Shown piece after piece: positions 1 through 64,000 of a stretch of 64,000 nt of DNA. Where the stretch lies: NCBI RefSeq assembly GCF_002209565.1, contig NZ_NJIH01000007.1, positions 62,001-126,000 of the forward strand, written 5' to 3'. Position 1 is the stretch's first letter. Every line of letters starts with the position of its first letter. The notes under the pieces were generated by a model, which was not told the origin of the DNA, searched no databases, and saw only the letters and a list, made by a program, of their open reading frames with translations. A program made the position numbers and the translations under genes. The DNA comes from Candidimonas nitroreducens (lineage in GTDB: Bacteria; Pseudomonadota; Gammaproteobacteria; Burkholderiales; Burkholderiaceae_B).

Positions 1-2720
1 TGCTCGCCCAGCAGCATCAGGGCCAGCAAGGCGCCTATGCCCGCGGACGGCAGCGTGGAAAGAATGGTCAGGGGGTGCACATAGCTTTCATACAGTATGC
101 CGAGCACTATGTACATGGTGACCAGCGCAGCCAGGATCAGCCAGGGCTGCTGCGCCAAGGACTGCTGCAGGGCCTGGGCATTGCCCTGGAAGCCCGCCTG
201 GATCTCGCGCGTGGGCAGGCCGGTGCGCGCCACGGCGCGCTCGATAGCCTGCAAGGCCTGTTCCAGCGACACGCCGGGCGCCAAGCTGAAGGACACCGTG
301 TCGGCGGCGAACAGGCCCTGGTGCTGCACCGACAGCGGCGCGTTGCCGACCTCGAAGTGGGCGAAGGCGGACAGCGGCACGCGCTGGCCGCTGGACGTTA
401 CCACCTGCACCAGGCGCAGCGATTCGGGATCCTTCGCATAGCGCTGATCCACGCCCATGACCACATGGTACTGGTTCAGCCGCCCGTAGATCACCGAGAT
501 CTGCCGCTGGCTGAAGGAGTCGTTCAGCGTCGAGGCGATCAGGCCCATGTCCACGCCGAGCCGGGTCGCGGCGGTGCGATCGATCACCAGATTGACCTGC
601 GTGCCCTTGTCCTGCACGTCGGTGTCGACGTCGACCAGTTCGGGCAGCCCGACCATGGCCTGCTGCACCTTGGGCAGCCAGGTCTTGAGCAGCGCCAGGT
701 CGCTGGCCATCAGCGTGTAGTCGTACGAGGCGGTGCTGCTCTCGCGCCCGCCCATGCGTATGTCCTGTTGCGGCACCAGCGTCAGGCGCGCCCCGGGCTC
801 GTTCTGGAATTTGCTGCGCAGCCGGTTGGCCACGTCCAGCGCGCTGACCTTGCGTTCGGACACCGGCTTGAGCTGGATCAGCAGGAAACTGGAATTGCTG
901 CCGCCACGCCCGCCGGCAAAGCCGGTGACACTCTCGATGGCCGGATCCTGCAGCAGGATTTTGCGAAAACCTTCCAGCTTGGGCATCATGGCAGTGAACG
1001 AGGTGCCCTGGTCGGCCCGGAAAAAACCCATCAGCTGGCCGGTGTCCTGCTGCGGGAAGAAACCCTTGGGCACGACCTTGTACAGATAGACGTTCAGGCC
1101 CACGGTAATGGCCAGCAGCAGCAGCATGAAGCGCCCGTGCGCCAGCGACCACGACAGCGAGCGCTTGTACCCTTCCCACAGCGCCGCCCCCAGGCTCTGG
1201 AAACGGCGCGCCAGCCAGCCCGGCGGGCGTGGCTCGCGTTCCTGGCGGCGCAGGATGCGCGCGCACATCATGGGCGTCAGGGTCAGCGACACGAACAGCG
1301 ACACCATGATGGAAGCCGACAGCGTCACCGCAAATTCGCGGAACAGCCGCCCGACCATGCCGCTCATCAGCAGTATGGGTATGAACACCGCCACCAGCGA
1401 AACGCTCATGGCCAGCACGGTGAAACCGACTTCGCGCAGGCCGCGGATCGCCGCGCGCAGCGGCGGCACACCGCGCTCCATGTGGCGGATGATGTTCTCC
1501 AGTACCACAATGGCGTCGTCGACCACGAAGCCCGCCGCCACGATCAGCGCCATCAGCGAGATCGTATTGAGCGTGAAATTGAACAGCAGCATCAGGCTGA
1601 AGGTGGTGATCAGCGACACCGGCACCACCACGCTGGGTATCAGCGCCGCCCGCGCATTGCGCAGGAACAGCAGCACTACCAGCACCACCAGCACCACGGC
1701 GATCACCAGGGTCAGCTCGGCCTCGTGCAGCGAGGCGCGGATGCTGGGGGTGCGGTCTTGCGCCACGGTCAGCGTGACGGCGGCCGGCAGCATCGCCTGG
1801 AAGCGCGGCAGTTCGGCGCGTATCGCATCCACGGTGGCGATGATGTTGGCGTCGGCCTGGCGCCGCACGATCAGCAGAATGGCCTTGCGATCGTTGAAGA
1901 AGCCCGCGTTGAAGATGTCTTCGACCGAATCGCTGACCGTGGCTACGTCCTTCAGGCGTATGGGCGCGCCGTTGCGCCAGCCCACGATCAGCGGCCGGTA
2001 TTGCGCCGACGTGTTCATCTGGTCGCCGGGGCTGATCTGCCAGTGATAGCGGCCGTTCTCGACCATGCCCGTGGGACGCACCACGTTGGCGTTGACCAGC
2101 GCCGTGCGCACCGTGTCCAGCGCCAGGCCGGCGGCATTCAGGGCCTGCGGATCCAGGTCTATGCGTATCGCCGGCAGCGAGCTGCCGCCGACGTCGACCT
2201 CGCCCACGCCCTGCACCTGGGCGAGCTTCTGCGCCAGTACGGTGGAGGCCAGGTCGTAGAGCTTGCCCTGCTCGACCGTGGGCGAAGTCAGCGCCAGCAC
2301 CATGATGGGCGCCGAAGCCGGATTGACCTTGTGATAAGTGGGATTGCTGCGCAGGCTCGAGGGCAGCAGGGTGCGCGCCGCGTTGATGGCGGCCTGCACG
2401 TCGCGCGCCGCGCTGTTGATGTCGCGGCTCAGGTCGAACTGCAGCGAGATGCGCGTCGAGCCCTCGCTGCTGCGGGAATTCATGTCGGTGACGCCGGCGA
2501 TCGAACCCAGGGCCTGCTCCAGCGGCGTGGCGACGCTGGAGGCCATGGTTTCGGGGCTGGCCCCGGGCATGCTGGCCGACACCGAGATCATCGGGTAGTC
2601 GACCTGCGGCAGCGGCGACACCGGCAGCAGGCCGAAGGCCAGCGCCCCCGTCAGCACCAGCGCCATGCTCAGCAGCGTGGTCGCCACCGGCCGCATGATG
2701 AACAGTGCCAGGAACCTCAT
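1..2720 (-). CDS. mdtC: RND multidrug efflux permease, MdtC-like (partial, C-terminus off window)
   Basis: Inner-membrane proton-driven efflux pump subunit of the HAE1 RND family. The reverse strand reads openly from an ATG at 2720 (MRFLALFIMRPVATTLLSMA) to the window edge, giving about 906 codons of an expected 1030 or so, so roughly the last 120-130 residues are missing. Visible are the first transmembrane helix, the large periplasmic porter loop, the [12 protein letters not shown] segment of TM4 with its paired acidic residues, and the second half starting near the [13 protein letters not shown] motif typical of the family. It follows mdtB by 42 bases and mdtA lies upstream, as in the E. 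coli mdtABC operon where MdtB and MdtC form a heteromeric trimer. No outer-membrane channel gene is in view. The substrate cannot be read from sequence. Confidence 0.93.
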   Translation of the reverse strand, partial: MRFLALFIMRPVATTLLSMALVLTGALAFGLLPVSPLPQVDYPMISVSASMPGASPETMASSVATPLEQALGSIAGVTDMNSRSSEGSTRISLQFDLSRDINSAARDVQAAINAARTLLPSSLRSNPTYHKVNPASAPIMVLALTSPTVEQGKLYDLASTVLAQKLAQVQGVGEVDVGGSSLPAIRIDLDPQALNAAGLALDTVRTALVNANVVRPTGMVENGRYHWQISPGDQMNTSAQYRPLIVGWRNGAPIRLKDVATVSDSVEDIFNAGFFNDRKAILLIVRRQADANIIATVDAIRAELPRFQAMLPAAVTLTVAQDRTPSIRASLHEAELTLVIAVVLVVLVVLLFLRNARAALIPSVVVPVSLITTFSLMLLFNFTLNTISLMALIVAAGFVVDDAIVVLENIIRHMERGVPPLRAAIRGLREVGFTVLAMSVSLVAVFIPILLMSGMVGRLFREFAVTLSASIMVSLFVSLTLTPMMCARILRRQEREPRPPGWLARRFQSLGAALWEGYKRSLSWSLAHGRFMLLLLAITVGLNVYLYKVVPKGFFPQQDTGQLMGFFRADQGTSFTAMMPKLEGFRKILLQDPAIESVTGFAGGRGGSNSSFLLIQLKPVSERKVSALDVANRLRSKFQNEPGARLTLVPQQDIRMGGRESSTASYDYTLMASDLALLKTWLPKVQQAMVGLPELVDVDTDVQDKGTQVNLVIDRTAATRLGVDMGLIASTLNDSFSQRQISVIYGRLNQYHVVMGVDQRYAKDPESLRLVQVVTSSGQRVPLSAFAHFEVGNAPLSVQHQGLFAADTVSFSLAPGVSLEQALQAIERAVARTGLPTREIQAGFQGNAQALQQSLAQQPWLILAALVTMYIVLGILYESYVHPLTILSTLPSAGIGALLALMLLGE

Positions 2721-2726
2721 GGCCGC

Positions 2727-2772
2727 GCCTCGCGCCGGATCATCGCAGTGCCTCGCGCCGAATCATGGCAGC
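2727..2772. repeat. Tandem 23-bp duplication at the mdtB/mdtC junction
   Basis: Two adjacent 23-base units (2727-2749 and 2750-2772) match at 20 of 23 positions, and a third partial unit follows inside the end of mdtB. The second unit carries the mdtB stop codon. The duplication separates the mdtB stop from the mdtC start. It is visible directly; a function is not implied. Confidence 0.7.
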
Positions 2773-5700
2773 GCCTCGCCCTGGGCTTCCTCGGTGGCGG
2801 GTTCAGAGCGCAGGCGGCGGCCCAGGCGGTCGAACCACAGGTAGATCACCGGTACGGTGAACAGCGTCAGCAGCTGGCTGCACAGCAGGCCGCCCACCAT
2901 CACCAGCCCCAGCGGCTGGCGCAATTCAGAGCCGGCGCCGGTGGCCAGCATCAGGGGGATGGCACTGAACAGCGCCGCCAGCGTGGTCATGAGTATGGGC
3001 CGGAAGCGCAGCCGGGCGGCCTCTTGTATGGCCTGGCGCGGCGGCAGCCCGCGGTGATGCTCGGCATCCAGCGCGAAGTCGACCATCATGATGGCGTTCT
3101 TCTTGACGATGCCGATCAGCAAAATAATGCCGATAATGCCTATCATGTCGAGCTCGGTATGGCTGATCAGCAGCGCCAGCAGCGCGCCGATCGCCGCCGA
3201 GGGCAACGTCGACAGAATCGTGACCGGGTGCACGTAGCTTTCGTACAGAATGCCCAGCACGATGTACATGGCCACCACCGCGGCCAGCAGCAACCACAGC
3301 GTACTGGACAGCGAAGCCTGGAACGCCGCCGCCGCCCCCTGGAAACGGGTCTCGATGGAATTCGGCATGGCCAGCCCGGCCTCGGCCTGCTGGATGGCAT
3401 CGACCGCATCGGACAGCGCCACGCCGCGCGGCAGGTTGAAGGACACCGTGACGGCCGGGAACTGATCCAGGCGCTCGACCGACAAATGGGTGTTGGACTG
3501 CACCAGCCGCGCCAGGCTGGTCAGCGGCACGGGCGGATTGCCCGAGGTCGTGGGCACATAGATGCGCGACAGAGAAGTCGGGTCTTGGCGGAATTGCGGG
3601 GCCACTTCCAGCACCACGCGGTATTGCGCCGACTGCGTGAAAATGGTGGAAACCAGGCGCTGCCCGAAGGCGTCGTACAGGGCCTCGTCGATCGCCGACA
3701 CGGTAACGCCCAGGCGCGCCGCCGCATCGCGGTCTATGACCAGCGTGGTCTGCAGGCCGCCGTTCTGCAGGTCGTCGGCCACGTCTTCCAGCTGCGGCAG
3801 GCCCTGCAGCTTGCTGACCACCTTGGGCACCCACTCGCTGAGCACCGCGCCGTCGGGGTCGGACAGCGTCATCTGATATTGCGTGCGGCTGACGCGGTCG
3901 TCGATGGTCAGATCCTGCACGGGCTGCATGTAGACCCTGATGCCGGGCACGCGCGCCAGCGTCTGGTTCAGGCGCCGTATGACTTCGGCGGCATTGTCGC
4001 TGCGCTCGCTGGTGGGCTTGAGCGCGATCTGCATGCGGCCGGTGTTGAGCGTGGAATTAGTGCCGTCTATGCCTATGAAGGACGTGACCGCGGCCACCGC
4101 AGGATCCTGCATGATCAGATCGACCGCCTGCTGCTGGCGCGCGCCCATGGCTTTGAAAGATATGGTCTGCGCCGACTGGCTGATCGCCTGGATCATGCCG
4201 GTGTCCTGCTGCGGGAAGAAGCCCTTGGGCACCACCAGGTACAGCAGCCCGGTGACCGCCAGCGTGGCCACCGCCACCAGCAGTGTAATGCGCTGGTGCG
4301 ACAGCACGAAGGACAGGCCGCGGTCATAGGCTTCGATCAGCCTGTCGATATATGCGCCGGCCTTCTGCTGGAAGCGGCTGAATTTCATCTCGGATTCGGG
4401 CTTGAGCAGGCGCGCGCACATCATGGGCGTGAGCGTCAGCGAGATCAGCAGCGAGATCATGATGGCCACCGCGAGCGTGATGGCGAACTCGCGGAACAGC
4501 CGGCCGATGACGTCGGCCATGAACAACAGCGGGATCAGCACCGCGATCAGCGACAGCGTCAGCGACACCAGCGTGAAGCCGATCTGCTGCGCGCCCTTCA
4601 ATGCCGCCTTCAGGGCGGTTTCGCCGGCCTCGATGTGGCGCGCGATGTTCTCGATCATGACGATCGCGTCGTCGACCACGAAGCCGGTGGCGATCGTCAG
4701 CGCCATCAGCGTCAGGTTGTTGATGCTGAAGCCGGCCAGGTACATGATGCCGAAGGTGCCCACCAGCGACAAGGGCACGACCACGCTGGGCACGAAAGTG
4801 GCCGTCCAGCTGCGCAGGAACACATAGGTCACCAGCACCACCAGCACGATGGCCAATATCATTTCGAACAGCACGTGGTTGACCGAATCGCGTATGGTCT
4901 GGGTGCGGTCGGTGGCCACCGACACATTCACGCCGGCGGGCAGCGCCTGCTTGAGCGTGGGCAGCAGGGCCTTGACGTGATCCACTACCTGGATCACGTT
5001 GGCGCCGGGCTGGCGCTGGATGTTCAGCAGCACCGCCGGCGTCTTGCCTATCCAGGCGGCCTGGCGGATGTCCTCGGCGTCTTGCTTCGCGGTGGCCACG
5101 TCGCGCAGACGCAGCGGCGCGCCGTTCTGATAGGACACGATCAGGTTGTCGTAGTCCTGCACCGACTGCAGCTGGTCATTGGCATTGATGGTGGTGGAAC
5201 GCTGCGGCCCGTCGAGATTGCCCTTGGGCTGGTTGGTGGAGGCATTGGTAATGGCGGTGCGTATGTCGGTGAGCGTCAGGTTGTGCGCCGCCAGCGCCTG
5301 CGGATTGACCTGCACTCGCACCGCCGGCCGCTGCCCGCCCGCGACGCTGACCAGGCCCACGCCCGATATCTGCGACAGTTTCTGCGCCATGCGGATGTCG
5401 ATCAGGTCGCGCACCTGGTACAGCGGCATGGTGGGCGAGGTGATGGCCAGGCTCATGACCGGCGTGTCGGCCGGATTCACCTTGTTGTAGGTGGGCGGCG
5501 TGGGCAGGTCGTTGGGCAGCAGGTTCGAAGCCGCGTTGATGGCGGCCTGGACTTCCTGTTCCGCCACGTCCAGCGGCAGCCCCAGATCGAACTGCAGGGT
5601 GATCATGGACGAGCCGCCGGAACTGGTGGAAGTCATTTGCGACAGCCCGGGCATCTGGCCGAACTGGCGCTCCAGCGGCGAAGTGACCAGGGCCGTCATT

Positions 5701-5873
5701 ACGTCCGGGCTGGCCCCCGGGTACAGGGTCACCACCTGGATGGTCGGGTAATCGACCTCGGGCAGCGCCGACACCGGCAGCAGCCTGTAGGCCAGCAGGC
5801 CGGCGATGAGTACGGCGCACATGGTCAGCGTGGTGGCGACCGGCCGCAGGATGAAAAGGCGCGATAGGTTCAC
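2763..5873 (-). CDS. mdtB: RND multidrug efflux permease, MdtB-like
   Basis: Full-length RND pump subunit of 1036 residues, the usual size for the HAE1 family. It starts with [16 protein letters not shown] using a GTG codon at 5873, 18 bases after the mdtA stop, so translation is probably coupled. TM1 is followed by a periplasmic domain, then [16 protein letters not shown] (TM4 with the proton-relay aspartates), then the [15 protein letters not shown] segment that opens the second repeat. It is about half identical by eye to the downstream mdtC product, consistent with the MdtB/MdtC pair that assembles with the MdtA adaptor and a TolC-like channel. No regulator lies beside it, so control is not evident. 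Confidence 0.94.
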
Positions 5874-5891
5874 TGCGACAACCCGCCCGCG

Positions 5892-7127
5892 CTAGTGGCG
5901 CCGCCCACGCTTGGCGGACGGATTCGGCTTCTGGTGCATGTCGGCCATGGTGGGAGCAGACTGGGTGCCGGTCATGACCTCGACCTTGGAGCCCTCGCCG
6001 AGGCGATCCAGGCCTTCGGTGACGACCTGCTGGCCGACGGTCAGGCCCGACTTGACGGCGACATTGGCGCCGTCCTGGGTACCGGTGGCGACCTGCTGCA
6101 CATGCACCGTGTTGTCGGGCTTGAGCACGTACACGAAGGTGCCGATCGAGCCCTGCTGGACGGCCAGCGTAGGGATGACCACGGCCTGGTCGTCGCTGCT
6201 GACCAGCAGCCGCACATTGACGAACTGATTGGGGAACAGGGTGTCGTCCGCATTATCGAAGCGGGCCTTGAACTTGACCGTGCCGGTGGCGACGTCGATC
6301 TGGTTGTCCACCGACATCAGTTCGCCGGCGGCGAGCTTGGTGGTGTCGTCGCGGTCGTAGAGGGTGACCGACAGCTTGCGGCCCTGACGCATCTGGGCCA
6401 GCACCTCGGGCAGCTGTGTCTGGGGCAGCGTGAAGACCACGGCAATGGGCTGCGTCTGGGTGATGACCACCAGCCCCGGCGCCGAAGACGCCGTGATCAG
6501 GTTGCCCTGATCGACCTGGCGCAGGCCCAGGCGCCCGGGGATGGGCGCGGTGATGCGGGTGAAGTCGAGCTGCAGCTTGGCATTGTCGACGGCGGCCTGG
6601 TCACTGGCCTGCGTACCCAGATACTGTTGAACCAGCGCGGCCTGGGTATCGACTTGCTGTTTGGCGATGGAATTCTGCTTGTATAGCTGCTGATAGCGCT
6701 GCAGGTCGCGGCGCGCGTTCTGCAACTGCGCCTGATCCTGTTTTTGCTGGCCGATGGCCTGGTCGAGCTGGGCCTGGAAGGTACGCGGGTCGATCTGCGC
6801 CAGAAGCTCGCCCTGCTTCACCTTCTGTCCATCGGTGAAATAGATTTTCTGCAGTTCCCCCGACACGCGGCTCATGACCGTGACGGTGTTGAAAGCCGTG
6901 ACCGTGCCGATGGCGTTGAGCACGAAATTGATGCGCCCGGTATGCACCTGGGCAACCCGCACGGGAATGGCGGCGGACATGCCGGGGCCGAAGCGGCCCG
7001 CGGGATTCTTGCCCTGGCGGCCCAAAGCCCAGTAGGCGCCGGCCAGCACGATCAGAACAAGGACGGCAAGCCAGACCCAGGCTCGGGTACGTGACGATCG
7101 GGCGGCCTCGGGGCGAGGTTCCGGCAT
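5892..7127 (-). CDS. mdtA: RND efflux periplasmic adaptor, MdtA-like
   Basis: Membrane-fusion (HlyD/AcrA-type) adaptor of 411 residues that links the RND permeases to an outer-membrane channel. Residues 16-36 form a hydrophobic anchor or uncleaved signal. The lipoyl half-motifs (GTVTAFNTVTVMSRVSGELQ and the matching ITAPIPGRLGLRQVDQGNLI) flank a coiled-coil hairpin rich in Gln and Lys, followed by a beta-barrel region. The tail is basic and Pro-rich. The ATG at 7127 has GGAG seven bases upstream. It is first in a leftward mdtA-mdtB-mdtC operon. The 258 bases upstream, to zapD, presumably hold the promoter, but I see no clear -35/-10 pair there. Confidence 0.94.
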   Translation of the reverse strand: MPEPRPEAARSSRTRAWVWLAVLVLIVLAGAYWALGRQGKNPAGRFGPGMSAAIPVRVAQVHTGRINFVLNAIGTVTAFNTVTVMSRVSGELQKIYFTDGQKVKQGELLAQIDPRTFQAQLDQAIGQQKQDQAQLQNARRDLQRYQQLYKQNSIAKQQVDTQAALVQQYLGTQASDQAAVDNAKLQLDFTRITAPIPGRLGLRQVDQGNLITASSAPGLVVITQTQPIAVVFTLPQTQLPEVLAQMRQGRKLSVTLYDRDDTTKLAAGELMSVDNQIDVATGTVKFKARFDNADDTLFPNQFVNVRLLVSSDDQAVVIPTLAVQQGSIGTFVYVLKPDNTVHVQQVATGTQDGANVAVKSGLTVGQQVVTEGLDRLGEGSKVEVMTGTQSAPTMADMHQKPNPSAKRGRRH

Positions 7128-7385
7128 GCGTAGGCTCCATCAGGAAATACGAAAACGCGTGTATTTTCGCTGATTTCCCGCACCGCCGACTGTAAAGATT
7201 GGAAATCTGTAATTGACCGCAACACTTACCGGCGGGCGGTTCGCCCCGTCGCCGCGGACGGATTCGCGCTCGAAATGACAATTGCGCCGCCCGTATTTCC
7301 GTATCGTCCGCCCTGCATACGGCTGCGCGCCGTGTGCGCCGGATGCGCTCGCCCGCGGCGGCGAGACCGTATCGACGGATCCGTA

Positions 7386-8138
7386 TCAGACGTTGCAGCG
7401 GGCCAGCTTGAACGGGATGTCGCGCGTGACGGCCTGGGGCTTGAGGTCGTAGTCGGGGCTGGCAAAGCGCACCCAGATCACATATTTGTTGGCGCTCATT
7501 TCGGGGAACACGCCCAAGGCCGGGTCGACCCAGGCACGCAGCAGCTGGAAGGTCTTGCCGCCGAGCATTTCCTGGTAGGCGCCCTGGCGCGCCTCGACGT
7601 CGACCACGTCTCCGGCATCGCGCAGCAGGCGCAAGCTTAGGGACAGGCTGCGAAACAGCGGCATGAAGGGGTTGATCCATTGCTGCAGGTCGCGCATGCG
7701 GTCGTCGTACGGCTTGAGCTGCCAGGCGAAGTACGAAGGCATGTCGACCTGCGAAGAGCCGCCCGGCACCGCCACCCTGCCGCGCAGGCTGGCCAGCCAC
7801 TCGTTGTCGCGCAGCACCTGCCCGATGCGGCCCTGCGCACCCAGATCGCCGCTGACCGCCTGGATTTCGCCGAGCATGTTTTCCAGGGCTTCCGGGTTGA
7901 CTCCGGGATGCTGACGCAAGGCGGCCAGCGTGACGCGCTGGCGCTCGAGGTCTTGCAGGATGGAGCCGCGCAAATCGGTGCGGTCGCAGATATCGAGCAC
8001 GTCGAACAGCGTGGCGACGGCCACCTGCTGATAGCGCGGGTCTTCGCCCTCGGCAAAGAAAAACAGCCGGTTGAACAGGTGCTCGACCCGCAGGAGAGCC
8101 CTGACTCGTTCATTGCAAGGATATTCGTATAAGACCAC
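7386..8138 (-). CDS. zapD: Cell division protein ZapD
   Basis: ZapD (formerly YacF) binds the C-terminal tail of FtsZ and bundles protofilaments at the division ring in the cytoplasm. The protein reads MVLYEYPCNERVRALLRVEH from a GTG at 8138, matching the family N-terminus, and contains the conserved stretches LASLRGRVAVPGGSSQVDMP and FPEMSANKYVIWVRF. At 250 residues it is close to the E. coli length of 247. Longer in-frame starts exist (TTG at 8159 and others) but lack family conservation; an AAGG lies 11 bases before the GTG. It follows coaE, as in many proteobacteria. The yacG gene that often follows zapD is not found before mdtA. Confidence 0.9.
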   Translation of the reverse strand: MVLYEYPCNERVRALLRVEHLFNRLFFFAEGEDPRYQQVAVATLFDVLDICDRTDLRGSILQDLERQRVTLAALRQHPGVNPEALENMLGEIQAVSGDLGAQGRIGQVLRDNEWLASLRGRVAVPGGSSQVDMPSYFAWQLKPYDDRMRDLQQWINPFMPLFRSLSLSLRLLRDAGDVVDVEARQGAYQEMLGGKTFQLLRAWVDPALGVFPEMSANKYVIWVRFASPDYDLKPQAVTRDIPFKLARCNV

Positions 8139-8346
8139 GCGAATCTGTACCTTACTCAAACAGCCGGCATCACGGGAAGCATGGGGCGGAAGAATCGTCG
8201 GCGGCATGCGCCGCTGCGACCGGTTTCATCGCCGGGGCCGGGCCTTGCAGAACAGCGGCCGCACAAGCGCAATGACGATGAAAACAACACTCGCAAGCGT
8301 TCAAACCGCAATTCGACAGCTTCTGCCGCACGGGCCCCCAGGCCGG

Positions 8347-8958
8347 CTAACCCCGTTGTTGCGCCCAAAGACACCAGCGCTCGTGCACCACGCGGGCACG
8401 CCGAGCCAAGTCTTCGAGCGTTGTCTGCGCATCGTTCAGCACCACATCATCTGCGAGTGCCAGTCTCTCCTCACGCGAAGCTTGCACTGACATGATACGC
8501 GCAATAGTGTCCGCCGTCAGCCCGCTGCGGGCCTGCACGCGAGCCACTTGCGTGGCCGGATCGCAGTCGACCACGCAGATGCGGTCGACGCGCCCGCGCC
8601 AGCGGCCCGACTCGACCAACAGCGGTACAACCAGCACAAGATAACATCCCCGGGCCTGCTGCGCGCGCTCTTGTGTAACGGCTCCTATCAAGGGATGAAC
8701 AATCGCTTCGAGACGACCGCGCGCGCCCGGGTCGGAAAACGCCAGCTCGCGCATCCGGGCGCGATCGAGCGAACCATCGGCGGCGACCATGTCCGCGCCG
8801 AAAGCCGCGCGTATGGGCGCCATGGCGCGCCCGCCCGGAGCGGTGAGCTGGTGGGCGATCTCATCGGTATCGACGATGGCCGCCCCCCACTCGCGAAAAA
8901 ACTCGGCGACGCGGCTCTTGCCAGAGCCGATGCCGCCGGTCAGTCCAATTTTGTACAT
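8347..8958 (-). CDS. coaE: Dephospho-CoA kinase
   Basis: Last enzyme of coenzyme A synthesis: it phosphorylates the 3'-hydroxyl of dephospho-CoA using ATP, in the cytoplasm. The product (203 residues) starts MYKIGLTGGIGSGKSRVAEF with a P-loop at residues 7-14, then TDEIAHQLT and HPLIG segments typical of CoaE and a LVVPLLVESG strand. I chose the ATG at 8958, 16 bases after the pilD-like stop; an upstream in-frame TTG would add eight residues and overlap almost into that gene. The order prepilin peptidase, coaE, zapD is the widespread proteobacterial one. Confidence 0.95.
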   Translation of the reverse strand: MYKIGLTGGIGSGKSRVAEFFREWGAAIVDTDEIAHQLTAPGGRAMAPIRAAFGADMVAADGSLDRARMRELAFSDPGARGRLEAIVHPLIGAVTQERAQQARGCYLVLVVPLLVESGRWRGRVDRICVVDCDPATQVARVQARSGLTADTIARIMSVQASREERLALADDVVLNDAQTTLEDLARRARVVHERWCLWAQQRG

Positions 8959-8974
8959 GCTGTACCGGGCCGAT

Positions 8975-9670
8975 TCATGCAAAGCCCCAATGTACCTCAG
9001 GACCGAGCAGCAAGGCGACGGCGCCGGCGCCCGCCAGGAAGGGGCCGAAGGGATAGCTGGCCTGCCCGCGAAAATCGCGCCGCCACAGGCATGCCCAGGC
9101 CAGGCCAGCCACGCAGGCCGCCAGCAGCAGGCCCGGCAGCGGGCCCGGCCCGAGCCAGGCGCCCAGTGCGGCGAGCAGCTTCAGGTCGCCGCGCCCCATG
9201 CCTACGCGCCCGCAGCACCGGGCATAGACCCACGCCAGCAGCCACGGCAGGCCATAGCCGCAGACCGCCCCGGCCACGGCATCGTGCAGCGGCACCGGGC
9301 CCACGTCGCCGCCCGCCCAGGCTCGCAACAAGCCCAGCCAAAGCAAAGGCCCGGTCAAGGCGTCGGGCAGCAGGCCCAGAGCCGCATCGACCAGTGACAG
9401 GGCCAGCAGCAAGGCCAGGGCGCACAGTACAGCGGCCGCATAAGGGCCAGGCCCGTGGCGGCAGGCGAGCATCGCGGCAAGCGCCCCGAGCCCCAGCGCC
9501 GCTGCCGCGAGGTGCCGCCCCGATGCCTTGGGCGGCGGCGCGCCGGCTTCAGCGCAGAACCAAACGATGCTGCGCCGTGCGAGCGCCACGGCGGCGCAAG
9601 CGGCCGCCGCTCCGCAGACACAGCCCAGGAGCAGGGCCGGCACGGCGCAGGCGGCTACCGCGCCGTGCAA
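8975..9670 (-). CDS. pilD: Prepilin peptidase (A24 family), short form
   Basis: Integral membrane aspartic protease of the type 4 prepilin peptidase family, which cleaves and usually N-methylates prepilins. Both catalytic regions are visible: LVDAALGLLPDALTG (first Asp) and GRGDLKLLAALGAWLG (GxGD motif). At 231 residues it is about 60 shorter than a typical PilD. The cytoplasmic loop after the first helix is very short and lacks the paired Cys zinc motif associated with the methyltransferase domain. The only start compatible with the upstream in-frame stop is a TTG at 9670. The pilB and pilC genes that normally precede it are absent, and a divergent lipoprotein gene lies there instead. Whether it is still active is unknown. 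Confidence 0.82.
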   Translation of the reverse strand: MHGAVAACAVPALLLGCVCGAAAACAAVALARRSIVWFCAEAGAPPPKASGRHLAAAALGLGALAAMLACRHGPGPYAAAVLCALALLLALSLVDAALGLLPDALTGPLLWLGLLRAWAGGDVGPVPLHDAVAGAVCGYGLPWLLAWVYARCCGRVGMGRGDLKLLAALGAWLGPGPLPGLLLAACVAGLAWACLWRRDFRGQASYPFGPFLAGAGAVALLLGPEVHWGFA

Positions 9671-9746
9671 GGTGCGCCCCCAAGCCTATGATTAATGCGT
9701 AGAATGCTCATAGCTTCGTCTCGACCGATTCCACGGAACCCTTTTC

Positions 9747-10412
9747 ATGTCCGCACAAGCAATCTACACAAGGCGCGCCGGCCGTAATGCCTGCGGCGCC
9801 GTGCTGCTGGCCGTGCTGCTGGCCGGCTGTGCCTCGCAGCGGCCCCCCGGCTACTATGACAACGCCCGCGACAACACGCAGCACGATGCCATGGCGCAAG
9901 CCCAAGGCCCGGGCCTTACGCAATCGCAATCACCCTCGCAGCTGCACCTGGGCTTCGGCCCGAACCAGAAAAAGCCCGACACACAAGCGGAAGCCGCCGC
10001 CACGGCCCAGCAGCCCGATTTCGTGCGCCCGCTGGCCGAGCCCAAGACCTTCCTGGGCACCATACCTTGCCTGGTCAATGGCAATGCCTGCTCGGCCAAT
10101 CGGGTGACCCTGACCCTGGCCCCCAGCGGCCAATGGCGCTTGCGCACCCTGGTGCTGGACGGCCCCGACGCACGACGCAGCACTGCGCAGCAAGGCTGCT
10201 GGCAAGTGATAGGTAGTACGCCGCTGCGCATATTGCTGCAACTGGACAAGGGCGGCACCAAGGCCAGCCTGACGTTCATCAACGACAACCTGCTGCGCGT
10301 CGACAGCCTCGACAACATCAAGCCCAACCTTGAATACCGCCTGACGCGGCAAGCCGACATAGACGGCATCGACGAGCTGAACAAGGCGCCGCACCCGAGC
10401 TGCAGCCGCTGA
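9747..10412 (+). CDS. NlpE-like outer-membrane lipoprotein
   Basis: Predicted lipoprotein of 221 residues. The N-terminus is a signal peptide with lipobox LLAGC (acylated Cys near residue 28). After a low-complexity Gln-rich linker, residues 95-190 resemble the copper-homeostasis NlpE N-terminal fold: FLGTIPCLVNGNACSANRVTLTL followed by a Gly-Trp strand, CWQV and LQLDKGG. NlpE in E. coli senses surface contact and lipoprotein trafficking stress; this family is common and mostly uncharacterised in Burkholderiales. The CxxC of E. coli NlpE is replaced by Cys residues seven apart. It is divergent from the pilD-like gene and converges on the HTH gene at 10566-10796. Confidence 0.7.
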   Translation: MSAQAIYTRRAGRNACGAVLLAVLLAGCASQRPPGYYDNARDNTQHDAMAQAQGPGLTQSQSPSQLHLGFGPNQKKPDTQAEAAATAQQPDFVRPLAEPKTFLGTIPCLVNGNACSANRVTLTLAPSGQWRLRTLVLDGPDARRSTAQQGCWQVIGSTPLRILLQLDKGGTKASLTFINDNLLRVDSLDNIKPNLEYRLTRQADIDGIDELNKAPHPSCSR

Positions 10413-10511
10413 ACGCACGCGCAACGCCGCCGCAAGGCGCCGGGCCGGGGATACCCCGCGCCGCCCGGACAACAGGGACAGCACCTCGGGGCGCTTGCGG
10501 CGGCCCGTCAG

Positions 10512-10540
10512 AACCCAAGAATCTTTGTGGATCTTGGGTT
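10512..10540. terminator. Hairpin between convergent genes
   Basis: An inverted repeat (AACCCAAGA with a bulge, then TC, pairing with GATCTTGGGTT around the loop TTTGTG) lies between two convergent genes. Only three T residues follow on the plus strand and none on the minus strand, so terminator activity is plausible but not assured. Confidence 0.45.
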
Positions 10541-10565
10541 TGCAGAGCCATGGCCGCCCACGCAG

Positions 10566-10796
10566 TTACGCCGCCGACAGCACGCAGCGCGCCAGTTCGA
10601 CCGCGTTGCGCACCTGCATTTTCTGGAAGATGCGGGCGCGATGCGCCTCGATGGTGCGCTGGGAGACCCCCAGTTCCGCAGCGATGATCTTGTTGGGTTT
10701 GCCCAGCGCCACGTATTCCATGACATCGCGTTCGCGCGGCGTCAGTACGGCAAACCGGGGATCTTGGCTTGGGTCTGGGTCGGGGTCGGGGCTCAT
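10566..10796 (-). CDS. LuxR/FixJ-type HTH protein without a receiver domain
   Basis: Small protein of 76 residues consisting almost entirely of a LuxR-type DNA-binding domain (LTPRERDVMEYVALGKPNKI, then SQRTIEAHRARIFQKM, the FixJ-like recognition helix). It is preceded only by a short Asp-Pro-rich leader (MSPDPDPDPSQD), so it has no phosphoacceptor or ligand-binding domain. The ATG at 10796 has GGAG eight bases upstream; a GTG further upstream is less likely. A consensus TTGACA lies about 70 bases before the start on the same strand, without a convincing -10. It has no partner kinase next to it. It may be a constitutive activator in the style of GerE, or the remnant of a response regulator. 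Confidence 0.75.
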   Translation of the reverse strand: MSPDPDPDPSQDPRFAVLTPRERDVMEYVALGKPNKIIAAELGVSQRTIEAHRARIFQKMQVRNAVELARCVLSAA

Positions 10797-10997
10797 GCGG
10801 GTCTCCTGTCTGTGGGGGTACAGGAATTCTGTCACGACGCCCCGCCAAAGTCGCCTGTCAATTCTTACAGAAAACTGAAGAAATATCCGGCCGCCCGCGC
10901 CACTGCGCCGTCATCCGCGGCGCCTGCGGCGCGCAACGGGCAGATGCGGCGCGCCGCGCCGCGAAGGAACACGGCGGCGACAGCCCGCATAGCGAGG

Positions 10998-11873
<876 letters not shown>

Positions 11874-12761
11874 TTACGCCTGGGCGCTGGTATAGGAAAG
11901 GCGCACGTAGATGGGGGCGTAGGGCTCGGCCTGGGTGATGTCCAGCAGCGATTCGCGCGCCAGTTCCAGCAGCGCCAGGAAGTGTACGACAATGACGGCC
12001 GCCGCATCGCCCTGCGAGGCCCGCTCCATGAACAATTCGGTGAATTCCATGAAGCGCACGTCGCTCAGGCGGCGCAGTATCTGGCTCATGTGGTCGCGCA
12101 CCGACAGCTGTTCGCGGGTGACCTGGTGGCGTGCATTCAGGCGCGCGCGGCGCATGATGTCGGCCCAGGCGCGGCGCAGGTCTTCGGCATCGACTTCGGG
12201 CAGCATGCGCTCGACGCGCAAATCCATCAGCGCGTGGCTGCGCTGGAAATCGCGTCCGGCGCGCGGCAGCGCGTCCAGCTTCTGCGCGGCCAGCTTCATC
12301 TGCTCGTATTCGAGCAGCCGGCGCACCAGCTCGGCGCGCGGGTCGTCGGGCTCTTCGCCGGTGTCGGTCTTTTTCAGCGGCAGCAGCATGCGCGACTTGA
12401 TCTCGATGAGCAGCGCGGCCATCAGCAGGTATTCGGCGGCCAGTTCCAGGTTCTGGCTGCGGATCTGCTCGACGTACGAGAGATATTGCCGCGTGACCTC
12501 GGCCATGGGAATGTCGAGGACATTGAAGTTCTGCTTGCGGATCAGGTACAGCAGCAAATCCAGCGGGCCCTCGAAGGCTTCGAGGAAGATCTCGAGCGCA
12601 TCGGGCGGAATGTACAGGTCTTGCGGCATGGCGAACAGCGGCTCGCCATACAGGCGGGCCAGCGCCACGCTGTCCACGACGTCGGGTGTACTATCCACCG
12701 CTGGTTCTACCAAGGCGTCGATCTCGCCGGCCGCAATCGGGGCCTGGGGGCTCGGCGGCAT
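11874..12761 (-). CDS. scpA: Segregation and condensation protein A
   Basis: ScpA is the kleisin subunit that bridges SMC heads in the bacterial condensin complex. This 295-residue protein has the typical FEGPLDLLLYLIRKQNFNVL motif near residue 65, and AAEYLLMAALLIEIKSRMLLPL near residue 105. The N-terminal 50 residues are a variable Asp/Val-rich leader. The start ATG (12761) comes three bases after the DUF3460 stop, indicating translational coupling. ScpB and SMC are not in view; in this bacterial group scpA is commonly found next to a DUF3460 gene and panC, as here. Confidence 0.95.
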   Translation of the reverse strand: MPPSPQAPIAAGEIDALVEPAVDSTPDVVDSVALARLYGEPLFAMPQDLYIPPDALEIFLEAFEGPLDLLLYLIRKQNFNVLDIPMAEVTRQYLSYVEQIRSQNLELAAEYLLMAALLIEIKSRMLLPLKKTDTGEEPDDPRAELVRRLLEYEQMKLAAQKLDALPRAGRDFQRSHALMDLRVERMLPEVDAEDLRRAWADIMRRARLNARHQVTREQLSVRDHMSQILRRLSDVRFMEFTELFMERASQGDAAAVIVVHFLALLELARESLLDITQAEPYAPIYVRLSYTSAQA

Positions 12762-12764
12762 GGA

Positions 12765-12953
12765 TCAATCGGTCTGGTACACGTACGGTTGCTGCGGCAC
12801 GCGCGCCGCCCGGAAGCCGTCCTGGAGTTCCGGGTCGAGCTGCTTGTCCCACAGCTTCGCCCGGCCCTCGCGCTGGCGCAGCTCGGTATCGGGATGACGC
12901 TTCTTGTAGTCGGTCAGAAATTGCGTGATTTCCGAGGTGTAATTCTTGGCCAT
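12765..12953 (-). CDS. DUF3460 family small protein
   Basis: A 62-residue protein starting MAKNYTSEITQFLTDYKKRH and ending ARVPQQPYVYQTD, which matches the DUF3460 family common in Betaproteobacteria. Function is unknown. A longer start (GTG at 12962) is possible, but family members begin at the MAK methionine. It is the first gene of a leftward cluster with scpA and panC, and is divergent from the MFS exporter gene with only 66 bases between the starts, so both promoters must lie in that gap. Confidence 0.88.
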   Translation of the reverse strand: MAKNYTSEITQFLTDYKKRHPDTELRQREGRAKLWDKQLDPELQDGFRAARVPQQPYVYQTD

Positions 12954-13019
12954 GATGCTCACGAGGTGTAACGGTCGAGTTTCAAGTTTACTTCAGACAA
13001 ACAAAGTTAGAATGCGGTA

Positions 13020-14495
13020 ATGGATTCCAGCACAAGCCCTGAACCCGCCCCAACCTATTCAGAACGCGAACGTAGAGCCATCCGCATGATCCCCTTCATA
13101 GTGGGATGTGCGCTGTTCATGCAAATGCTGGACTCCACCGTGGTGGCCACCGCGCTGCCGGTGATGGCGGACTCGCTGAAATCCACCCCGGTGAAAATGA
13201 ACGTGGCGATCACCAGCTATCTGCTGGCCACCGCCGTGTTCGTGCCCATTAGCGGCTGGGCGGCCGACCGCTTTGGCGGCAAGCGCGTGTTCATCGCGGC
13301 TATTTTACTGTTTACGCTCAGTTCGGTGGGCTGTGCCATGTCGCACAATCTGACCGAGCTGGTCATGGCCCGGGTGGTGCAGGGCATGGCAGGCGCCATG
13401 ATGGTGCCGGTCGGGCGCATCATCCTGCTGCGCAAGGTGCCCAAGACGGAATTGCTCAAGGCCATGTCGTTCCTGTCGCTGCCGGCGCTGCTGGGCCCGG
13501 TGATAGGGCCGCCGCTGGGCGGATTCCTGGTGACCTACGCCTCGTGGCACTGGATATTCCTGATCAACGTGCCCGTGGGTGCCCTGGGCATCGCGCTGGT
13601 GCTGCGCTACGTGCGCGAAGACTACCCGGTGGCCAAGCCGCGCCTGGACTGGCTGGGCTTCATACTCAGCGGCATCTGCCTGGCGGCCCTGGTATCGGGC
13701 TTCGAGGCCATAGGCCACAGCTCGCTGCCTGTGGAACACCTGCTTCTGCTGGTGGGCGCCGGCCTGGCCTGCGGCATCTTGTACGTCTGGCACGCCCGCC
13801 ATGCCGAATACCCCATCATCGACCTCAGCCTGCTGCGCACGCCCACCTTCGCCATCGCCACGCTGGGCGGCAACCTGTGCCGCTTCGCGGTGGGCGCCAC
13901 GCCCTTCCTGCTGGCGCTGCTGCTGCAGGTGGGCTTCGGCCTGACACCCTTCTCCGCCGGCCTGATCACCTTTACCAGCGCGGCCGGGGCGATGCTCATG
14001 AAGCTGGTGGCCACCCCCATCATCCAGCGCTTCGGCTTCAAGCGGGTACTGATCTTCGATGCGATCGTCGCCGGCCTCTTCGTCGCCATGTGCGGCCTGT
14101 TCCGCGCCGACACGCCGGTGTGGATCATGGTCGTCATCCTGCTGATCGGCGGCTTCTTCCGCTCGCTGCTGTTCACCGCGGTCAACACCCTGACCTACGC
14201 CGACATCAGCTCGGAATACATGAGCCGCGCCAGCAGTTTCTCGGCCATGGCCCAGCAGCTGGGCATCAGCCTGGGGGTAGGCTTTGCCGCGGTAACCCTG
14301 AACCTCAGCATGCTGGCGCGTGGCGCCGAGCATCTGGGCCTGCCCGATCTGGTGCTGGGCTTCGCCACGATCGGCCTACTGACCGCGCTGTCCACCGTGT
14401 CGTTCCGCCGCCTCGCCCCCGAAGCCGGCAACCACCTGCACCAGAACAAGAAGGTATCCCCGCGCCGCTGGCCGCGGCGCCGGCGCACGGCATAA
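13020..14495 (+). CDS. MFS multidrug exporter, DHA2 (EmrB/QacA) type
   Basis: Predicted 14-helix drug:H+ antiporter of 491 residues in the inner membrane. The first helix carries MQMLDSTVVATALPVMADSL, the DHA2 family motif D1. The loop between helices 2 and 3 has WAADRFGGKRVF (motif A), and helix 5 has LPALLGPVIGPPLGGFLV, the antiporter motif C. The C-terminus is a short basic tail. No adaptor (EmrA-type) gene adjoins, so it may work as a single component. A MmyB-type regulator lies downstream on the other strand, beyond a palindromic spacer. Substrate unknown. Confidence 0.9.
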   Translation: MDSSTSPEPAPTYSERERRAIRMIPFIVGCALFMQMLDSTVVATALPVMADSLKSTPVKMNVAITSYLLATAVFVPISGWAADRFGGKRVFIAAILLFTLSSVGCAMSHNLTELVMARVVQGMAGAMMVPVGRIILLRKVPKTELLKAMSFLSLPALLGPVIGPPLGGFLVTYASWHWIFLINVPVGALGIALVLRYVREDYPVAKPRLDWLGFILSGICLAALVSGFEAIGHSSLPVEHLLLLVGAGLACGILYVWHARHAEYPIIDLSLLRTPTFAIATLGGNLCRFAVGATPFLLALLLQVGFGLTPFSAGLITFTSAAGAMLMKLVATPIIQRFGFKRVLIFDAIVAGLFVAMCGLFRADTPVWIMVVILLIGGFFRSLLFTAVNTLTYADISSEYMSRASSFSAMAQQLGISLGVGFAAVTLNLSMLARGAEHLGLPDLVLGFATIGLLTALSTVSFRRLAPEAGNHLHQNKKVSPRRWPRRRRTA

Positions 14496-14552
14496 CGGCC
14501 CGGCCCCGACAAGGCAGCGGTGTTGTCGAGCTGCTTTTGCAGCCCGAGGTGT

Positions 14553-14745
14553 GGCCACAAAAAAGCCTGTCCATCAAGGCGCAAAGCGCAGCCGTGGCGG
14601 TGCCACGGCGAGCATGAGCAACGCCGAAGGGCGGGCTTTTTTGTGGCCGCCCTTCGGGCTGATGGGCAAATAGGCGCCATGCGTCGTTGTAGGCCCGTTG
14701 CGTGGAGCGGCCTCGCCCGCGCCTAGCCCGGCGCCCATTTGCCCA
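14553..14745. repeat. Nested and competing inverted repeats (candidate terminator or structured RNA)
   Basis: Three perfect or near-perfect inverted repeats are visible. IR1 is GGCCACAAAAAAGCC (14553-14567) with its exact complement at 14634-14648. Inside its loop is GCCGTGGC/GCCACGGC (14591-14609). IR3 is CGAAGGGCGG (14625-14634) with CCGCCCTTCG (14647-14656) and competes with IR1 for the same bases. IR2 is TGGGCAAATAGGCGCC (14663-14678) with a one-mismatch complement at 14730-14745. IR1 puts runs of six A and six T at the stem, so it could terminate transcription from both sides. Confidence 0.65.
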
Positions 14746-14756
14746 CCAGTGCGGCT

Positions 14757-14781
14757 CCCTTTTAGTGTGAACAGGCTCTAA
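14757..14781 (-). repeat. Element A half copy
   Basis: On the minus strand this reads TTAGAGCCTGTTCACACTAA followed by AAGGG, one arm of the dispersed palindromic element seen complete at 58903-58954. It lies 52 bases beyond the stop of the MmyB-type regulator. A second copy in the same orientation lies just upstream of that gene's start. Confidence 0.7.
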
Positions 14782-14832
14782 CGAGGATGGCAGTTGCGGC
14801 CACCCCCGAGGATGGAAGAGGCTTCTTTCACA

Positions 14833-15639
14833 TTAATCCAGCAGCATCACCAGCTTGCAATCGGGCCGGGTCGCCAGCCGGAAGGTGATCTGGCGATAGC
14901 CGGCTATGCCGCCAGAGCTGTGGCGGAACTGGCGCAGGCCTCCCTCGCGCTCGACCACCGTCTGGCGCGTCCACCAATGCGTGAACACCGGGCTGGCCTG
15001 GCGCAGCTCGTCCACCAGCGCACGCACGTCGGGCTCGTCGGCGTGCGCGCCGGCATCGGCCCGGAATTCGGCCACGACCCTGCGCGCACGCTGCTCCCAG
15101 TCGACCACCAGGTCGCGCGCGGCGGGATCCTGGAAAATGTAGCGCAGCAGATTGGGCCGCGCGTCGCGATCGGGCCAGCCTTCGAACAACTGCAGCAAGG
15201 GCTCGTTGCGCGCCAGCACGTTCCAGCAGCGATCCAGGATATAGGCCGGCGCCACGATGCTGTGCACGCAATCGGCCAGGTCGGCCGGCAGCTCGGCCTC
15301 GGGCTCACGGCCATGCTCGGGGTCGGCGCACTCGGCCAGCTCGAACAGGTACTGGCGCTCGGCGCGCACCAGCTGCAGCACCGTGGCCAGGCGCGCCCAT
15401 ACCGCCGGCGAAGCGGCAATGTCGCGGCCCTGCTCGAGCCAGGTGTACCAGGTGACGCTGATGCCGCACAGCTGCGCCACCTCTTCGCGCCGCAGCCCCG
15501 GGGTGCGGCGCCGCATGCCCGCCGGCAGGCCCACCGAGGCCGGCGTCACTCGCGCCCGCACACTGCGCAGGAATTCCCCGAGCGCACGGCGCCGGGTGGA
15601 ACCCGCCTGGCTGTCGGTGTCGGCCATGTCGGTGGCCAT
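14833..15639 (-). CDS. XRE-family regulator with MmyB-like ligand-binding domain
   Basis: Transcription regulator of 268 residues. Residues 17-90 form an XRE helix-turn-helix with the characteristic RRRTPGLRREEVAQLCGISVTWYTWLEQGRDI stretch split over the motif; residues 110-265 match the MmyB-type ligand-binding domain (AYILDRCWNVLARN, then DAGAHADEPDVRALVDELRQ and FTHWW). Such proteins usually control neighbouring oxidoreductase or transporter genes. The MFS exporter beyond the spacer is the only obvious candidate. The start ATG is preceded by AAAAGGGG, which belongs to the element A copy at 15646-15671, so the repeat appears to supply the ribosome-binding site. The gene is bracketed by two directly oriented element A copies. 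Confidence 0.88.
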   Translation of the reverse strand: MATDMADTDSQAGSTRRRALGEFLRSVRARVTPASVGLPAGMRRRTPGLRREEVAQLCGISVTWYTWLEQGRDIAASPAVWARLATVLQLVRAERQYLFELAECADPEHGREPEAELPADLADCVHSIVAPAYILDRCWNVLARNEPLLQLFEGWPDRDARPNLLRYIFQDPAARDLVVDWEQRARRVVAEFRADAGAHADEPDVRALVDELRQASPVFTHWWTRQTVVEREGGLRQFRHSSGGIAGYRQITFRLATRPDCKLVMLLD

Positions 15640-15645
15640 GCGGTA

Positions 15646-15667
15646 CCCCTTTTAGTGTGGGCAGGCC

Positions 15668-15671
<4 letters not shown>
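15646..15671 (-). repeat. Element A half copy between metH and the regulator
   Basis: On the minus strand the sequence runs CTAGGGCCTGCCCACACTAA then AAGGGG. It begins at the TAG stop codon of metH and ends seven bases before the regulator ATG. It matches the element A core with two changes. Confidence 0.75.
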
Positions 15672-19441
<3,770 letters not shown>

Positions 19442-19739
19442 GTCGTACCTGGAACGTTACGGAAAACCGGGTTGGGCCGAACGGCGGCGCCATGGCGTAC
19501 GCCGCGGGCCGCGCCGCAAGGCGCCCGCCGTAGCACATGAGCCGGGGGTCGGTACCCTATTGTAGCCACTTCCCACCTATGAACCGCGGCCCGGGGGCCC
19601 GCCCGCCCCGCAAGGGGCGCGGCCCTGGCAGGCAAAGGGGCTCCAGGCCAGGCGTGGCGCAAATCCCCCGTGGCCGCCTCACGCCACGAGCCCACTGCGA
19701 CGCGCGGCACCCGTTTGCCCGCCATGTAAAATCCCGTTT

Positions 19740-19925
19740 CTGAAAGAGGTGCTTTCAGCGCGTACTCCACAAGATTCCCCGTCCGCCGCGGACGGGAAAC
19801 GCGCTGCGAAAGTCAAATGGGAAACAGGATGCGCCGGCCACTGCCGGCCCGCACCAACTGTGCTGCCCCCGCAACGGTAGTCATGCCCAGGCATGCCAGC
19901 CCGACACCGGCCTCGATCACACCGG
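19740..19925 (+). promoter_or_regulatory. Cobalamin riboswitch upstream of btuB
   Basis: The segment carries the core signature of the adenosylcobalamin aptamer: AAATGGGAAACAGGATGCGC, then GCTGCCCCCGCAACGGTA near 19862, then a B12-box-like GCCAGCCCGACACCGGCCT near 19898. A GC-rich hairpin (CATGCCC pairing with GGGGCATG, about 19931-19965) follows before the btuB start and could be the expression platform; it lacks a clear U-tract, so control of translation is also possible. A TAAAAT at 19727-19732 is a plausible -10 just upstream. The known family behaviour is shut-off of B12 uptake when cobalamin is abundant. Confidence 0.88.
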
Positions 19926-20009
19926 GTTCATGCCCGCCCACCGCCGGCGCGGGGCATGATGCATTCTATTAATGGCGTGCGGGGACGCGCGCCGTGACCA
20001 GGCCTCACA

Positions 20010-21884
20010 ATGAAAACCTCTGCTACGCGGTGCTCGCTCGCCGTACTCGCCTGTTTCGGCCCGCTGGCCGCCAGCGCCCAGACATCCTCCGACGCGACTT
20101 CCCAGGTACCCCAGCTCGACCAGATCGTGGTCACCGCCAGCCGCTCGGCGCAGCTGGAAAATAATGTGCTGGGAGACGTGAGCGTCATCGACCACCAGAC
20201 GCTGCAGCAGGCCGGCCAGGACAGCCTGGCCGATATTCTCGGGCGCCAGCACGGCATCGAATTTTCCAGCAACGGCGGCCCGCAGACGACAACCAGCGTG
20301 TTCATGCGCGGCGCCAATGCCAACCAGACCCTGGTGCTGCTGGATGGCGTGCCGATCAACGGCGCCACCAGCGGACTGAGCGCGCTGAATGCCATTCCGC
20401 CGGCCAGCATCGACCACGTCGAGATCGTGCGCGGCTCGGCCAGCAGCCTGTATGGCGCGGACGCCATCGGCGGCGTGATCAACATCATCACCAGGCCGGA
20501 TACCGACCAGCCCTTCTCGGCCTACGCCAATGCGGGCGTGGGCACCTATGCCACCAGCAAATACAGCGCCGGCATGTCGGGCAAGGCCGACGGCTGGACC
20601 TACAGCCTGGGCAGTTCGTATGCGCAAAGCGGCGGCTACAACGCCACCAACGACAAAGAGCCGTATGGCTACAACCCGGACACCGACAGCTACTACTCGC
20701 GCAACATCAACGGCTCGCTGGCCTATGAATGGCGGCCGGGGCAGAAAATCGCCGTGCAGATGTACAGCAGCCGCATCAACGGCGGCATCGACTACGATCG
20801 CTACAACCCCTACAACGAGCGCAGCATCCAGACCCTGGACTTGTACAGCCTGAGCAGCGAGAACCAGATCACCTCGCGCTGGAAGAGCACCCTGCGCTAT
20901 ACCTACACGCTGGACAAGAACCGCACGATCGCCGCCACCAGCGACACCACCTTCCGCACCCGCCAGAACCAGTACAGCTGGCAGAACGAACTGCAGCTCG
21001 CTCCCCACCAGAAGCTGGTGCTGGCCTACGAGCACCTGGATCAGTCAGTGGCGGGGGACATTCCCACCTATGTGGGCTTCAGCCCCGGGCCCATCGTCGA
21101 CTATGACCAGACGCGGCGCCACAACGACGCCTTCACCGGGGTCTATACCGGCCAGTTCGGCCGCCACCACCTGCAGGCCAGCCTGCGCAACGACCATGAC
21201 TCGCAGTTCGGCAACGCCGCCACCTGGGGCCTGAGCTACGGCTACGACCTGGTTCCGGGGCTGCGCGCCTATGCCGCGGCCAATACGGGCTTCAAGACCC
21301 CGACCTTCAACGACCTGTATTACCCCGGCTATTCGAACCCCGACCTGAAGCCGGAAAAATCGCGCAACGTGGAGCTGGGACTGCGCTACACGGGCGAAAC
21401 CACCCGCCTTGGCGCCGTGGTCTACCAGAACAAGGTGCGCGACCTGATCAACTACGACACGGTCACGTACCTGCCCAACAATATCGGCCACGCCACCTTG
21501 CGCGGCGCCACGCTGACGGCCGAGCAGCGCCTGGGCAACACCACGCTGCGCGCCAGCGCCGACTTCCAGGATCCACGCGACGACGATACCGGCAATCAGC
21601 TCGATCGCCGCGCACGCCAGATCTACCGGGCCAGTGTCGAGCAGCGCCTAGGCACATGGAAGCTGGGCGGCGAATACACGTATGTGGGCGAGCGCTACGA
21701 CCAGTCCCACACAGTCACCCTGGGCGGGTACAGTCTGGTCAACCTGACCGCGGCCTACGATTTCAATCGCCACTTCGGCGTACAGGTGCGCTGGAACAAC
21801 GTGCTGGACAAGACCTATGCCCAGGCCTACGGGTACAACACGCCCGGATCGAATGTCTTCGTCAACCTGTCCTGGCGCATGTAG
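20010..21884 (+). CDS. btuB: TonB-dependent cobalamin receptor
   Basis: Outer-membrane beta-barrel importer of 624 residues. It has a signal peptide (about residues 1-23, ending ASAQ), a TonB box LDQIVVTASR at residues 37-46, a plug domain (DILGRQHGIEF, FMRGANANQTLVLLDG, IVRGSASSLYGADAIGGVIN) and a 22-strand barrel rich in alternating aromatic residues. The cobalamin riboswitch upstream and the BtuF-like gene overlapping its 3' end identify the substrate as vitamin B12 or a related corrinoid. The final residues are NLSWRM, so the usual terminal aromatic residue is replaced by Met after Trp-Arg. That is unusual for the barrel-assembly signal, though the reading frame has no defect. Confidence 0.93.
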   Translation: MKTSATRCSLAVLACFGPLAASAQTSSDATSQVPQLDQIVVTASRSAQLENNVLGDVSVIDHQTLQQAGQDSLADILGRQHGIEFSSNGGPQTTTSVFMRGANANQTLVLLDGVPINGATSGLSALNAIPPASIDHVEIVRGSASSLYGADAIGGVINIITRPDTDQPFSAYANAGVGTYATSKYSAGMSGKADGWTYSLGSSYAQSGGYNATNDKEPYGYNPDTDSYYSRNINGSLAYEWRPGQKIAVQMYSSRINGGIDYDRYNPYNERSIQTLDLYSLSSENQITSRWKSTLRYTYTLDKNRTIAATSDTTFRTRQNQYSWQNELQLAPHQKLVLAYEHLDQSVAGDIPTYVGFSPGPIVDYDQTRRHNDAFTGVYTGQFGRHHLQASLRNDHDSQFGNAATWGLSYGYDLVPGLRAYAAANTGFKTPTFNDLYYPGYSNPDLKPEKSRNVELGLRYTGETTRLGAVVYQNKVRDLINYDTVTYLPNNIGHATLRGATLTAEQRLGNTTLRASADFQDPRDDDTGNQLDRRARQIYRASVEQRLGTWKLGGEYTYVGERYDQSHTVTLGGYSLVNLTAAYDFNRHFGVQVRWNNVLDKTYAQAYGYNTPGSNVFVNLSWRM

Positions 21885-23055
21885 CGCGCGCGCATCGCGG
21901 GGCGGGGCCGGTGCTGCGGCCGCCGCGGCCGCTGCTCCCGCGCGCCGTGGGCAGAGCGCCGGGCCGATACGCCAGCTGCAGGGGCTCGTGGCGGCCCTGG
22001 CGCTGGGGGCGGCTGCCTGGGCGCCTGCGGCGGCCTGTCGCGCCACTGCCACTGCCACTGCCACCGCCACTGTCACTGCTACCTCCACAGCTACCACCAT
22101 TGCCGGCGCATCTTGCGCCACGGTGCCCAAAGAAGCCGCTTGCGCCCGCCCCGCCGCTGCTTCCGGCGACCCCGCCCACTCCGCCGCTGCCGCCATCGCC
22201 GCGCAGGATCAAGGCCGCCAGCCTGCCACTCGAGTGGTCACACTGGCGCCGAGCCTGACGGAACTGGCCTATGCGGCGGGCGGCGGCAGCCGCCTGGTGG
22301 GTACCGTCACCAGCAGCGACTATCCGCTCGCGGCGCGGCGCCTGCCGCGGGTCGGCGACGGGATCAACATCAGCCTGGAGCGCCTGTTGTCCCTGAGGCC
22401 CGACCTGGTGCTGGCCTGGCAGCCCTCCGCGGCCACGCGCGCGCTGGCGCCCGCGCTCGGCGCCCTGCATATCCCCCTGGAATATATGGCGCCGCGCAGC
22501 CTGGACGACATCGCCCGCGACGTGTCGCGCGTGGGCAGGCTGCTGGGCACCGCGCCCCAGGCCGACGCGGCAGCCGCGGCGCTGGCAGGGCGCATTGCCC
22601 GCCTGCGCGCGCAATACGGCACGCGGCGCACGATCCGGGTGTTCATCGAGATCGGCACCGACCCTCTGTACACCATAGGGCGCGATGCGCTGCTGAACGA
22701 CGCCTTGCGCACCTGCGGCGGCGTCAACATCTATGCCCAGTCCGCCCTGGCCGCCCCGCAGGTCGTTGCGGAAAGCGTGCTGCTGGCGCGCCCCGAGGCG
22801 ATCATCACCGCCGCGGGTGGGCGCCGCCGGCAGGCACGCCAGGCCTACTGGTCGGCGCTGCGCTTGCCGGCCGCGCAAGCCGGCCGCGTCTATGCCATAG
22901 ACCCGGACGCGCTGTTCCGGCCCGGCCCGCGCCTGATCCAGGCCACGGCAGACCTGTGCCGCGACCTGGATCAGGTACGCGCCGGGCAGCCGGCCACGCC
23001 CGCACGATCCGCGCCAGAGCCGGTTCCAGACCGGGCGCCGCGCCGCCACCCCTGA
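21853..23055 (+). CDS. btuF: Periplasmic cobalamin-binding protein, BtuF-like
   Basis: Binding protein of the helical-backbone class (BtuF/FhuD fold) that would hand corrinoids to an ABC importer. The mature part is clear: RVVTLAPSLTELAYAAGGGS, then LVGTVTSSDYP, LLSLRPDLVLAWQ and GGVNIYAQSALAAPQV. The N-terminus is uncertain. An ATG at 21853 overlaps the end of btuB, and the reading frame then runs through an Ala-rich segment, a hydrophobic stretch (LVAALALGAAAWAPAAA) that could be the signal core, and an Ala-Thr repeat; a GTG at 21988 is another possible start. No btuC or btuD gene follows in the window, so the permease must be encoded elsewhere or be missing. Confidence 0.83.
   Translation: MSSSTCPGACSARASRGGAGAAAAAAAAPARRGQSAGPIRQLQGLVAALALGAAAWAPAAACRATATATATATVTATSTATTIAGASCATVPKEAACARPAAASGDPAHSAAAAIAAQDQGRQPATRVVTLAPSLTELAYAAGGGSRLVGTVTSSDYPLAARRLPRVGDGINISLERLLSLRPDLVLAWQPSAATRALAPALGALHIPLEYMAPRSLDDIARDVSRVGRLLGTAPQADAAAAALAGRIARLRAQYGTRRTIRVFIEIGTDPLYTIGRDALLNDALRTCGGVNIYAQSALAAPQVVAESVLLARPEAIITAAGGRRRQARQAYWSALRLPAAQAGRVYAIDPDALFRPGPRLIQATADLCRDLDQVRAGQPATPARSAPEPVPDRAPRRHP
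22042..22083. repeat. Hexanucleotide repeat (GCCACT-like) in the btuF leader
   Basis: Seven consecutive six-base units of GCCACT or close variants encode an Ala-Thr repeat just after the predicted signal peptide of the BtuF-like protein. The unit is a multiple of three, so changes in copy number would alter linker length without breaking the frame. Confidence 0.7.
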
Positions 23056-23168
23056 GCCGCAGCCAGGGCTGCAAGCGCCAGGCCGCATACCCCGCGCCGT
23101 AGCCCCGGCCGGGAGGCCGTAAAATCACGCGATGCAATCATCACGGTCGTGAATCCGGAATACACAGC

Positions 23169-23990
23169 ATGATCCCCAATACGCTTACCATCGCCGGCGT
23201 CGATCCTTCGGGCGGCGCCGGAATACTGGCCGACGTGAAGACCATGAGCGCGTTGGGCGCCTATGGCATGGCCGTCATCGCCGCCCTCACGGCCCAGAAT
23301 ACGCAAGCGGTCACCGGCATCTCGCCGGTGCCGCCCGATTTCGTCGCGCAGCAGATCGACACCCTGTTCGCCGACGTGCGCGTGGACGCGGTCAAGATCG
23401 GCATGCTGGGCCAGCAGGCAGTGACCCGCCGCGTGGCCGAGCGCATGGCGCACTGGCGCCCGGCGCACCTGGTGCTGGATCCGGTAATGGTCGCCAAGAG
23501 CGGCGACCATCTGCTGGAGCGCAGCGCCGTGCGCGAGCTGCGCGACAGCCTGCTGCCCCTGGCCACCGTGGTCACGCCCAACCTGCCCGAGGCCGGCGTG
23601 CTGCTGGAGTGCAGCCCGGCCCAGAATCTGAAGGAAATGCGCCGCATGGCGGAGCGGCTGCGCCGCCTGTTGAGCGACGACGGCCAGCGCTGGGTATTCC
23701 TCAAGGGCGGCCATCTGCCGGGCAACGACACGGTGGACGTGCTGCACGACGGCGACCGCCTGATCGAACTGCCCGGGCGGCGCATCGACACGCCCAATAC
23801 CCACGGCACCGGCTGCACCCTGTCGGCCGCGCTGGCCGCCCTGCTGCCGCAAAGCGCCGACGTGCCCGAGGCGGCGCGCCGCGCCAAGGCCTACCTGGAA
23901 GCGGCGATCGCCGCGTCCGGCACGCTGCAAGTGGGTTCCGGGCACGGGCCGGTACAACATTTCCACCAGTGGTGGCGGCCGGCCGCCTGA
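23169..23990 (+). CDS. thiD: Hydroxymethylpyrimidine/phosphomethylpyrimidine kinase
   Basis: ThiD phosphorylates HMP and HMP-phosphate to HMP-pyrophosphate for thiamine synthesis. The 273-residue protein is of ribokinase-like fold with AGVDPSGGAGILADVKT at the N-terminus, DPVMVAKSG near residue 101, and the catalytic anion-hole region NTHGTGCTLSAALAA near residue 213. It begins with an ATG 113 bases after the BtuF-like gene and appears to be transcribed alone or with the methyltransferase gene that follows 74 bases later. No other thiamine genes are in the window. The upstream leader shows no thiamine riboswitch. Confidence 0.95.
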   Translation: MIPNTLTIAGVDPSGGAGILADVKTMSALGAYGMAVIAALTAQNTQAVTGISPVPPDFVAQQIDTLFADVRVDAVKIGMLGQQAVTRRVAERMAHWRPAHLVLDPVMVAKSGDHLLERSAVRELRDSLLPLATVVTPNLPEAGVLLECSPAQNLKEMRRMAERLRRLLSDDGQRWVFLKGGHLPGNDTVDVLHDGDRLIELPGRRIDTPNTHGTGCTLSAALAALLPQSADVPEAARRAKAYLEAAIAASGTLQVGSGHGPVQHFHQWWRPAA

Positions 23991-24064
23991 GGCGTGCAGG
24001 CTTCCGGGGCAAAAATTGCAACGAATCAGTACAATACCCTATTGTTTTCAGCACCCAGCCAGCC

Positions 24065-24745
24065 ATGAACATAAGCTCCCCTCCCGAGATCGAACACGCC
24101 CGCTTCAATATGGTCGAGCAGCAGATACGGCCGTGGGACGTGCTCGACGAACGTGTGCTGCAGGCACTGTTCTCGGTGCCGCGCGAGCGCTACGTGCCGC
24201 CCGCCATGCAGGCCCTGGCCTTCTCCGACCTGGAAATCCCGCTGGAGGTCAATTCGGTCAACACGCGCGAAACCATGCTCAGCCCCAAGGTCGAGGCGCG
24301 CCTGGCCCAGGAATTGCAGCTCAAGCCCAGCGACTGCGTGCTGGAAATCGGCACGGGCTCGGGCTACCAGGCGGCGCTGCTGGGCCAGCTGGCCCAGCAG
24401 ATCACCAGCATCGAGATCAACAGCCGCCTGTCGGCGTTCGCGCAGCAGAACCTGCAGCGCAACCACGTCAGCAATGTCAAGGTGGAAACGGGTGACGCCC
24501 ACGCCGGCTGGGGCACCACCGAATACGACGCAATCCTGGTCACCGGCTCGGTGCCGACCGTGCCCGACGCCCTCAAGTATCAGCTGCGCATCGGCGGGCG
24601 CATGGTGGTGGTAGTGGGCCAGCAGCCCGTCATGACGGCCTGCCGCATCACCCGCACCAGCGCCGCCAGCTTCGACACCACCTGCCTGTTCGACACCGTC
24701 ATCAAGCCCCTGCGCGGCGTCTCGGTCTCGAAGTTCAAGTTCTAG
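24065..24745 (+). CDS. pcm: PCMT-family protein-L-isoaspartate O-methyltransferase
   Basis: S-adenosylmethionine-dependent methyltransferase of the protein-isoaspartate repair family, 226 residues. The N-terminus ARFNMVEQQIRPWDVLDERV and the motif I LEIGTGSGYQAALLGQLA are clear, as are the acidic motif ITSIEINSRL and EYDAILVTGSVPTVPDAL. In Burkholderiales a protein of this type usually precedes a tolC-like gene and a rhodanese gene; neither is found here. The start ATG at 24065 fits the family, and longer upstream reading is a frame artefact of thiD. Whether it acts on isoaspartyl residues or another substrate is not established for this branch. Confidence 0.85.
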   Translation: MNISSPPEIEHARFNMVEQQIRPWDVLDERVLQALFSVPRERYVPPAMQALAFSDLEIPLEVNSVNTRETMLSPKVEARLAQELQLKPSDCVLEIGTGSGYQAALLGQLAQQITSIEINSRLSAFAQQNLQRNHVSNVKVETGDAHAGWGTTEYDAILVTGSVPTVPDALKYQLRIGGRMVVVVGQQPVMTACRITRTSAASFDTTCLFDTVIKPLRGVSVSKFKF

Positions 24746-24808
24746 GCTGCAGTCCTCGGGAAAGCTGGCCGTGCGGCGCAATGCCGCCTGCCCGCAACAG
24801 GGCCGGCT

Positions 24809-25243
24809 TCATGCCTTCAGGCGGGTGAACTGGCTGCGAGGCAGCAAACGCCTGAAATCCGCGTCGAAACTGACCACATGCTCACCCTGGTGAATGGCCG
24901 CAGCGGCCAGCCAGGCGTCCGGCACAGCGTTGGCAGAAAGATTCTTTTCCGTGCACAGTTGACGCAGGCACGCCCATTCTCCGCCCAGTTCGGCCTGCTC
25001 CACGCCAGGAGCCTCCAATAGCGCGTCCATGAATTGCAGTGCCTCGGACATGGGCGTAGGTTGCACAAATATCTTCGGATGCGTCACCAGCCTGAGGAAG
25101 CTTGCTATCACCATGGGCTGCAGACTCAATGGCATTCCCCGGCCGGCATCGGCAACGGCCTGCTCCAGCCACAAGCGCGCGGGCGCATGATGAGGATGGT
25201 CGCTGCGCGACGCGGCAACCAGGATATTGACGTCAGGAGTCAC
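24809..25243 (-). CDS. PIN-domain toxin, VapC-like
   Basis: Predicted Mg-dependent endoribonuclease toxin of 144 residues. Acidic active-site residues of the PIN fold are visible at Asp4 (TPDVNIL), Asp109 (VPDAWLAAAA) and Asp127/Asp129 (SFDADFRRL). The acidic residue usually found near position 42 is not obvious in the ASFLRLVTHPKIF region, a pattern shared by one VapC subfamily. The ATG overlaps the end of the antitoxin gene by 11 bases, the usual arrangement. VapC toxins typically cut tRNA or rRNA when the antitoxin is degraded. The cassette is flanked by repeat relics at 25533-25592, suggesting acquisition. Confidence 0.85.
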   Translation of the reverse strand: MTPDVNILVAASRSDHPHHAPARLWLEQAVADAGRGMPLSLQPMVIASFLRLVTHPKIFVQPTPMSEALQFMDALLEAPGVEQAELGGEWACLRQLCTEKNLSANAVPDAWLAAAAIHQGEHVVSFDADFRRLLPRSQFTRLKA

Positions 25244-25472
25244 GATCAGCCGCGTCCAGCAGCGCTTTGTTGCTCAGGCCGTCGAGCCCCGGCATCAGGC
25301 CGCCTTTGCCCTGGTGGATCGGCAGGCGCACGGGCCTGGCCGGCAGCCGCCGCCTGCGCAGACGCAACTGCAGCCCTTCCTCGATCAGGCGAGTCAGTGT
25401 AGTGCGCTGTTGCGCGGCCAGCGCCTTGGCCTCGGTGAGCAAAGAGTCATTCAGGTCGAGAGTGGTTTTCAT
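25233..25472 (-). CDS. VapB-like antitoxin with ribbon-helix-helix N-terminus
   Basis: A 79-residue protein beginning MKTTLDLNDSLLTEAKALAA, a ribbon-helix-helix DNA-binding start typical of VapB/DUF2191 antitoxins, followed by a basic linker (LRLRRRRLPARP) and an acidic C-terminus likely to wrap the toxin. It overlaps the toxin gene, so the two are translated together. A strong dyad centred at 25494-25495 lies 14 bases upstream of the start and probably mediates autorepression by the toxin-antitoxin complex. Confidence 0.83.
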   Translation of the reverse strand: MKTTLDLNDSLLTEAKALAAQQRTTLTRLIEEGLQLRLRRRRLPARPVRLPIHQGKGGLMPGLDGLSNKALLDAADRDS

Positions 25473-25476
25473 GATC

Positions 25477-25514
25477 GGCCATATGGATACAGATTTCTGT
25501 ATTCATATTAGGCC
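25477..25514 (-). promoter_or_regulatory. Dyad operator of the toxin-antitoxin operon
   Basis: The centre is the perfect palindrome ATACAGA-TT-TCTGTAT (25487-25502), and the symmetry continues outwards imperfectly through ATATG/CATAT to GGCC on both sides. Its place immediately before the antitoxin start matches autoregulatory operators of RHH antitoxins. Binding is inferred, not shown. Confidence 0.65.
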
Positions 25515-25532
25515 TACAGCTCTTCAGGTGCA

Positions 25533-25592
25533 AGCGGACATTTCACGAGCTATAAAACCGGCCATTTCTATTTGCTCCCGACAGCGGACATT
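25533..25592. repeat. Three spaced copies of an AGCGGACATT-like motif, possible insertion-sequence end
   Basis: The motif AGCGGACATTT (25533-25543), ACCGGCCATTT (25557-25567) and AGCGGACATTC (25582-25592) recurs with a spacing of 24-25 bases. Several short terminal repeats in a row are typical of IS21-family ends. No transposase gene is nearby, so this would be a relic. The assignment to IS21 is from memory of the general pattern only. Confidence 0.35.
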
Positions 25593-25643
25593 CTTGTCCA
25601 AAGGGCGTGCCCTGCGAGGGCGCCCCTCTGGGGACGAACAGGC

Positions 25644-26126
25644 CTAGCCGCGGATCTTGCGCACCAGCGCGGTGGTGGAGCGCTCGTATTCGAAGGGTAT
25701 GGCCACCGCGCGGCCGCCCCAGCTTTGCACGCTGGCCGTCTCGGGCAGGCTCTGCATGTCGTAGTCGCCGCCCTTGACGATGACGTCGGGCCGCAGCTGT
25801 TCGATCAGGGCCTGGGGCGTGTCTTCGTCGAAGCTGGTCACCACGGTCACGCAAGCCAGCGCCGCCAGCAGCGCGGCGCGATCCGGCAGGCTGTTCAGCG
25901 GGCGCTCGGGGCCCTTGCCCAGGCGCCGGGCCGATGCGTCGGTATTGACCGCCACCACCAGCGTGGCGCCCAGCTGCGCGGCGGCGTCCAGGTAGGTGGC
26001 ATGGCCGCGATGCAGGATGTCGAAGACGCCATTGGTGAAGATCAGCGGCCGCGGCAGGCTGCCGTTGCGCACCGCGGCCACGCAGGCCTCGCGGCTAAGC
26101 ACTTTGGATTCGAAACGCGCCGGCAT
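25644..26126 (-). CDS. rfaE2: D-glycero-beta-D-manno-heptose 1-phosphate adenylyltransferase
   Basis: Stand-alone counterpart of the C-terminal half of HldE. It transfers AMP to heptose-1-phosphate to make ADP-heptose for the LPS inner core. The 160-residue protein has the nucleotidyltransferase signature FTNGVFDILHRGHATYL (HxGH), KGPERPLNSLPDRAALLA, and KGGDY. The longer upstream reading adds unrelated residues, so I start at the ATG at 26126. The kinase half is not in the window. It fits the window's other LPS genes (kdsD, kdsC, lptCAB) functionally though not in position. Its TAG stop is followed by GCCTGTTC, weakly like element A. Confidence 0.93.
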   Translation of the reverse strand: MPARFESKVLSREACVAAVRNGSLPRPLIFTNGVFDILHRGHATYLDAAAQLGATLVVAVNTDASARRLGKGPERPLNSLPDRAALLAALACVTVVTSFDEDTPQALIEQLRPDVIVKGGDYDMQSLPETASVQSWGGRAVAIPFEYERSTTALVRKIRG

Positions 26127-26224
26127 GGTGTGGGGATACTTATGTCTCGGAATGAAAAACGGCAGGAGGCAAACGCCCGGGTATCGATGCGGAACACGGG
26201 CCGGGCCCGCGCCTGGGGCCTGCC

Positions 26225-27079
26225 TCAGGCCAGCGCCGGCGCTTCGCGCAGCAGGCTCTTGCGATAGCGGTTCAGATCCTGCACGGTATCGAAGGTGCTG
26301 TCCATCAGCAACGACAGATTGTGCAGTATGCGCGAACTGACCTTGTTTTCCCACACGTTGTCGAAGCAGATCTGGTTGTCCAGCCAGTTCTCGAGCCAGC
26401 CCGGCGTGGGCAGCCGGCACTGCACGGTGTCATCGGGATACAGGCTCTTGTTGACGTGCAGATTGGTCGGATGCAGCGCCTGGGGAGTGCGGTGCGCCGA
26501 GGCCATCAGCACGCCGATCTTGGAAAAAGCCAGCCGCGCCTGCCGCGCCCAATCGCTGCCGCGGCTTACCAGCGCACGCTTCATGTAGCGCAGGTAGGCA
26601 CCCGCGTGGCGCGCCTCGTCCTGCGAAATAATGCGGTAGATGGCCTTGATGACGGGCTCGGTATGCCATTCCGAGGCGCGCCGGTACCAATGATTCAGCC
26701 GTACCTCGCCGCAGAAGTGCAGCATCAGGGTTTCCAGCGCCGGCGCCGGGTCGAAGTCGAAGCGCACCTTGTGCAATTCTTCTTCGGAAGGCACCAGTTC
26801 GGGGCGGAAGCGCCGCAGGTATTCGATCAGAGCCAGGGAATGCTTCTGTTCCTCGAAGAACCAGATCGACATGAAGGCGCAGAAATCGCTGTCGCCGCGG
26901 TTGTCGCGCAGGAACATTTCGGTGGCGGGCAGCGCCGCCCATTCCGTAATGGCATTCATCTTGATGGTGTAGGCCTGCTCGTCCGACAGCTTGGCGGCGT
27001 CGAAATCGTCCCAGGGAATATCGGTGTCCATATTCCAGCGCACCGCTTCCATCGATTTGAACAATTCAGGATATAGCAT
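26225..27079 (-). CDS. Ferritin-like di-iron protein, acyl-ACP-desaturase type
   Basis: Protein of 284 residues with a full set of carboxylate-bridged di-iron ligands: Glu46, Glu77xxHis80 (FFEEQKHS), Glu125 and Glu155xxHis158 (SQDEARHAG). This E/ExxH/E/ExxH pattern is that of acyl-ACP desaturases and bacterial multicomponent monooxygenases. The length and the WFFEEQKHSLALIEYL segment suggest a soluble oxygenase or desaturase, but no reductase or ferredoxin gene is adjacent. The start ATG has a strong GGGGGGA upstream. A 98-base gap separates it from rfaE2. The substrate is unknown; a role in fatty acid or aromatic oxidation is only a guess. Confidence 0.75.
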   Translation of the reverse strand: MLYPELFKSMEAVRWNMDTDIPWDDFDAAKLSDEQAYTIKMNAITEWAALPATEMFLRDNRGDSDFCAFMSIWFFEEQKHSLALIEYLRRFRPELVPSEEELHKVRFDFDPAPALETLMLHFCGEVRLNHWYRRASEWHTEPVIKAIYRIISQDEARHAGAYLRYMKRALVSRGSDWARQARLAFSKIGVLMASAHRTPQALHPTNLHVNKSLYPDDTVQCRLPTPGWLENWLDNQICFDNVWENKVSSRILHNLSLLMDSTFDTVQDLNRYRKSLLREAPALA

Positions 27080-27414
27080 GGGATCCCCCCTTTAATTCAG
27101 CCGTGGCGGCCCGCCGGCCCGGCGTACTGCAGTTGTCGTTCCATCGGACGGCGCTGCATCGGGCCGCTACCGTCGGGCGGGCGCCCCGCTGGGCAGCGCT
27201 GCGTCGGCCGGCGCTCCCGGCGCCTCGATTAGAACCGAGTTATTGGTCAATATGATGTCCGCCCATACCGCAAGAGGGCTTATTTATACAGATTCACAGG
27301 CGAAAAGACGGCCGTGCCGTCCCCTCCGCCCTGCGGCTTGCAGCTTCCGCGGCTTCCTTCCATGGCTGCGCGGCCCGGCCCCGGACAAGCCCGCCCCTGA
27401 GCCGCAAGCGTGCA
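27080..27414. other. Gene-free spacer, 335 bp
   Basis: No coding sequence is supported here. The half near 27225-27310 is richer in A and T than its surroundings and probably holds the promoter of the leftward di-iron protein gene; a TTGACC occurs on the minus strand near 27243, but without a well-spaced -10. The remainder is GC-rich with short GGCC palindromes. I see no riboswitch, RNA gene or repeat from the two families found elsewhere. Confidence 0.5.
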
Positions 27415-28971
27415 TCAGTGGCGTGTCAGTGCCCAGATGGCCACCCCCACCGCCGCGGCCAGCACCGCCGCCAGCGTGGTCAGCAGGCGATTGGTGTGTT
27501 CCTGAGCGCGCCGCATGCGCTGCAGCTCGTCGTGCATCTGCGGCTCTATATAGGGACGCATCAAATTGGCATGCACCAGGCGCGGCAGCTGCGGCAGCAT
27601 CTGCACCCATTGCCCCGCCTCTTGCTCGACGCGCTGGCGCAGACCCGACAAGCCGACCCGCTGGCGCATCCATTTTTCCAGATAGGGCTTGGCGGTCTTC
27701 CAGAGATCGAGGTCGGGGTCGAGATCGCGCCCCATGCCCTCGACGTTCAGCAGCGTCTTCTGCAACAGCACCAGCTGCGGCTGGATCTCGACGTTGAAAC
27801 GGCGCGAGGTCTGGAACAGCCGCAATAATACCTGCCCGAGCGATATTTCGGCCAGCGGCCGGTCGAAATAAGGTTCGCAGACCGCCCGCACCGCCCCCTC
27901 GAGCTCTTCCTCGCGGGTCTGCGGCGGCACCCAGCCCGACTCGATGTGCAGCTGCGCCACACGCCGGTAGTCGCGCCGGAAGAAGGCCAGGAAATTCTGC
28001 GCCAGATAGTTCTTGTCGAACTCGGACAACGAGCCGACGATGCCGAAATCCAGGGCAATATAGCGTCCGAGCGTCTCGGGCTGATCCGACACATAAATAT
28101 TGCCCGGATGCATGTCGGCATGGAAGAAGCCGTCGGTGAAGACCTGCATGAAGAAGATCTCTACGCCGGTGCGCGCCAGCAGACGGATATCGACACCGGC
28201 CGCATGCAGGCGATCCATCTGGCTGACCGGTATGCCGTACATGCGCTCCATGGTGAAGACCGTAGTGGCGCAATATTCCCAGATGACCTCGGGCACCATC
28301 AGCAGGTTCTCGCGCCCCGTGCCCGGCCCGAAATTGCGCCGCAGCTGGCTGCAGTTGGACGCCTCGCGGATCAGGTCGAGCTCGTCGTGCAGGTATTTGT
28401 CGAATTCGGCCACCACCTCGCGCGGCTTGAGGCGTCGGCCGTCGGGCACCAGGCGCTCGACCAGCCCCGCCAGCGCGCGCAGCAGCGTCAGATCTTTCTC
28501 GATTACAGCCAGCATGCCCGGGCGCAGCACCTTGACCGCCACCTTGCGGCCATCGTGCAGCTCGGCGAAATGCACCTGGGCGATAGAGGCCGAGGCCACC
28601 GGATCGGTCTCGAAATGCGCGAACAACACATGCGGCGAAGCCCCCAGCGCCGCCTCTATGCTGGCTGCGGCCTGCTCGGAAGGAAACGGCGGCACCTTGT
28701 CCTGCAGGCGCGCCAGCTCGGTGGCCACGTCGTGCGGAATCAGGTCGCGGCGGGTGGACAGCACCTGGCCGAACTTGACGAAGATAGGCCCGAGGGATTC
28801 CAGCGCCAGGCGCAGGCGCACGCCGCGCGGCGTGCGCGGCGGCCGGCCGAAGCGCACGATGCGCAACAGCCCGTGAGCCAGCGGATGCTTGATGCTGGAG
28901 AGCAGCAGCTCGTCGAGCCGATAACGCAGCCCCACGAAGATGATGCGTACCAGGCGCAACAGCGTCAGCAT
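27415..28971 (-). CDS. ubiB: Ubiquinone biosynthesis regulatory kinase-like protein UbiB
   Basis: Membrane-associated atypical kinase/ATPase of the ADCK/UbiB family needed for the aerobic ring-hydroxylation phase of ubiquinone synthesis. The 518-residue protein carries the KxGQ motif ([15 protein letters not shown]), the Ala-rich loop [19 protein letters not shown] with the invariant Lys, [11 protein letters not shown] and the DFG triad. The C-terminus has two predicted membrane helices ([20 protein letters not shown]). It begins three bases after the ubiJ stop, so the two genes are coupled. Order ubiE, Tim44 gene, ubiJ, ubiB in one direction suggests a shared transcription unit interrupted by a terminator after the Tim44 gene. 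Confidence 0.96.
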
Positions 28972-28974
28972 GGC

Positions 28975-29004
28975 CTAGAGCCTGTCTGTGCTAAAAGAAG
29001 TGCC
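28975..29004 (+). repeat. Element A half copy forming the end of ubiJ
   Basis: The plus strand reads CTAGAGCCTGTCTGTGCTAA then AAGAAGTGCC, matching the element A core and the AAAGAAGTGCC tail that follows the complete hairpin at 58903-58954. On the coding strand it provides the last ten or so codons of ubiJ and its TAG stop. Confidence 0.72.
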
Positions 29005-29625
29005 GCACTGGCGGGCACGCGACTCGAGCCCGGCGGCACGCCGTTCCAGCCCGTCGAGCGTGGCCTGCATGCGCGCCAGGTCATCGCGCCATTGCTCGTA
29101 TTCGGGGCGCCCGAGCAGGCTGCGGCTTTCTTCGGTCAGATATTCGCCCACATTGCCGGCCAGGCGCTCGCCGGCCCGGCGCACGCCACGACGCAATATG
29201 CGCGCGCCGCCCAGCAGGCGCAGCGCGGCCACGTCGCCCACCAGGTTCGCCAGCTCGGCTTCGACGTCCCAGCGCAGGTCGCGCGCCAGCTCGGAAACCA
29301 GCTGCGCCAGCCCGGCATCGCCCTGCACATGCAGCAGCGCCGCGATCTCGTCGGGCTGGCCGCTGCGCAGGGCCGCGGCCAGCCGCCCCAGGCGATCCGC
29401 CGCAACGGTAAGCGTGACGTCCGGCACGACAGCCGGATCGGACGCCGTCACATAGCCATCGGCCTGTATCGACAGGCTTGCCGCATAGCGGCCCGCGATA
29501 AAGCGCACCGTCTTGCCGGAGTGGCGAGCCAGGCGATCCCGCGCCCATTCTTCGCGCCGCAGCAACTGCTTGAGCGCACGCGCAGCGACCACGGCGGGGG
29601 CCAGAAATGAGGGAATCGGGAACAT
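28975..29625 (-). CDS. ubiJ: Ubiquinone biosynthesis accessory factor UbiJ
   Basis: UbiJ is an SCP2-domain lipid-binding protein that scaffolds the soluble Ubi complex. The 216-residue product starts MFPIPSFLAPAVVAARALKQ (ATG at 29625; longer reading adds an unrelated basic leader). It contains the SCP2-like core around RFIAGRYAASLSIQADGYV and DVTLTVAADRLGRLAAALRSGQPD, then a helical C-terminal half. The final residues CGTSFSTDRL and the stop codon are encoded by an element A copy, so the native C-terminus seems to have been replaced or extended. The gene sits directly upstream of ubiB, as in many proteobacteria. Confidence 0.9.
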   Translation of the reverse strand: MFPIPSFLAPAVVAARALKQLLRREEWARDRLARHSGKTVRFIAGRYAASLSIQADGYVTASDPAVVPDVTLTVAADRLGRLAAALRSGQPDEIAALLHVQGDAGLAQLVSELARDLRWDVEAELANLVGDVAALRLLGGARILRRGVRRAGERLAGNVGEYLTEESRSLLGRPEYEQWRDDLARMQATLDGLERRAAGLESRARQCGTSFSTDRL

Positions 29626-29777
29626 ACGGAACTGGCCGCGAACGCGGCGGAAGTATTCGGAAATAAATGGGCGAAGCTTAGAGTTTAACGGTTTTGCGGC
29701 GCAAGAGGGCGCGGGCCTGCGTGCGCAAACAGGGCCCCGCATCGGCGGAGCAAGCACCCGAGGGCGGCCGCGCAAAA

Positions 29778-29801
29778 AAACCCGGACGCAAGCCCGGGTT
29801 T
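29778..29801 (-). terminator. Rho-independent terminator after the Tim44-domain gene
   Basis: Perfect 8-base stem AAACCCGG/CCGGGTTT (29778-29785 and 29794-29801) with an 8-base loop. On the minus strand it is followed by a run of T (the A-run at 29774-29780), as expected for intrinsic termination. A second small hairpin CCAGGA/TCCTGG (29811-29830) lies closer to the stop codon. Confidence 0.8.
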
Positions 29802-29851
29802 GGAAAAGCCCCAGGAGAGAACGATCCTGGAGCGTGCTCAATCGATATGCC

Positions 29852-30811
29852 TTAGCTGGCGTATTCCAGGGGAATTTGCTGGATGCCGGCCAGCAGCCAG
29901 CCGCTTTCGCCGCCCTTGTACAGGTTCCAGACCTCTTCGAAGCGGAATGCCTCGGCGTCGGTCGACTCGCGCAGCATGCCCGAGTAGCGCACGCTGGCCA
30001 GATGGCCGCCGGACACAGACTCGATACCGAGCAGTTCGGCGTTGAGCAGCACCACTTCGGTGCTGGTGGTGCCGCTGCGCGCCAGGATCTGCGGCTTGAG
30101 TTCGGCGACCAGGTCGTCGGTGAGGTACTCGCGCAGCTTGTTGACGTCGCCGCTGTCCCAGATGGCCTGGATTTCTATGAAGCGCGCCTTGGCCTGGCTG
30201 AGGAATGCCGCGGTGTCGAAGTCGCCGGGTATGAACCAGCTGGAATCGGCCGGCGCCGACGGTGCCGAAGCGCCCGCGCCAGTGCCGGCCGCGGCGGCCG
30301 GCGCCGCGGCTTGGCGCTGCAGCGTAGAAGAAGGAGGAGGAGCCGAGCCCGCGGCGCCCTGCCTGGACAGCGTGGCGGCCGGCTGCATGCCGCGCAGGCG
30401 GCGCACGATATACATGATGCCGAACAGCACGATGCCGATGAGCACCAGGCTGGAAATCATTTCAAGAAAGGCGCCGGACAGCCCCAGGTGCGACAGCAGC
30501 GCGGCAATGCCCAGGCCCGCGGCTATGCCGGCGATGGGGCCCAGCCAGCGCGACATGCCGCTTTTTGCGGCTGCGCCGGCTGCGGCGCCGGTAGCGCCCG
30601 CCGCTGCGGGCGCGGCCGCCCTGGGCGTGGTCGTGCTGGCCGCCGGAGGCGTGACGGCCTGGCGCTTCTGGGTGATGTTGGCCGACTGGCGGCCAAAGCT
30701 GCTGCCGCCGCCCATGCGGCGGGCCTCGGCCTCGGAAGAGACGGAAAGCATTGCCAACGCCGATACGATCAGCATAGCGAAGGCAAATAGCCTGGAAATC
30801 CGGAGGGACAT
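29852..30811 (-). CDS. Tim44-domain membrane protein
   Basis: A 319-residue protein with an N-terminal signal or anchor (MSLRISRLFAFAMLIVSALAM), a low-complexity Ala/Pro/Thr stretch, two hydrophobic segments (GPIAGIAAGLGIAALLSHLG and EMISSLVLIGIVLFGIMYIV), a second Ala/Pro linker, and a C-terminal Tim44-like/NTF2-fold domain (FLSQAKARFIEIQAIWDSGD through EVWNLYKGG). This architecture is a common conserved protein of Betaproteobacteria near ubiquinone genes. Its role is unknown; Tim44-like domains in bacteria have been linked to membrane interaction. ATG at 30811 with GGAG eight bases upstream; a longer GTG/ATG start is not supported. Confidence 0.85.
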   Translation of the reverse strand: MSLRISRLFAFAMLIVSALAMLSVSSEAEARRMGGGSSFGRQSANITQKRQAVTPPAASTTTPRAAAPAAAGATGAAAGAAAKSGMSRWLGPIAGIAAGLGIAALLSHLGLSGAFLEMISSLVLIGIVLFGIMYIVRRLRGMQPAATLSRQGAAGSAPPPSSTLQRQAAAPAAAAGTGAGASAPSAPADSSWFIPGDFDTAAFLSQAKARFIEIQAIWDSGDVNKLREYLTDDLVAELKPQILARSGTTSTEVVLLNAELLGIESVSGGHLASVRYSGMLRESTDAEAFRFEEVWNLYKGGESGWLLAGIQQIPLEYAS

Positions 30812-30903
30812 GAAAATGCTCCTGTGGCGCCGGGTTGGCCGGCTAGAGTATTGATACGCTTGCGGCAAAGCATAGCATAAAACTTACATTAAGCTGAACA
30901 ATC

Positions 30904-30927
30904 AAAAAGGCCCCGGCCTCGCGGCCG
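30904..30927 (-). terminator. Possible terminator downstream of ubiE
   Basis: On the minus strand a GC-rich palindromic segment (stem CGGCC/GGCCG with a GCGA loop, 30914-30927) is followed five bases later by TTTTT (30904-30908). It lies about 185 bases after the ubiE stop, beyond the tandem repeat. The gap between stem and T-run makes it a moderate candidate. Confidence 0.4.
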
Positions 30928-30964
30928 TAGCTTCTCTGCCACTATTCTCTGCCACTAGTACTTA

Positions 30965-31029
30965 TTACGGAGAAGCCGGGGGCTGTTACCGAGGAGTCGG
31001 GGGACTATTACTGAGAAGTCGAGGACGCC
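30965..31029. repeat. Three tandem 21-22 bp units downstream of ubiE
   Basis: Units starting TTACGGAGAAG (30965), TTACCGAGGAG (30986) and TTACTGAGAAG (31008) follow each other directly, each ending in a CGGGGG- or CGAGGA-like segment. A short duplication (TTCTCTGCCACTA twice, 30932-30957) lies just before. The array is in the spacer after ubiE. Confidence 0.7.
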
Positions 31030-31112
31030 TATGGCGGGGTGCCTCTGGCGCCGAGTCGAGCCAAGGCTGCGCCGGCTCCGCCTCAAAAACGGCGCCCGTA
31101 GCCTAGTGCCGG

Positions 31113-31886
31113 TCAGCCCAGGTTGACACCCTCGTGCAGGGCCACCAGGCCGGCCGCAAGATTGAAGTAGCGTACCTGCGACAGGCCAGCGGTCTCGAGC
31201 ATGCCGGCCAGGGTGGCCTGATCGGGATGCATGCGTATGGATTCGGCCAGATAGCGGTAGCTGGCCTCGTCGCCGGCCACCTTTTTGCCCAGCCACGGCA
31301 GGATATTGAAGGAATACCAGTCGTAGGCCGGTGCCAGGGGCTTGGCGATGCGCGAGAATTCCAGCACCAGCAGCTTGCCGCCGGGCCTGAGCACGCGGCG
31401 CATCTCGGCCAGGGCCTGTTCTTTGTGGGTCATGTTGCGCAGGCCGAAGGCCACGCTGACGCGGTCGAAGTACCCCGTGGGGAACGGCAGCCGTTCGGCG
31501 TCGCAGACCGCCACGGGCACCAGCAGGCCGCGGTCGAGCAGGCGGTCGCGCCCCACGCGCAGCATCGAATCGTTGATGTCGGTGAGCCACACCTCGCCGC
31601 TGGGGCCGGCGCGCTTGGCGAAGGCCCGGGCCAGGTCGCCGGTGCCGCCGGCGATGTCCAGCACTTTCATGCCGGGGCGCACGTCGGCGCGGCCTATGGT
31701 GAAGGCCTTCCAGAGCCGGTGCATGCCGCCGGACATGAGGTCGTTCATGAGATCGTAGCGGCTGGCCACGGAATGGAAAACCTGCGCCACCTTGGCCGCC
31801 TTGTCGGCTTCCCTGACGGTTTCGTAACCGAAATGGGTGGTCGTCTCGGGCGGCGTTTGCGCGGGGTCTGGGCGGGTGTTCGACAT
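31113..31886 (-). CDS. ubiE: Ubiquinone/menaquinone C-methyltransferase UbiE
   Basis: SAM-dependent C-methyltransferase of ubiquinone (and, where present, menaquinone) synthesis. The 257-residue protein carries [21 protein letters not shown] (motif I), the family signature [38 protein letters not shown], and a C-terminal Asn-Leu-Ala-Ala-Gly-Leu-Val-Ala segment close to the E. coli protein. It starts at ATG 31886 and is divergent from phoB; the 119 bases between them contain a possible Pho box. It heads the leftward ubiquinone cluster. Confidence 0.97.
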
Positions 31887-31930
31887 ACCGGTTATGGTAA
31901 CTCATCCGTAACGCATCAATGTTCACAAAC

Positions 31931-31948
31931 CTGCAACATTGGCGTCAT
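31931..31948 (+). promoter_or_regulatory. Possible Pho box upstream of phoB
   Basis: CTGCAACATTGGCGTCAT has two 7-base half-sites 11 bases apart that resemble the E. coli Pho-box half-site CTGTCAT. A TATATT (31988-31993) near the phoB start could be the -10, though the distance to the box (39 bases) is longer than usual. Autoregulation of phoB is well known in the family. The match is weak. Confidence 0.35.
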
Positions 31949-32005
31949 ATGATGGCGCTCGTCGTAAGCGAGGCAAGCGCGGCTTGCTATATTATTTCAG
32001 GTGCC

Positions 32006-32707
32006 ATGAATTCCACGATACTGGTCGTAGAAGACGAACCCGCCATCCAGGAGCTGATCGCCGTGAACCTGGGCTTCGCGGGCCACAAGGTTCTGCGCGC
32101 GCTCGACGCCGAGCAGGCGCAAACACTGATACAGGCGGAACTGCCCGACCTGATCCTGCTGGACTGGATGCTGCCGGGCGCCTCGGGCATCGCCCTGGCT
32201 CGCAAACTGCGCGGCGACGAACGCACCCGCGCGGTGCCCATCATCATGCTGACCGCCAAGGGCGCGGAACAGGACAAGCTCGAAGGCCTGGAAGCCGGCG
32301 CCGACGACTACATCACCAAACCCTTCTCGCCCAAAGAGCTGCTGGCGCGCATCAAGGCGGTGCTGCGCCGGCGCGCGCCGCAGCTCACCGACGACGTGGT
32401 GCGCCTGGGCACGCTGTCGCTGGATCCGGCCACGCACCGCGTCATGGGCGGCGACCGGGTGCTGGCCATCGGCCCCACCGAATTCCGCCTGCTGCATTTC
32501 TTCATGACGCACACTGAACGTGTGTTCTCGCGCGGCCAGCTGCTGGATCAGGTCTGGGGCGACCACGTCTTCGTCGAGGAGCGCACGGTCGACGTGCACA
32601 TCCGGCGCCTGCGCAAGGCCCTGGAGCCCAGCGGCCACGACCGCCATATCGAGACCGTGCGCGGCACGGGCTACCGCTGCACCGTGTATGGCGCCGCCCC
32701 CGAATAA
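32006..32707 (+). CDS. phoB: Phosphate regulon response regulator PhoB
   Basis: OmpR-family response regulator of 233 residues that activates phosphate-starvation genes once phosphorylated by PhoR. The receiver has acidic residues at 10-11, the phosphoacceptor Asp53 ([10 protein letters not shown]), and Lys in [15 protein letters not shown]. The C-terminal winged helix includes the [13 protein letters not shown] strand and the [14 protein letters not shown] recognition helix, ending VRGTGYRC. The ATG at 32006 is the family start. Its last 20 bases overlap phoR, so the two are translationally coupled. pstSCAB and phoU are not in the window. Confidence 0.95.
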
Positions 32708-34049
32708 ACCCGTGCACCGGCACCTCGCGGCCGGCGAGCTGGCCAGGCGCTGGTGGCCGGTGGCCGCCTGGGCGGCGTTCAGCTGTGCCGTGGGCGCCTG
32801 GGCCCGGCCGCTGCTGGGCTGGCAGGTGTTTGGCTGCGGCCTGCTGCTGGCGGCGCTGGCCGGCGGCCTGCGCCTGGCGCGGGTGGCCCGCTGGGCGCAA
32901 AATACCGAGGCCCCCCTGCCCGTGTCCATAGGCCCCTGGGACGACGCGCTTGCGCCGGTCTATCGCAAGCTGCGCAAGAACGCGCTCGAGGCCAACCACA
33001 TGCAGCAACAGCTCGATCAGCTCATGCTGGCCGCGCAGGCCCTGCCCGACGGCGCCATTGCGCTGAACGACGCCATGCAGCTCATCTGGAGCAACCGCAC
33101 CGCCTGCGAGCACCTGGGCCTGGATCCCGAACGGGACAAGAATGCCAGCATTTTCCATATACTGCGCTCGCCCGATTTTGCCGCCTATGCCCGGCAGGAA
33201 AGCTGGCCTACCCCGCTGCTGCTGCACCACCAGAGCGGCGGCCACGACAAGGCGCTGCAGGTACAGATGGCGCCCTACGGGGTGGGCCAGTTCCTGGTCG
33301 TGACCCGCGACGTGACCCAGGTCGAGAAGCTCGAGACCACGCGCAAGGACTTCGTGGCCAATGTGTCTCACGAACTGCGTACGCCGCTGACCGTGCTGTC
33401 CGGCTTCCTGGAAACCCTGCGCGAAATGCCCGAAGGCGCGATCAGCGACGAGCAGGAAGCCCATTATCTGCAGCTCATGTACGAGCAGGCGCGGCGCATG
33501 GAGGCCATCGTCAGCGATCTGCTGACGCTCTCCACGCTGGAGTCTTCACCGGCCGCGGAAGGCACGCCGGTGCGGGTCGCCCTGCTGGTGCACAACGCGC
33601 TGCAGCAGGCCAAGGCGCTGTCCAACGGCGAACACGTCTTCGTCGAGAAGGTCGACGACGGCTTGGGCTTGCGCGGCACGGAAACCGAGCTGGCCTCGGC
33701 CATTTCCAATCTGTTGACCAACGCCGTGCGCTACACGCCCAAGGGCGGCACCATTACCGCCAGCTGGTACGCCACCGAGGACGGCCGCGCCTGCTACAGC
33801 GTGCAGGACACCGGCATAGGCATCGCGCAGGAAGACATTCCGCGCTTGACGGAACGTTTCTATCGCGTGGATCGGGGCCGCTCGCGCGGCACCGGCGGCA
33901 CCGGCCTGGGCCTGGCTATTACCAAGCACGTCGCCATGCGGCACCAGGCGGAGTTCTCGATCCGCAGCCGCCACGGCGAGGGCAGCCTGTTCTCGCTGCA
34001 CTTCCCCGCCGCGCGCGTGCTGCGCCGGCTGCCCGAGACGGCCGCGTAG
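32688..34049 (+). CDS. phoR: Phosphate regulon sensor kinase PhoR
   Basis: Histidine kinase of 453 residues. Two N-terminal membrane helices with a very short loop ([18 protein letters not shown] and [20 protein letters not shown]) match PhoR, which lacks a large periplasmic sensor. A PAS domain follows ([18 protein letters not shown]). The H box is [14 protein letters not shown] with His near residue 228. The N box is [13 protein letters not shown] and the G boxes are DTGIGIAQ and [11 protein letters not shown]. The likely start is the ATG at 32688 inside the 3' end of phoB. PhoR normally senses phosphate through PstSCAB-PhoU, encoded elsewhere. Confidence 0.93.
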
Positions 34050-34183
34050 CGCTCGGCAAACATGCTAAAACTGCAGTATGCGCCCGCGGCGCGGGCGGCC
34101 CGCCCCGGCAGCCCAGGTTCCGCCGGCGCGGACAATGCGTGACCATTCCACACTGCGCCCAATTGCGCCAGGAGCGAATCGAA

Positions 34184-34915
34184 ATGGCCTCGGCCAGCCT
34201 ATCCGACACGCCGCCGCGGGACTGGAAGATCGTTCCGCAGGGAGACCGCTGCCTGATACTGCGGTTCGGCTCCGGCATCGACCCGGCCGTCAGCCGGCGC
34301 TGCATCGCCGCCGCCGCGGCGCTGCGCGCGGCAGGGCTGGAAGGGGTGCGCGACATCGTGCCCACCTACAACAGCGTGGCGGTGCATCATCACCCCGGCG
34401 CCGACGCACGGCAGGCCCGGGCTCTGGAGCGGGCAATCGACCAGCGGCTGCAGCAGGTTTTCGGCGGCGGATTCGAGCCGCCCGCGGCCAGGCAGGTAGA
34501 CATCGCGGTCTGCTACGGCGGCGCATACGGCCCCGACCTGCCGCAGGTGGCCGAGCATTGCGGCCTGAACGAGGCCGAGGTCGTGCGCCTGCACAGCGCC
34601 GCCACGGTACAAGTGCTGATGCTGGGCTTTGCCGCCGGCGCACCGTATCTGGGCCTGATCGACCCGCGCCTGGACATTCCGCGGCGCAGCTCGCCCCGCG
34701 TTTCGCTGCCGGCGGGCTCGGTGGCCATCGCCAACCGGCAGACCATGATCTATCCCGAATCCTCGCCGGGCGGCTGGCACATCATAGGCGCCAGCAGCGT
34801 CACGCTGTTCGACCCGCACGCCGAGCCGCCCACGCTGCTGGCACCCGGCGACAGCGTGCGCTTCGTGCCGGTGTCGGAACAGGAATTCCTTGCGGCCCAG
34901 GAGCGGCGGCGATGA
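34184..34915 (+). CDS. pxpB: 5-oxoprolinase subunit PxpB (KipI family)
   Basis: Subunit of the prokaryotic ATP-dependent 5-oxoprolinase, which opens pyroglutamate to glutamate together with PxpA and PxpC. The 243-residue protein contains the family blocks RDIVPTYNSVAVHH, DIAVCYGGAYGPDLPQVAEH, MLGFAAGAPYLGLIDPRLDIPRR and AGSVAIANRQTMIYPESSPGGWHIIG. The ATG at 34184 has AGGAG ten bases upstream. It follows phoR by 134 bases, is followed by pxpC after an unusually long gap of 139 bases, and then pxpA. Confidence 0.93.
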   Translation: MASASLSDTPPRDWKIVPQGDRCLILRFGSGIDPAVSRRCIAAAAALRAAGLEGVRDIVPTYNSVAVHHHPGADARQARALERAIDQRLQQVFGGGFEPPAARQVDIAVCYGGAYGPDLPQVAEHCGLNEAEVVRLHSAATVQVLMLGFAAGAPYLGLIDPRLDIPRRSSPRVSLPAGSVAIANRQTMIYPESSPGGWHIIGASSVTLFDPHAEPPTLLAPGDSVRFVPVSEQEFLAAQERRR

Positions 34916-35054
34916 ACAGCATGGTGTCCCCCGCCCGCCCTCGCCTTCGCGTCCGCCTACTCTGCTACGCCCGGTCGTGCCTGCGCACCCGGCCCATGCC
35001 AATCTTCCACGGCCGCTCCGAGAACACGCGCCGCGGCAAGCCGAGGGCCGCCTC

Positions 35055-36167
35055 ATGTCCCTGACCGTGCTCGCCCCGGGGCTGCTTTCGAGCTTCCAGG
35101 ATCTGGGCCGCTACGGCCAGCAGCACCTGGGCGTGCCGGTGGGCGGCGCCATGGACGAGCGCGCCCACCGGCTCGCCAATCTGCTGGCCGGCAACACCGA
35201 AAGCGAAGCCACACTGGAAATCACCCTGCTCGGCCCGCGGTTGCGCATCGACGCGCCCTGCTGCCTGGCGGTGTGCGGCGCCGATCTGCAGGCAACGCTG
35301 GACGGACGCCCCGTACCCGTCAACCGCCCCATCATCGCGCGCAGCGGCGAGGTGCTGAAATTCGGCGCCCGCAAATCGGGCGCGCGCGCCTATCTGGCGG
35401 TGCACGGCGGTTTCGCGCTGGAGCCCGTGCTGGGCAGCTGCAGCACCAATCTGCGCGGACGCTATGGCGGCTATCAAGGCCGCGCCCTGGCAGTGGGCGA
35501 CATCGTTCGCCTGAACCGCGGCCTGGCGGGAGCGGCGCTGGATGAGCTGGCCCAGGAACTCTGGAACCTGCGCATCTACCTGCCGGCCAGCCTGGGGGCC
35601 CCCGCCCGGCCGCGGCTGCGCGCGCTGCGCGGCGAGCACGCCCAGCTGTTCAAGGCCGCAGCCCTGCGCAATCTTTACTCGGCGCCCTACCGCATCAGCC
35701 CGCAGTCCGAGCGCATGGGGTATCGGCTGCAGGGCCCGAAGCTCGAGCTGCAGCGGCCGCAACAATTGCTCTCCGAGGCCACCTGCTTCGGCACGGTGCA
35801 GGTGCCTGCCGAGGGACAGCCCATCGTACTCATGGCCGATCGGCAGACCACCGGCGGCTATCCCAAGATCGCCCATGTGGCCAGTGTCGATCTGCCGCAG
35901 CTCGCCCAATGCCTGCCGGGCGACAGTGTGGGCTTCGAGGAAATCGACATAGCCGCCGCGCAGCGCCTGGACGCGCAGCGCGTAGCGGCCTTCGCGCGCC
36001 TGAGCCAGGCGCTGGCGCCGCTGCGCGCATTGCTGGAATCCGCCCATGGCGGTGCCGCAGCCGATGCAAGAGCCCCTGCCGCAGCCGATGCCGGAACTGG
36101 AGGCGCTGGCGGCAACGCCGGCGCCACTGAGCCTTCCAGCACGGAAGCAGGCCCAGACCATGTATAG
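35055..36167 (+). CDS. pxpC: 5-oxoprolinase subunit PxpC (KipA family)
   Basis: Partner of PxpB in ATP-dependent 5-oxoproline cleavage. The 370-residue protein starts MSLTVLAPGLLSSFQDLGRYG and carries VPVGGAMDERAHRLANLL, GARAYLAVHGGF, YRISPQSERMGYRLQG and LMADRQTTGGYPKIAHVAS, all typical. The last 40 residues are a low-complexity Ala/Gly tail (ADARAPAAADAGTGGAGGN) not needed by the family. Its TAG stop (36165-36167) lies inside the left direct repeat flanking element B; in the matching right repeat the same position reads TAA, suggesting that the insertion altered the native end only slightly. Confidence 0.92.
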   Translation: MSLTVLAPGLLSSFQDLGRYGQQHLGVPVGGAMDERAHRLANLLAGNTESEATLEITLLGPRLRIDAPCCLAVCGADLQATLDGRPVPVNRPIIARSGEVLKFGARKSGARAYLAVHGGFALEPVLGSCSTNLRGRYGGYQGRALAVGDIVRLNRGLAGAALDELAQELWNLRIYLPASLGAPARPRLRALRGEHAQLFKAAALRNLYSAPYRISPQSERMGYRLQGPKLELQRPQQLLSEATCFGTVQVPAEGQPIVLMADRQTTGGYPKIAHVASVDLPQLAQCLPGDSVGFEEIDIAAAQRLDAQRVAAFARLSQALAPLRALLESAHGGAAADARAPAAADAGTGGAGGNAGATEPSSTEAGPDHV

Positions 36168-36282
36168 AACTAGAGCAAGCTTGGCTCAAGTGTTTACCGG
36201 GTTTTCGTGGCGCTTGCCTGATGCAATGCTTCGAAGCATGTAAGTACCTGAACTGAAAATGCCCTAGCATGTATAAAGCTAG
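36159..36282. repeat. Element B copy 1 with flanking direct repeats
   Basis: A 98-base segment beginning and ending with CTAG (36170-36267) has imperfect inverted ends: CTAGAGCA against CTAGGGCA, with further matches leading to TTTAC/TTAC about 28 bases in. It aligns along its full length with the segment at 46185-46284, at roughly 70 percent identity by eye. It is flanked by CATGTATAGAACTAG (36159-36173) and CATGTATAAAGCTAG (36268-36282), identical at 13 of 15 positions, which looks like a target duplication. Confidence 0.75.
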
Positions 36283-36296
36283 CAAGTGAGGCCCGT

Positions 36297-37052
36297 ATGA
36301 ACAAACTCGACTTGAATTGCGACATGGGTGAAAGCTATGGCGCGTGGAAGATGGGCGACGATCTCGCCGTACTGCCCTACGTGAGTTCGGCCAACATCGC
36401 CTGTGGCTTTCACGGCGGCGACCCCGCCACCATGCGCAAGACCGTGGCCGCCGCCATCGAACACGGCGTGGCCGTGGGCGCCCACCCCAGCCTGCCCGAT
36501 CTGCTGGGCTTCGGGCGCCGTGAAATCCGCCTGAGCCCGCAGGAAGCCTACGACTGCGTGGTGGTACAGATCGGCGCGCTGGCGGCCGTGGCGGCCAGCC
36601 AGGGCGGCACGCTGCATCACGTCAAGGCGCACGGCGCGCTCTACAACATGGCGGCGCGCGACGCGGCCCTGGCCGACGCCATATGCCGCGCGATGCGCGA
36701 CGTGAACCCCGAACTGATCGTCTACGGCCTGGCCGGCAGCGAACTGATCCGCGCCGGCGAAGCCCTGGGCCTGCGCGTGGCGCAAGAAGTGTTCGGCGAC
36801 CGCAGCTATGAATCCGACGGCAGCCTGACCCCGCGCTCGCTGCCCGGCGCCATGATCGAAGACGCCGACGCCTCGCTGCGCCAAGTGCTGTCCATGGTGC
36901 AGCGCGGCCGCGTGGCCACACGCCAGGGCACCGAAGTCGAAGTACGCGCCGACACCCTGTGCCTGCACGGCGACCAGCCGGGCGCGGCGCAGTTCGCGAA
37001 AAAGATCCGGGCCGATCTGGAAGCCAAGGGGGTGGTTATCGCCACGGTGTAG
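36297..37052 (+). CDS. pxpA: 5-oxoprolinase subunit PxpA (LamB/YcsF family)
   Basis: Third subunit of the prokaryotic 5-oxoprolinase. The 251-residue protein begins MNKLDLNCDMGESYGAWKMG and has ANIACGFHGGDPATMRKTV, GVAVGAHPSLPDLLGFGRRE, HHVKAHGALYNMAARD and TLCLHGDQPGA, the metal and substrate-site blocks of the family. The ATG is 129 bases after pxpC, the space being mostly taken up by element B. If the pxpB-pxpC-pxpA genes are one transcript, element B would be transcribed as an internal hairpin and might alter the expression of pxpA. Confidence 0.95.
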   Translation: MNKLDLNCDMGESYGAWKMGDDLAVLPYVSSANIACGFHGGDPATMRKTVAAAIEHGVAVGAHPSLPDLLGFGRREIRLSPQEAYDCVVVQIGALAAVAASQGGTLHHVKAHGALYNMAARDAALADAICRAMRDVNPELIVYGLAGSELIRAGEALGLRVAQEVFGDRSYESDGSLTPRSLPGAMIEDADASLRQVLSMVQRGRVATRQGTEVEVRADTLCLHGDQPGAAQFAKKIRADLEAKGVVIATV

Positions 37053-37171
37053 GCCGCGGCGCCGCGCGCGGCGCGAACTCGCCCCGAGGATCGCCGGCAG
37101 GCTGCAAGCCGGGCCACCAGCGCCTGCAGCCGATTGCACCGCGCGGGCGGCATGGCAATAGAGCAAAAACC

Positions 37172-40100
37172 CTACACCAGCACCCGCTCTATGCCACCGG
37201 CGTTGGCATCGCGCACATACGATTCCATCCAGGTTTCACCCAGGATGTGGCGCGCCATTTCTATGACGATGTAGTCGGCATCCATGCCGGTGTCGCCCTG
37301 ATAGCGGATCAGGCCCTGCAGGCACGACGGGCAGGACGTGAGGATCTTGACCTCGCCGCTGAAGCCGTCAGCGCGCACCGCGGCCTGGTTCTTCGCCAGT
37401 TCTTCCTGCTTGCGGAAACGCACCTGGGTGGAAATGTCGGGGCGGCTGACCGCCAGCGTGCCGGATTCGCCGCAGCAGCGGTCGGCCTTGATGGTGGCGT
37501 CGCCCACCAGCGACTTGACGGTCTTCATGGGATCCTGCAGCTTCATGGGCGTGTGGCAGGGGTCGTGGTACATGTAGCGCACCCCCTGTATGCCCTCGAG
37601 CCGCTGGTCTTTTTCCAGCAGGTATTCGTGGATGTCGATCAGGCGGCAGCCCGGGAAGATCTTGTCGAATTCGTAGCTGGACAATTGGTCGTAGCAGGTG
37701 CCGCAACTGACCACCACCGTCTTGATGTCGAGATAATTCAGCGTGTTCGCCATGCGGTGGAACAGCACGCGATTGTCGGTGATCATCTTCTCGGCTTTGT
37801 CGTACATGCCGTTGCCGCGCTGCGGGTAGCCGCAGCACAGGTAGCCCGGCGGCAGCACGGTCTGCACGCCCACGTGCCAGAGCATGGCCTGCGTGGCCAG
37901 CCCGACCTGCGAGAACAGGCGCTCGGAGCCGCAGCCCGGGAAGTAGAACACCGCCTCGGTTTCTGGCGTGGTGGAAGCCGGGTTGCGGATGATGGGCACG
38001 TAGGCCGGATCTTCGATGTCGAGCAGCTTGCGCGCGGTCTGCTTGGGTAGGCCGCCCGGCATCTTCTTGTTGACGAAGTGGATCACCTGCTCGCGCACCG
38101 GCGCCTTGCCCACCGTGGCCGGCGGCTTCTGGGTCTGCTTGCGCGAGGCCGCCGCCAGGACGTCGTGGGCGACGCGCTGCGCCTTGTAGCCCACTTCTAT
38201 CATGGCCTTGCGCGTGGCCTTGATGACGCGCGGATCCTTGGCATTGAGGAAGAACATCGACGCCGCGGTGCCGGGGTTGAAGGACTTCTTGCCCATGCGG
38301 CGCAGCAGCGCGCGCATGTCCATGGACACGTCGCCGAAGTCGATGTCGACCGGACAGGGGTTGTAGCACTTGTGGCAGACCGTGCAGTGGTCGGCAACGT
38401 CTTCGAATTCTTCCCAATGCTTGAGGCTGACGCCGCGGCGCGTCTGCTCTTCGTACAGGAAGGCTTCGATCAGCAGCGAGGTGGCCAGGATCTTGTTGCG
38501 CGGCGAGTACAGCAGGTTGGCGCGCGGCACGTGGGTGGCGCACACCGGCTTGCATTTGCCGCAGCGCAGGCAGTCCTTGATGGCGTGGGAGATCGCGCCG
38601 ATCTCGCTTTGCTGCATGATCAGCGATTCGTAGCCCATGAGGTTGAAGCTGGGCGTCCAGGCGTGGGTCAGATCGGCGCCCGGCATGAGCTTACCGCCGT
38701 TGAAGCGGCCGGCCGGGTCGATGCGCCGCTTGTAGTCCTGGAAGGGCTGCAGCTCGTCCTGGGTGAGGAATTCGTACTTGGTCAGGCCGATGCCGTGCTC
38801 GCCCGAGATGACGCCGTCGAGGTCGCGGGCGATCTGCATGATGCGCGCCACCGTCTCGGTGGCCTCGCGCAGCATTTCGTAGTTGTCGGAGTTGACCGGG
38901 ATATTGGTATGCACGTTGCCGTCGCCGGCATGCATGTGCAGCGCGACGAACACGCGCCCCTTGAGCACGCGGTCGTGGATGGCCTGGATCTCGGCCAGCA
39001 CCGCGGCGCAGTCGGCCCCCGAAAACAGGCTCTCCATGGGCGCGCGCACCTCGGCCTTCCAGGACACGCGTATGGTGCGATCTTGCACCACGTCGAACAC
39101 CCGCGCCTGCGGCTGTCTGGCCACGCGCTCGCGCAAGGCCTCGTCCAGCGCCTCGAGCCCCAAGTCGCGCAGCGTGGGCAACGCCTGCTGCAGCGGCATG
39201 TCAAGGTTGTCCAGCAGCCAGTTCCAGCGCGCGCGGGCGGCGCGCAGCACGGCCACGGCCTCGCGGGTGCGCTCGGCCAGCACCTCGGCGCGCGTGTGCT
39301 CGGCGTCTTCGATGTCTTCGGTCTTGCCCACGGGCAGTTCGCCGCCCAGAAATTCCTCGAGCCGGTCGAGCAGGCGCAGCTTGTTGTGCGTGGACAGCTC
39401 TATATTGATGCGCTCGATCGCGTCGGTGTATTCGCCCATGCGATTGAGCGGAATGACCACGTCTTCGTTGATCTTGAAGGCGTTGGTGTGGCGCGCGATG
39501 GCGGCGGTGCGCGAGCGGTCGAGCCAGAATTTCTTGCGCGCCTCGGCGCTGACGGCCACGAAGCCCTCGCCATGGCGCGTATTGGCCAGGCGCACCACCT
39601 CGCTGGCGGCCACGGCCACGGCATCGGGGTCGTCGCCCACGATGTCGCCGAACAGCACCATCTTCGGAAAACCGCCACGCTTGCTCTTGGTGGCGTAGCC
39701 GACCGCGCGCAGGTAGCGCTCGTCCAGGTGCTCGAGGCCGGCAAGAATGGCGCCGCGCGCCCGGCCTTCGCCGTCCAGGTAGGTTTTGATCTCGACGATC
39801 GACGGAATGGCGTCGCGCGCCTGGCCGAAGAATTCCAGGCAGACGGTGCGCGTGTGCGCCGGCATGCGATGCAGCACCCAGCGCGCCGAGGTGATCAGGC
39901 CGTCGCAGCCTTCTTTCTGCACGCCCGGCAGGCCGGCCAGGAATTTGTCGGTCACGTCCTTGCCCAGGCCCGCCTTGCGGAAGCGCGAGCCGTCGATGGC
40001 CAGCACCTCGCTGCGCAGCAGGCGCGCGCCCGGAGCATGGCTGCCGTCGAACCACTTGAGCTCGAAGCGCGCCTGCGCCACGTCGTGGATCTTGCCCATG

Positions 40101-41110
40101 TTGTGTTCGAGCCGCGTGACCTCGAGCCAGTTGCCTTCCGGGTCGACCATGCGCCACCAGGCCAGGTTGTCCAGCGCCGTGCCCCACAGCACCGCCTTCT
40201 TGCCGCCGGCGTTCATGGCGACGTTGCCGCCCACACAGGAGGCATCGGCCGAGGTCGGGTCGACCGCGAATACGAAGCCCGCCGCTTCCGCGGCTTCGGC
40301 CACGCGCCGGGTGACTACGCCGGCACCAGTGAGCACCGTGGCCACGGGCTCGTCCACGCCCGGCAGGCTGCCGGACTCGACCGCGCCCAGCGCATCGAGT
40401 TTTTCGGTGTTGATGACCACCGAGCGCCAGGTCAGCGGAATGGCGCCGCCCGTGTAGCCAGTGCCGCCGCCGCGCGGGATGATGGTCATGTCCAGTTCGA
40501 TACAGGCGCGCACCAGCGGCGCCATCTCGGCCTCGGAGTCGGGCGTCAGCACCACGAAGGGGTATTCCACGCGCCAATCGGTGGCGTCGGTAACGTGCGA
40601 GACGCGCGACAGCGCGTCGAACTTGATGTTGTCGCGCGCCGTGGCGCGCCCCAGGCGGCGCATGACCCGCTTGCGTAGTTCGCGGGTCTGCTCGAACTCG
40701 CCGGCGAAGGCGCCGACCGCACCGCGCGCGGCCTGCAGCAGATGCGCCACCTTGTCGTCGCGCGCCGGGTCGGACAAGTCGCGGCGCCGGTCGATCTCGG
40801 CCAGGCGGTGGTTCATGGCGTCGACCAGCAAGCGCAGGCGCTTGGGGTTGTCCAGCAGGTCGTCCTGCAGATAGGGGTTGCGGCGCACCACCCAGATGTC
40901 GCCCAGCACCTCGAACAACATGCGGGCCGAGCGCCCGGTGCGCCGTTCGCCGCGCAGGTCGGAAAGCCATTGCCAGGAGTCCGCGCCCAGCAGCCTCGAG
41001 ACGATTTCGCGGTCGGAGAAAGAGGTGTAGTTGTAGGGGATTTCGCGTAGTCGCGTGGCGGCGACGGGGGCCTGGGCGGCAAGCAGCTGACTGGCTAGGG
41101 GCGCATTCAT
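37172..41110 (-). CDS. Multidomain FAD/4Fe-4S oxidoreductase (DUF3683, glycolate-oxidase-like)
   Basis: A 1312-residue fusion enzyme. Residues 20-110 match DUF3683 ([20 protein letters not shown]). Residues 185-330 are an FAD-binding type 4 domain ([33 protein letters not shown]), followed by the FAD oxidase C-terminal domain with [15 protein letters not shown] and [14 protein letters not shown]. Two 4Fe-4S clusters are suggested by [11 protein letters not shown] (near 848) and [12 protein letters not shown] (near 908). Two CCG domains (PGCGSERLF with [17 protein letters not shown] with RCCGESGTL near 1211) complete it. It resembles a fused GlcD-GlcF/YdiJ-type dehydrogenase for a 2-hydroxy acid, feeding electrons to the membrane. 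The substrate is not determined. It is transcribed alone. Confidence 0.92.
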
Positions 41111-41206
41111 GGCGTAGTGAAAAGAGGGAAAGCCATTAAAGAAACAGTGTAATACGAGTTTGCCATTGGCAAGGACGGCGCATGGGAGGCGCCGGCGCCT
41201 CCCGCT

Positions 41207-41743
41207 TCATGCGGGCGGGAAGAACCACAGCAGTCCGGCGGTTACCAGCGCATAGCGCAGGAACTTGCCCACCGCCATGTACAACACGCAGCGCCAGAAA
41301 GGCAGGCGCAGCCAGCCTGCCACCGCGCACAGCAGGTCGCCCACGGCCGGCAGCCACGAGAACAGCAAGATGGAAGGCCCGAACCGATGCGACCAGCGGC
41401 TGATGTGCGCATGCCAGCGCCCGCCGGCCAGCGCGGCGGGCTCGGCAGGGCCCCCGGGCGCGTGGCCATGCTTCTGGCGCCAATGCTCGTAGGCGCGTTC
41501 CGCGCCCTCGCCCATGAAATAAGTGATTATCCCGCCCAGGGTGTTGCCGAGCGCGGCCACGCTGATGGCAAGCCAGTACATATCGGGCGCCAGCTTGACG
41601 TAGCCGAACACCGCCGGCTCGGAACCCAGCGGCAGCAGCGTCGCCGAGAGCAGGCTGACGACGAAGATGGCCGTCAGCCCCACCTTGGGCAGGGCCAGCG
41701 TGGCCAGCAGCCACTGCAGGGGGGATTCGAGCAAGTATTCCAT
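41207..41743 (-). CDS. YqaA family (DedA-like) inner-membrane protein
   Basis: Membrane protein of 178 residues with four or five hydrophobic segments, beginning MEYLLESPLQWLLATLALPK. SATLLPLGSEPAVFGYVKL and AALGNTLGGIITYFMGEGAE match the YqaA branch of the DedA/SNARE-associated superfamily, and RFGPSILLFSWLPAVGDLLCAVAGWLR carries the typical Gly-Asp loop. DedA-type proteins are lipid scramblases or transporters. It is 96 bases from the oxidoreductase gene in the same direction and divergent from ilvA, with 288 bases between starts. Confidence 0.88.
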   Translation of the reverse strand: MEYLLESPLQWLLATLALPKVGLTAIFVVSLLSATLLPLGSEPAVFGYVKLAPDMYWLAISVAALGNTLGGIITYFMGEGAERAYEHWRQKHGHAPGGPAEPAALAGGRWHAHISRWSHRFGPSILLFSWLPAVGDLLCAVAGWLRLPFWRCVLYMAVGKFLRYALVTAGLLWFFPPA

Positions 41744-42031
41744 GGAGCGCTAGTTTAGCCGCAGCCGCTTGCCCCCAGGGGCCAGCCCTTACGCCGTTCG
41801 CGCGGGCCTGTTCTTGCCGATGCCCGCCAGGCCCGGGCAGACAGGCGCCTGCCGCTTACGGGGCGGGCTGCAAGAGTCCCGGGGCAGCGCTGTGGTAATC
41901 TGTTCGATCGGTTTTTCCGCGGGCCGCCGGCGTTCGGCGCTTGCCGATTGCATCGCCGGCCGCCCGCCTTCCCGACTATCTTTCCACATCGGCTCACTAC
42001 CCTACCCCGCACCGTTCTTTCCGCCCGCATC

Positions 42032-43543
42032 ATGCCCACCGACTACATCAAGCGCATCCTCACCTCCAAAGTCTACGACGTTGCCGTCGAATCCCCGCTG
42101 GAACTGGCTCCCCAGCTTTCGGCGCGTATCGGCAACAAGGTGTACCTGAAGCGCGAAGATACCCAGGCGGTGTTCAGTTTCAAGCTGCGCGGCGCGTACA
42201 ACAAGATGGCGCACCTGAGCCCGGCCGAACTCAAGCGCGGCGTCATCGCCGCCTCGGCCGGCAATCACGCCCAGGGGGTCGCGCTGTCGGCGCGGCGCCT
42301 GGGCTGCCGCGCCGTCATCGTCATGCCCACCACCACCCCGCAAGTGAAGATCGCCGCCGTGCGCGGCTTCGGCGGCGAGGTGGTGCTGGCCGGCGACAGC
42401 TTCTCGGACGCCTATCTGCATGCCAAAGAGCTGGAAAAGAAGGAAAAGCTCACCTTCGTGCACCCCTTCGACGATCCGGACGTGATCGCCGGCCAGGGCA
42501 CGGTAGGCATGGAGATCCTGCGCCAGCACTCCGGCCCGATCGACGCCATCTTCGTCGCCATAGGCGGAGGCGGCCTGATCTCGGGCGTGGCCGCCTATAT
42601 CAAGCAGCTGCGGCCCGAGATCCAGATCATCGGCGTGCAGACCACGGATTCCGACGCCATGATGCGCAGTGTCAAGGCGGGGCGCCGCATCGAGCTGCCC
42701 GACGTGGGCCTGTTCTCGGACGGCACGGCGGTCAAGCTGGTGGGCGCCGAGACGTTCCGCCTGACCCGCAAGTACGTGGACGACTTCATAGCGGTGGACA
42801 CCGACGCCATCTGCGCCGGCATCAAGGACGTCTTCCAGGACACCCGCAGCGTGCTGGAGCCGGCCGGCGCCCTGGCCCTGGCCGGCGCCAAGCGCTATGC
42901 CGCCCAGAACAAGTGGAAGAACAAGACCCTGGTGGCCATCACCTGCGGCGCCAACATGAACTTCGACCGGCTGCGCTTCGTGGCCGAACGCGCCGAAGTG
43001 GGCGAAGCGCGCGAAGCCATCTTCGCTGTCACCCTGCCCGAGAAGCGCGGCAGCTTCCGCGGCCTGTGCGAGGCGGTGGGCAAACGCCGCAGCGTCACGG
43101 AATTCAACTACCGCATCTCCGATTCAGAGCGCGCCCACGTCTTCGTCGGCCTGCAGATCTCATCCCTGGAAGAAGCCGACAAGATTGCCGCGGGCTTTCG
43201 CCGCAAGGGTTTTCCCACGCTCGACCTGACCCACGACGAAATGGCCAAGGCGCACCTGCGCTACATGGTGGGCGGGCGCTCGACCCTGGCCGACAACGAA
43301 GTGCTGTACCGCTTCGAATTCCCGGAACGGCCCGGCGCGCTGATGCGCTTCCTGAACGCCATGAATCCGGACTGGAACATCAGCCTGTTCCACTACCGCA
43401 ACCAGGGCGACGACTACGGCCGCATCCTGGTCGGCATCCAGGTGCCGCCGGCCGACAAGGCGCACTTCAAGAACTTCCTGGAAACCGTGGGCTACCCGTA
43501 CTGGAACGAAACGGAAAACCCGGCCTACCGGCTGTTCCTGTAG
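42032..43543 (+). CDS. ilvA: Threonine ammonia-lyase, biosynthetic
   Basis: PLP enzyme converting threonine to 2-oxobutanoate, the committed step of isoleucine synthesis. The 503-residue protein has KREDTQAVFSFKLRGAYNKM with the PLP lysine, AASAGNHAQGVALSA, the phosphate-binding GGGGLISGVA, and ITCGANMNFDRLRF. After residue 325 two ACT-like regulatory domains follow (FAVTLPEKRGSFRGLCEAVG and YRFEFPERPGALMRFLNAM), as in the long allosteric IlvA inhibited by isoleucine. The ATG at 42032 is preferred over longer upstream reading. It stands alone and converges with apt across a perfect hairpin. Confidence 0.97.
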   Translation: MPTDYIKRILTSKVYDVAVESPLELAPQLSARIGNKVYLKREDTQAVFSFKLRGAYNKMAHLSPAELKRGVIAASAGNHAQGVALSARRLGCRAVIVMPTTTPQVKIAAVRGFGGEVVLAGDSFSDAYLHAKELEKKEKLTFVHPFDDPDVIAGQGTVGMEILRQHSGPIDAIFVAIGGGGLISGVAAYIKQLRPEIQIIGVQTTDSDAMMRSVKAGRRIELPDVGLFSDGTAVKLVGAETFRLTRKYVDDFIAVDTDAICAGIKDVFQDTRSVLEPAGALALAGAKRYAAQNKWKNKTLVAITCGANMNFDRLRFVAERAEVGEAREAIFAVTLPEKRGSFRGLCEAVGKRRSVTEFNYRISDSERAHVFVGLQISSLEEADKIAAGFRRKGFPTLDLTHDEMAKAHLRYMVGGRSTLADNEVLYRFEFPERPGALMRFLNAMNPDWNISLFHYRNQGDDYGRILVGIQVPPADKAHFKNFLETVGYPYWNETENPAYRLFL

Positions 43544-43600
43544 GACTACGCGAGCCCTGCAGCGCTGCCACACCAGTCCGAGGTGAATGAGGCTGGACAC

Positions 43601-43625
43601 GGCACAGTCCCCTGCGGACTGTGCC
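43601..43625. terminator. Perfect hairpin between convergent ilvA and apt
   Basis: GGCACAGTCC and GGACTGTGCC form a 10-base perfect stem around the loop CCTGC, midway between the two stop codons. There is no T-run on either side, so it could act as a bidirectional, partly Rho-dependent terminator or an mRNA-stabilising 3' hairpin. Confidence 0.55.
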
Positions 43626-43662
43626 CTGACTGGCGAATCCGAGCGGTATGCAGGCCGCCGCC

Positions 43663-44247
43663 TCAGGCGGCGCCCGGCTCCGGCACCCGTTCACCCTTGG
43701 GCTCGCCCTCGTTGAAGCGGCATACGGTGTATAGCGGCAGGCCGGTGGCCTTGACGGCCTGGGCGCCGCCCAATTCGGGCAGCTCGATGATGGCGGCGGC
43801 CTCGACCACGTTGGCGCCCAGGCGCTGCAGCAGCTTGGCGGCGGCCAGCATGGTGCCGCCGGTGGCGATCAGGTCGTCGATCAGCAGCACGCGCTGGCCC
43901 GGCCGTACAGCATCGGTATGCATCTCGACCGCGGCATTGCCGTATTCCAGCGTGTATTCCTCGGCCACCGTGCGAAACGGCAGCTTGCCCTTCTTGCGCA
44001 CCGGCACGAAACCCAGGTTCAGCTCGTAGGCCAGCACCGAGCCCAGGATGAAGCCGCGCGCATCGACGCCGGCCACCAGATCCAGCCGCTGGCCGATATA
44101 GCGATAGACGAACAGGTCGATCAGCACCCGGAAAGAGCGCGGGTTCTGCAATACGGGGGTGATGTCGCGGAACGTGACGCCTGGCTTGGGCCAGTCCGGC
44201 ACGCTGCGGATCGCTGCGCATATATAGCTGGCGGGATCGGTATTCAT
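43663..44247 (-). CDS. apt: Adenine phosphoribosyltransferase
   Basis: Purine salvage enzyme making AMP from adenine and PRPP. The 194-residue protein has the N-terminal [48 protein letters not shown] and the PRPP loop [14 protein letters not shown], all diagnostic. The ATG at 44247 is directly preceded on the coding strand by AGGCCTGCCCACTAGTC, which resembles a degenerate element A arm. It is followed by ilvA in convergent orientation and preceded by a 256-base spacer before cydC's end. Confidence 0.96.
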
Positions 44248-44503
44248 GACTAGTGGGCAGGCCTGGGGGGATGCCGCGGCGCGCGCGGGCGGGGGAAGAC
44301 GACAAGCTCGACTATAACCTCCGCCGCGTACGTCTGGCGAATCGGGGGAGTATCCAACCGGGGAATAGTCAATTCGCCGGCCCCGCCGCCGTGAGCCGCC
44401 GTGAGCCGCCTGCCGCCAGCGTCAGCCGCTGCATCGTGCGGAATCTCTCAACATTCTGTCCACGGGCGCCTCGGGCCTGCGCCATCCGGACGAGGCATCC
44501 TGC

Positions 44504-46444
44504 TCAGCAGGAATGCAGGCGCCCACCCTCGAGGCGCAGGACGCGATCGACGGCGCCGGCGGGCAGGCGCGCATGCGTAGCCAATACCACCGTCCTGCCG
44601 GCGGCCGCCCGCCCCAGATCGCCGAAGAAAGCCTGCTGAGCCTGCTCGTCCAGGCCGGCAGTGGGCTCGTCCAGCAGCCACACAGCGGCCGGCGCGAGTA
44701 TGGCCCGCGCCAGGCACAGGCGCCGCGCCTGCCCTACGGACAGCAGCCGGCCCGCCTCGCCCACCCAGGTATCCAGGCCATGATCGAGCGAGCGTACGAA
44801 ATCTGCCAGCCGCGCCTGCTGCAGCGCCTGCCAAAGCCGCGCCTCATCGGCCTGCGGGTCGCCCAGCAGCAGATTGCTGCGCAGCGTGCCCATGAATACC
44901 GGACTGTGCTGCGACAGCAGCGTGCAGCGGGCATGCAGCTCGCGCTGCGCCGCCAGGCGTATGGGCACGCCGCCATAACTGATTGCACCCGCGGAGGGAT
45001 CATGGATGCGCATCAGCAGCGCCAGCAGCGTGGACTTGCCGCAGCCGCTTTCGCCCACGATGCCGACGCGCTCGCCGGGCCCGACCCGCAAGTCCAGGCC
45101 GGCCAGCACCGGGCGCGCCGCGCCCGGATAGGAATATTCCAGGCCGGAAGCCTGCAGCGCGCCGTGCGGCGGCAGCGCGCGCACTTCGGGTTCATCCGCC
45201 ACGGCGGGCGGTTCGTGCAATAGCGCGCTTACCCTTGCACCCGCGGCGGCGGCCGTTCCCAGCCGCGCGGCGCCACGCATCAAGGGCCCCAGCACCTCGA
45301 ACAGGGCCAGCAGGCCCAGCACCAGGCCGGCCCATACCGCGCCGTCCAGCGCCCCGGCGCGAAACGCATCCAGGCCCAGCCACAGCAGGCCGGCCAGGCA
45401 GCCGCCCATAATGAGCTGCTGCGCGAACTGCCCGGCCGAGCCGGCCGCGGCCACAGAATCGCGGGCGTTTGCCAGGCTGCGCACCGCGTCGCCGAAGCGC
45501 GCGTCCGCCCTCGGCTCGGCGGCGAAGGCCGCCAGATCCGCATGCGCCTGCACCGCCTCGTGCACGAAGGCGCGCGCGGCGGACGCGGCCTCTTGCGCAC
45601 GCCGGCCCGACGCGCCGGCCGCGCGTGCCAGGCAATAAGGAACGACGCAGGCTGCCACCAGCATGGCCGCCAGCACCAGCCAGCCCGCCGGCGGCAGCCA
45701 CGCCCCCGTGATCAGGCTGAACCCACCGCCCAGCGCCAGCGCCGTCAGGGCCGGAACGATCACCAGCAGATACAGGGTGTCCAGCGCATCGATGTCGCCG
45801 GCCAGGCGGGCCACCAGATCGCCGTCGCGGTAGCCGGCCAACTGGGCCGGGCTCAGGCGCATGATGGCGCCGAACACGGCGGTGCGCATGTCGGCCAGCA
45901 GATCGAGCGTGGCGCCGTGCCCCGTGACGCGCTCGGCATAGCGCAGCGCGATGCGCGCCATGGCCAGGCCGCGCACCAGCGCCGAAGGCGCAAACAGGTC
46001 GAACGCCAGCTTGGCGCCGGCGAGGAATGCCGCGGTGAGGAACCAGCCGGCCACCGACAGCAGCCCCACGCCCGCGGCCACGGTGCAGCAGGCCAGCAGC
46101 AGCGCGGCCAGCAGGCTGCGGCGGCGCCGCGCCAGCCAGGGCAGCATCAAGGCCAGCAAGCCGGGGATGCCCGGGGCAGGCCGGCTAGGGCAATTTTGGC
46201 TTAAATGTTTACGGACTTTCCGCGGCACTTTTCCAAGAAGCAATACCTCGAAGGGTGTAAAGGCCCGAACCAAAAACGCTCTAGCCCGGCACGCCCCGGC
46301 GGCGGCTGCACGAGGCTGGGCTTGGGCCTGGGCCTGGGCTTGAGCTTGGGCCTGGGCTTGGGCTTGGGCAGCACCGCCATGGAGATCCGTGCCCGCGGCG
46401 GGTGCGGCGGGCTCGGAGCATGGGTTCAATGCCTCGCCGGTCAT
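44504..46444 (-). CDS. cydC: ABC exporter CydC of cytochrome bd assembly, with a repeat-derived N-terminal extension
   Basis: CydDC is the heterodimeric ABC exporter of cysteine and glutathione needed to assemble cytochrome bd. The conserved protein begins near residue 99 with MLPWLARRRRSLLAALLLAC, followed by VGLLSVAGWFLTAAFLAG, a six-helix domain, and an ATPase with Walker A (VGESGCGKSTLLALLMRI), a degenerate signature (LLSVGQARRLCLAR) and Walker B (VWLLDEPTAGLDEQ). The ATG at 46444 overlaps the cydD stop (ATGA), so translation probably starts there. That adds about 95 extra residues: an Ala-Gln repeat from a hexanucleotide array, then about 33 residues encoded by element B copy 2. Normal CydC has no such extension; initiation at a later codon is the alternative. 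Confidence 0.9.
   Translation of the reverse strand: MTGEALNPCSEPAAPAAGTDLHGGAAQAQAQAQAQAQAQAQAQPRAAAAGACRARAFLVRAFTPFEVLLLGKVPRKVRKHLSQNCPSRPAPGIPGLLALMLPWLARRRRSLLAALLLACCTVAAGVGLLSVAGWFLTAAFLAGAKLAFDLFAPSALVRGLAMARIALRYAERVTGHGATLDLLADMRTAVFGAIMRLSPAQLAGYRDGDLVARLAGDIDALDTLYLLVIVPALTALALGGGFSLITGAWLPPAGWLVLAAMLVAACVVPYCLARAAGASGRRAQEAASAARAFVHEAVQAHADLAAFAAEPRADARFGDAVRSLANARDSVAAAGSAGQFAQQLIMGGCLAGLLWLGLDAFRAGALDGAVWAGLVLGLLALFEVLGPLMRGAARLGTAAAAGARVSALLHEPPAVADEPEVRALPPHGALQASGLEYSYPGAARPVLAGLDLRVGPGERVGIVGESGCGKSTLLALLMRIHDPSAGAISYGGVPIRLAAQRELHARCTLLSQHSPVFMGTLRSNLLLGDPQADEARLWQALQQARLADFVRSLDHGLDTWVGEAGRLLSVGQARRLCLARAILAPAAVWLLDEPTAGLDEQAQQAFFGDLGRAAAGRTVVLATHARLPAGAVDRVLRLEGGRLHSC
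46185..46284. repeat. Element B copy 2, in frame inside cydC
   Basis: A 100-base segment bounded by CTAG (46185-46188 and 46281-46284) with imperfect inverted ends (CTAGGGCAATTTTGGCTTAA against CTAGAGCGTTTTTGGTTCGG). It aligns with copy 1 at 36170-36267 in the same orientation. On the minus strand it is open and encodes about 33 residues (FLVRAFTPFEVLLLGKVPRK and onward) within the cydC reading frame. Confidence 0.75.
46315..46368. repeat. Nine tandem hexamers (YYTGGG) in the 5' part of cydC
   Basis: Nine consecutive six-base units of CTTGGG, CCTGGG or close variants give an Ala-Gln repeat of about 18 residues in the extra N-terminal region of CydC. Because the unit is six bases, slippage would change length without frameshift. 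Confidence 0.8.
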
Positions 46445-48351
46445 GCCTGGCCACCGCCCTGCGGCAAAACCAGCGAGCCATCCAGCCGGGCCGAGACCTC
46501 GGGGTCGTGGGTGGCGACGATCAGCGTGCGCCCGGCGGCGAACCGCAGCACATTGTCCATTACCCGATCGCGGCTGTGCGGGTCGAGGCTGGCGGTGGGC
46601 TCGTCCAGCAATATCAGGCCGGGCCGCGTCAGGAACAGGCGCGCCAGCGCGAGCCGCTGCAACTGGCCGCCCGACAGCCCGTAGCCCTGCAGGCCCAGTT
46701 GTGTATCCATGCCCTGCGGCAACGCGCGCACGAACTCGCCGGCGCAGGCCGCATCCAGCGCGCCCAGCAAGTCTTCGGCCGTAGCCGCGGGATCGGCCAC
46801 GCGCAGGTTGTCGGCCACACTGCCCGGCAGCACGAAGGGCCGCTGGCCGATCAAAGTCACGGCCCGGCGCAGTTCGTCAGCCGGCCATATGTCCAGCCCG
46901 CGGCCATCCAGGAGTATCGCGCCCGTATCCAGCGGACGCAGGCCCGCCAGGGCCTCCAGCAGCGTAGTCTTGCCCGCGCCACTATGGCCCATCAGCGCCA
47001 GGCTGGCCCCGGGCGCCAAAGACCAGGACAGGTCGCACAGCACCGGCTGCGCGCGGCCCGGCACCTGCAGGCACGCGCCGCGCACCTCGACGGCCAGTGG
47101 CCGTGGCGCCGCTTGCTCGTTCCCGCTCGGCGATTCCGCACTGGAGCCGCCCGCGGCATACGGAGCGCCCGTTGTGCCGGCGGCAGCTCGCAGTGAGGCC
47201 CCGGTGGATAATGCTTCTGGCTGGAATGCCTCGGGCCGCGGCGCCTGTTCGCACGTGACGCGCGCCGCTTCGTGCTCGGGCAAGGACTGAGCAGCGCTGG
47301 CAGCGGGCCCGGCCGCCGGCGCCCGCCGCCGGCGCGGATCGGGCAGCGCCCCGAACACGGCGGCCAGGCAGTCCACGGCGGCCCGCGCCGCGGCGCGGTC
47401 GTGGTAATTGGCGGCAAATTGGCGCAAGGGGTTGTAGATCTCGGGCGCCATCAACAGGCAGAACAGGCCCAGCGGCAGGCCCAGTGCCTCACTGCGCAGG
47501 TGCAGATAGCCCAGATAACCCAGGCCGACATACAGCGCCACCCCGGCCACCCCCAGCGCGGCGAAGAACTCCAGCACGGCCGAAGACAGGAAGGCAATGC
47601 GCAGTACCGCCATGGTCTTGCGGCTGAGGTCGGCGCTGGCCGCGCCCACCGCGGCGGTCTCGGACTCGGCCCGGCCCAGCAGTTTCAGGGTCTGGGCGCC
47701 GCGCACCCGGTCGGCAAAAAAGCCCGACAAGCGCGCCATGGCGAGCTGGTGGCGGCGGCTGGCGGCCTCGGCGCCCCAGCCCACCAGCGCCATGAACACG
47801 GGGATCAGCGGCGCGCTCAGCAGTGCGATGAGCGCCACGATCCAGTCCACCGGCAGCAGCACCAGGCCGAAGGCCAGCGGCAGGAAGACGGCGGCGATCG
47901 CCCCCGGCAGATAGCGCGAGAAATAGCCGTCGAGCGCTTCGACCTGCTCGATCACCAGACTGGACAACTCGCCCGACGCCTTCTGGCGCGTCCATTGCGG
48001 CCCGCGCGACAGCATCGCGGCAAACAGCTTGCGGCGCAGCCAGGACTTGATGGTTTCGGCGGCGCGGCTGGCGGCGCGCTCGCCCGACCAGGCTATGGCC
48101 GCGCGCAGCGCAACCATGCCGCCGATGGCCGCGATCCAGGGCCCGGCGGCCGCCGGGCCGGAGCCGGCCACGGAACCTCCCAGCACCCGCGCCAGCCACC
48201 AGGCCTGCGGCAGCAGCAGCAAGCCGGCGAGCAGGGGCGCGGCCACGGCCCAGGCCATGGCTGCACGCGGCAGCCGCGCCAGGGCCGCCAGCCAGCGCGC
48301 CGCCGGGCGCGCGCCCGCCGCGGCCTGCGTGCCGCCGTCCGGTTCCGCCAT
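46441..48351 (-). CDS. cydD: ABC exporter CydD of cytochrome bd assembly
   Basis: First half of the CydDC thiol exporter, 636 residues from the ATG at 48351 (a GTG one codon earlier is possible). The membrane domain shows WWLARVLGGSV, LVIEQVEALDGYFSRYLPGA and YNPLRQFAANYHDRAAA, typical of CydD. The ATPase has Walker A (MGHSGAGKTTLLEALAGL), the signature GYGLSGGQLQRLALARLFL and Walker B (LILLDEPTASLDPHS). Between the two domains is an unusual linker of about 85 residues rich in Ala, Pro and Glu (from RRRRAPAAGPAASAAQS to NEQAAPRPLAVEV). It starts 16 bases after cydX and overlaps cydC by four bases. Confidence 0.94.
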   Translation of the reverse strand: MAEPDGGTQAAAGARPAARWLAALARLPRAAMAWAVAAPLLAGLLLLPQAWWLARVLGGSVAGSGPAAAGPWIAAIGGMVALRAAIAWSGERAASRAAETIKSWLRRKLFAAMLSRGPQWTRQKASGELSSLVIEQVEALDGYFSRYLPGAIAAVFLPLAFGLVLLPVDWIVALIALLSAPLIPVFMALVGWGAEAASRRHQLAMARLSGFFADRVRGAQTLKLLGRAESETAAVGAASADLSRKTMAVLRIAFLSSAVLEFFAALGVAGVALYVGLGYLGYLHLRSEALGLPLGLFCLLMAPEIYNPLRQFAANYHDRAAARAAVDCLAAVFGALPDPRRRRAPAAGPAASAAQSLPEHEAARVTCEQAPRPEAFQPEALSTGASLRAAAGTTGAPYAAGGSSAESPSGNEQAAPRPLAVEVRGACLQVPGRAQPVLCDLSWSLAPGASLALMGHSGAGKTTLLEALAGLRPLDTGAILLDGRGLDIWPADELRRAVTLIGQRPFVLPGSVADNLRVADPAATAEDLLGALDAACAGEFVRALPQGMDTQLGLQGYGLSGGQLQRLALARLFLTRPGLILLDEPTASLDPHSRDRVMDNVLRFAAGRTLIVATHDPEVSARLDGSLVLPQGGGQA

Positions 48352-48367
48352 CACACCGCCCCTGCGC

Positions 48368-48505
48368 TTACCCGGCGCGATCGGTGAATGCGCCCGGATT
48401 GCGCGGATTATGGGACTCGCCCTCGCGCAGCTCGAACCACATCGCGTTCAGGATGGAAAAAAAGCAGGCCAGTCCGAGGCCGAGTATCCACGAGAAATAC
48501 CACAT
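48368..48505 (-). CDS. cydX: Cytochrome bd oxidase small subunit CydX
   Basis: A 45-residue single-span membrane protein reading MWYFSWILGLGLACFFSILN followed by AMWFELREGESHNPRNPGAF. The MWYFSWILG start and the Asn-Ala-x-Trp-x-Glu-x-Arg end of the helix are hallmarks of CydX/YbgT, which stabilises the haem d site of CydAB. It sits between cydB and cydD, the usual place. It is too short for a 60-residue ORF cut-off and would be missed by such a search. The tail after the helix is longer than in E. coli. Confidence 0.93.
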   Translation of the reverse strand: MWYFSWILGLGLACFFSILNAMWFELREGESHNPRNPGAFTDRAG

Positions 48506-48626
48506 GGCGGTGTCCTTATGTCCTTAAGCTTTCCTGCAAGAATCCGGGCCGAAGCGCCGATCGGTTCGCTCGATATCGCCTTCGCCCGGTTCGGTATCGA
48601 CGCCGTCCGTTCGGCACCGGCATTGT

Positions 48627-49781
48627 TCAATAGGCATGCGGCGCGTCACCCAGCGCGGCCTGCGTGACCTTGCCGCGCATCACCCGGTACACCCAGGCGG
48701 TGTACAGCGACACGATGGGCAGCAGCACACCCGTCACCAGCAACATGATCCACAGCGTCATGCGGCTGGACGAAGCATCCCAGACGGTCAGGCTGGCATT
48801 GGGCGTCAGCAGCGAGGGCATCAGGAACGGAAACATCGAGAAGCCGACGGTCAGCACGATGCCCGCCACGCTCAGCGCCGAGGAGATGAAGGCCAGCGCC
48901 GCGCTGCGCGCGGCCAGCAGCAGCGCGGCCAGCAGCGCGCCGCCCAGGCCCAGCGCCGGGGCTATCCACATGGCCGGCCAGCGCGCATAGTTGTGCATCC
49001 AGGCTCCGGCAACAACGGCCACGGTCTTGGACAGCGGATTCGACAACTGATCGGGGTCGATCGCGCTGGTGACGGTATAGCCCGGCAGGCCGTGCGCCAC
49101 CCACCAGCCGCCCAGCGCGAACAGCACCAGGCTGGCCAGCGCGAAGCAGATGCCTACGCTGCGGGCGCGGGCCGCCACGGCGGCATCGGTCTTCCACAGC
49201 AGCAGGGCGCTGCCGTGCATGGCCAGCATGCATACGCTCAGCAGCCCGCACAGCAGCGGAAACGGCGTGAACAGGCCGAAGAAATTGCCTTCGTACAGCG
49301 GGCGCATGGTCTGCGCGTCGAAGCCGAAAGGCACGCCGACGATCAGATTGCCCACCGCCACGCCGAACACCAGCGCGGCCACCAGGCCCGAGCCGCACAG
49401 CACCGCGTCCCAGGCCGAGCGCCAGCGCGGCGCCTCGAGCTTGCTGCGGTACTTGAAGCCCACCGGCCGCAGGATCAGGGCGATCAGCAGCAGCATCATG
49501 GCCAGGTAGAAGCCCGAGAAGGCCGAGGCGTAGACCAGCGGCCAGGCGGCGAACGCCGCACCGCCGCCGGTGATCAGCCACACCTGGTTGCCCTCCCAGA
49601 CCGGGCCCACCACATTGATGACCACGCGGCGCTCCATGTCGCTGCGCGCCACCAGCGGCAGCACCGTGGCCACGCCCAGATCGAAGCCGTCCATGACGGC
49701 GAAGCCCACCAGCAGCGCGCCCAGCAGCGCCCACCACACCACGCGCAGGGTCGAATAATCGAGCGGAATGAGTTGTTCCAT
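48627..49781 (-). CDS. cydB: Cytochrome bd ubiquinol oxidase subunit II
   Basis: Structural partner of CydA in the high-affinity bd oxidase of the inner membrane. The 384-residue protein has the typical start DYSTLRVVWWALLGALLVGFAVMDGFDLGV, then VVGPVWEGNQVWLITGGGAAFAAWP and the helix pairs of the family, ending with YTAWVYRVMRGKV. It follows cydA by 27 bases in the same direction and is followed by cydX after 121 bases. Confidence 0.97.
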   Translation of the reverse strand: MEQLIPLDYSTLRVVWWALLGALLVGFAVMDGFDLGVATVLPLVARSDMERRVVINVVGPVWEGNQVWLITGGGAAFAAWPLVYASAFSGFYLAMMLLLIALILRPVGFKYRSKLEAPRWRSAWDAVLCGSGLVAALVFGVAVGNLIVGVPFGFDAQTMRPLYEGNFFGLFTPFPLLCGLLSVCMLAMHGSALLLWKTDAAVAARARSVGICFALASLVLFALGGWWVAHGLPGYTVTSAIDPDQLSNPLSKTVAVVAGAWMHNYARWPAMWIAPALGLGGALLAALLLAARSAALAFISSALSVAGIVLTVGFSMFPFLMPSLLTPNASLTVWDASSSRMTLWIMLLVTGVLLPIVSLYTAWVYRVMRGKVTQAALGDAPHAY

Positions 49782-49808
49782 GATGACTCTCCTTTCCTGG
49801 CCGCGGCG

Positions 49809-51401
49809 CTATTCGGCAGCCTGGGGCCGGTGCACGTCGAAAGAGGTGCCGATCAAGGGCGGCTCGGGGTGCCGGGCGCCCGTCTCGCCTTCGGGGCCGC
49901 TGCGTATGGCGTGCAGCATCACCTTGGCGCCCACCACGGCCAGCACCGTGTACAGCACCAGGAATATGCCCAGGCTGGTGGCCAGGTCGGCCACCGACAG
50001 CCCGGACGCCGCATAGTAGGTGGGCAGCACACCCTCTATCACCCAGGGCTGGCGGCCGAATTCGGCGACGAACCAGCCGCACTCGATCGCGATCCAGGGC
50101 AGCGGCAGGCTCCACAGGGCGATCTTCAGGAAGCGCGGGTATTTGCGCAGGCGGCCCGTCGAGGCCAGCCAGAAGGCCGTGGCGAAGAACAAGATGAAAT
50201 AAAAGCCCAGGCCCACCATGACACGGAAGGTCCAGAACAAGGGCGCCACCTGCGGCACCGTGTCGGCCGCCGCGCGCGCGATGTCCTGCCCGGTGGCCTT
50301 GCTGATGTCGGATACGTAGCGCTTGAGCAGCAGGCCGTAGCCCAGGTCGCGCCAATTGGCGTCGAACACCTTGCGCGCCGCCTGGTCGGCGGGATCGGCG
50401 CGCACCTTCTGCAAGGCCTCGTAGGCGACGATGCCGTCGCGCACGCGGACTTCGGCACGCTTGACCAGCTCGTCTATGCCCAGCAGCGGCGTGGTCAGCG
50501 AGCGCGTGCCTATGATGCCCATGACGTACGGGATGCGGATGTCGAGGTAATTGCGCTGCTTGGCCTGGTCTGGGATGGCGAACAAATTGAAGCTAGCCGG
50601 CGCCGGCTCGGTGTGCCACATGGCCTCCATGGCCGCGATCTTCATCTTCTGGTGCTCGGTGGTCAGGTAGCCGCTTTCGTCGCCCAGCACCACCACCGAC
50701 AGGGCCGAAGCCAGGCCGAAACTGGCCGCGACCACCATCGAGCGCTTGGCCAGATCCACGTGCCGCCCGCGCAGTATGTACCAGGCGCTGATCCCCATGA
50801 TGAAGATGGCCCCCATGACGTAGCCGGCGCTGACGGTGTGCACGAATTTCGCCTGGGCCACCGGGTTGAAGATGACCGCACCGAAATCGGTCATTTCCAT
50901 GCGCATGGTGAGCGGATTGAAGACCGCGCCCACCGGGTTCTGCATCCAGCCATTGGCGATAAGTATCCACAGCGCCGACAGATTGGTGCCCAGGGCCACC
51001 AGCCAGGTCACGGCCAGGTGGCCGACCTTGGACAGGCGATCCCAGCCGAAGAAGAACAGGCCGACGAAGGTGGCTTCCAGGAAGAAGGCCATCAGGCCCT
51101 CGATGGCCAGCGGCGCGCCGAAGATGTCGCCCACATAGTGGCTGTAATAGGCCCAGTTCATGCCGAACTGGAATTCCATCACCACGCCCGTGGCCACGCC
51201 CAAGGCGAAGTTGATGCCGAACAGCGTGCCCCAGAACTGGGTCATGCGGCGCCATATGTCGCGCCCGCTCATGACGTAGACGCTTTCCATGATGGCCAGC
51301 AGGAACGACAGGCCCAGGGTCAGCGGTACGAACAGGAAGTGATACATGACCGTGGCCGCGAACTGGAAGCGCGACAGGTCGACGACGTCTAGATTTGGCA
51401 T
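49809..51401 (-). CDS. cydA: Cytochrome bd ubiquinol oxidase subunit I
   Basis: Haem-bearing subunit that oxidises ubiquinol and reduces oxygen. The 530-residue protein has the axial His21 (MYHFLFVPLTLG), His in AKFVHTVSAGYVMGA, a Met in WTFRVMVGLGF, and the quinol-site sequence WIAIECGWFVAEFGRQPW. The Q-loop is of the short class, without the E. coli insertion as far as can be seen. The ATG at 51401 is preceded by GGAG. It begins 19 bases after the gbsR stop, so both are probably on one transcript from the promoter near 52005. Confidence 0.97.
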   Translation of the reverse strand: MPNLDVVDLSRFQFAATVMYHFLFVPLTLGLSFLLAIMESVYVMSGRDIWRRMTQFWGTLFGINFALGVATGVVMEFQFGMNWAYYSHYVGDIFGAPLAIEGLMAFFLEATFVGLFFFGWDRLSKVGHLAVTWLVALGTNLSALWILIANGWMQNPVGAVFNPLTMRMEMTDFGAVIFNPVAQAKFVHTVSAGYVMGAIFIMGISAWYILRGRHVDLAKRSMVVAASFGLASALSVVVLGDESGYLTTEHQKMKIAAMEAMWHTEPAPASFNLFAIPDQAKQRNYLDIRIPYVMGIIGTRSLTTPLLGIDELVKRAEVRVRDGIVAYEALQKVRADPADQAARKVFDANWRDLGYGLLLKRYVSDISKATGQDIARAAADTVPQVAPLFWTFRVMVGLGFYFILFFATAFWLASTGRLRKYPRFLKIALWSLPLPWIAIECGWFVAEFGRQPWVIEGVLPTYYAASGLSVADLATSLGIFLVLYTVLAVVGAKVMLHAIRSGPEGETGARHPEPPLIGTSFDVHRPQAAE

Positions 51402-51420
51402 GGCGATGCTCCGGCGCGGC

Positions 51421-51960
51421 TCATTTGCGCAATTTCCCGGCGAAACCCAGGACCTTCTGGACTTTGCTGCCCAGGCGCATCAGGCTTTCGAGCGTCTCGG
51501 GCGGCAGGCGCTGCACCTCGTCGAACCAAGCCGTGCTCAGTTCGATGAGTTCCAGCATTTCGGTGATGCGCTGCTGGGCATAGGCCTCGTCGGCATTGGA
51601 CGGCTGCTCGAGCAGCAGGCCGCGCAGCAGCGTAAGAGTGGGGTCGATCTCGCGCTTGCGCTTTTCTTCGACCAGCACGCGGAAGATTTCCCAGACATCT
51701 TTGAGCGATTCGAAGTATTCACGCCGGTCGCCGATCTGGTGCACCATGTGCACCAGCCGCCAGGACTGCAGTTCGTGGATGCCGACGCTGACATTGGAGC
51801 GCGAGAAACCCAGGGTTTCCGAGATCTCGTCGGCATTGAGCGGGCGCGGCGACAGGAACACCAGCGCGTAGATCTGGCCGACCGTGCGGTTCACGCCCCA
51901 GCGGCTGCCCATTTCTCCGAAATGCAGGACAAAGCGTTCGGCTTGAGGTCCGAGTATCAT
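51421..51960 (-). CDS. GbsR/MarR-type transcription regulator of the cyd locus
   Basis: A 179-residue winged-helix protein with GVNRTVGQIYALVFLSPRPL, NADEISETLGFSRSNVSVGIHELQSWRLV (the DNA-binding helices) and HQIGDRREYFESLKDVWEIF, matching the GbsR branch of the MarR superfamily. Such genes often precede cydAB in Betaproteobacteria. The ATG at 51960 matches the family; longer reading upstream runs into the operator. A perfect dyad overlapping the -10 region lies just upstream, so autorepression together with control of cydABXDC is likely. The signal it senses is unknown. Confidence 0.88.
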   Translation of the reverse strand: MILGPQAERFVLHFGEMGSRWGVNRTVGQIYALVFLSPRPLNADEISETLGFSRSNVSVGIHELQSWRLVHMVHQIGDRREYFESLKDVWEIFRVLVEEKRKREIDPTLTLLRGLLLEQPSNADEAYAQQRITEMLELIELSTAWFDEVQRLPPETLESLMRLGSKVQKVLGFAGKLRK

Positions 51961-51978
51961 TTTTCTAATTTCGGTAAT

Positions 51979-52030
51979 TTCTGAAATCACAATAATTTCA
52001 GAATATACTCCAGGGCATAGCCGGCCGCAA
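51979..52030 (-). promoter_or_regulatory. Promoter and dyad operator of gbsR-cydABXDC
   Basis: On the minus strand TTGCGG (52025-52030) and TATATT (52002-52007) are spaced by 17 bases, a plausible sigma-70 promoter. Immediately downstream and overlapping the -10 by two bases is the dyad TTCTGAAAT (51979-51987)/ATTTCAGAA (51995-52003), with perfect 9-base arms and a 7-base spacer. Further AATTTC half-sites continue toward the gene. A repressor bound here would block RNA polymerase. Confidence 0.65.
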
Positions 52031-52111
52031 GCGCGGCCCGGTGCAAGACGGGGAAACGGCGCCACACCGTGGCGCCATGCCTGCGAGCGCCGCTACGTTT
52101 AAAATCCATCC

Positions 52112-53095
52112 ATGAACGACATACAGGCTCCGGCCGACATCCTCGCCTCGGCGCACCGTACGCTGGGCATCGAAATCGCGGCGCTGCAGGCGCTCGACCA
52201 GCGCCTCGACGGCGACTTCGGCCGCGCCGTGACGCTGATCATGCAATGCGCCGGCCGCGTGGTGGTCACAGGGCTGGGCAAATCGGGCCATATCGCCCGC
52301 AAGATCGCCGCCACGCTGGCTTCCACCGGCACTCCGGCCCTGTTCATGCACGGCGCCGAAGCCGTGCACGGCGACCTGGGCATGCTCACCGCGCAAGACC
52401 TGGTGCTGGCGCTGTCGCACTCGGGGGCGGGGCAGGAACTGCTGACCATACTTTCGGTGGCCAAGCGCATGGGTGTGCCCATCATCGCCATGACCGGCAA
52501 CCCGCAATCGGAGCTGGCGCGCAACGCCGATCTGCACCTGAACACCCACGTCACGCAAGAGGCCTGCCCGCTGAACCTGGCGCCCACGGCCAGCACCACG
52601 GCCATGCTGGCCCTGGGCGATGCCGTCGCGGTGGCATGCCTGGAGGCGCGCGGCTTCAGCGCCGAAGACTTCGCGCTGTCGCATCCGGGCGGCACCCTGG
52701 GCCGGCGCCTGCTTACCCGGGTGCGCGACATCATGCGCCAGGGCGCGGCGCTGCCCGTGGTGGCGGCCGGCACCTCGATCACCGACGCCCTCACGGAAAT
52801 GTCCGCCAAGGGCATGGGCATGGCCATAGTCGTCGACGCGCAGCGCCACCCGGTGGGCATATTCACCGATGGCGACCTGCGCCGGCTGATCGAGCGCCAC
52901 GGCGACATCCGGCCCCTGACGGTGGAAAACGGCATGAGTGCGCACCCGCGCAGCGTGGGGCCGGCCACCCTGGCCATCGAAGCGGCCACGCTGATGGACG
53001 CCGGGCGCCTGAACCAAATGCTCGTAATCGACCGCGACGGGCTATTATTGGGTGCCCTGCACATGCACGACCTGCTCGCCGCCAAGGTCATCTAG
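52112..53095 (+). CDS. kdsD: D-arabinose 5-phosphate isomerase
   Basis: Converts ribulose 5-phosphate to arabinose 5-phosphate, the first step toward KDO. The 327-residue protein has an N-terminal SIS domain (VVVTGLGKSGHIARKIAATL, SHSGAGQELLTIL, ALGDAVAVACLEARGF, HPGGTLGRRLL) and two CBS domains from about residue 205 (VVVDAQRHPVGIFTDGDLRR). It starts the rightward kdsD-kdsC-lptC-lptA-lptB cluster and is divergent from gbsR, with 151 bases between. Confidence 0.96.
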   Translation: MNDIQAPADILASAHRTLGIEIAALQALDQRLDGDFGRAVTLIMQCAGRVVVTGLGKSGHIARKIAATLASTGTPALFMHGAEAVHGDLGMLTAQDLVLALSHSGAGQELLTILSVAKRMGVPIIAMTGNPQSELARNADLHLNTHVTQEACPLNLAPTASTTAMLALGDAVAVACLEARGFSAEDFALSHPGGTLGRRLLTRVRDIMRQGAALPVVAAGTSITDALTEMSAKGMGMAIVVDAQRHPVGIFTDGDLRRLIERHGDIRPLTVENGMSAHPRSVGPATLAIEAATLMDAGRLNQMLVIDRDGLLLGALHMHDLLAAKVI

Positions 53096-53106
53096 ATCCA
53101 CCAGCC

Positions 53107-53709
53107 ATGAACATGCCCAACGTCCCCCACCCCGCCGAAGCCCTGGTACTGGCCAAAGTCGCGCCGGCCGTCATCGAGCGCGCGCGCCACATCCGCCTGA
53201 TGGCCTTCGACGTCGACGGCGTGCTGACCGACGGCCGCCTCTGGTACGGCGAGCAGGGCGAAGCCCTGAAGTGCTTTCACGTGCTCGACGGCCACGGCCT
53301 GTCGCTGCTGCGTGAAAGCGGCGTATACATTGCCCTGATCACCGGCCGGCGCGGCCCCATACTGCCGCGCCGCGCGGCCGAGCTGGGCATCGCCACCGTG
53401 CTGCAGGGCGAACGCGACAAGGCCGCGGCGCTGGCGCGCCTGGCCCAGGAACAAGGCTGCCCCATGGAGCAGGTCGGCTTCATGGGCGACGACATCATCG
53501 ACCTTGCCGCCATGCAGCGCGCCGGCCTGGCCGTCAGCGTGCCGCAGGCGCCCAGCTACGTGGCCCAGGCCGCGCACTGGGTGACCACGCGCGACGGCGG
53601 CGCGGGCGCGGTGCGCGAGTGCTGCGACCTGATCCTGGCCGCGCAGGGGCGCCTGCGCACTTTTCTCGGCGCACGCCCCGCCAGCGTGGCCGGCGCCGCG
53701 GTGCAATAG
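53107..53709 (+). CDS. kdsC: KDO 8-phosphate phosphatase
   Basis: HAD-family phosphatase producing free KDO. The 200-residue protein carries the nucleophile motif AFDVDGVLTDG (Asp35 and Asp37), YIALITGRRGPILPRRAAEL and the acidic motif VGFMGDDIIDLAAM. Members of this family form tetramers. The ATG at 53107 follows the kdsD stop by 11 bases. Its C-terminus (about 20 residues, GARPASVAGAAVQ) extends a little beyond the compact E. coli form. Confidence 0.95.
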   Translation: MNMPNVPHPAEALVLAKVAPAVIERARHIRLMAFDVDGVLTDGRLWYGEQGEALKCFHVLDGHGLSLLRESGVYIALITGRRGPILPRRAAELGIATVLQGERDKAAALARLAQEQGCPMEQVGFMGDDIIDLAAMQRAGLAVSVPQAPSYVAQAAHWVTTRDGGAGAVRECCDLILAAQGRLRTFLGARPASVAGAAVQ

Positions 53710-53715
53710 GCGGCC

Positions 53716-54333
53716 ATGAAAGACCGCATTCCCGCCGTCATCGCCGTAGCCCTGCTGGTGGCTCTTGTACTGGGCACGTGGTGGGCGGCCGACTATGCGC
53801 AGCGATCCATACCCATAGATCCGCCGCGGCGCATCAGCCACGACCCGGATTCCTGGGCCGATCAGTTCATCATGGTGCGCACCGACCCAGCGGGCATCGC
53901 CATCAACCGCCTCGAGGGCGTGCACATGGATCACTACCCGGACGACGATTCCTACAAGGTCACCACCGCCCGGGCCATCGGCCAACAGCCCGGCTCGCCC
54001 ATCACCGTCGGCACCTCCAAGATCGCCATCATGGACAAAGACGGTTCGCGCATCGTCATGCAGGGCGACGCCCATCTGCACCGGCTGCCCGACCAGGATC
54101 ACGCGCCGCTCGACGTAACCAGCCAGAAGCTCACCCTGCTGCCCGACAAAGACGTGGCCTACACCGACCTGCCGGCGCTGGTGGTGAACGGCAATTCCAC
54201 CATGAACGGCAAGGGCATGCGTTACGATAACAAGACTCGCGTCCTGCAGGTATTTTCGTCCACCGACGTCAAGATTTCGGCCCAGGACGTGCAGAATCAA
54301 CAGCAATCCAACGCCAAAAAGAAAAAACCATGA
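53716..54333 (+). CDS. lptC: LPS export protein LptC
   Basis: Bitopic inner-membrane protein that hands LPS from LptB2FG to LptA. The 205-residue product has one N-terminal helix ([20 protein letters not shown]) and a beta-jellyroll periplasmic domain with [20 protein letters not shown] near the C-terminal end. The Lys-rich tail (NAKKKKP) overlaps the start of lptA by four bases (ATGA), showing coupling. Confidence 0.92.
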
Positions 54334-55076
54334 ATCTCGAATCCTGCACCACGCTCGCCCTGCATACGGCGGCCGCGATGCTGTTGGGCGCGGCCCTGGC
54401 CTGCGCCCCTGCCCTTGCCGCGCCTGCCGGCAGCGGCACCCGGCCGGCCCCGGCAAGCACCGGCGCCGGCAAACACGCTACGCCGGCACAGCCCGCCGCG
54501 GCCGGCTCGCAAGCCGGCTCCCGAGGCGCCTCGCAGTCGGGCAAGAAACCGGCCGAGCAGCCCGACACGGTAGTGCTGTCCGATACCCTGAACTACAACG
54601 ACGCCAAGAAAGAAAGCGTGTTCACCGGCAGCGTCGTGATGACGCGCGGTCTCATGACCTTGCGCGCCGACAAGCTCGCCCTGCACCAGGACGCAGAAGG
54701 GTTCCAGTACGGCACCGCCACCGTGGGCCCGGGCAAGCTGGTGTTCGTGCGCCAGGAAAACCCCGAGAAATTCGAAGTCATAGAGGCCCGCGGCCTGCGC
54801 GCCGAATACGACGGCAAGACCGAGGAATTCGAGATGATAGGCAAGGCCGTCGTCACGCGCTTCATCTGTGGCAAGCCGTTCGACACGATCAGCGGCGAAC
54901 GGGTCAAATACAACCAGAAGACCGACATCTACCAAGCCTACGGCGGCCCGAATTCCGCGGCCGCGGGCGGACGCGTGCGCTCGGTCGCGCAGCCTGGCGC
55001 CAAGGCCGACGCCGCCGTGGCGGAATGCAGCAAGAAATCCGCGCAGGGCACCGGGCGCGCCACCGGGAAACAATAA
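54330..55076 (+). CDS. lptA: LPS periplasmic bridge protein LptA
   Basis: Periplasmic OstA-domain protein forming the LPS bridge between membranes. The 248-residue precursor has a signal peptide ending near ALAAPAG and an Ala/Gly/Ser-rich linker to about residue 75. The OstA core then follows: [40 protein letters not shown], and [20 protein letters not shown]-terminal extension rich in Lys and Ala includes one Cys ([10 protein letters not shown]). It lies between lptC (overlapping) and lptB (gap of five bases). Confidence 0.93.
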
Positions 55077-55081
55077 GCTTC

Positions 55082-55867
55082 ATGTCATCGCCCCCCAACG
55101 CCGCAACTCCGCCCAACAGCCCCCCGCTGCGCACCCTGCGCGCCACCGGCCTGCGCAAGACCTACGGCAAGCGCACCGTGGTGCAGGACGTCTCGCTTTC
55201 GGTCGACAGCGGTGAAGTCGTCGGCCTGCTCGGGCCCAACGGCGCCGGCAAGACCACCAGCTTCTACATGATCGTGGGCATCGTGCCCGCCGACGCCGGC
55301 CGCATCGAGATCGACGGTACGCCGATCACCGGCCTGCCCATGCACCGCCGCGCCCGCATGGGCCTGTCCTATCTGCCGCAGGACGCCTCGGTGTTCCGGC
55401 GCCTGACCGTCGAAGAAAACATCCGCGCCGTGCTCGAGCTGCAGCTCGACGACTACGGACGGCCGATCTCGTCGGCGCGCATCGGCGAGAATCTCGAATC
55501 GCTCATCGACGAACTGCAGATCTCGCACATCCGCAACAACACGGCGATCTCGCTGTCGGGCGGGGAGCGGCGCCGGGTGGAAATCGCGCGGGCGCTGGCC
55601 ACGCACCCGCGCTTCATCCTGCTGGACGAGCCCTTCGCCGGCGTGGATCCGATCGCCGTCATAGAAATCCAGCGCATCGTGCATTTCCTGAAAAGCCGCA
55701 ACATCGGCGTGCTGATCACCGACCACAACGTGCGCGAAACCCTGGGCATCTGCGACCGCGCCTACATCATCAGCGAAGGCAAGGTGCTCACCAAGGGGCA
55801 CCCCAGCGAAATCATCGACAACGAAGCCGTGCGCAAGGTGTACCTCGGCAAGAATTTCAAGATGTAG
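55082..55867 (+). CDS. lptB: LPS export ABC transporter ATPase LptB
   Basis: Cytoplasmic ATPase driving LPS extraction with LptF and LptG, which are encoded elsewhere. The 261-residue protein has Walker [19 protein letters not shown] (51-59), the Q loop [17 protein letters not shown], signature [17 protein letters not shown], Walker [14 protein letters not shown] and [18 protein letters not shown]. About 20 residues precede the usual family start, rich in Pro and Asn. The gene is followed directly by hpf; the rpoN gene often found here is absent. Confidence 0.96.
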
Positions 55868-55914
55868 CAGCACCCCGCCCATCGTCCTTCGAGGGCTCCC
55901 TCATCGTTTTCCCC

Positions 55915-55957
55915 AAGCCCCTGTACCGGCCCCTGCCGCGGCCGCCGCAGGGGGCTT
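55915..55957 (+). terminator. Probable terminator after the kds-lpt cluster
   Basis: AAGCCCCTG (55915-55923) pairs with CAGGGGGCTT (55948-55957), with a GC-rich loop that itself can fold, followed by GATTTAGTTT. It lies 48 bases after the lptB stop and upstream of hpf. A possible hpf promoter (TTGATT then TACACT, 16 bases apart) overlaps its right edge. Confidence 0.5.
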
Positions 55958-56074
55958 GATTTAGTTTGCACAAGCTATACACTGGACTGGTCATAACCAC
56001 CGGCAAGGAGGCCGTACATCCGATACATCCGCGCCTAGCGCGCAACTGTGTGATTTTTTCTAGGAGAGCACAAT

Positions 56075-56401
56075 ATGAACCTGAGCATCAGTGGTCGTCA
56101 TCTCGAAGTCACTCCCGCCATACGCGAGTACGTCTTGAACAAGATGGCGAGAGTTTCTCGACACTTTGATCATGTCATCGACACCCAGGTCATGCTCTCG
56201 GTAGAGCGCTTGAAGCATACCGCCGAAGTTACGATGCGGCTGCGCGGCAAAGACATCCACTGCGCCGCCGACGACGACAATCTCTACGCCGCCATCGATC
56301 TCCTGGCCGACAAAATCGACCGCCAGGTCATCAAGTACAAAGACAAGGCCCAGGATCATGCCCACGACCCTGTCAAGCGGCTGGAAGCGTCCGCCGGCTA
56401 A
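56075..56401 (+). CDS. hpf: Ribosome hibernation promoting factor, short form
   Basis: HPF binds the decoding centre of the 30S subunit and promotes ribosome dimerisation in stationary phase. The 108-residue protein MNLSISGRHLEVTPAIREYV has the typical beta-alpha-beta-beta-beta-alpha fold residues (HFDHVIDTQVMLSVERLKHTAEVTM, DDDNLYAAIDLLADKIDRQVIKYK). The length fits short HPF, without the C-terminal dimerisation domain of long HPF. The ATG is preceded by AGGAGA. The gene is followed by a hairpin and then ptsN. Confidence 0.95.
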   Translation: MNLSISGRHLEVTPAIREYVLNKMARVSRHFDHVIDTQVMLSVERLKHTAEVTMRLRGKDIHCAADDDNLYAAIDLLADKIDRQVIKYKDKAQDHAHDPVKRLEASAG

Positions 56402-56432
56402 GCTTTCATAAATAGCGCCAAACTCCGTGATT

Positions 56433-56450
56433 GCGGGCCATCCGGCCCGC
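56433..56450 (+). terminator. Hairpin between hpf and ptsN
   Basis: GCGGGCC/GGCCCGC forms a 7-base stem with an ATCC loop, followed by AAAGTCTTTCGTTCTT. The T-rich tail is imperfect, so it may only attenuate read-through into ptsN. Confidence 0.5.
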
Positions 56451-56510
56451 AAAGTCTTTCGTTCTTCTCCCAGCCAGAAACCATAGTCATAAGCCCATAT
56501 AATGGGCCGT

Positions 56511-56984
56511 ATGAACCTATTGTCCCGCATCCTGCCACCGCAAAACGTGGTGCTCGATCTGCCCGCCACCAGCAAGAAAAGGGCTTTCGAGCAAGCCGGC
56601 CTGCTCTTCGAAAACAACCAGGGCATAGCCCGTACTTCGGTGTTCCATAGCCTGATCGCCCGCGAAAGGCTGGGCTCGACCGCACTGGGCCATCATATTG
56701 CGGTGCCGCACGGCCGTATCAAGGGCCTGAAAGAACCCTGCGCCGCCTTCATCAGGCTGGCCGATCCGGTACGCTTCGACGCCAGCGACGGCCGCATGGC
56801 CAGCCTGCTGTTTTTCGTGCTGGTGCCCGAAACCGCCACGCAGCTGCACCTGGACTTGCTGGCCGAAATCGCCCGGCTCGTGTCCAGCCCTGCTCTGCGC
56901 CAGACGCTGGCCACGGAAACCGATGTCGCCGCCATCCACGCCCTGCTTTCCACCGACCCGCCCACGGGCGGCGCGCCGGCCTGA
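56511..56984 (+). CDS. ptsN: PTS-Ntr EIIA component PtsN
   Basis: EIIA-type phosphoacceptor of the nitrogen-related PTS, a regulatory rather than transport branch. The 157-residue protein starts MNLLSRILPPQNVVLDLPAT and carries SKKRAFEQAGLLF, GHHIAVPHGRIKGL with the phosphorylated His, and LLFFVLVPETATQLHLDLLAE. I prefer the ATG at 56511 over one at 56502: the family begins MN-L, and a perfect TATAAT (56498-56503) overlaps the earlier ATG. Neither start has a Shine-Dalgarno sequence, so the message may be leaderless. It is followed by hprK and rapZ. Confidence 0.92.
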   Translation: MNLLSRILPPQNVVLDLPATSKKRAFEQAGLLFENNQGIARTSVFHSLIARERLGSTALGHHIAVPHGRIKGLKEPCAAFIRLADPVRFDASDGRMASLLFFVLVPETATQLHLDLLAEIARLVSSPALRQTLATETDVAAIHALLSTDPPTGGAPA

Positions 56985-57009
56985 CGCCCCGAACCGGCCC
57001 CGATATCAA

Positions 57010-57939
57010 ATGCTCACCATCCAAGAACTCGTCAGCGACAATGCCGACAAAATCCCCTTCACCTGGATCGCCGGGCTGGGCGCGGCGCACCGCCTGATCC
57101 CCGACGTCGGCATGTCCGGGGCCGACCTGGTGGGCCACCTGAACCTGATCCACCCCTCGCGCATACAGGTGTTCGGCCGCGAAGAGCTGTCCTATTACAC
57201 GCGCTTCGAGCCCAAGCGGCGCGTGCACCATCTGGAAGACCTGGTCGCCGGCGGCGTGCCGGCCATGCTGATCGCCGGCGACCAGCCGGTGCCGGACGAC
57301 CTGCGCGAGTTCTGCAATCTGCAGCAGATCCCGCTGCTGGGCACGCCCATCGAGGCGGCGCAGCTCATAGATCTGCTGCGCATCTACCTGGGCAAGCGGC
57401 TCGCTCCCAAGACCACGGTGCACGGCGTGTTCATGGACGTGCTGGGCCTGGGCGTGCTGATCACCGGCGAATCCGGCCTGGGCAAGAGCGAACTGGCGCT
57501 GGAACTGATCTCGCGCGGCCACGGCCTGGTGGCCGACGACGCGGTAGAGCTGTCGCGCACCGCGCCGAACATGATCGAAGGCACCTGCCCGTCGCTGCTG
57601 CAGAACCTGCTGGAGGTGCGCGGCCTGGGCCTGCTGGACATACGCACGATATTCGGCGAAACCTCGGTGCGGCGCAAAATGAAGCTCAAGCTGGTGGTGC
57701 AGCTGATGCGCTCCAGCGCCGACGCCTTCGAGCGCCTGCCCGTGCAGGATCAAACCCAGGACATCCTGGGCATCCCCATACGCCGCGTCATGCTGCAGGT
57801 TGCGGCCGGCCGCAATCTGGCCGTACTGGTCGAGGCCGCGGTGCGCAACACCATCCTGACGCTGCGCGGCATCGACACCATGGGAGAATTCATAGAGCGC
57901 CAGGCGCTGGCGATCATGGAAAACAGCCGCAAAGAGTAA
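57010..57939 (+). CDS. hprK: HPr kinase/phosphorylase
   Basis: Bifunctional enzyme that phosphorylates and dephosphorylates a Ser residue in HPr-like proteins. The 309-residue protein has the N-terminal domain (MLTIQELVSDNADKIPFTWI), Walker A TGESGLGKSELALEL near residue 153, LVADDAVELSR, and the family signature LEVRGLGLLDIRTIFG. Outside Firmicutes HprK typically occurs beside ptsN as part of regulatory PTS systems in alpha- and betaproteobacteria, matching this location. The ATG at 57010 fits; earlier in-frame starts would overlap ptsN. Genes for HPr and EI are not in the window. Confidence 0.95.
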   Translation: MLTIQELVSDNADKIPFTWIAGLGAAHRLIPDVGMSGADLVGHLNLIHPSRIQVFGREELSYYTRFEPKRRVHHLEDLVAGGVPAMLIAGDQPVPDDLREFCNLQQIPLLGTPIEAAQLIDLLRIYLGKRLAPKTTVHGVFMDVLGLGVLITGESGLGKSELALELISRGHGLVADDAVELSRTAPNMIEGTCPSLLQNLLEVRGLGLLDIRTIFGETSVRRKMKLKLVVQLMRSSADAFERLPVQDQTQDILGIPIRRVMLQVAAGRNLAVLVEAAVRNTILTLRGIDTMGEFIERQALAIMENSRKE

Positions 57940-57981
57940 TGCCTGGGCGGGCCGCGCACCTACACCTGGAATTCATCTGAC

Positions 57982-58845
57982 ATGTTTCGCGTCGTACTTA
58001 TCACGGGTATTTCCGGCTCCGGCAAATCGGTCGCCCTGCGGCTGCTCGAAGACGCCGGCTATACCTGTGTCGACAACCTGCCGGTGCGCTTCCTGCACGA
58101 ATTCATCGCCAGCACGCGCGAAGACTCCCTGGAGCGCGTGGCCGTCGCCATAGACGTGCGCTCGCCGGGCGAGCTGGCCGAGCTGCCGGGCGTCATCAAC
58201 GACCTGCGCGCCGGCGGCACGGCCTTTCGCGTCATTTTCCTGGACGCCAGCGACCATACCCTGCAGCAGCGCTACTCGGAATCGCGCCGCCGCCATCCTC
58301 TTACCGACAAGCTGCAGCGCGGCGGCAAGACGCCCTCGCTGCAAGACTGCATAGACACCGAACGCGAACTGCTGGCCCCGCTGCGCGAGCAGGAACACGT
58401 CATCGACACGTCCGACCTGACCCCGGGCCAGCTGCGCGCCTGGGTGCGCGACCTGGTGCAGGCCGACCGCGCGCCGGTGGTGCTGACATTCGAGTCTTTT
58501 GCCTACAAGCGCGGGGTGCCGGGCGACGCCGACCTGGTGTTCGACGTGCGCTGCCTGCCCAACCCGCACTACGACCGCGCCCTGCGCCCCCTTACCGGGC
58601 GCGACGAAGCTGTGGCAAAATGGCTTGGCCAGTTCGGCAGCGTCGAGACCATGATCGAGGACATCTCGGGCTTCATACGGCGCTGGCTGCCTCTGTACAT
58701 GCAGGATACCCGCAACTACCTGACGGTGGCCATCGGCTGCACCGGCGGGCAGCACCGTTCGGTCTATGTCGTAGAGCAGCTTGCCAGGCGCTTCGCCGAT
58801 CACTCGCCGCTGCTGGTTCGGCATCGCGCCCAGCCTCCCGCTTAG
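57982..58845 (+). CDS. rapZ: RNase adaptor protein RapZ
   Basis: P-loop protein that in E. coli guides RNase E to the small RNA GlmZ and so controls glucosamine-6-phosphate synthase. The 287-residue product starts MFRVVLITGISGSGKSVALR (Walker A at 9-16), has YTCVDNLPVRFL, and the C-terminal domain with LPNPHYDRALRPLTGRDEAV and VAIGCTGGQHRSVYVVEQLA. The GlmZ/GlmY RNAs are not known in Betaproteobacteria, so the RNA target may differ. It lies 42 bases after hprK. Its TAG stop is followed by GGTCTGTCCAC, a degenerate element A arm, and the full element A hairpin comes 57 bases later. Confidence 0.94.
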   Translation: MFRVVLITGISGSGKSVALRLLEDAGYTCVDNLPVRFLHEFIASTREDSLERVAVAIDVRSPGELAELPGVINDLRAGGTAFRVIFLDASDHTLQQRYSESRRRHPLTDKLQRGGKTPSLQDCIDTERELLAPLREQEHVIDTSDLTPGQLRAWVRDLVQADRAPVVLTFESFAYKRGVPGDADLVFDVRCLPNPHYDRALRPLTGRDEAVAKWLGQFGSVETMIEDISGFIRRWLPLYMQDTRNYLTVAIGCTGGQHRSVYVVEQLARRFADHSPLLVRHRAQPPA

Positions 58846-58902
58846 GGTCTGTCCACAGGAGCCGCATAGCCATGAAAAATCAGGCTGAACCTATTCTGGA
58901 TC

Positions 58903-58954
58903 CAGGGCCTGTTCACACTAAAAGGGGTGCCTCTTTTAGCGTGAACAGGCCCTG
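58903..58954. repeat. Element A, complete palindrome
   Basis: Two 22-base arms (58903-58924 and 58933-58954) are inverted copies with one mismatch, separated by eight bases. The left arm contains the core GGGCCTGTTCACACTAAAAG. It is followed by AAAGAAGTGCC, also seen at the ubiJ copy. It would form a very stable hairpin between rapZ and rlpA. It lacks a T-run and is found as half copies in at least three other places, so it looks like a dispersed repeat rather than an ordinary terminator. Confidence 0.82.
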
Positions 58955-58984
58955 AAAGAAGTGCCCAGCGCCACATCGGGAGCC

Positions 58985-60055
58985 ATGACCGTACTGCGTT
59001 CGCTTGCCGCCATCCTGACTCTGACCTGCCTGGCCGTTCTGGCGGGCTGCTCTACCACGCACACGCGCGGCGGCGGCTACTACAAGAACGACGGCCCCGG
59101 CGGCTACGCTCTCGACCTCAGCAAAATCCCCGACGCCGTGCCGCGCATCGAAACCCCGTCGACGGCGGCCAGCAAGCCCTATTCGGTGTTCGGCAAACGC
59201 TACGTGCCGATGGGCTCGAGCCAGCCGTTCCGCCAAGTCGGCACCGCCTCGTGGTATGGCAAGATGTTCCATGGCGCCAAGACCTCTACCGGCGAAACCT
59301 ACAATATGTACGCCATGACGGCGGCGCACCCCACTTTGCCGATTCCCAGCTATGCCCGCGTCACGCGCGTCGGCACGGGCCAGTCGGTAATCGTGCGCGT
59401 CAACGACCGCGGCCCCTTCCATAGCGGGCGCATCATGGACTTGTCCTATGTGGCGGCGGCCAAGCTGGGCATTATCGGGCCGGGCAGCGGCAAGGTCATC
59501 GTCGACGCCATCACCAATACCGACATCGCGCGCGGCAATACCCATCTATCGGACATCGCAGCGGCAACCGGCGGCCGGGTACAGCCCCCGCCGCAGGCCG
59601 AGCCGGCCGCCGAGCCGGTAGTGGCCAAGGCCGTACAGGAACCCACGCCGAACGTCATGCTGGCACTGGATCAGCCGTCCGCGGCCGCCGACAGCCCGCA
59701 GCAGGCACCCGCCCCCGCCGCCACGAGCGACCCCGCGCCCCGCCCGCAAACCGCCGCCGCGGCCTACCGAAGGCCCGACTCCGGCCCCGCGCCGGCCGCC
59801 GACGCCGACGGCATCTACCTGCAGTTCGGGGCCTTCAGCGGCGCCGAAAACGCCGACCGCCTGGCACAAAAGATCAACACACGGATCGCCGGCACCGAAG
59901 GACACAACGCCCACGTCGAGCCAGGGGGCAATCTATACCGGGTTCAGTTGGGCCCTTACCCTGACCGCGGCACGGCGGTCAATGCGGCCTGGCGCATCCG
60001 GCAGAGCACCGGCATGGCCTCGACGCTGGTGACGCCCGACGTCGCCCTGCGCTGA
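58985..60055 (+). CDS. rlpA: Septal-ring lytic transglycosylase-type lipoprotein RlpA
   Basis: Outer-membrane lipoprotein acting on peptidoglycan lacking stem peptides at the septum. The 356-residue protein has a signal peptide and lipobox CLAVLAGC. The double-psi beta-barrel carries GTASWYGKMFHGAKTSTGE and the catalytic-type Asp in VIVRVNDRGPFHSGRIMDLS. A Pro/Ala-rich linker follows, then a C-terminal SPOR domain (IYLQFGAFSGAENADRLAQK, YRVQLGPYPDRGTA) that binds denuded glycan. The ATG at 58985 follows GGGAG; a GTG at 58961 is less likely. It ends seven bases from the convergent rsmI stop. Confidence 0.94.
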   Translation: MTVLRSLAAILTLTCLAVLAGCSTTHTRGGGYYKNDGPGGYALDLSKIPDAVPRIETPSTAASKPYSVFGKRYVPMGSSQPFRQVGTASWYGKMFHGAKTSTGETYNMYAMTAAHPTLPIPSYARVTRVGTGQSVIVRVNDRGPFHSGRIMDLSYVAAAKLGIIGPGSGKVIVDAITNTDIARGNTHLSDIAAATGGRVQPPPQAEPAAEPVVAKAVQEPTPNVMLALDQPSAAADSPQQAPAPAATSDPAPRPQTAAAAYRRPDSGPAPAADADGIYLQFGAFSGAENADRLAQKINTRIAGTEGHNAHVEPGGNLYRVQLGPYPDRGTAVNAAWRIRQSTGMASTLVTPDVALR

Positions 60056-60062
60056 TGCGGCC

Positions 60063-60998
60063 TCAGGCTTGCGCCGGCCGGCGCGCCAGTGCGCGCGCAT
60101 AAAGCTCATCACGCGGCAGGCCGGTCAGCTTGGAGGCGATCCGCGCCGCGTCCCGCACGCTCAGCGACTCCAGCAGGGTGTCGAGCAGCTCGGCGGTGCG
60201 GGCGTCGTCCGCCCCGGCAGCAGCCGGCTCCGCGCCCTGGTGCACGATCAGCACGAATTCCCCCTGGCTGCGGTGCGCGTCGGCCGCCAGCCAGGCTTCT
60301 ATCTGCTCCAGAGGCAGCGTGACGATCTCTTCGAAGCGTTTGGTCAGTTCGCGCGCCAGCGTCAGCCGGCGCCCGGCCCCGCATACCGCCAGCAGATCGG
60401 CCACTGCCTGCGCCAGCCGATGCGGCGACTCGAACATCACCACCGGCGCCGGCACGGCGCACCATTGCGCCAGCCACTTGCGCCGCGACGCCTGGCGCGG
60501 CGGCATGAAGCCGGCAAAAACAAAGGCGGGGTTCTCGTCCGAGGTGGCGCCGCTGGCCATCAGCGCGGTGATCACGGCACTGGCCCCGGGCAGCGCCACA
60601 ACCCGGTAGCCGGCCTCGCGCACGGTGCGCACGATGCGTGCGCCTGGGTCGCTGACGCCCGGCGCGCCGGCGTCGGACACCAGAGCGACACGCTGGCCCT
60701 CGGCCAGGCGCTGAACGATGGCCTGCGCGGCCTCGGCCTCATTGTGCCGGTGCGCCGCCATGAGCGGAGTGTCGACCCCCCAGGCCTGCAGCAGCGTGCG
60801 GCTGGCGCGCGTGTCTTCGGCGGCGATCACGTCGCAGCGCCGCAGCGCCTGCCAGGCACGCAGGCTCAGGTCGCCGAGATTGCCTATGGGCGTGGCCACC
60901 ACGTATAGCGTGGCTTGCGGCCAGGCCTGCGCCCCGACGCGTTCGATGAGATCATTCCATGACGCCGGGGGCTCTGCAAAACGGGAGGCATCGTTCAT
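60063..60998 (-). CDS. rsmI: 16S rRNA (cytidine-1402-2'-O)-methyltransferase
   Basis: SAM-dependent enzyme that 2'-O-methylates C1402 in the ribosomal P site. The 311-residue protein has LYVVATPIGNLGDLSLRAWQAL, DVIAAEDTRASRTLLQAWG, RVALVSDAGAPGVSDPGARIV and the GASAVITALMASG loop of the tetrapyrrole-methylase fold. The ATG at 60998 is preferred; a TTG two codons upstream also exists. It is divergent from yraN with about 100 bases between, the usual arrangement in proteobacteria. Confidence 0.96.
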   Translation of the reverse strand: MNDASRFAEPPASWNDLIERVGAQAWPQATLYVVATPIGNLGDLSLRAWQALRRCDVIAAEDTRASRTLLQAWGVDTPLMAAHRHNEAEAAQAIVQRLAEGQRVALVSDAGAPGVSDPGARIVRTVREAGYRVVALPGASAVITALMASGATSDENPAFVFAGFMPPRQASRRKWLAQWCAVPAPVVMFESPHRLAQAVADLLAVCGAGRRLTLARELTKRFEEIVTLPLEQIEAWLAADAHRSQGEFVLIVHQGAEPAAAGADDARTAELLDTLLESLSVRDAARIASKLTGLPRDELYARALARRPAQA

Positions 60999-61101
60999 AC
61001 TCAAACCTGGATCTTGTTGCTCGTTATTCGGGATGCACCGGGCAGGCCACGGGGCCGCGACGGAGGCCGCGCAGCCTGCCCGCTACGCAAGGGGCCGACG
61101 C

Positions 61102-61602
61102 ATGCAGGGTGAAGATTCCGCCATCCTACTCGAACTGGCACGCATTGCTCAGCGTGATGCCATACGCCGCCGCAAGCGCAGGCTGGCCGCCGCGGCCCGC
61201 CCGCAAAAACCGCGGCGCGCGGCGCCGTCGCGCATGCCGACCCAAGCCCAGCAAAACGGACTACAGGCCGAATCCCAGGCACGGCGCTGGCTGGAAAGAT
61301 CCGGCCTGCGCATCCTGGCGCGCAACCTGCGCTGCGGCGTGGGCGAAATCGACCTGGTCGGGCTGGACGGAGCGGTGCTGGTGTTCATCGAAGTGCGACA
61401 CAGGCGCTCGACGCAGTACGGCGGTGCGGCAGCCAGTGTAAACCGTCAAAAGCAGCAGCGTCTGATGCGGGCCGCGCAATACTTTCTGCCGCGGCTGAGC
61501 CGCCGCTATTTCGACTGCAATATCCCTGCCTGCCGGTTCGACGTCGTGGCCTTGGAGCCGTCGGGGCTGCGCTGGTACAAGCATGCCTTCGGCTCGGACT
61601 GA
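61102..61602 (+). CDS. yraN: UPF0102 (YraN) family endonuclease-like protein
   Basis: Small protein of the restriction-endonuclease-like fold. The conserved core is QAESQARRWLERSGLRILAR, NLRCGVGEIDLVGLDGAVLVFIEVRHRR and RLMRAAQYFLPR, with the Asp-Glu-x-Lys-like acidic residues of the PD-(D/E)XK fold in GEIDLV and FIEVR. From the ATG at 61102 it has 166 residues including a 44-residue basic leader; a start at the Met of 61234 would give the usual short form. Function is not established. Confidence 0.88.
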   Translation: MQGEDSAILLELARIAQRDAIRRRKRRLAAAARPQKPRRAAPSRMPTQAQQNGLQAESQARRWLERSGLRILARNLRCGVGEIDLVGLDGAVLVFIEVRHRRSTQYGGAAASVNRQKQQRLMRAAQYFLPRLSRRYFDCNIPACRFDVVALEPSGLRWYKHAFGSD

Positions 61603-61667
61603 AGCGCTGCGCGGCGCCGGCCGATTCGGGCTTGCCGGCGACTGCTTCGGCATCAAGAACTTTTAAT

Positions 61668-61721
61668 CACAATTGTGGTTGTCAATATTACCAACGTGAT
61701 TGAATAACATTATTCAATCAC
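61668..61721 (+). promoter_or_regulatory. Palindromic operators upstream of the XRE repressor gene
   Basis: Two dyads are visible: CACAATTGTG (61668-61677) and a perfect 26-base palindrome (61696-61721) with arms GTGATTGAATAA/TTATTCAATCAC around CA. The second ends four bases before the GTG start. The stretch is strikingly AT-rich compared with the rest of the window. TTGTCA (61679-61684) is a possible -35. The arrangement resembles phage-type repressor operators. Confidence 0.75.
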
Positions 61722-61725
61722 GAAT

Positions 61726-62106
61726 GTGAATACCTTTGCCGAGCGCATGCGCCACGCCCGCAAGCTGCGCCACCTCACTCAAGCCGAGGTGGCGATTGCT
61801 TGCGGCTTGTCGCAAGGGGCCATCGCCAACTACGAAAGCGGCAATCGCGCCGCGCCCAAGGATATATTCGGTCTGGCCGAAGCCTTGAAGGTCAATGCAT
61901 TCTGGCTGCGGCACGGCAAAGGCGAAATGGATCCCGTCCCCCTCAGCGAGCCCCTGGTGGACGAGCCCGGGCCCAAAGGATCCACACACACGTGGCCGTT
62001 CGAGCGCATTCCGCCGCAATCCTACTGGAATCTTTCGGTGCACGACCGCCAGCTCGTCGAAAGCACCGTCCTGAGCCTCATCACCTCGCTGTCCGGCGGC
62101 CAATGA
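61726..62106 (+). CDS. XRE-family (phage CI-like) repressor, small
   Basis: A 126-residue DNA-binding protein with the HTH in residues 4-60: FAERMRHARKLRHLTQAEVA, CGLSQGAIANYESGNRAAPK. The C-terminal part (WPFERIPPQSYWNLSVHDRQ, ESTVLSLITSL) is a short helical tail without the S24 protease domain of full CI proteins. The start is a GTG right after a 26-base palindrome, so there is no Shine-Dalgarno sequence and the message may be nearly leaderless. The only target in view is its own promoter. It may be a phage-derived repressor kept after loss of the phage; no other phage gene is nearby. Confidence 0.85.
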   Translation: MNTFAERMRHARKLRHLTQAEVAIACGLSQGAIANYESGNRAAPKDIFGLAEALKVNAFWLRHGKGEMDPVPLSEPLVDEPGPKGSTHTWPFERIPPQSYWNLSVHDRQLVESTVLSLITSLSGGQ

Positions 62107-62143
62107 TCGCGCAAAAGGCAAGGCAACCGGGCCCCGATCGGGC

Positions 62144-63208
62144 TCAGGACAGCACGACTTTGCTGCTTTCCCGGACAAGCAGCTCGCACGGCACCAGCGT
62201 GCGGCTGGCGACAGGCTCGGGCTCGGGGCTCGCGGCAAGCAAGCGCAGCACGGTGCGGGCCGCCTGCTGCCCGATTTCATAGCGGCCCGGCCGCAACGTG
62301 GTCAAGGCCGGCTTGAGACTGGCGGCAATCCCGGCACCGCCGAAACCCGCAATCGCACAGTCCGCCGGCAGGCGAACCCCGCAATCGGCAGCGTGCAATA
62401 TGGCCCCCGCGGCCATATAGTCATTAGTGAAGATGATGGCCTGTGGGCGCGTATCGCGCGGCCCCGCCTTCAAGGCGGCGATCTCGCGCGCGCCGGCCTC
62501 GTAGTCATCGCTTGCATCGGCCCTGCGCACGTCCGGGGCCAGGCCGGCCGCCGCCATGGCTCGGGCGTACCCCTCGGCGCGCTGGGTCGCGCGAAAATCT
62601 TCTTCGGCAAAAGGCAGCACGAAGCGCACTCGTTTGGCGCCCTGCTCCAGAAAGTGCCTGGCCAATTCGGTTCCGGCCTCTGCATGAGGAAAGCCGACCT
62701 GGTGGAAGGGCCGGCCATCCACAAAGCCCCATGCCTCGACGATGGGAATATTCAACGCGCCCAACATGGCTTCGGCGGCAGGGGTATGGTCGTCGCGCGT
62801 CAGTATCAGCGCACTGGGATGCCAGCCCACGAACGCGCGGATCGCATCCTCTTCCAAAGACCGGGAATAGCGTGCATTGGCCAACAGCAGCTGCAGGCCG
62901 GAGGCCTGCAGCTCATCGGTCATGCCTTTGACCAGGTCGGCGAATGTCGCGCTGGCAATGTTCTGCATGACCGCGCACACCACGCGCCCGCGCCCCGAAG
63001 CCAGGCCGCCGGCCACCTGGCTCGGTACATAGCCTATGCGCTCGATGATCTCGCGCAGGCGCTCGCGCACGGCCTCGGACACTTTTTCCGGGCTGTTGAA
63101 GTAGCGCGAGACCGTGATGGACGAAACCCCGGCAAGTGCGGCCACGTCGCGGATGGTTCGCGTGCCTGCCTTGCGGCGCGAGGCGCGCCGGCTGCTGGGC
63201 TGGTTCAT
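62144..63208 (-). CDS. LacI-family transcription regulator, GntR-like
   Basis: Repressor of 354 residues with the LacI HTH near the N-terminus (TIRDVAALAGVSSITVSRYF, then the hinge region GYVPSQVAGGLASGR) and a periplasmic-binding-type ligand domain (VVCAVMQNIASATFADLVKG, AIIFTNDYMAAGAILHAADC, GFGGAGIAASLKPALTT). The ligand domain is closest by eye to the gluconate repressor GntR group. The ATG at 63208 follows AGGTG six bases upstream. It is divergent from the Bug receptor gene with an operator-like palindrome between, so it probably controls both. Confidence 0.9.
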   Translation of the reverse strand: MNQPSSRRASRRKAGTRTIRDVAALAGVSSITVSRYFNSPEKVSEAVRERLREIIERIGYVPSQVAGGLASGRGRVVCAVMQNIASATFADLVKGMTDELQASGLQLLLANARYSRSLEEDAIRAFVGWHPSALILTRDDHTPAAEAMLGALNIPIVEAWGFVDGRPFHQVGFPHAEAGTELARHFLEQGAKRVRFVLPFAEEDFRATQRAEGYARAMAAAGLAPDVRRADASDDYEAGAREIAALKAGPRDTRPQAIIFTNDYMAAGAILHAADCGVRLPADCAIAGFGGAGIAASLKPALTTLRPGRYEIGQQAARTVLRLLAASPEPEPVASRTLVPCELLVRESSKVVLS

Positions 63209-63257
63209 GGTTTTCACCTATGGTTCCGTGACGGATAAGAACTTTACACTCTATCCG

Positions 63258-63273
63258 ATGTTAGCGGTAACAT
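63258..63273. promoter_or_regulatory. GntR-type LacI-family operator
   Basis: The 16-base palindrome ATGTTAGCGGTAACAT has perfect 6-base arms with a CG in the centre, matching the general form of LacI-family operators and close to the E. coli GntR site. It lies 50 bases from the regulator start and 120 bases from the Bug gene start. Confidence 0.75.
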
Positions 63274-63393
63274 AAATATAAGAAAACATGCCGCGGAAAT
63301 ACGCCGGAAAGCCTGGCAGGCAATGCCACCCACCTGTCGAGTGGCAGCGGCTTTGCGGGAGACAGGGCCCACTTTGAATAGGAGACAAACTCA

Positions 63394-64000
63394 ATGAACC
63401 GCCGACAAATGTTGTTCCGCTGCCTTACCAGCCTTGCGGTCTGCGCCATGCTGGACGTACCGCAGGCCGCCGTGGCGCAAGCTTCCGGCGCCTACCCCAG
63501 CCGGCCCATCACGCTGGTGGTGCCCTATCCGCCGGGGGGTGCGGCCGACCAGTTCGCGCGCTCATTGGGCCACGCGCTGGGCGAGCGCCTGGGCCAGTCG
63601 GTGGTGGTCGAGAACCGCCCGGGGGCAAACGGCAATATCGGCTCCGCCTACGTGGCGCGGCGCCAGGCGGCCGACGGCTATACGCTGCTGCTGGGCTCGG
63701 CCAGTACGCTGACGATCAACCCCAATCTGTATGCCGACATAGGCTACGATCCGGTCAAGGACTTGCAGCCGATCACCCTTACCCACCAGATGCCCAACGT
63801 ACTGGTGGTCAGCTCGAAGACCCCGTACAAGCGGGTGGCCGACGTCGTCCGCGCGGCCAAGGCAAACCCTGGCCACATCGCCTTCGGCTCGGCCGGCTAC
63901 GGCAACACCATGCACCTGGCCGGCGTCCTGTTCCAGAGGCAGGCTGGCATCAAGCTGGTGCACGTGCCGTACAAGGGAGGCGCGCCGGCGCTCATGGACG
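63394..64000 (+). CDS. Bug-family (TctC) periplasmic solute-binding protein, partial
   Basis: Receptor of the tripartite tricarboxylate transporter type, cut by the right window edge after about 202 of an expected 325 residues. It has a signal peptide (MNRRQMLFRCLTSLAVCAML, cleavage near VAQA) and the family blocks YPSRPITLVVPYPPGGAADQFAR, VVVENRPGANGNIGSAYVAR and HVPYKGGAPALMD. The ATG has AGGAG nine bases upstream. Hundreds of such paralogues occur in Bordetella-type genomes, mostly as orphan receptors. The divergent LacI-type regulator suggests control by the ligand or a related carbohydrate acid. Confidence 0.93.
   Translation, partial: MNRRQMLFRCLTSLAVCAMLDVPQAAVAQASGAYPSRPITLVVPYPPGGAADQFARSLGHALGERLGQSVVVENRPGANGNIGSAYVARRQAADGYTLLLGSASTLTINPNLYADIGYDPVKDLQPITLTHQMPNVLVVSSKTPYKRVADVVRAAKANPGHIAFGSAGYGNTMHLAGVLFQRQAGIKLVHVPYKGGAPALMD

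Follow-up and report, generated by a model that had tools for sequence, protein, structure and literature searches.

A MITE-like repeat read in frame within the cydC leader of Candidimonas nitroreducens, most likely as a tolerated insertion

Results

Genes and features of the cydDC locus

The window (the whole stretch of 64,000 nucleotides of the C. nitroreducens genome that was analysed) contains the adjacent cydD and cydC genes and two copies of a short palindromic repeat, one of them inside the cydC reading frame. The features are as follows.

36170..36267, plus strand: second family copy in the window, 98 bp, detected by nhmmer (E 2e-22) and by the covariance model
44504..46444, minus strand: cydC, 646 aa, with leader residues 1-96 and conserved CydC from about residue 97
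46171..46299, no strand assigned: element with its 14-nt inverted flanks, which match at 12/14 positions when one right-hand base is skipped
46185..46284, minus strand: copy of the MITE-like element, CTAG to CTAG, 100 bp, in the cydC frame and touching codons 54-87
46316..46369, minus strand: hexanucleotide tract coding for (Ala-Gln)9 in the cydC leader, its units varying at third codon positions only
46441..48354, minus strand: cydD, with a stop codon that overlaps the cydC start (ATGA)

The host ORF was identified as CydC by TIGR02868 (404 bits, cut-off 329), and it stayed below the cut-off of the stricter NF008364 (415 vs 630). In alignment with the solved CydC chains 8ips and 7zd5, which we take to be the E. 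coli proteins, residue 100 falls on their residue 4, giving an extension of about 96 residues. The initial annotation had placed an in-frame second copy of the repeat at 46185-46284 within an extension of about 95 codons, beginning at an ATG that overlaps the cydD stop, and all of this was confirmed, the coordinates being exact; it had given the element as codons 54 to 85, of which the start holds and the end does not, codons up to 87 being touched.

The 14-nt inverted flanks lengthen the palindrome of the cydC copy, and the coding-strand fold of the element was better than that of shuffled versions (z -2.98; other strand, z -2.27). Insertion into palindromes was rejected as a rule of the family, as flank inversion over 30 copies was reached by 346 of 2000 shuffles of mismatched pairs. 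No promoter or terminator was found at the cydC element site. The other copy of the window ends 29 nt before the ATG of the next gene at 36297. Elsewhere in the window, the stretch 229-5796 has direct repeats of 70-92% identity at a spacing of about 3150 bp, which look like two tandem paralogous genes.

The repeat family in the genome

We detected 30 family places at E <= 2e-8 in the whole C. nitroreducens genome, using a covariance model for which 14 copies served as input (13 from this genome and one from the sister species); 13 of the 30 are the model-building copies and match by construction. Another 11 weaker distinct places were found up to E 1. The 27-base end pattern gave 38 matches with at most three mismatches in this genome, and its reversed control gave none. 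Such numbers go far above what chance would give. BLASTN with the 100-mer of the cydC copy detected 12 places, itself included. The best other copy (C24:481307, 99 bp) matches the cydC element at 91% over 97 bp (E 1e-31), has the same 2-base subtype insert and, apart from one possible start codon at its edge, touches no coding-like ORF.

The copies are 97-153 bp long, dispersed over many contigs, and carry imperfect terminal inverted repeats of about 27 bp, the end pattern occurring in both orientations, with common ends of the kind TAGnGCAnnTTnGGnnCnAnTGTTTAC. We read them as size groups of 98/100 bp, 105 bp and, with a 55-bp internal insert, 153 bp. The borders are mostly C-TA-G, with TA-A at some right borders, which fits a TA-targeting element; the TA at most borders could be a 2-bp target duplication. 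Short, multi-copy, dispersed and without a transposase of its own, the family is MITE-like to judge from its imperfect inverted ends and its borders.

The 152-153-bp form was seen at L077, L080, L081, L082 and L113, the first four with the same 55-bp internal insert and L113 assigned from its length only. At G000:C13:34718-34918, two copies of different subfamilies (L068 and L076) adjoin in the same orientation and have one CTAG in common.

For a conserved RNA structure, RNAalifold detected just 6 pairs. There was no Rfam match at gathering scores in the 64-kb window and no match in the plasmid collection, and we found no description of the repeat family among the papers listed by our searches (MITEs, IS630, palindromic repeats, Candidimonas and related genera).

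Spread of the family and search for an autonomous partner

Model matches at E <= 1e-6 were detected in 4 of 151 genomes of the bacterial family, namely C. nitroreducens, its sister species, G019 and G078. A looser end pattern had matches in 22 of 200 genomes, many of them with one or two, as was likewise the case for the reversed control in some genomes. The higher counts were 34 in C. nitroreducens, 19 in G001, 42 in G065, 23 in G088, 17 in G033, 10 in G151 and 9 in G110; the reversed control gave 2 in G110 and none in G065, G088, G033 and G151. Genome G001 is C. humi or very near to it, as the cydC start regions of L015 and L024 agree. C. humi has the family, and 13 of its places were read.

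The end-pattern search of the draft assembly detected no widely spaced end pair that could mark an autonomous partner in the C. nitroreducens genome. In a partial scan, DDE_3 gave one broken partial match above the cut-off and one fragment below it, neither with family ends nearby, and DUF4096 gave no match. A transposase with the family ends was not found in this draft assembly and partial scan, so its apparent absence is no proof.

In other genera of the bacterial family, the same ends bound longer elements of about 400-820 bp (L137, L138, L139, L140, L141 and L142). These six paired forms were read among 12 stretches, L143-L148 being left out, and four peptides from four of the six had no Pfam match and included no transposase.

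Where the family copies sit

According to a codon-composition heuristic, 1 of the 30 C. nitroreducens copies (that of cydC) and 0 of the 13 C. humi copies lie inside a coding-like ORF. Among 39 C. nitroreducens places including weaker ones (L076 left out, C34:71857 outside the set), cydC is the only complete in-ORF case. At L064, L078, L114 and L118, and at L124 of C. humi, the element contains a possible start codon. Besides cydC and cydD, 18 of the ORFs that overlap copies were scanned, the others being mostly shorter, and gave a single Pfam match at E <= 0.001 to a glyoxalase-like protein, the domain of which begins at residue 90, past the element.

In 7 of the 30 C. nitroreducens copies (L003, L008, L066, L068, L073, L079 and L084) and in 4 of the 13 C. 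humi copies (L013, L129, L133 and L134), counted without a random control, a gene next to the element has its stop codon on the terminal TA, as if stop codons were landing sites of the element. Where both neighbours were called, 15 of 25 C. nitroreducens copies sit between convergent genes, a position in which they might serve as two-way 3' end elements.

Reading frame and relatives without the element

Removal of the element except for one CTAG takes out 96 nt and keeps the cydC frame. Of the six frames of the copy, two have no stop, one of them being the cydC frame; since the latter is also open in about 18% of base-shuffled versions of the copy, openness by itself is a weak argument. The net length (length minus 4) is divisible by three in 4 of the 30 copies, all four being open in the cydC-equivalent frame, and one of them (L073) has a right end that is no longer element-like. 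In total, 11 of the 30 are open in the cydC-equivalent frame, which is interrupted by a stop in each of the 12 copies measuring exactly 98 bp, and 23 of the 30 are open in one frame or more. With so few frame-neutral and open copies, few would be acceptable inside a gene, and the cydC copy is among them.

The sister species C. humi keeps the cydC start and has no element in cydC, and the element segment was absent from all 17 aligned CydC homologues. The alignment of the cydC 5' ends, suggested by the initial annotation, thus provided a relative without the element, and no allele lacking exactly the 100-bp unit. The alignment score of the leader against C. humi rose from 47.5 to 93 after element removal, which does not locate the site, since the rise is about the gap cost saved by a shorter gap. 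The insertion site is placed approximately, as the AQ tract and about 17 further bases nearby are different in C. humi as well.

The coupled start and the leader across relatives

A search of 61 genomes of the bacterial family detected CydC at E <= 1e-90 in 22, among them C. nitroreducens, and all 22 starts were read. In C. nitroreducens and 17 of the 21 relatives, the cydD stop and the cydC start overlap as ATGA, and this start is in frame with the conserved core. The four relatives without it have close stops (L096 and L103), no stop by scan (L110) or a different one (L111). The distance from the cydD stop to the M100 position is 17-20 nt in 14 of the 17 ATGA relatives, 77 nt in L104, 101 nt in C. 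humi, 164 nt in L095 and 296 nt in C. nitroreducens; longer leaders past the coupled start were thus seen at 4 of 22 CydC loci, C. nitroreducens included. From these distances, the start codon kept its place at the cydD end as the sequence following it lengthened, apparently more than once.

The C. humi leader reads MTGRLPDQGPGSDVPGGLQPPERLAGGFPG before LLALM, and compared with it the C. nitroreducens leader has the element and the (Ala-Gln)9 tract in addition, the tract being absent from C. humi. In L095 and L104, which belong to other genera, the CydC leader has roughly 50 and 20 extra residues past the coupled start, and their genomes (G009 and G030) have no match of the end pattern of the element. 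No description of this cydC leader was found among the papers listed by a search on cydDC and N-terminal extensions.

Three codons of P-G-L-L-A-L before M100 are changed in comparison with C. humi, all synonymously and with no replacement, while codons before this stretch change amino acids (P/L, P/G, I/F); the third-position evidence for coding is a matter of few changes. The third-position variation among the nine AQ units adds little in favour of translation, since repeat units copy each other.

The AlphaFold prediction (18 sequences, pTM 0.66) gave pLDDT of about 35 for the element-coded residues and below 50 for residues 1-25 and 41-90, with parts of the leader modelled as helix at low confidence; after residue 100, 46 of 55 ten-residue blocks have pLDDT >= 85. 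Low pLDDT is to some degree expected for the insert whatever its fold, because no other aligned sequence has it. The structure prediction proposed by the initial annotation thus resulted in predicted disorder of the segment, and a disordered N-terminal tail, which from CydC topology we take to be cytosolic, is the simplest reading of the model.

Discussion

The sequence comparisons suggest that a non-autonomous MITE-like element of about 100 bp inserted between the coupled start codon and conserved CydC, presumably by the action of a TA-targeting transposase. With a net gain of 96 nt and no stop in that phase, this copy would have left the frame intact, and CydC would have gained about 32 residues within an N-terminal tail that was variable beforehand and is probably disordered. 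We consider a tolerated in-frame insertion in the cydC leader, most likely neutral, to be clearly the best-supported interpretation.

This reading depends on translation of the leader, which we regard as very probable. The alternative, that translation of CydC begins at M100 (MLPWLARR) or close to it and that the element lies in an untranslated cydD-cydC spacer and is open by chance, is rather unlikely, even though a protein from M100 would be nearly full, open frames are frequent among shuffled versions and family copies, and misannotation may place extragenic repeats in NH2-terminal coding regions, as the authors of PMC3733652 point out in the accessible part of that paper. The conservation of the ATGA start in frame with the core and the synonymous changes in P-G-L-L-A-L argue for translation, as does the position of the residues aligned with L-L-A-L-M within a short protein in G033 (assigned to Paralcaligenes through the match with L025); moreover, no Shine-Dalgarno-like sequence was seen by eye before M100.

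The initial annotation went further and described the element as exapted. No gain of function was seen, and we find it very improbable that the segment was recruited as a functional, for instance regulatory, CydC tail or as a translated RNA hairpin setting the CydD:CydC stoichiometry, in a recent step with the stretch behind the start still growing. The better-than-shuffled fold, the palindrome lengthened by the inverted flanks and the longer leaders at other CydC loci are in line with such a role, but a fold of this kind comes with any palindromic element, the coded segment is predicted to be disordered, and the insert was found in one genome only among those read. Least credible of all is an ordinary protein sequence that resembles the repeats by chance, or an assembly artefact: the DNA identity to another copy, the complete CTAG ends and the absence of the segment from the aligned homologues speak against it, and a collapsed repeat is unlikely given the divergence of about 10% from the nearest copy.

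Correia/NEMIS and RUP are MITEs with TA target duplication and a link to IS630. The family described here is like them in size, inverted ends and TA at most borders, and differs in that no IS630-type partner with family ends was found.

In-frame fusions of MITE-like elements are known for RPEs at high frequency and for ERIC and others, according to the parts of PMC10969869 and PMC2759123 available to us, and the event in cydC appears to be of this kind. An RPE is a palindromic repeat of about 150 bp translated in frame inside a working gene (PMC10969869, in the part available). The likeness to RPEs drawn in the initial annotation holds for the single event, an in-frame copy inside a gene whose family is known, and does not extend to the repeat family: in this other bacterium 29 of the 30 copies lie outside coding-like ORFs and most lengths shift the frame, so that recurrent insertion into genes, the RPE trait, was not observed. 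The comparison with RPEs is by description only, as is that with the RU/ERIC small mobile sequences of enterobacteria (size classes 103, 127 and 168 bp; Delihas 2007, PMC2759123, in part), which are also MITE-like, mostly intergenic and in some copies part of annotated genes, and which differ in host and size classes. The GTAG-class REPs, as described in the same accessible part of PMC3733652, often give the TAG stop of the neighbouring gene with their termini and have some intragenic copies, in both of which our element is similar; REPs are palindromes of 20-40 bp, whereas the element here is 97-153 bp long with inverted ends of about 27 bp.

The cydC copy thus provides a case outside Rickettsia and enterobacteria of a palindromic mobile element probably turned into protein, well anchored by a conserved coupled start that fixes the frame and by a sister species without the insertion. 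It points to the variable leader past an overlapping start codon as a place where an insertion can be survived. No account of the repeat family, which sits partly on stop codons and between convergent genes, was met among the papers listed by our searches.

As a minor observation on the partner gene, the CydD linker of a Candidimonas MAG (L026) carries a short tandem repeat of HPQER units.
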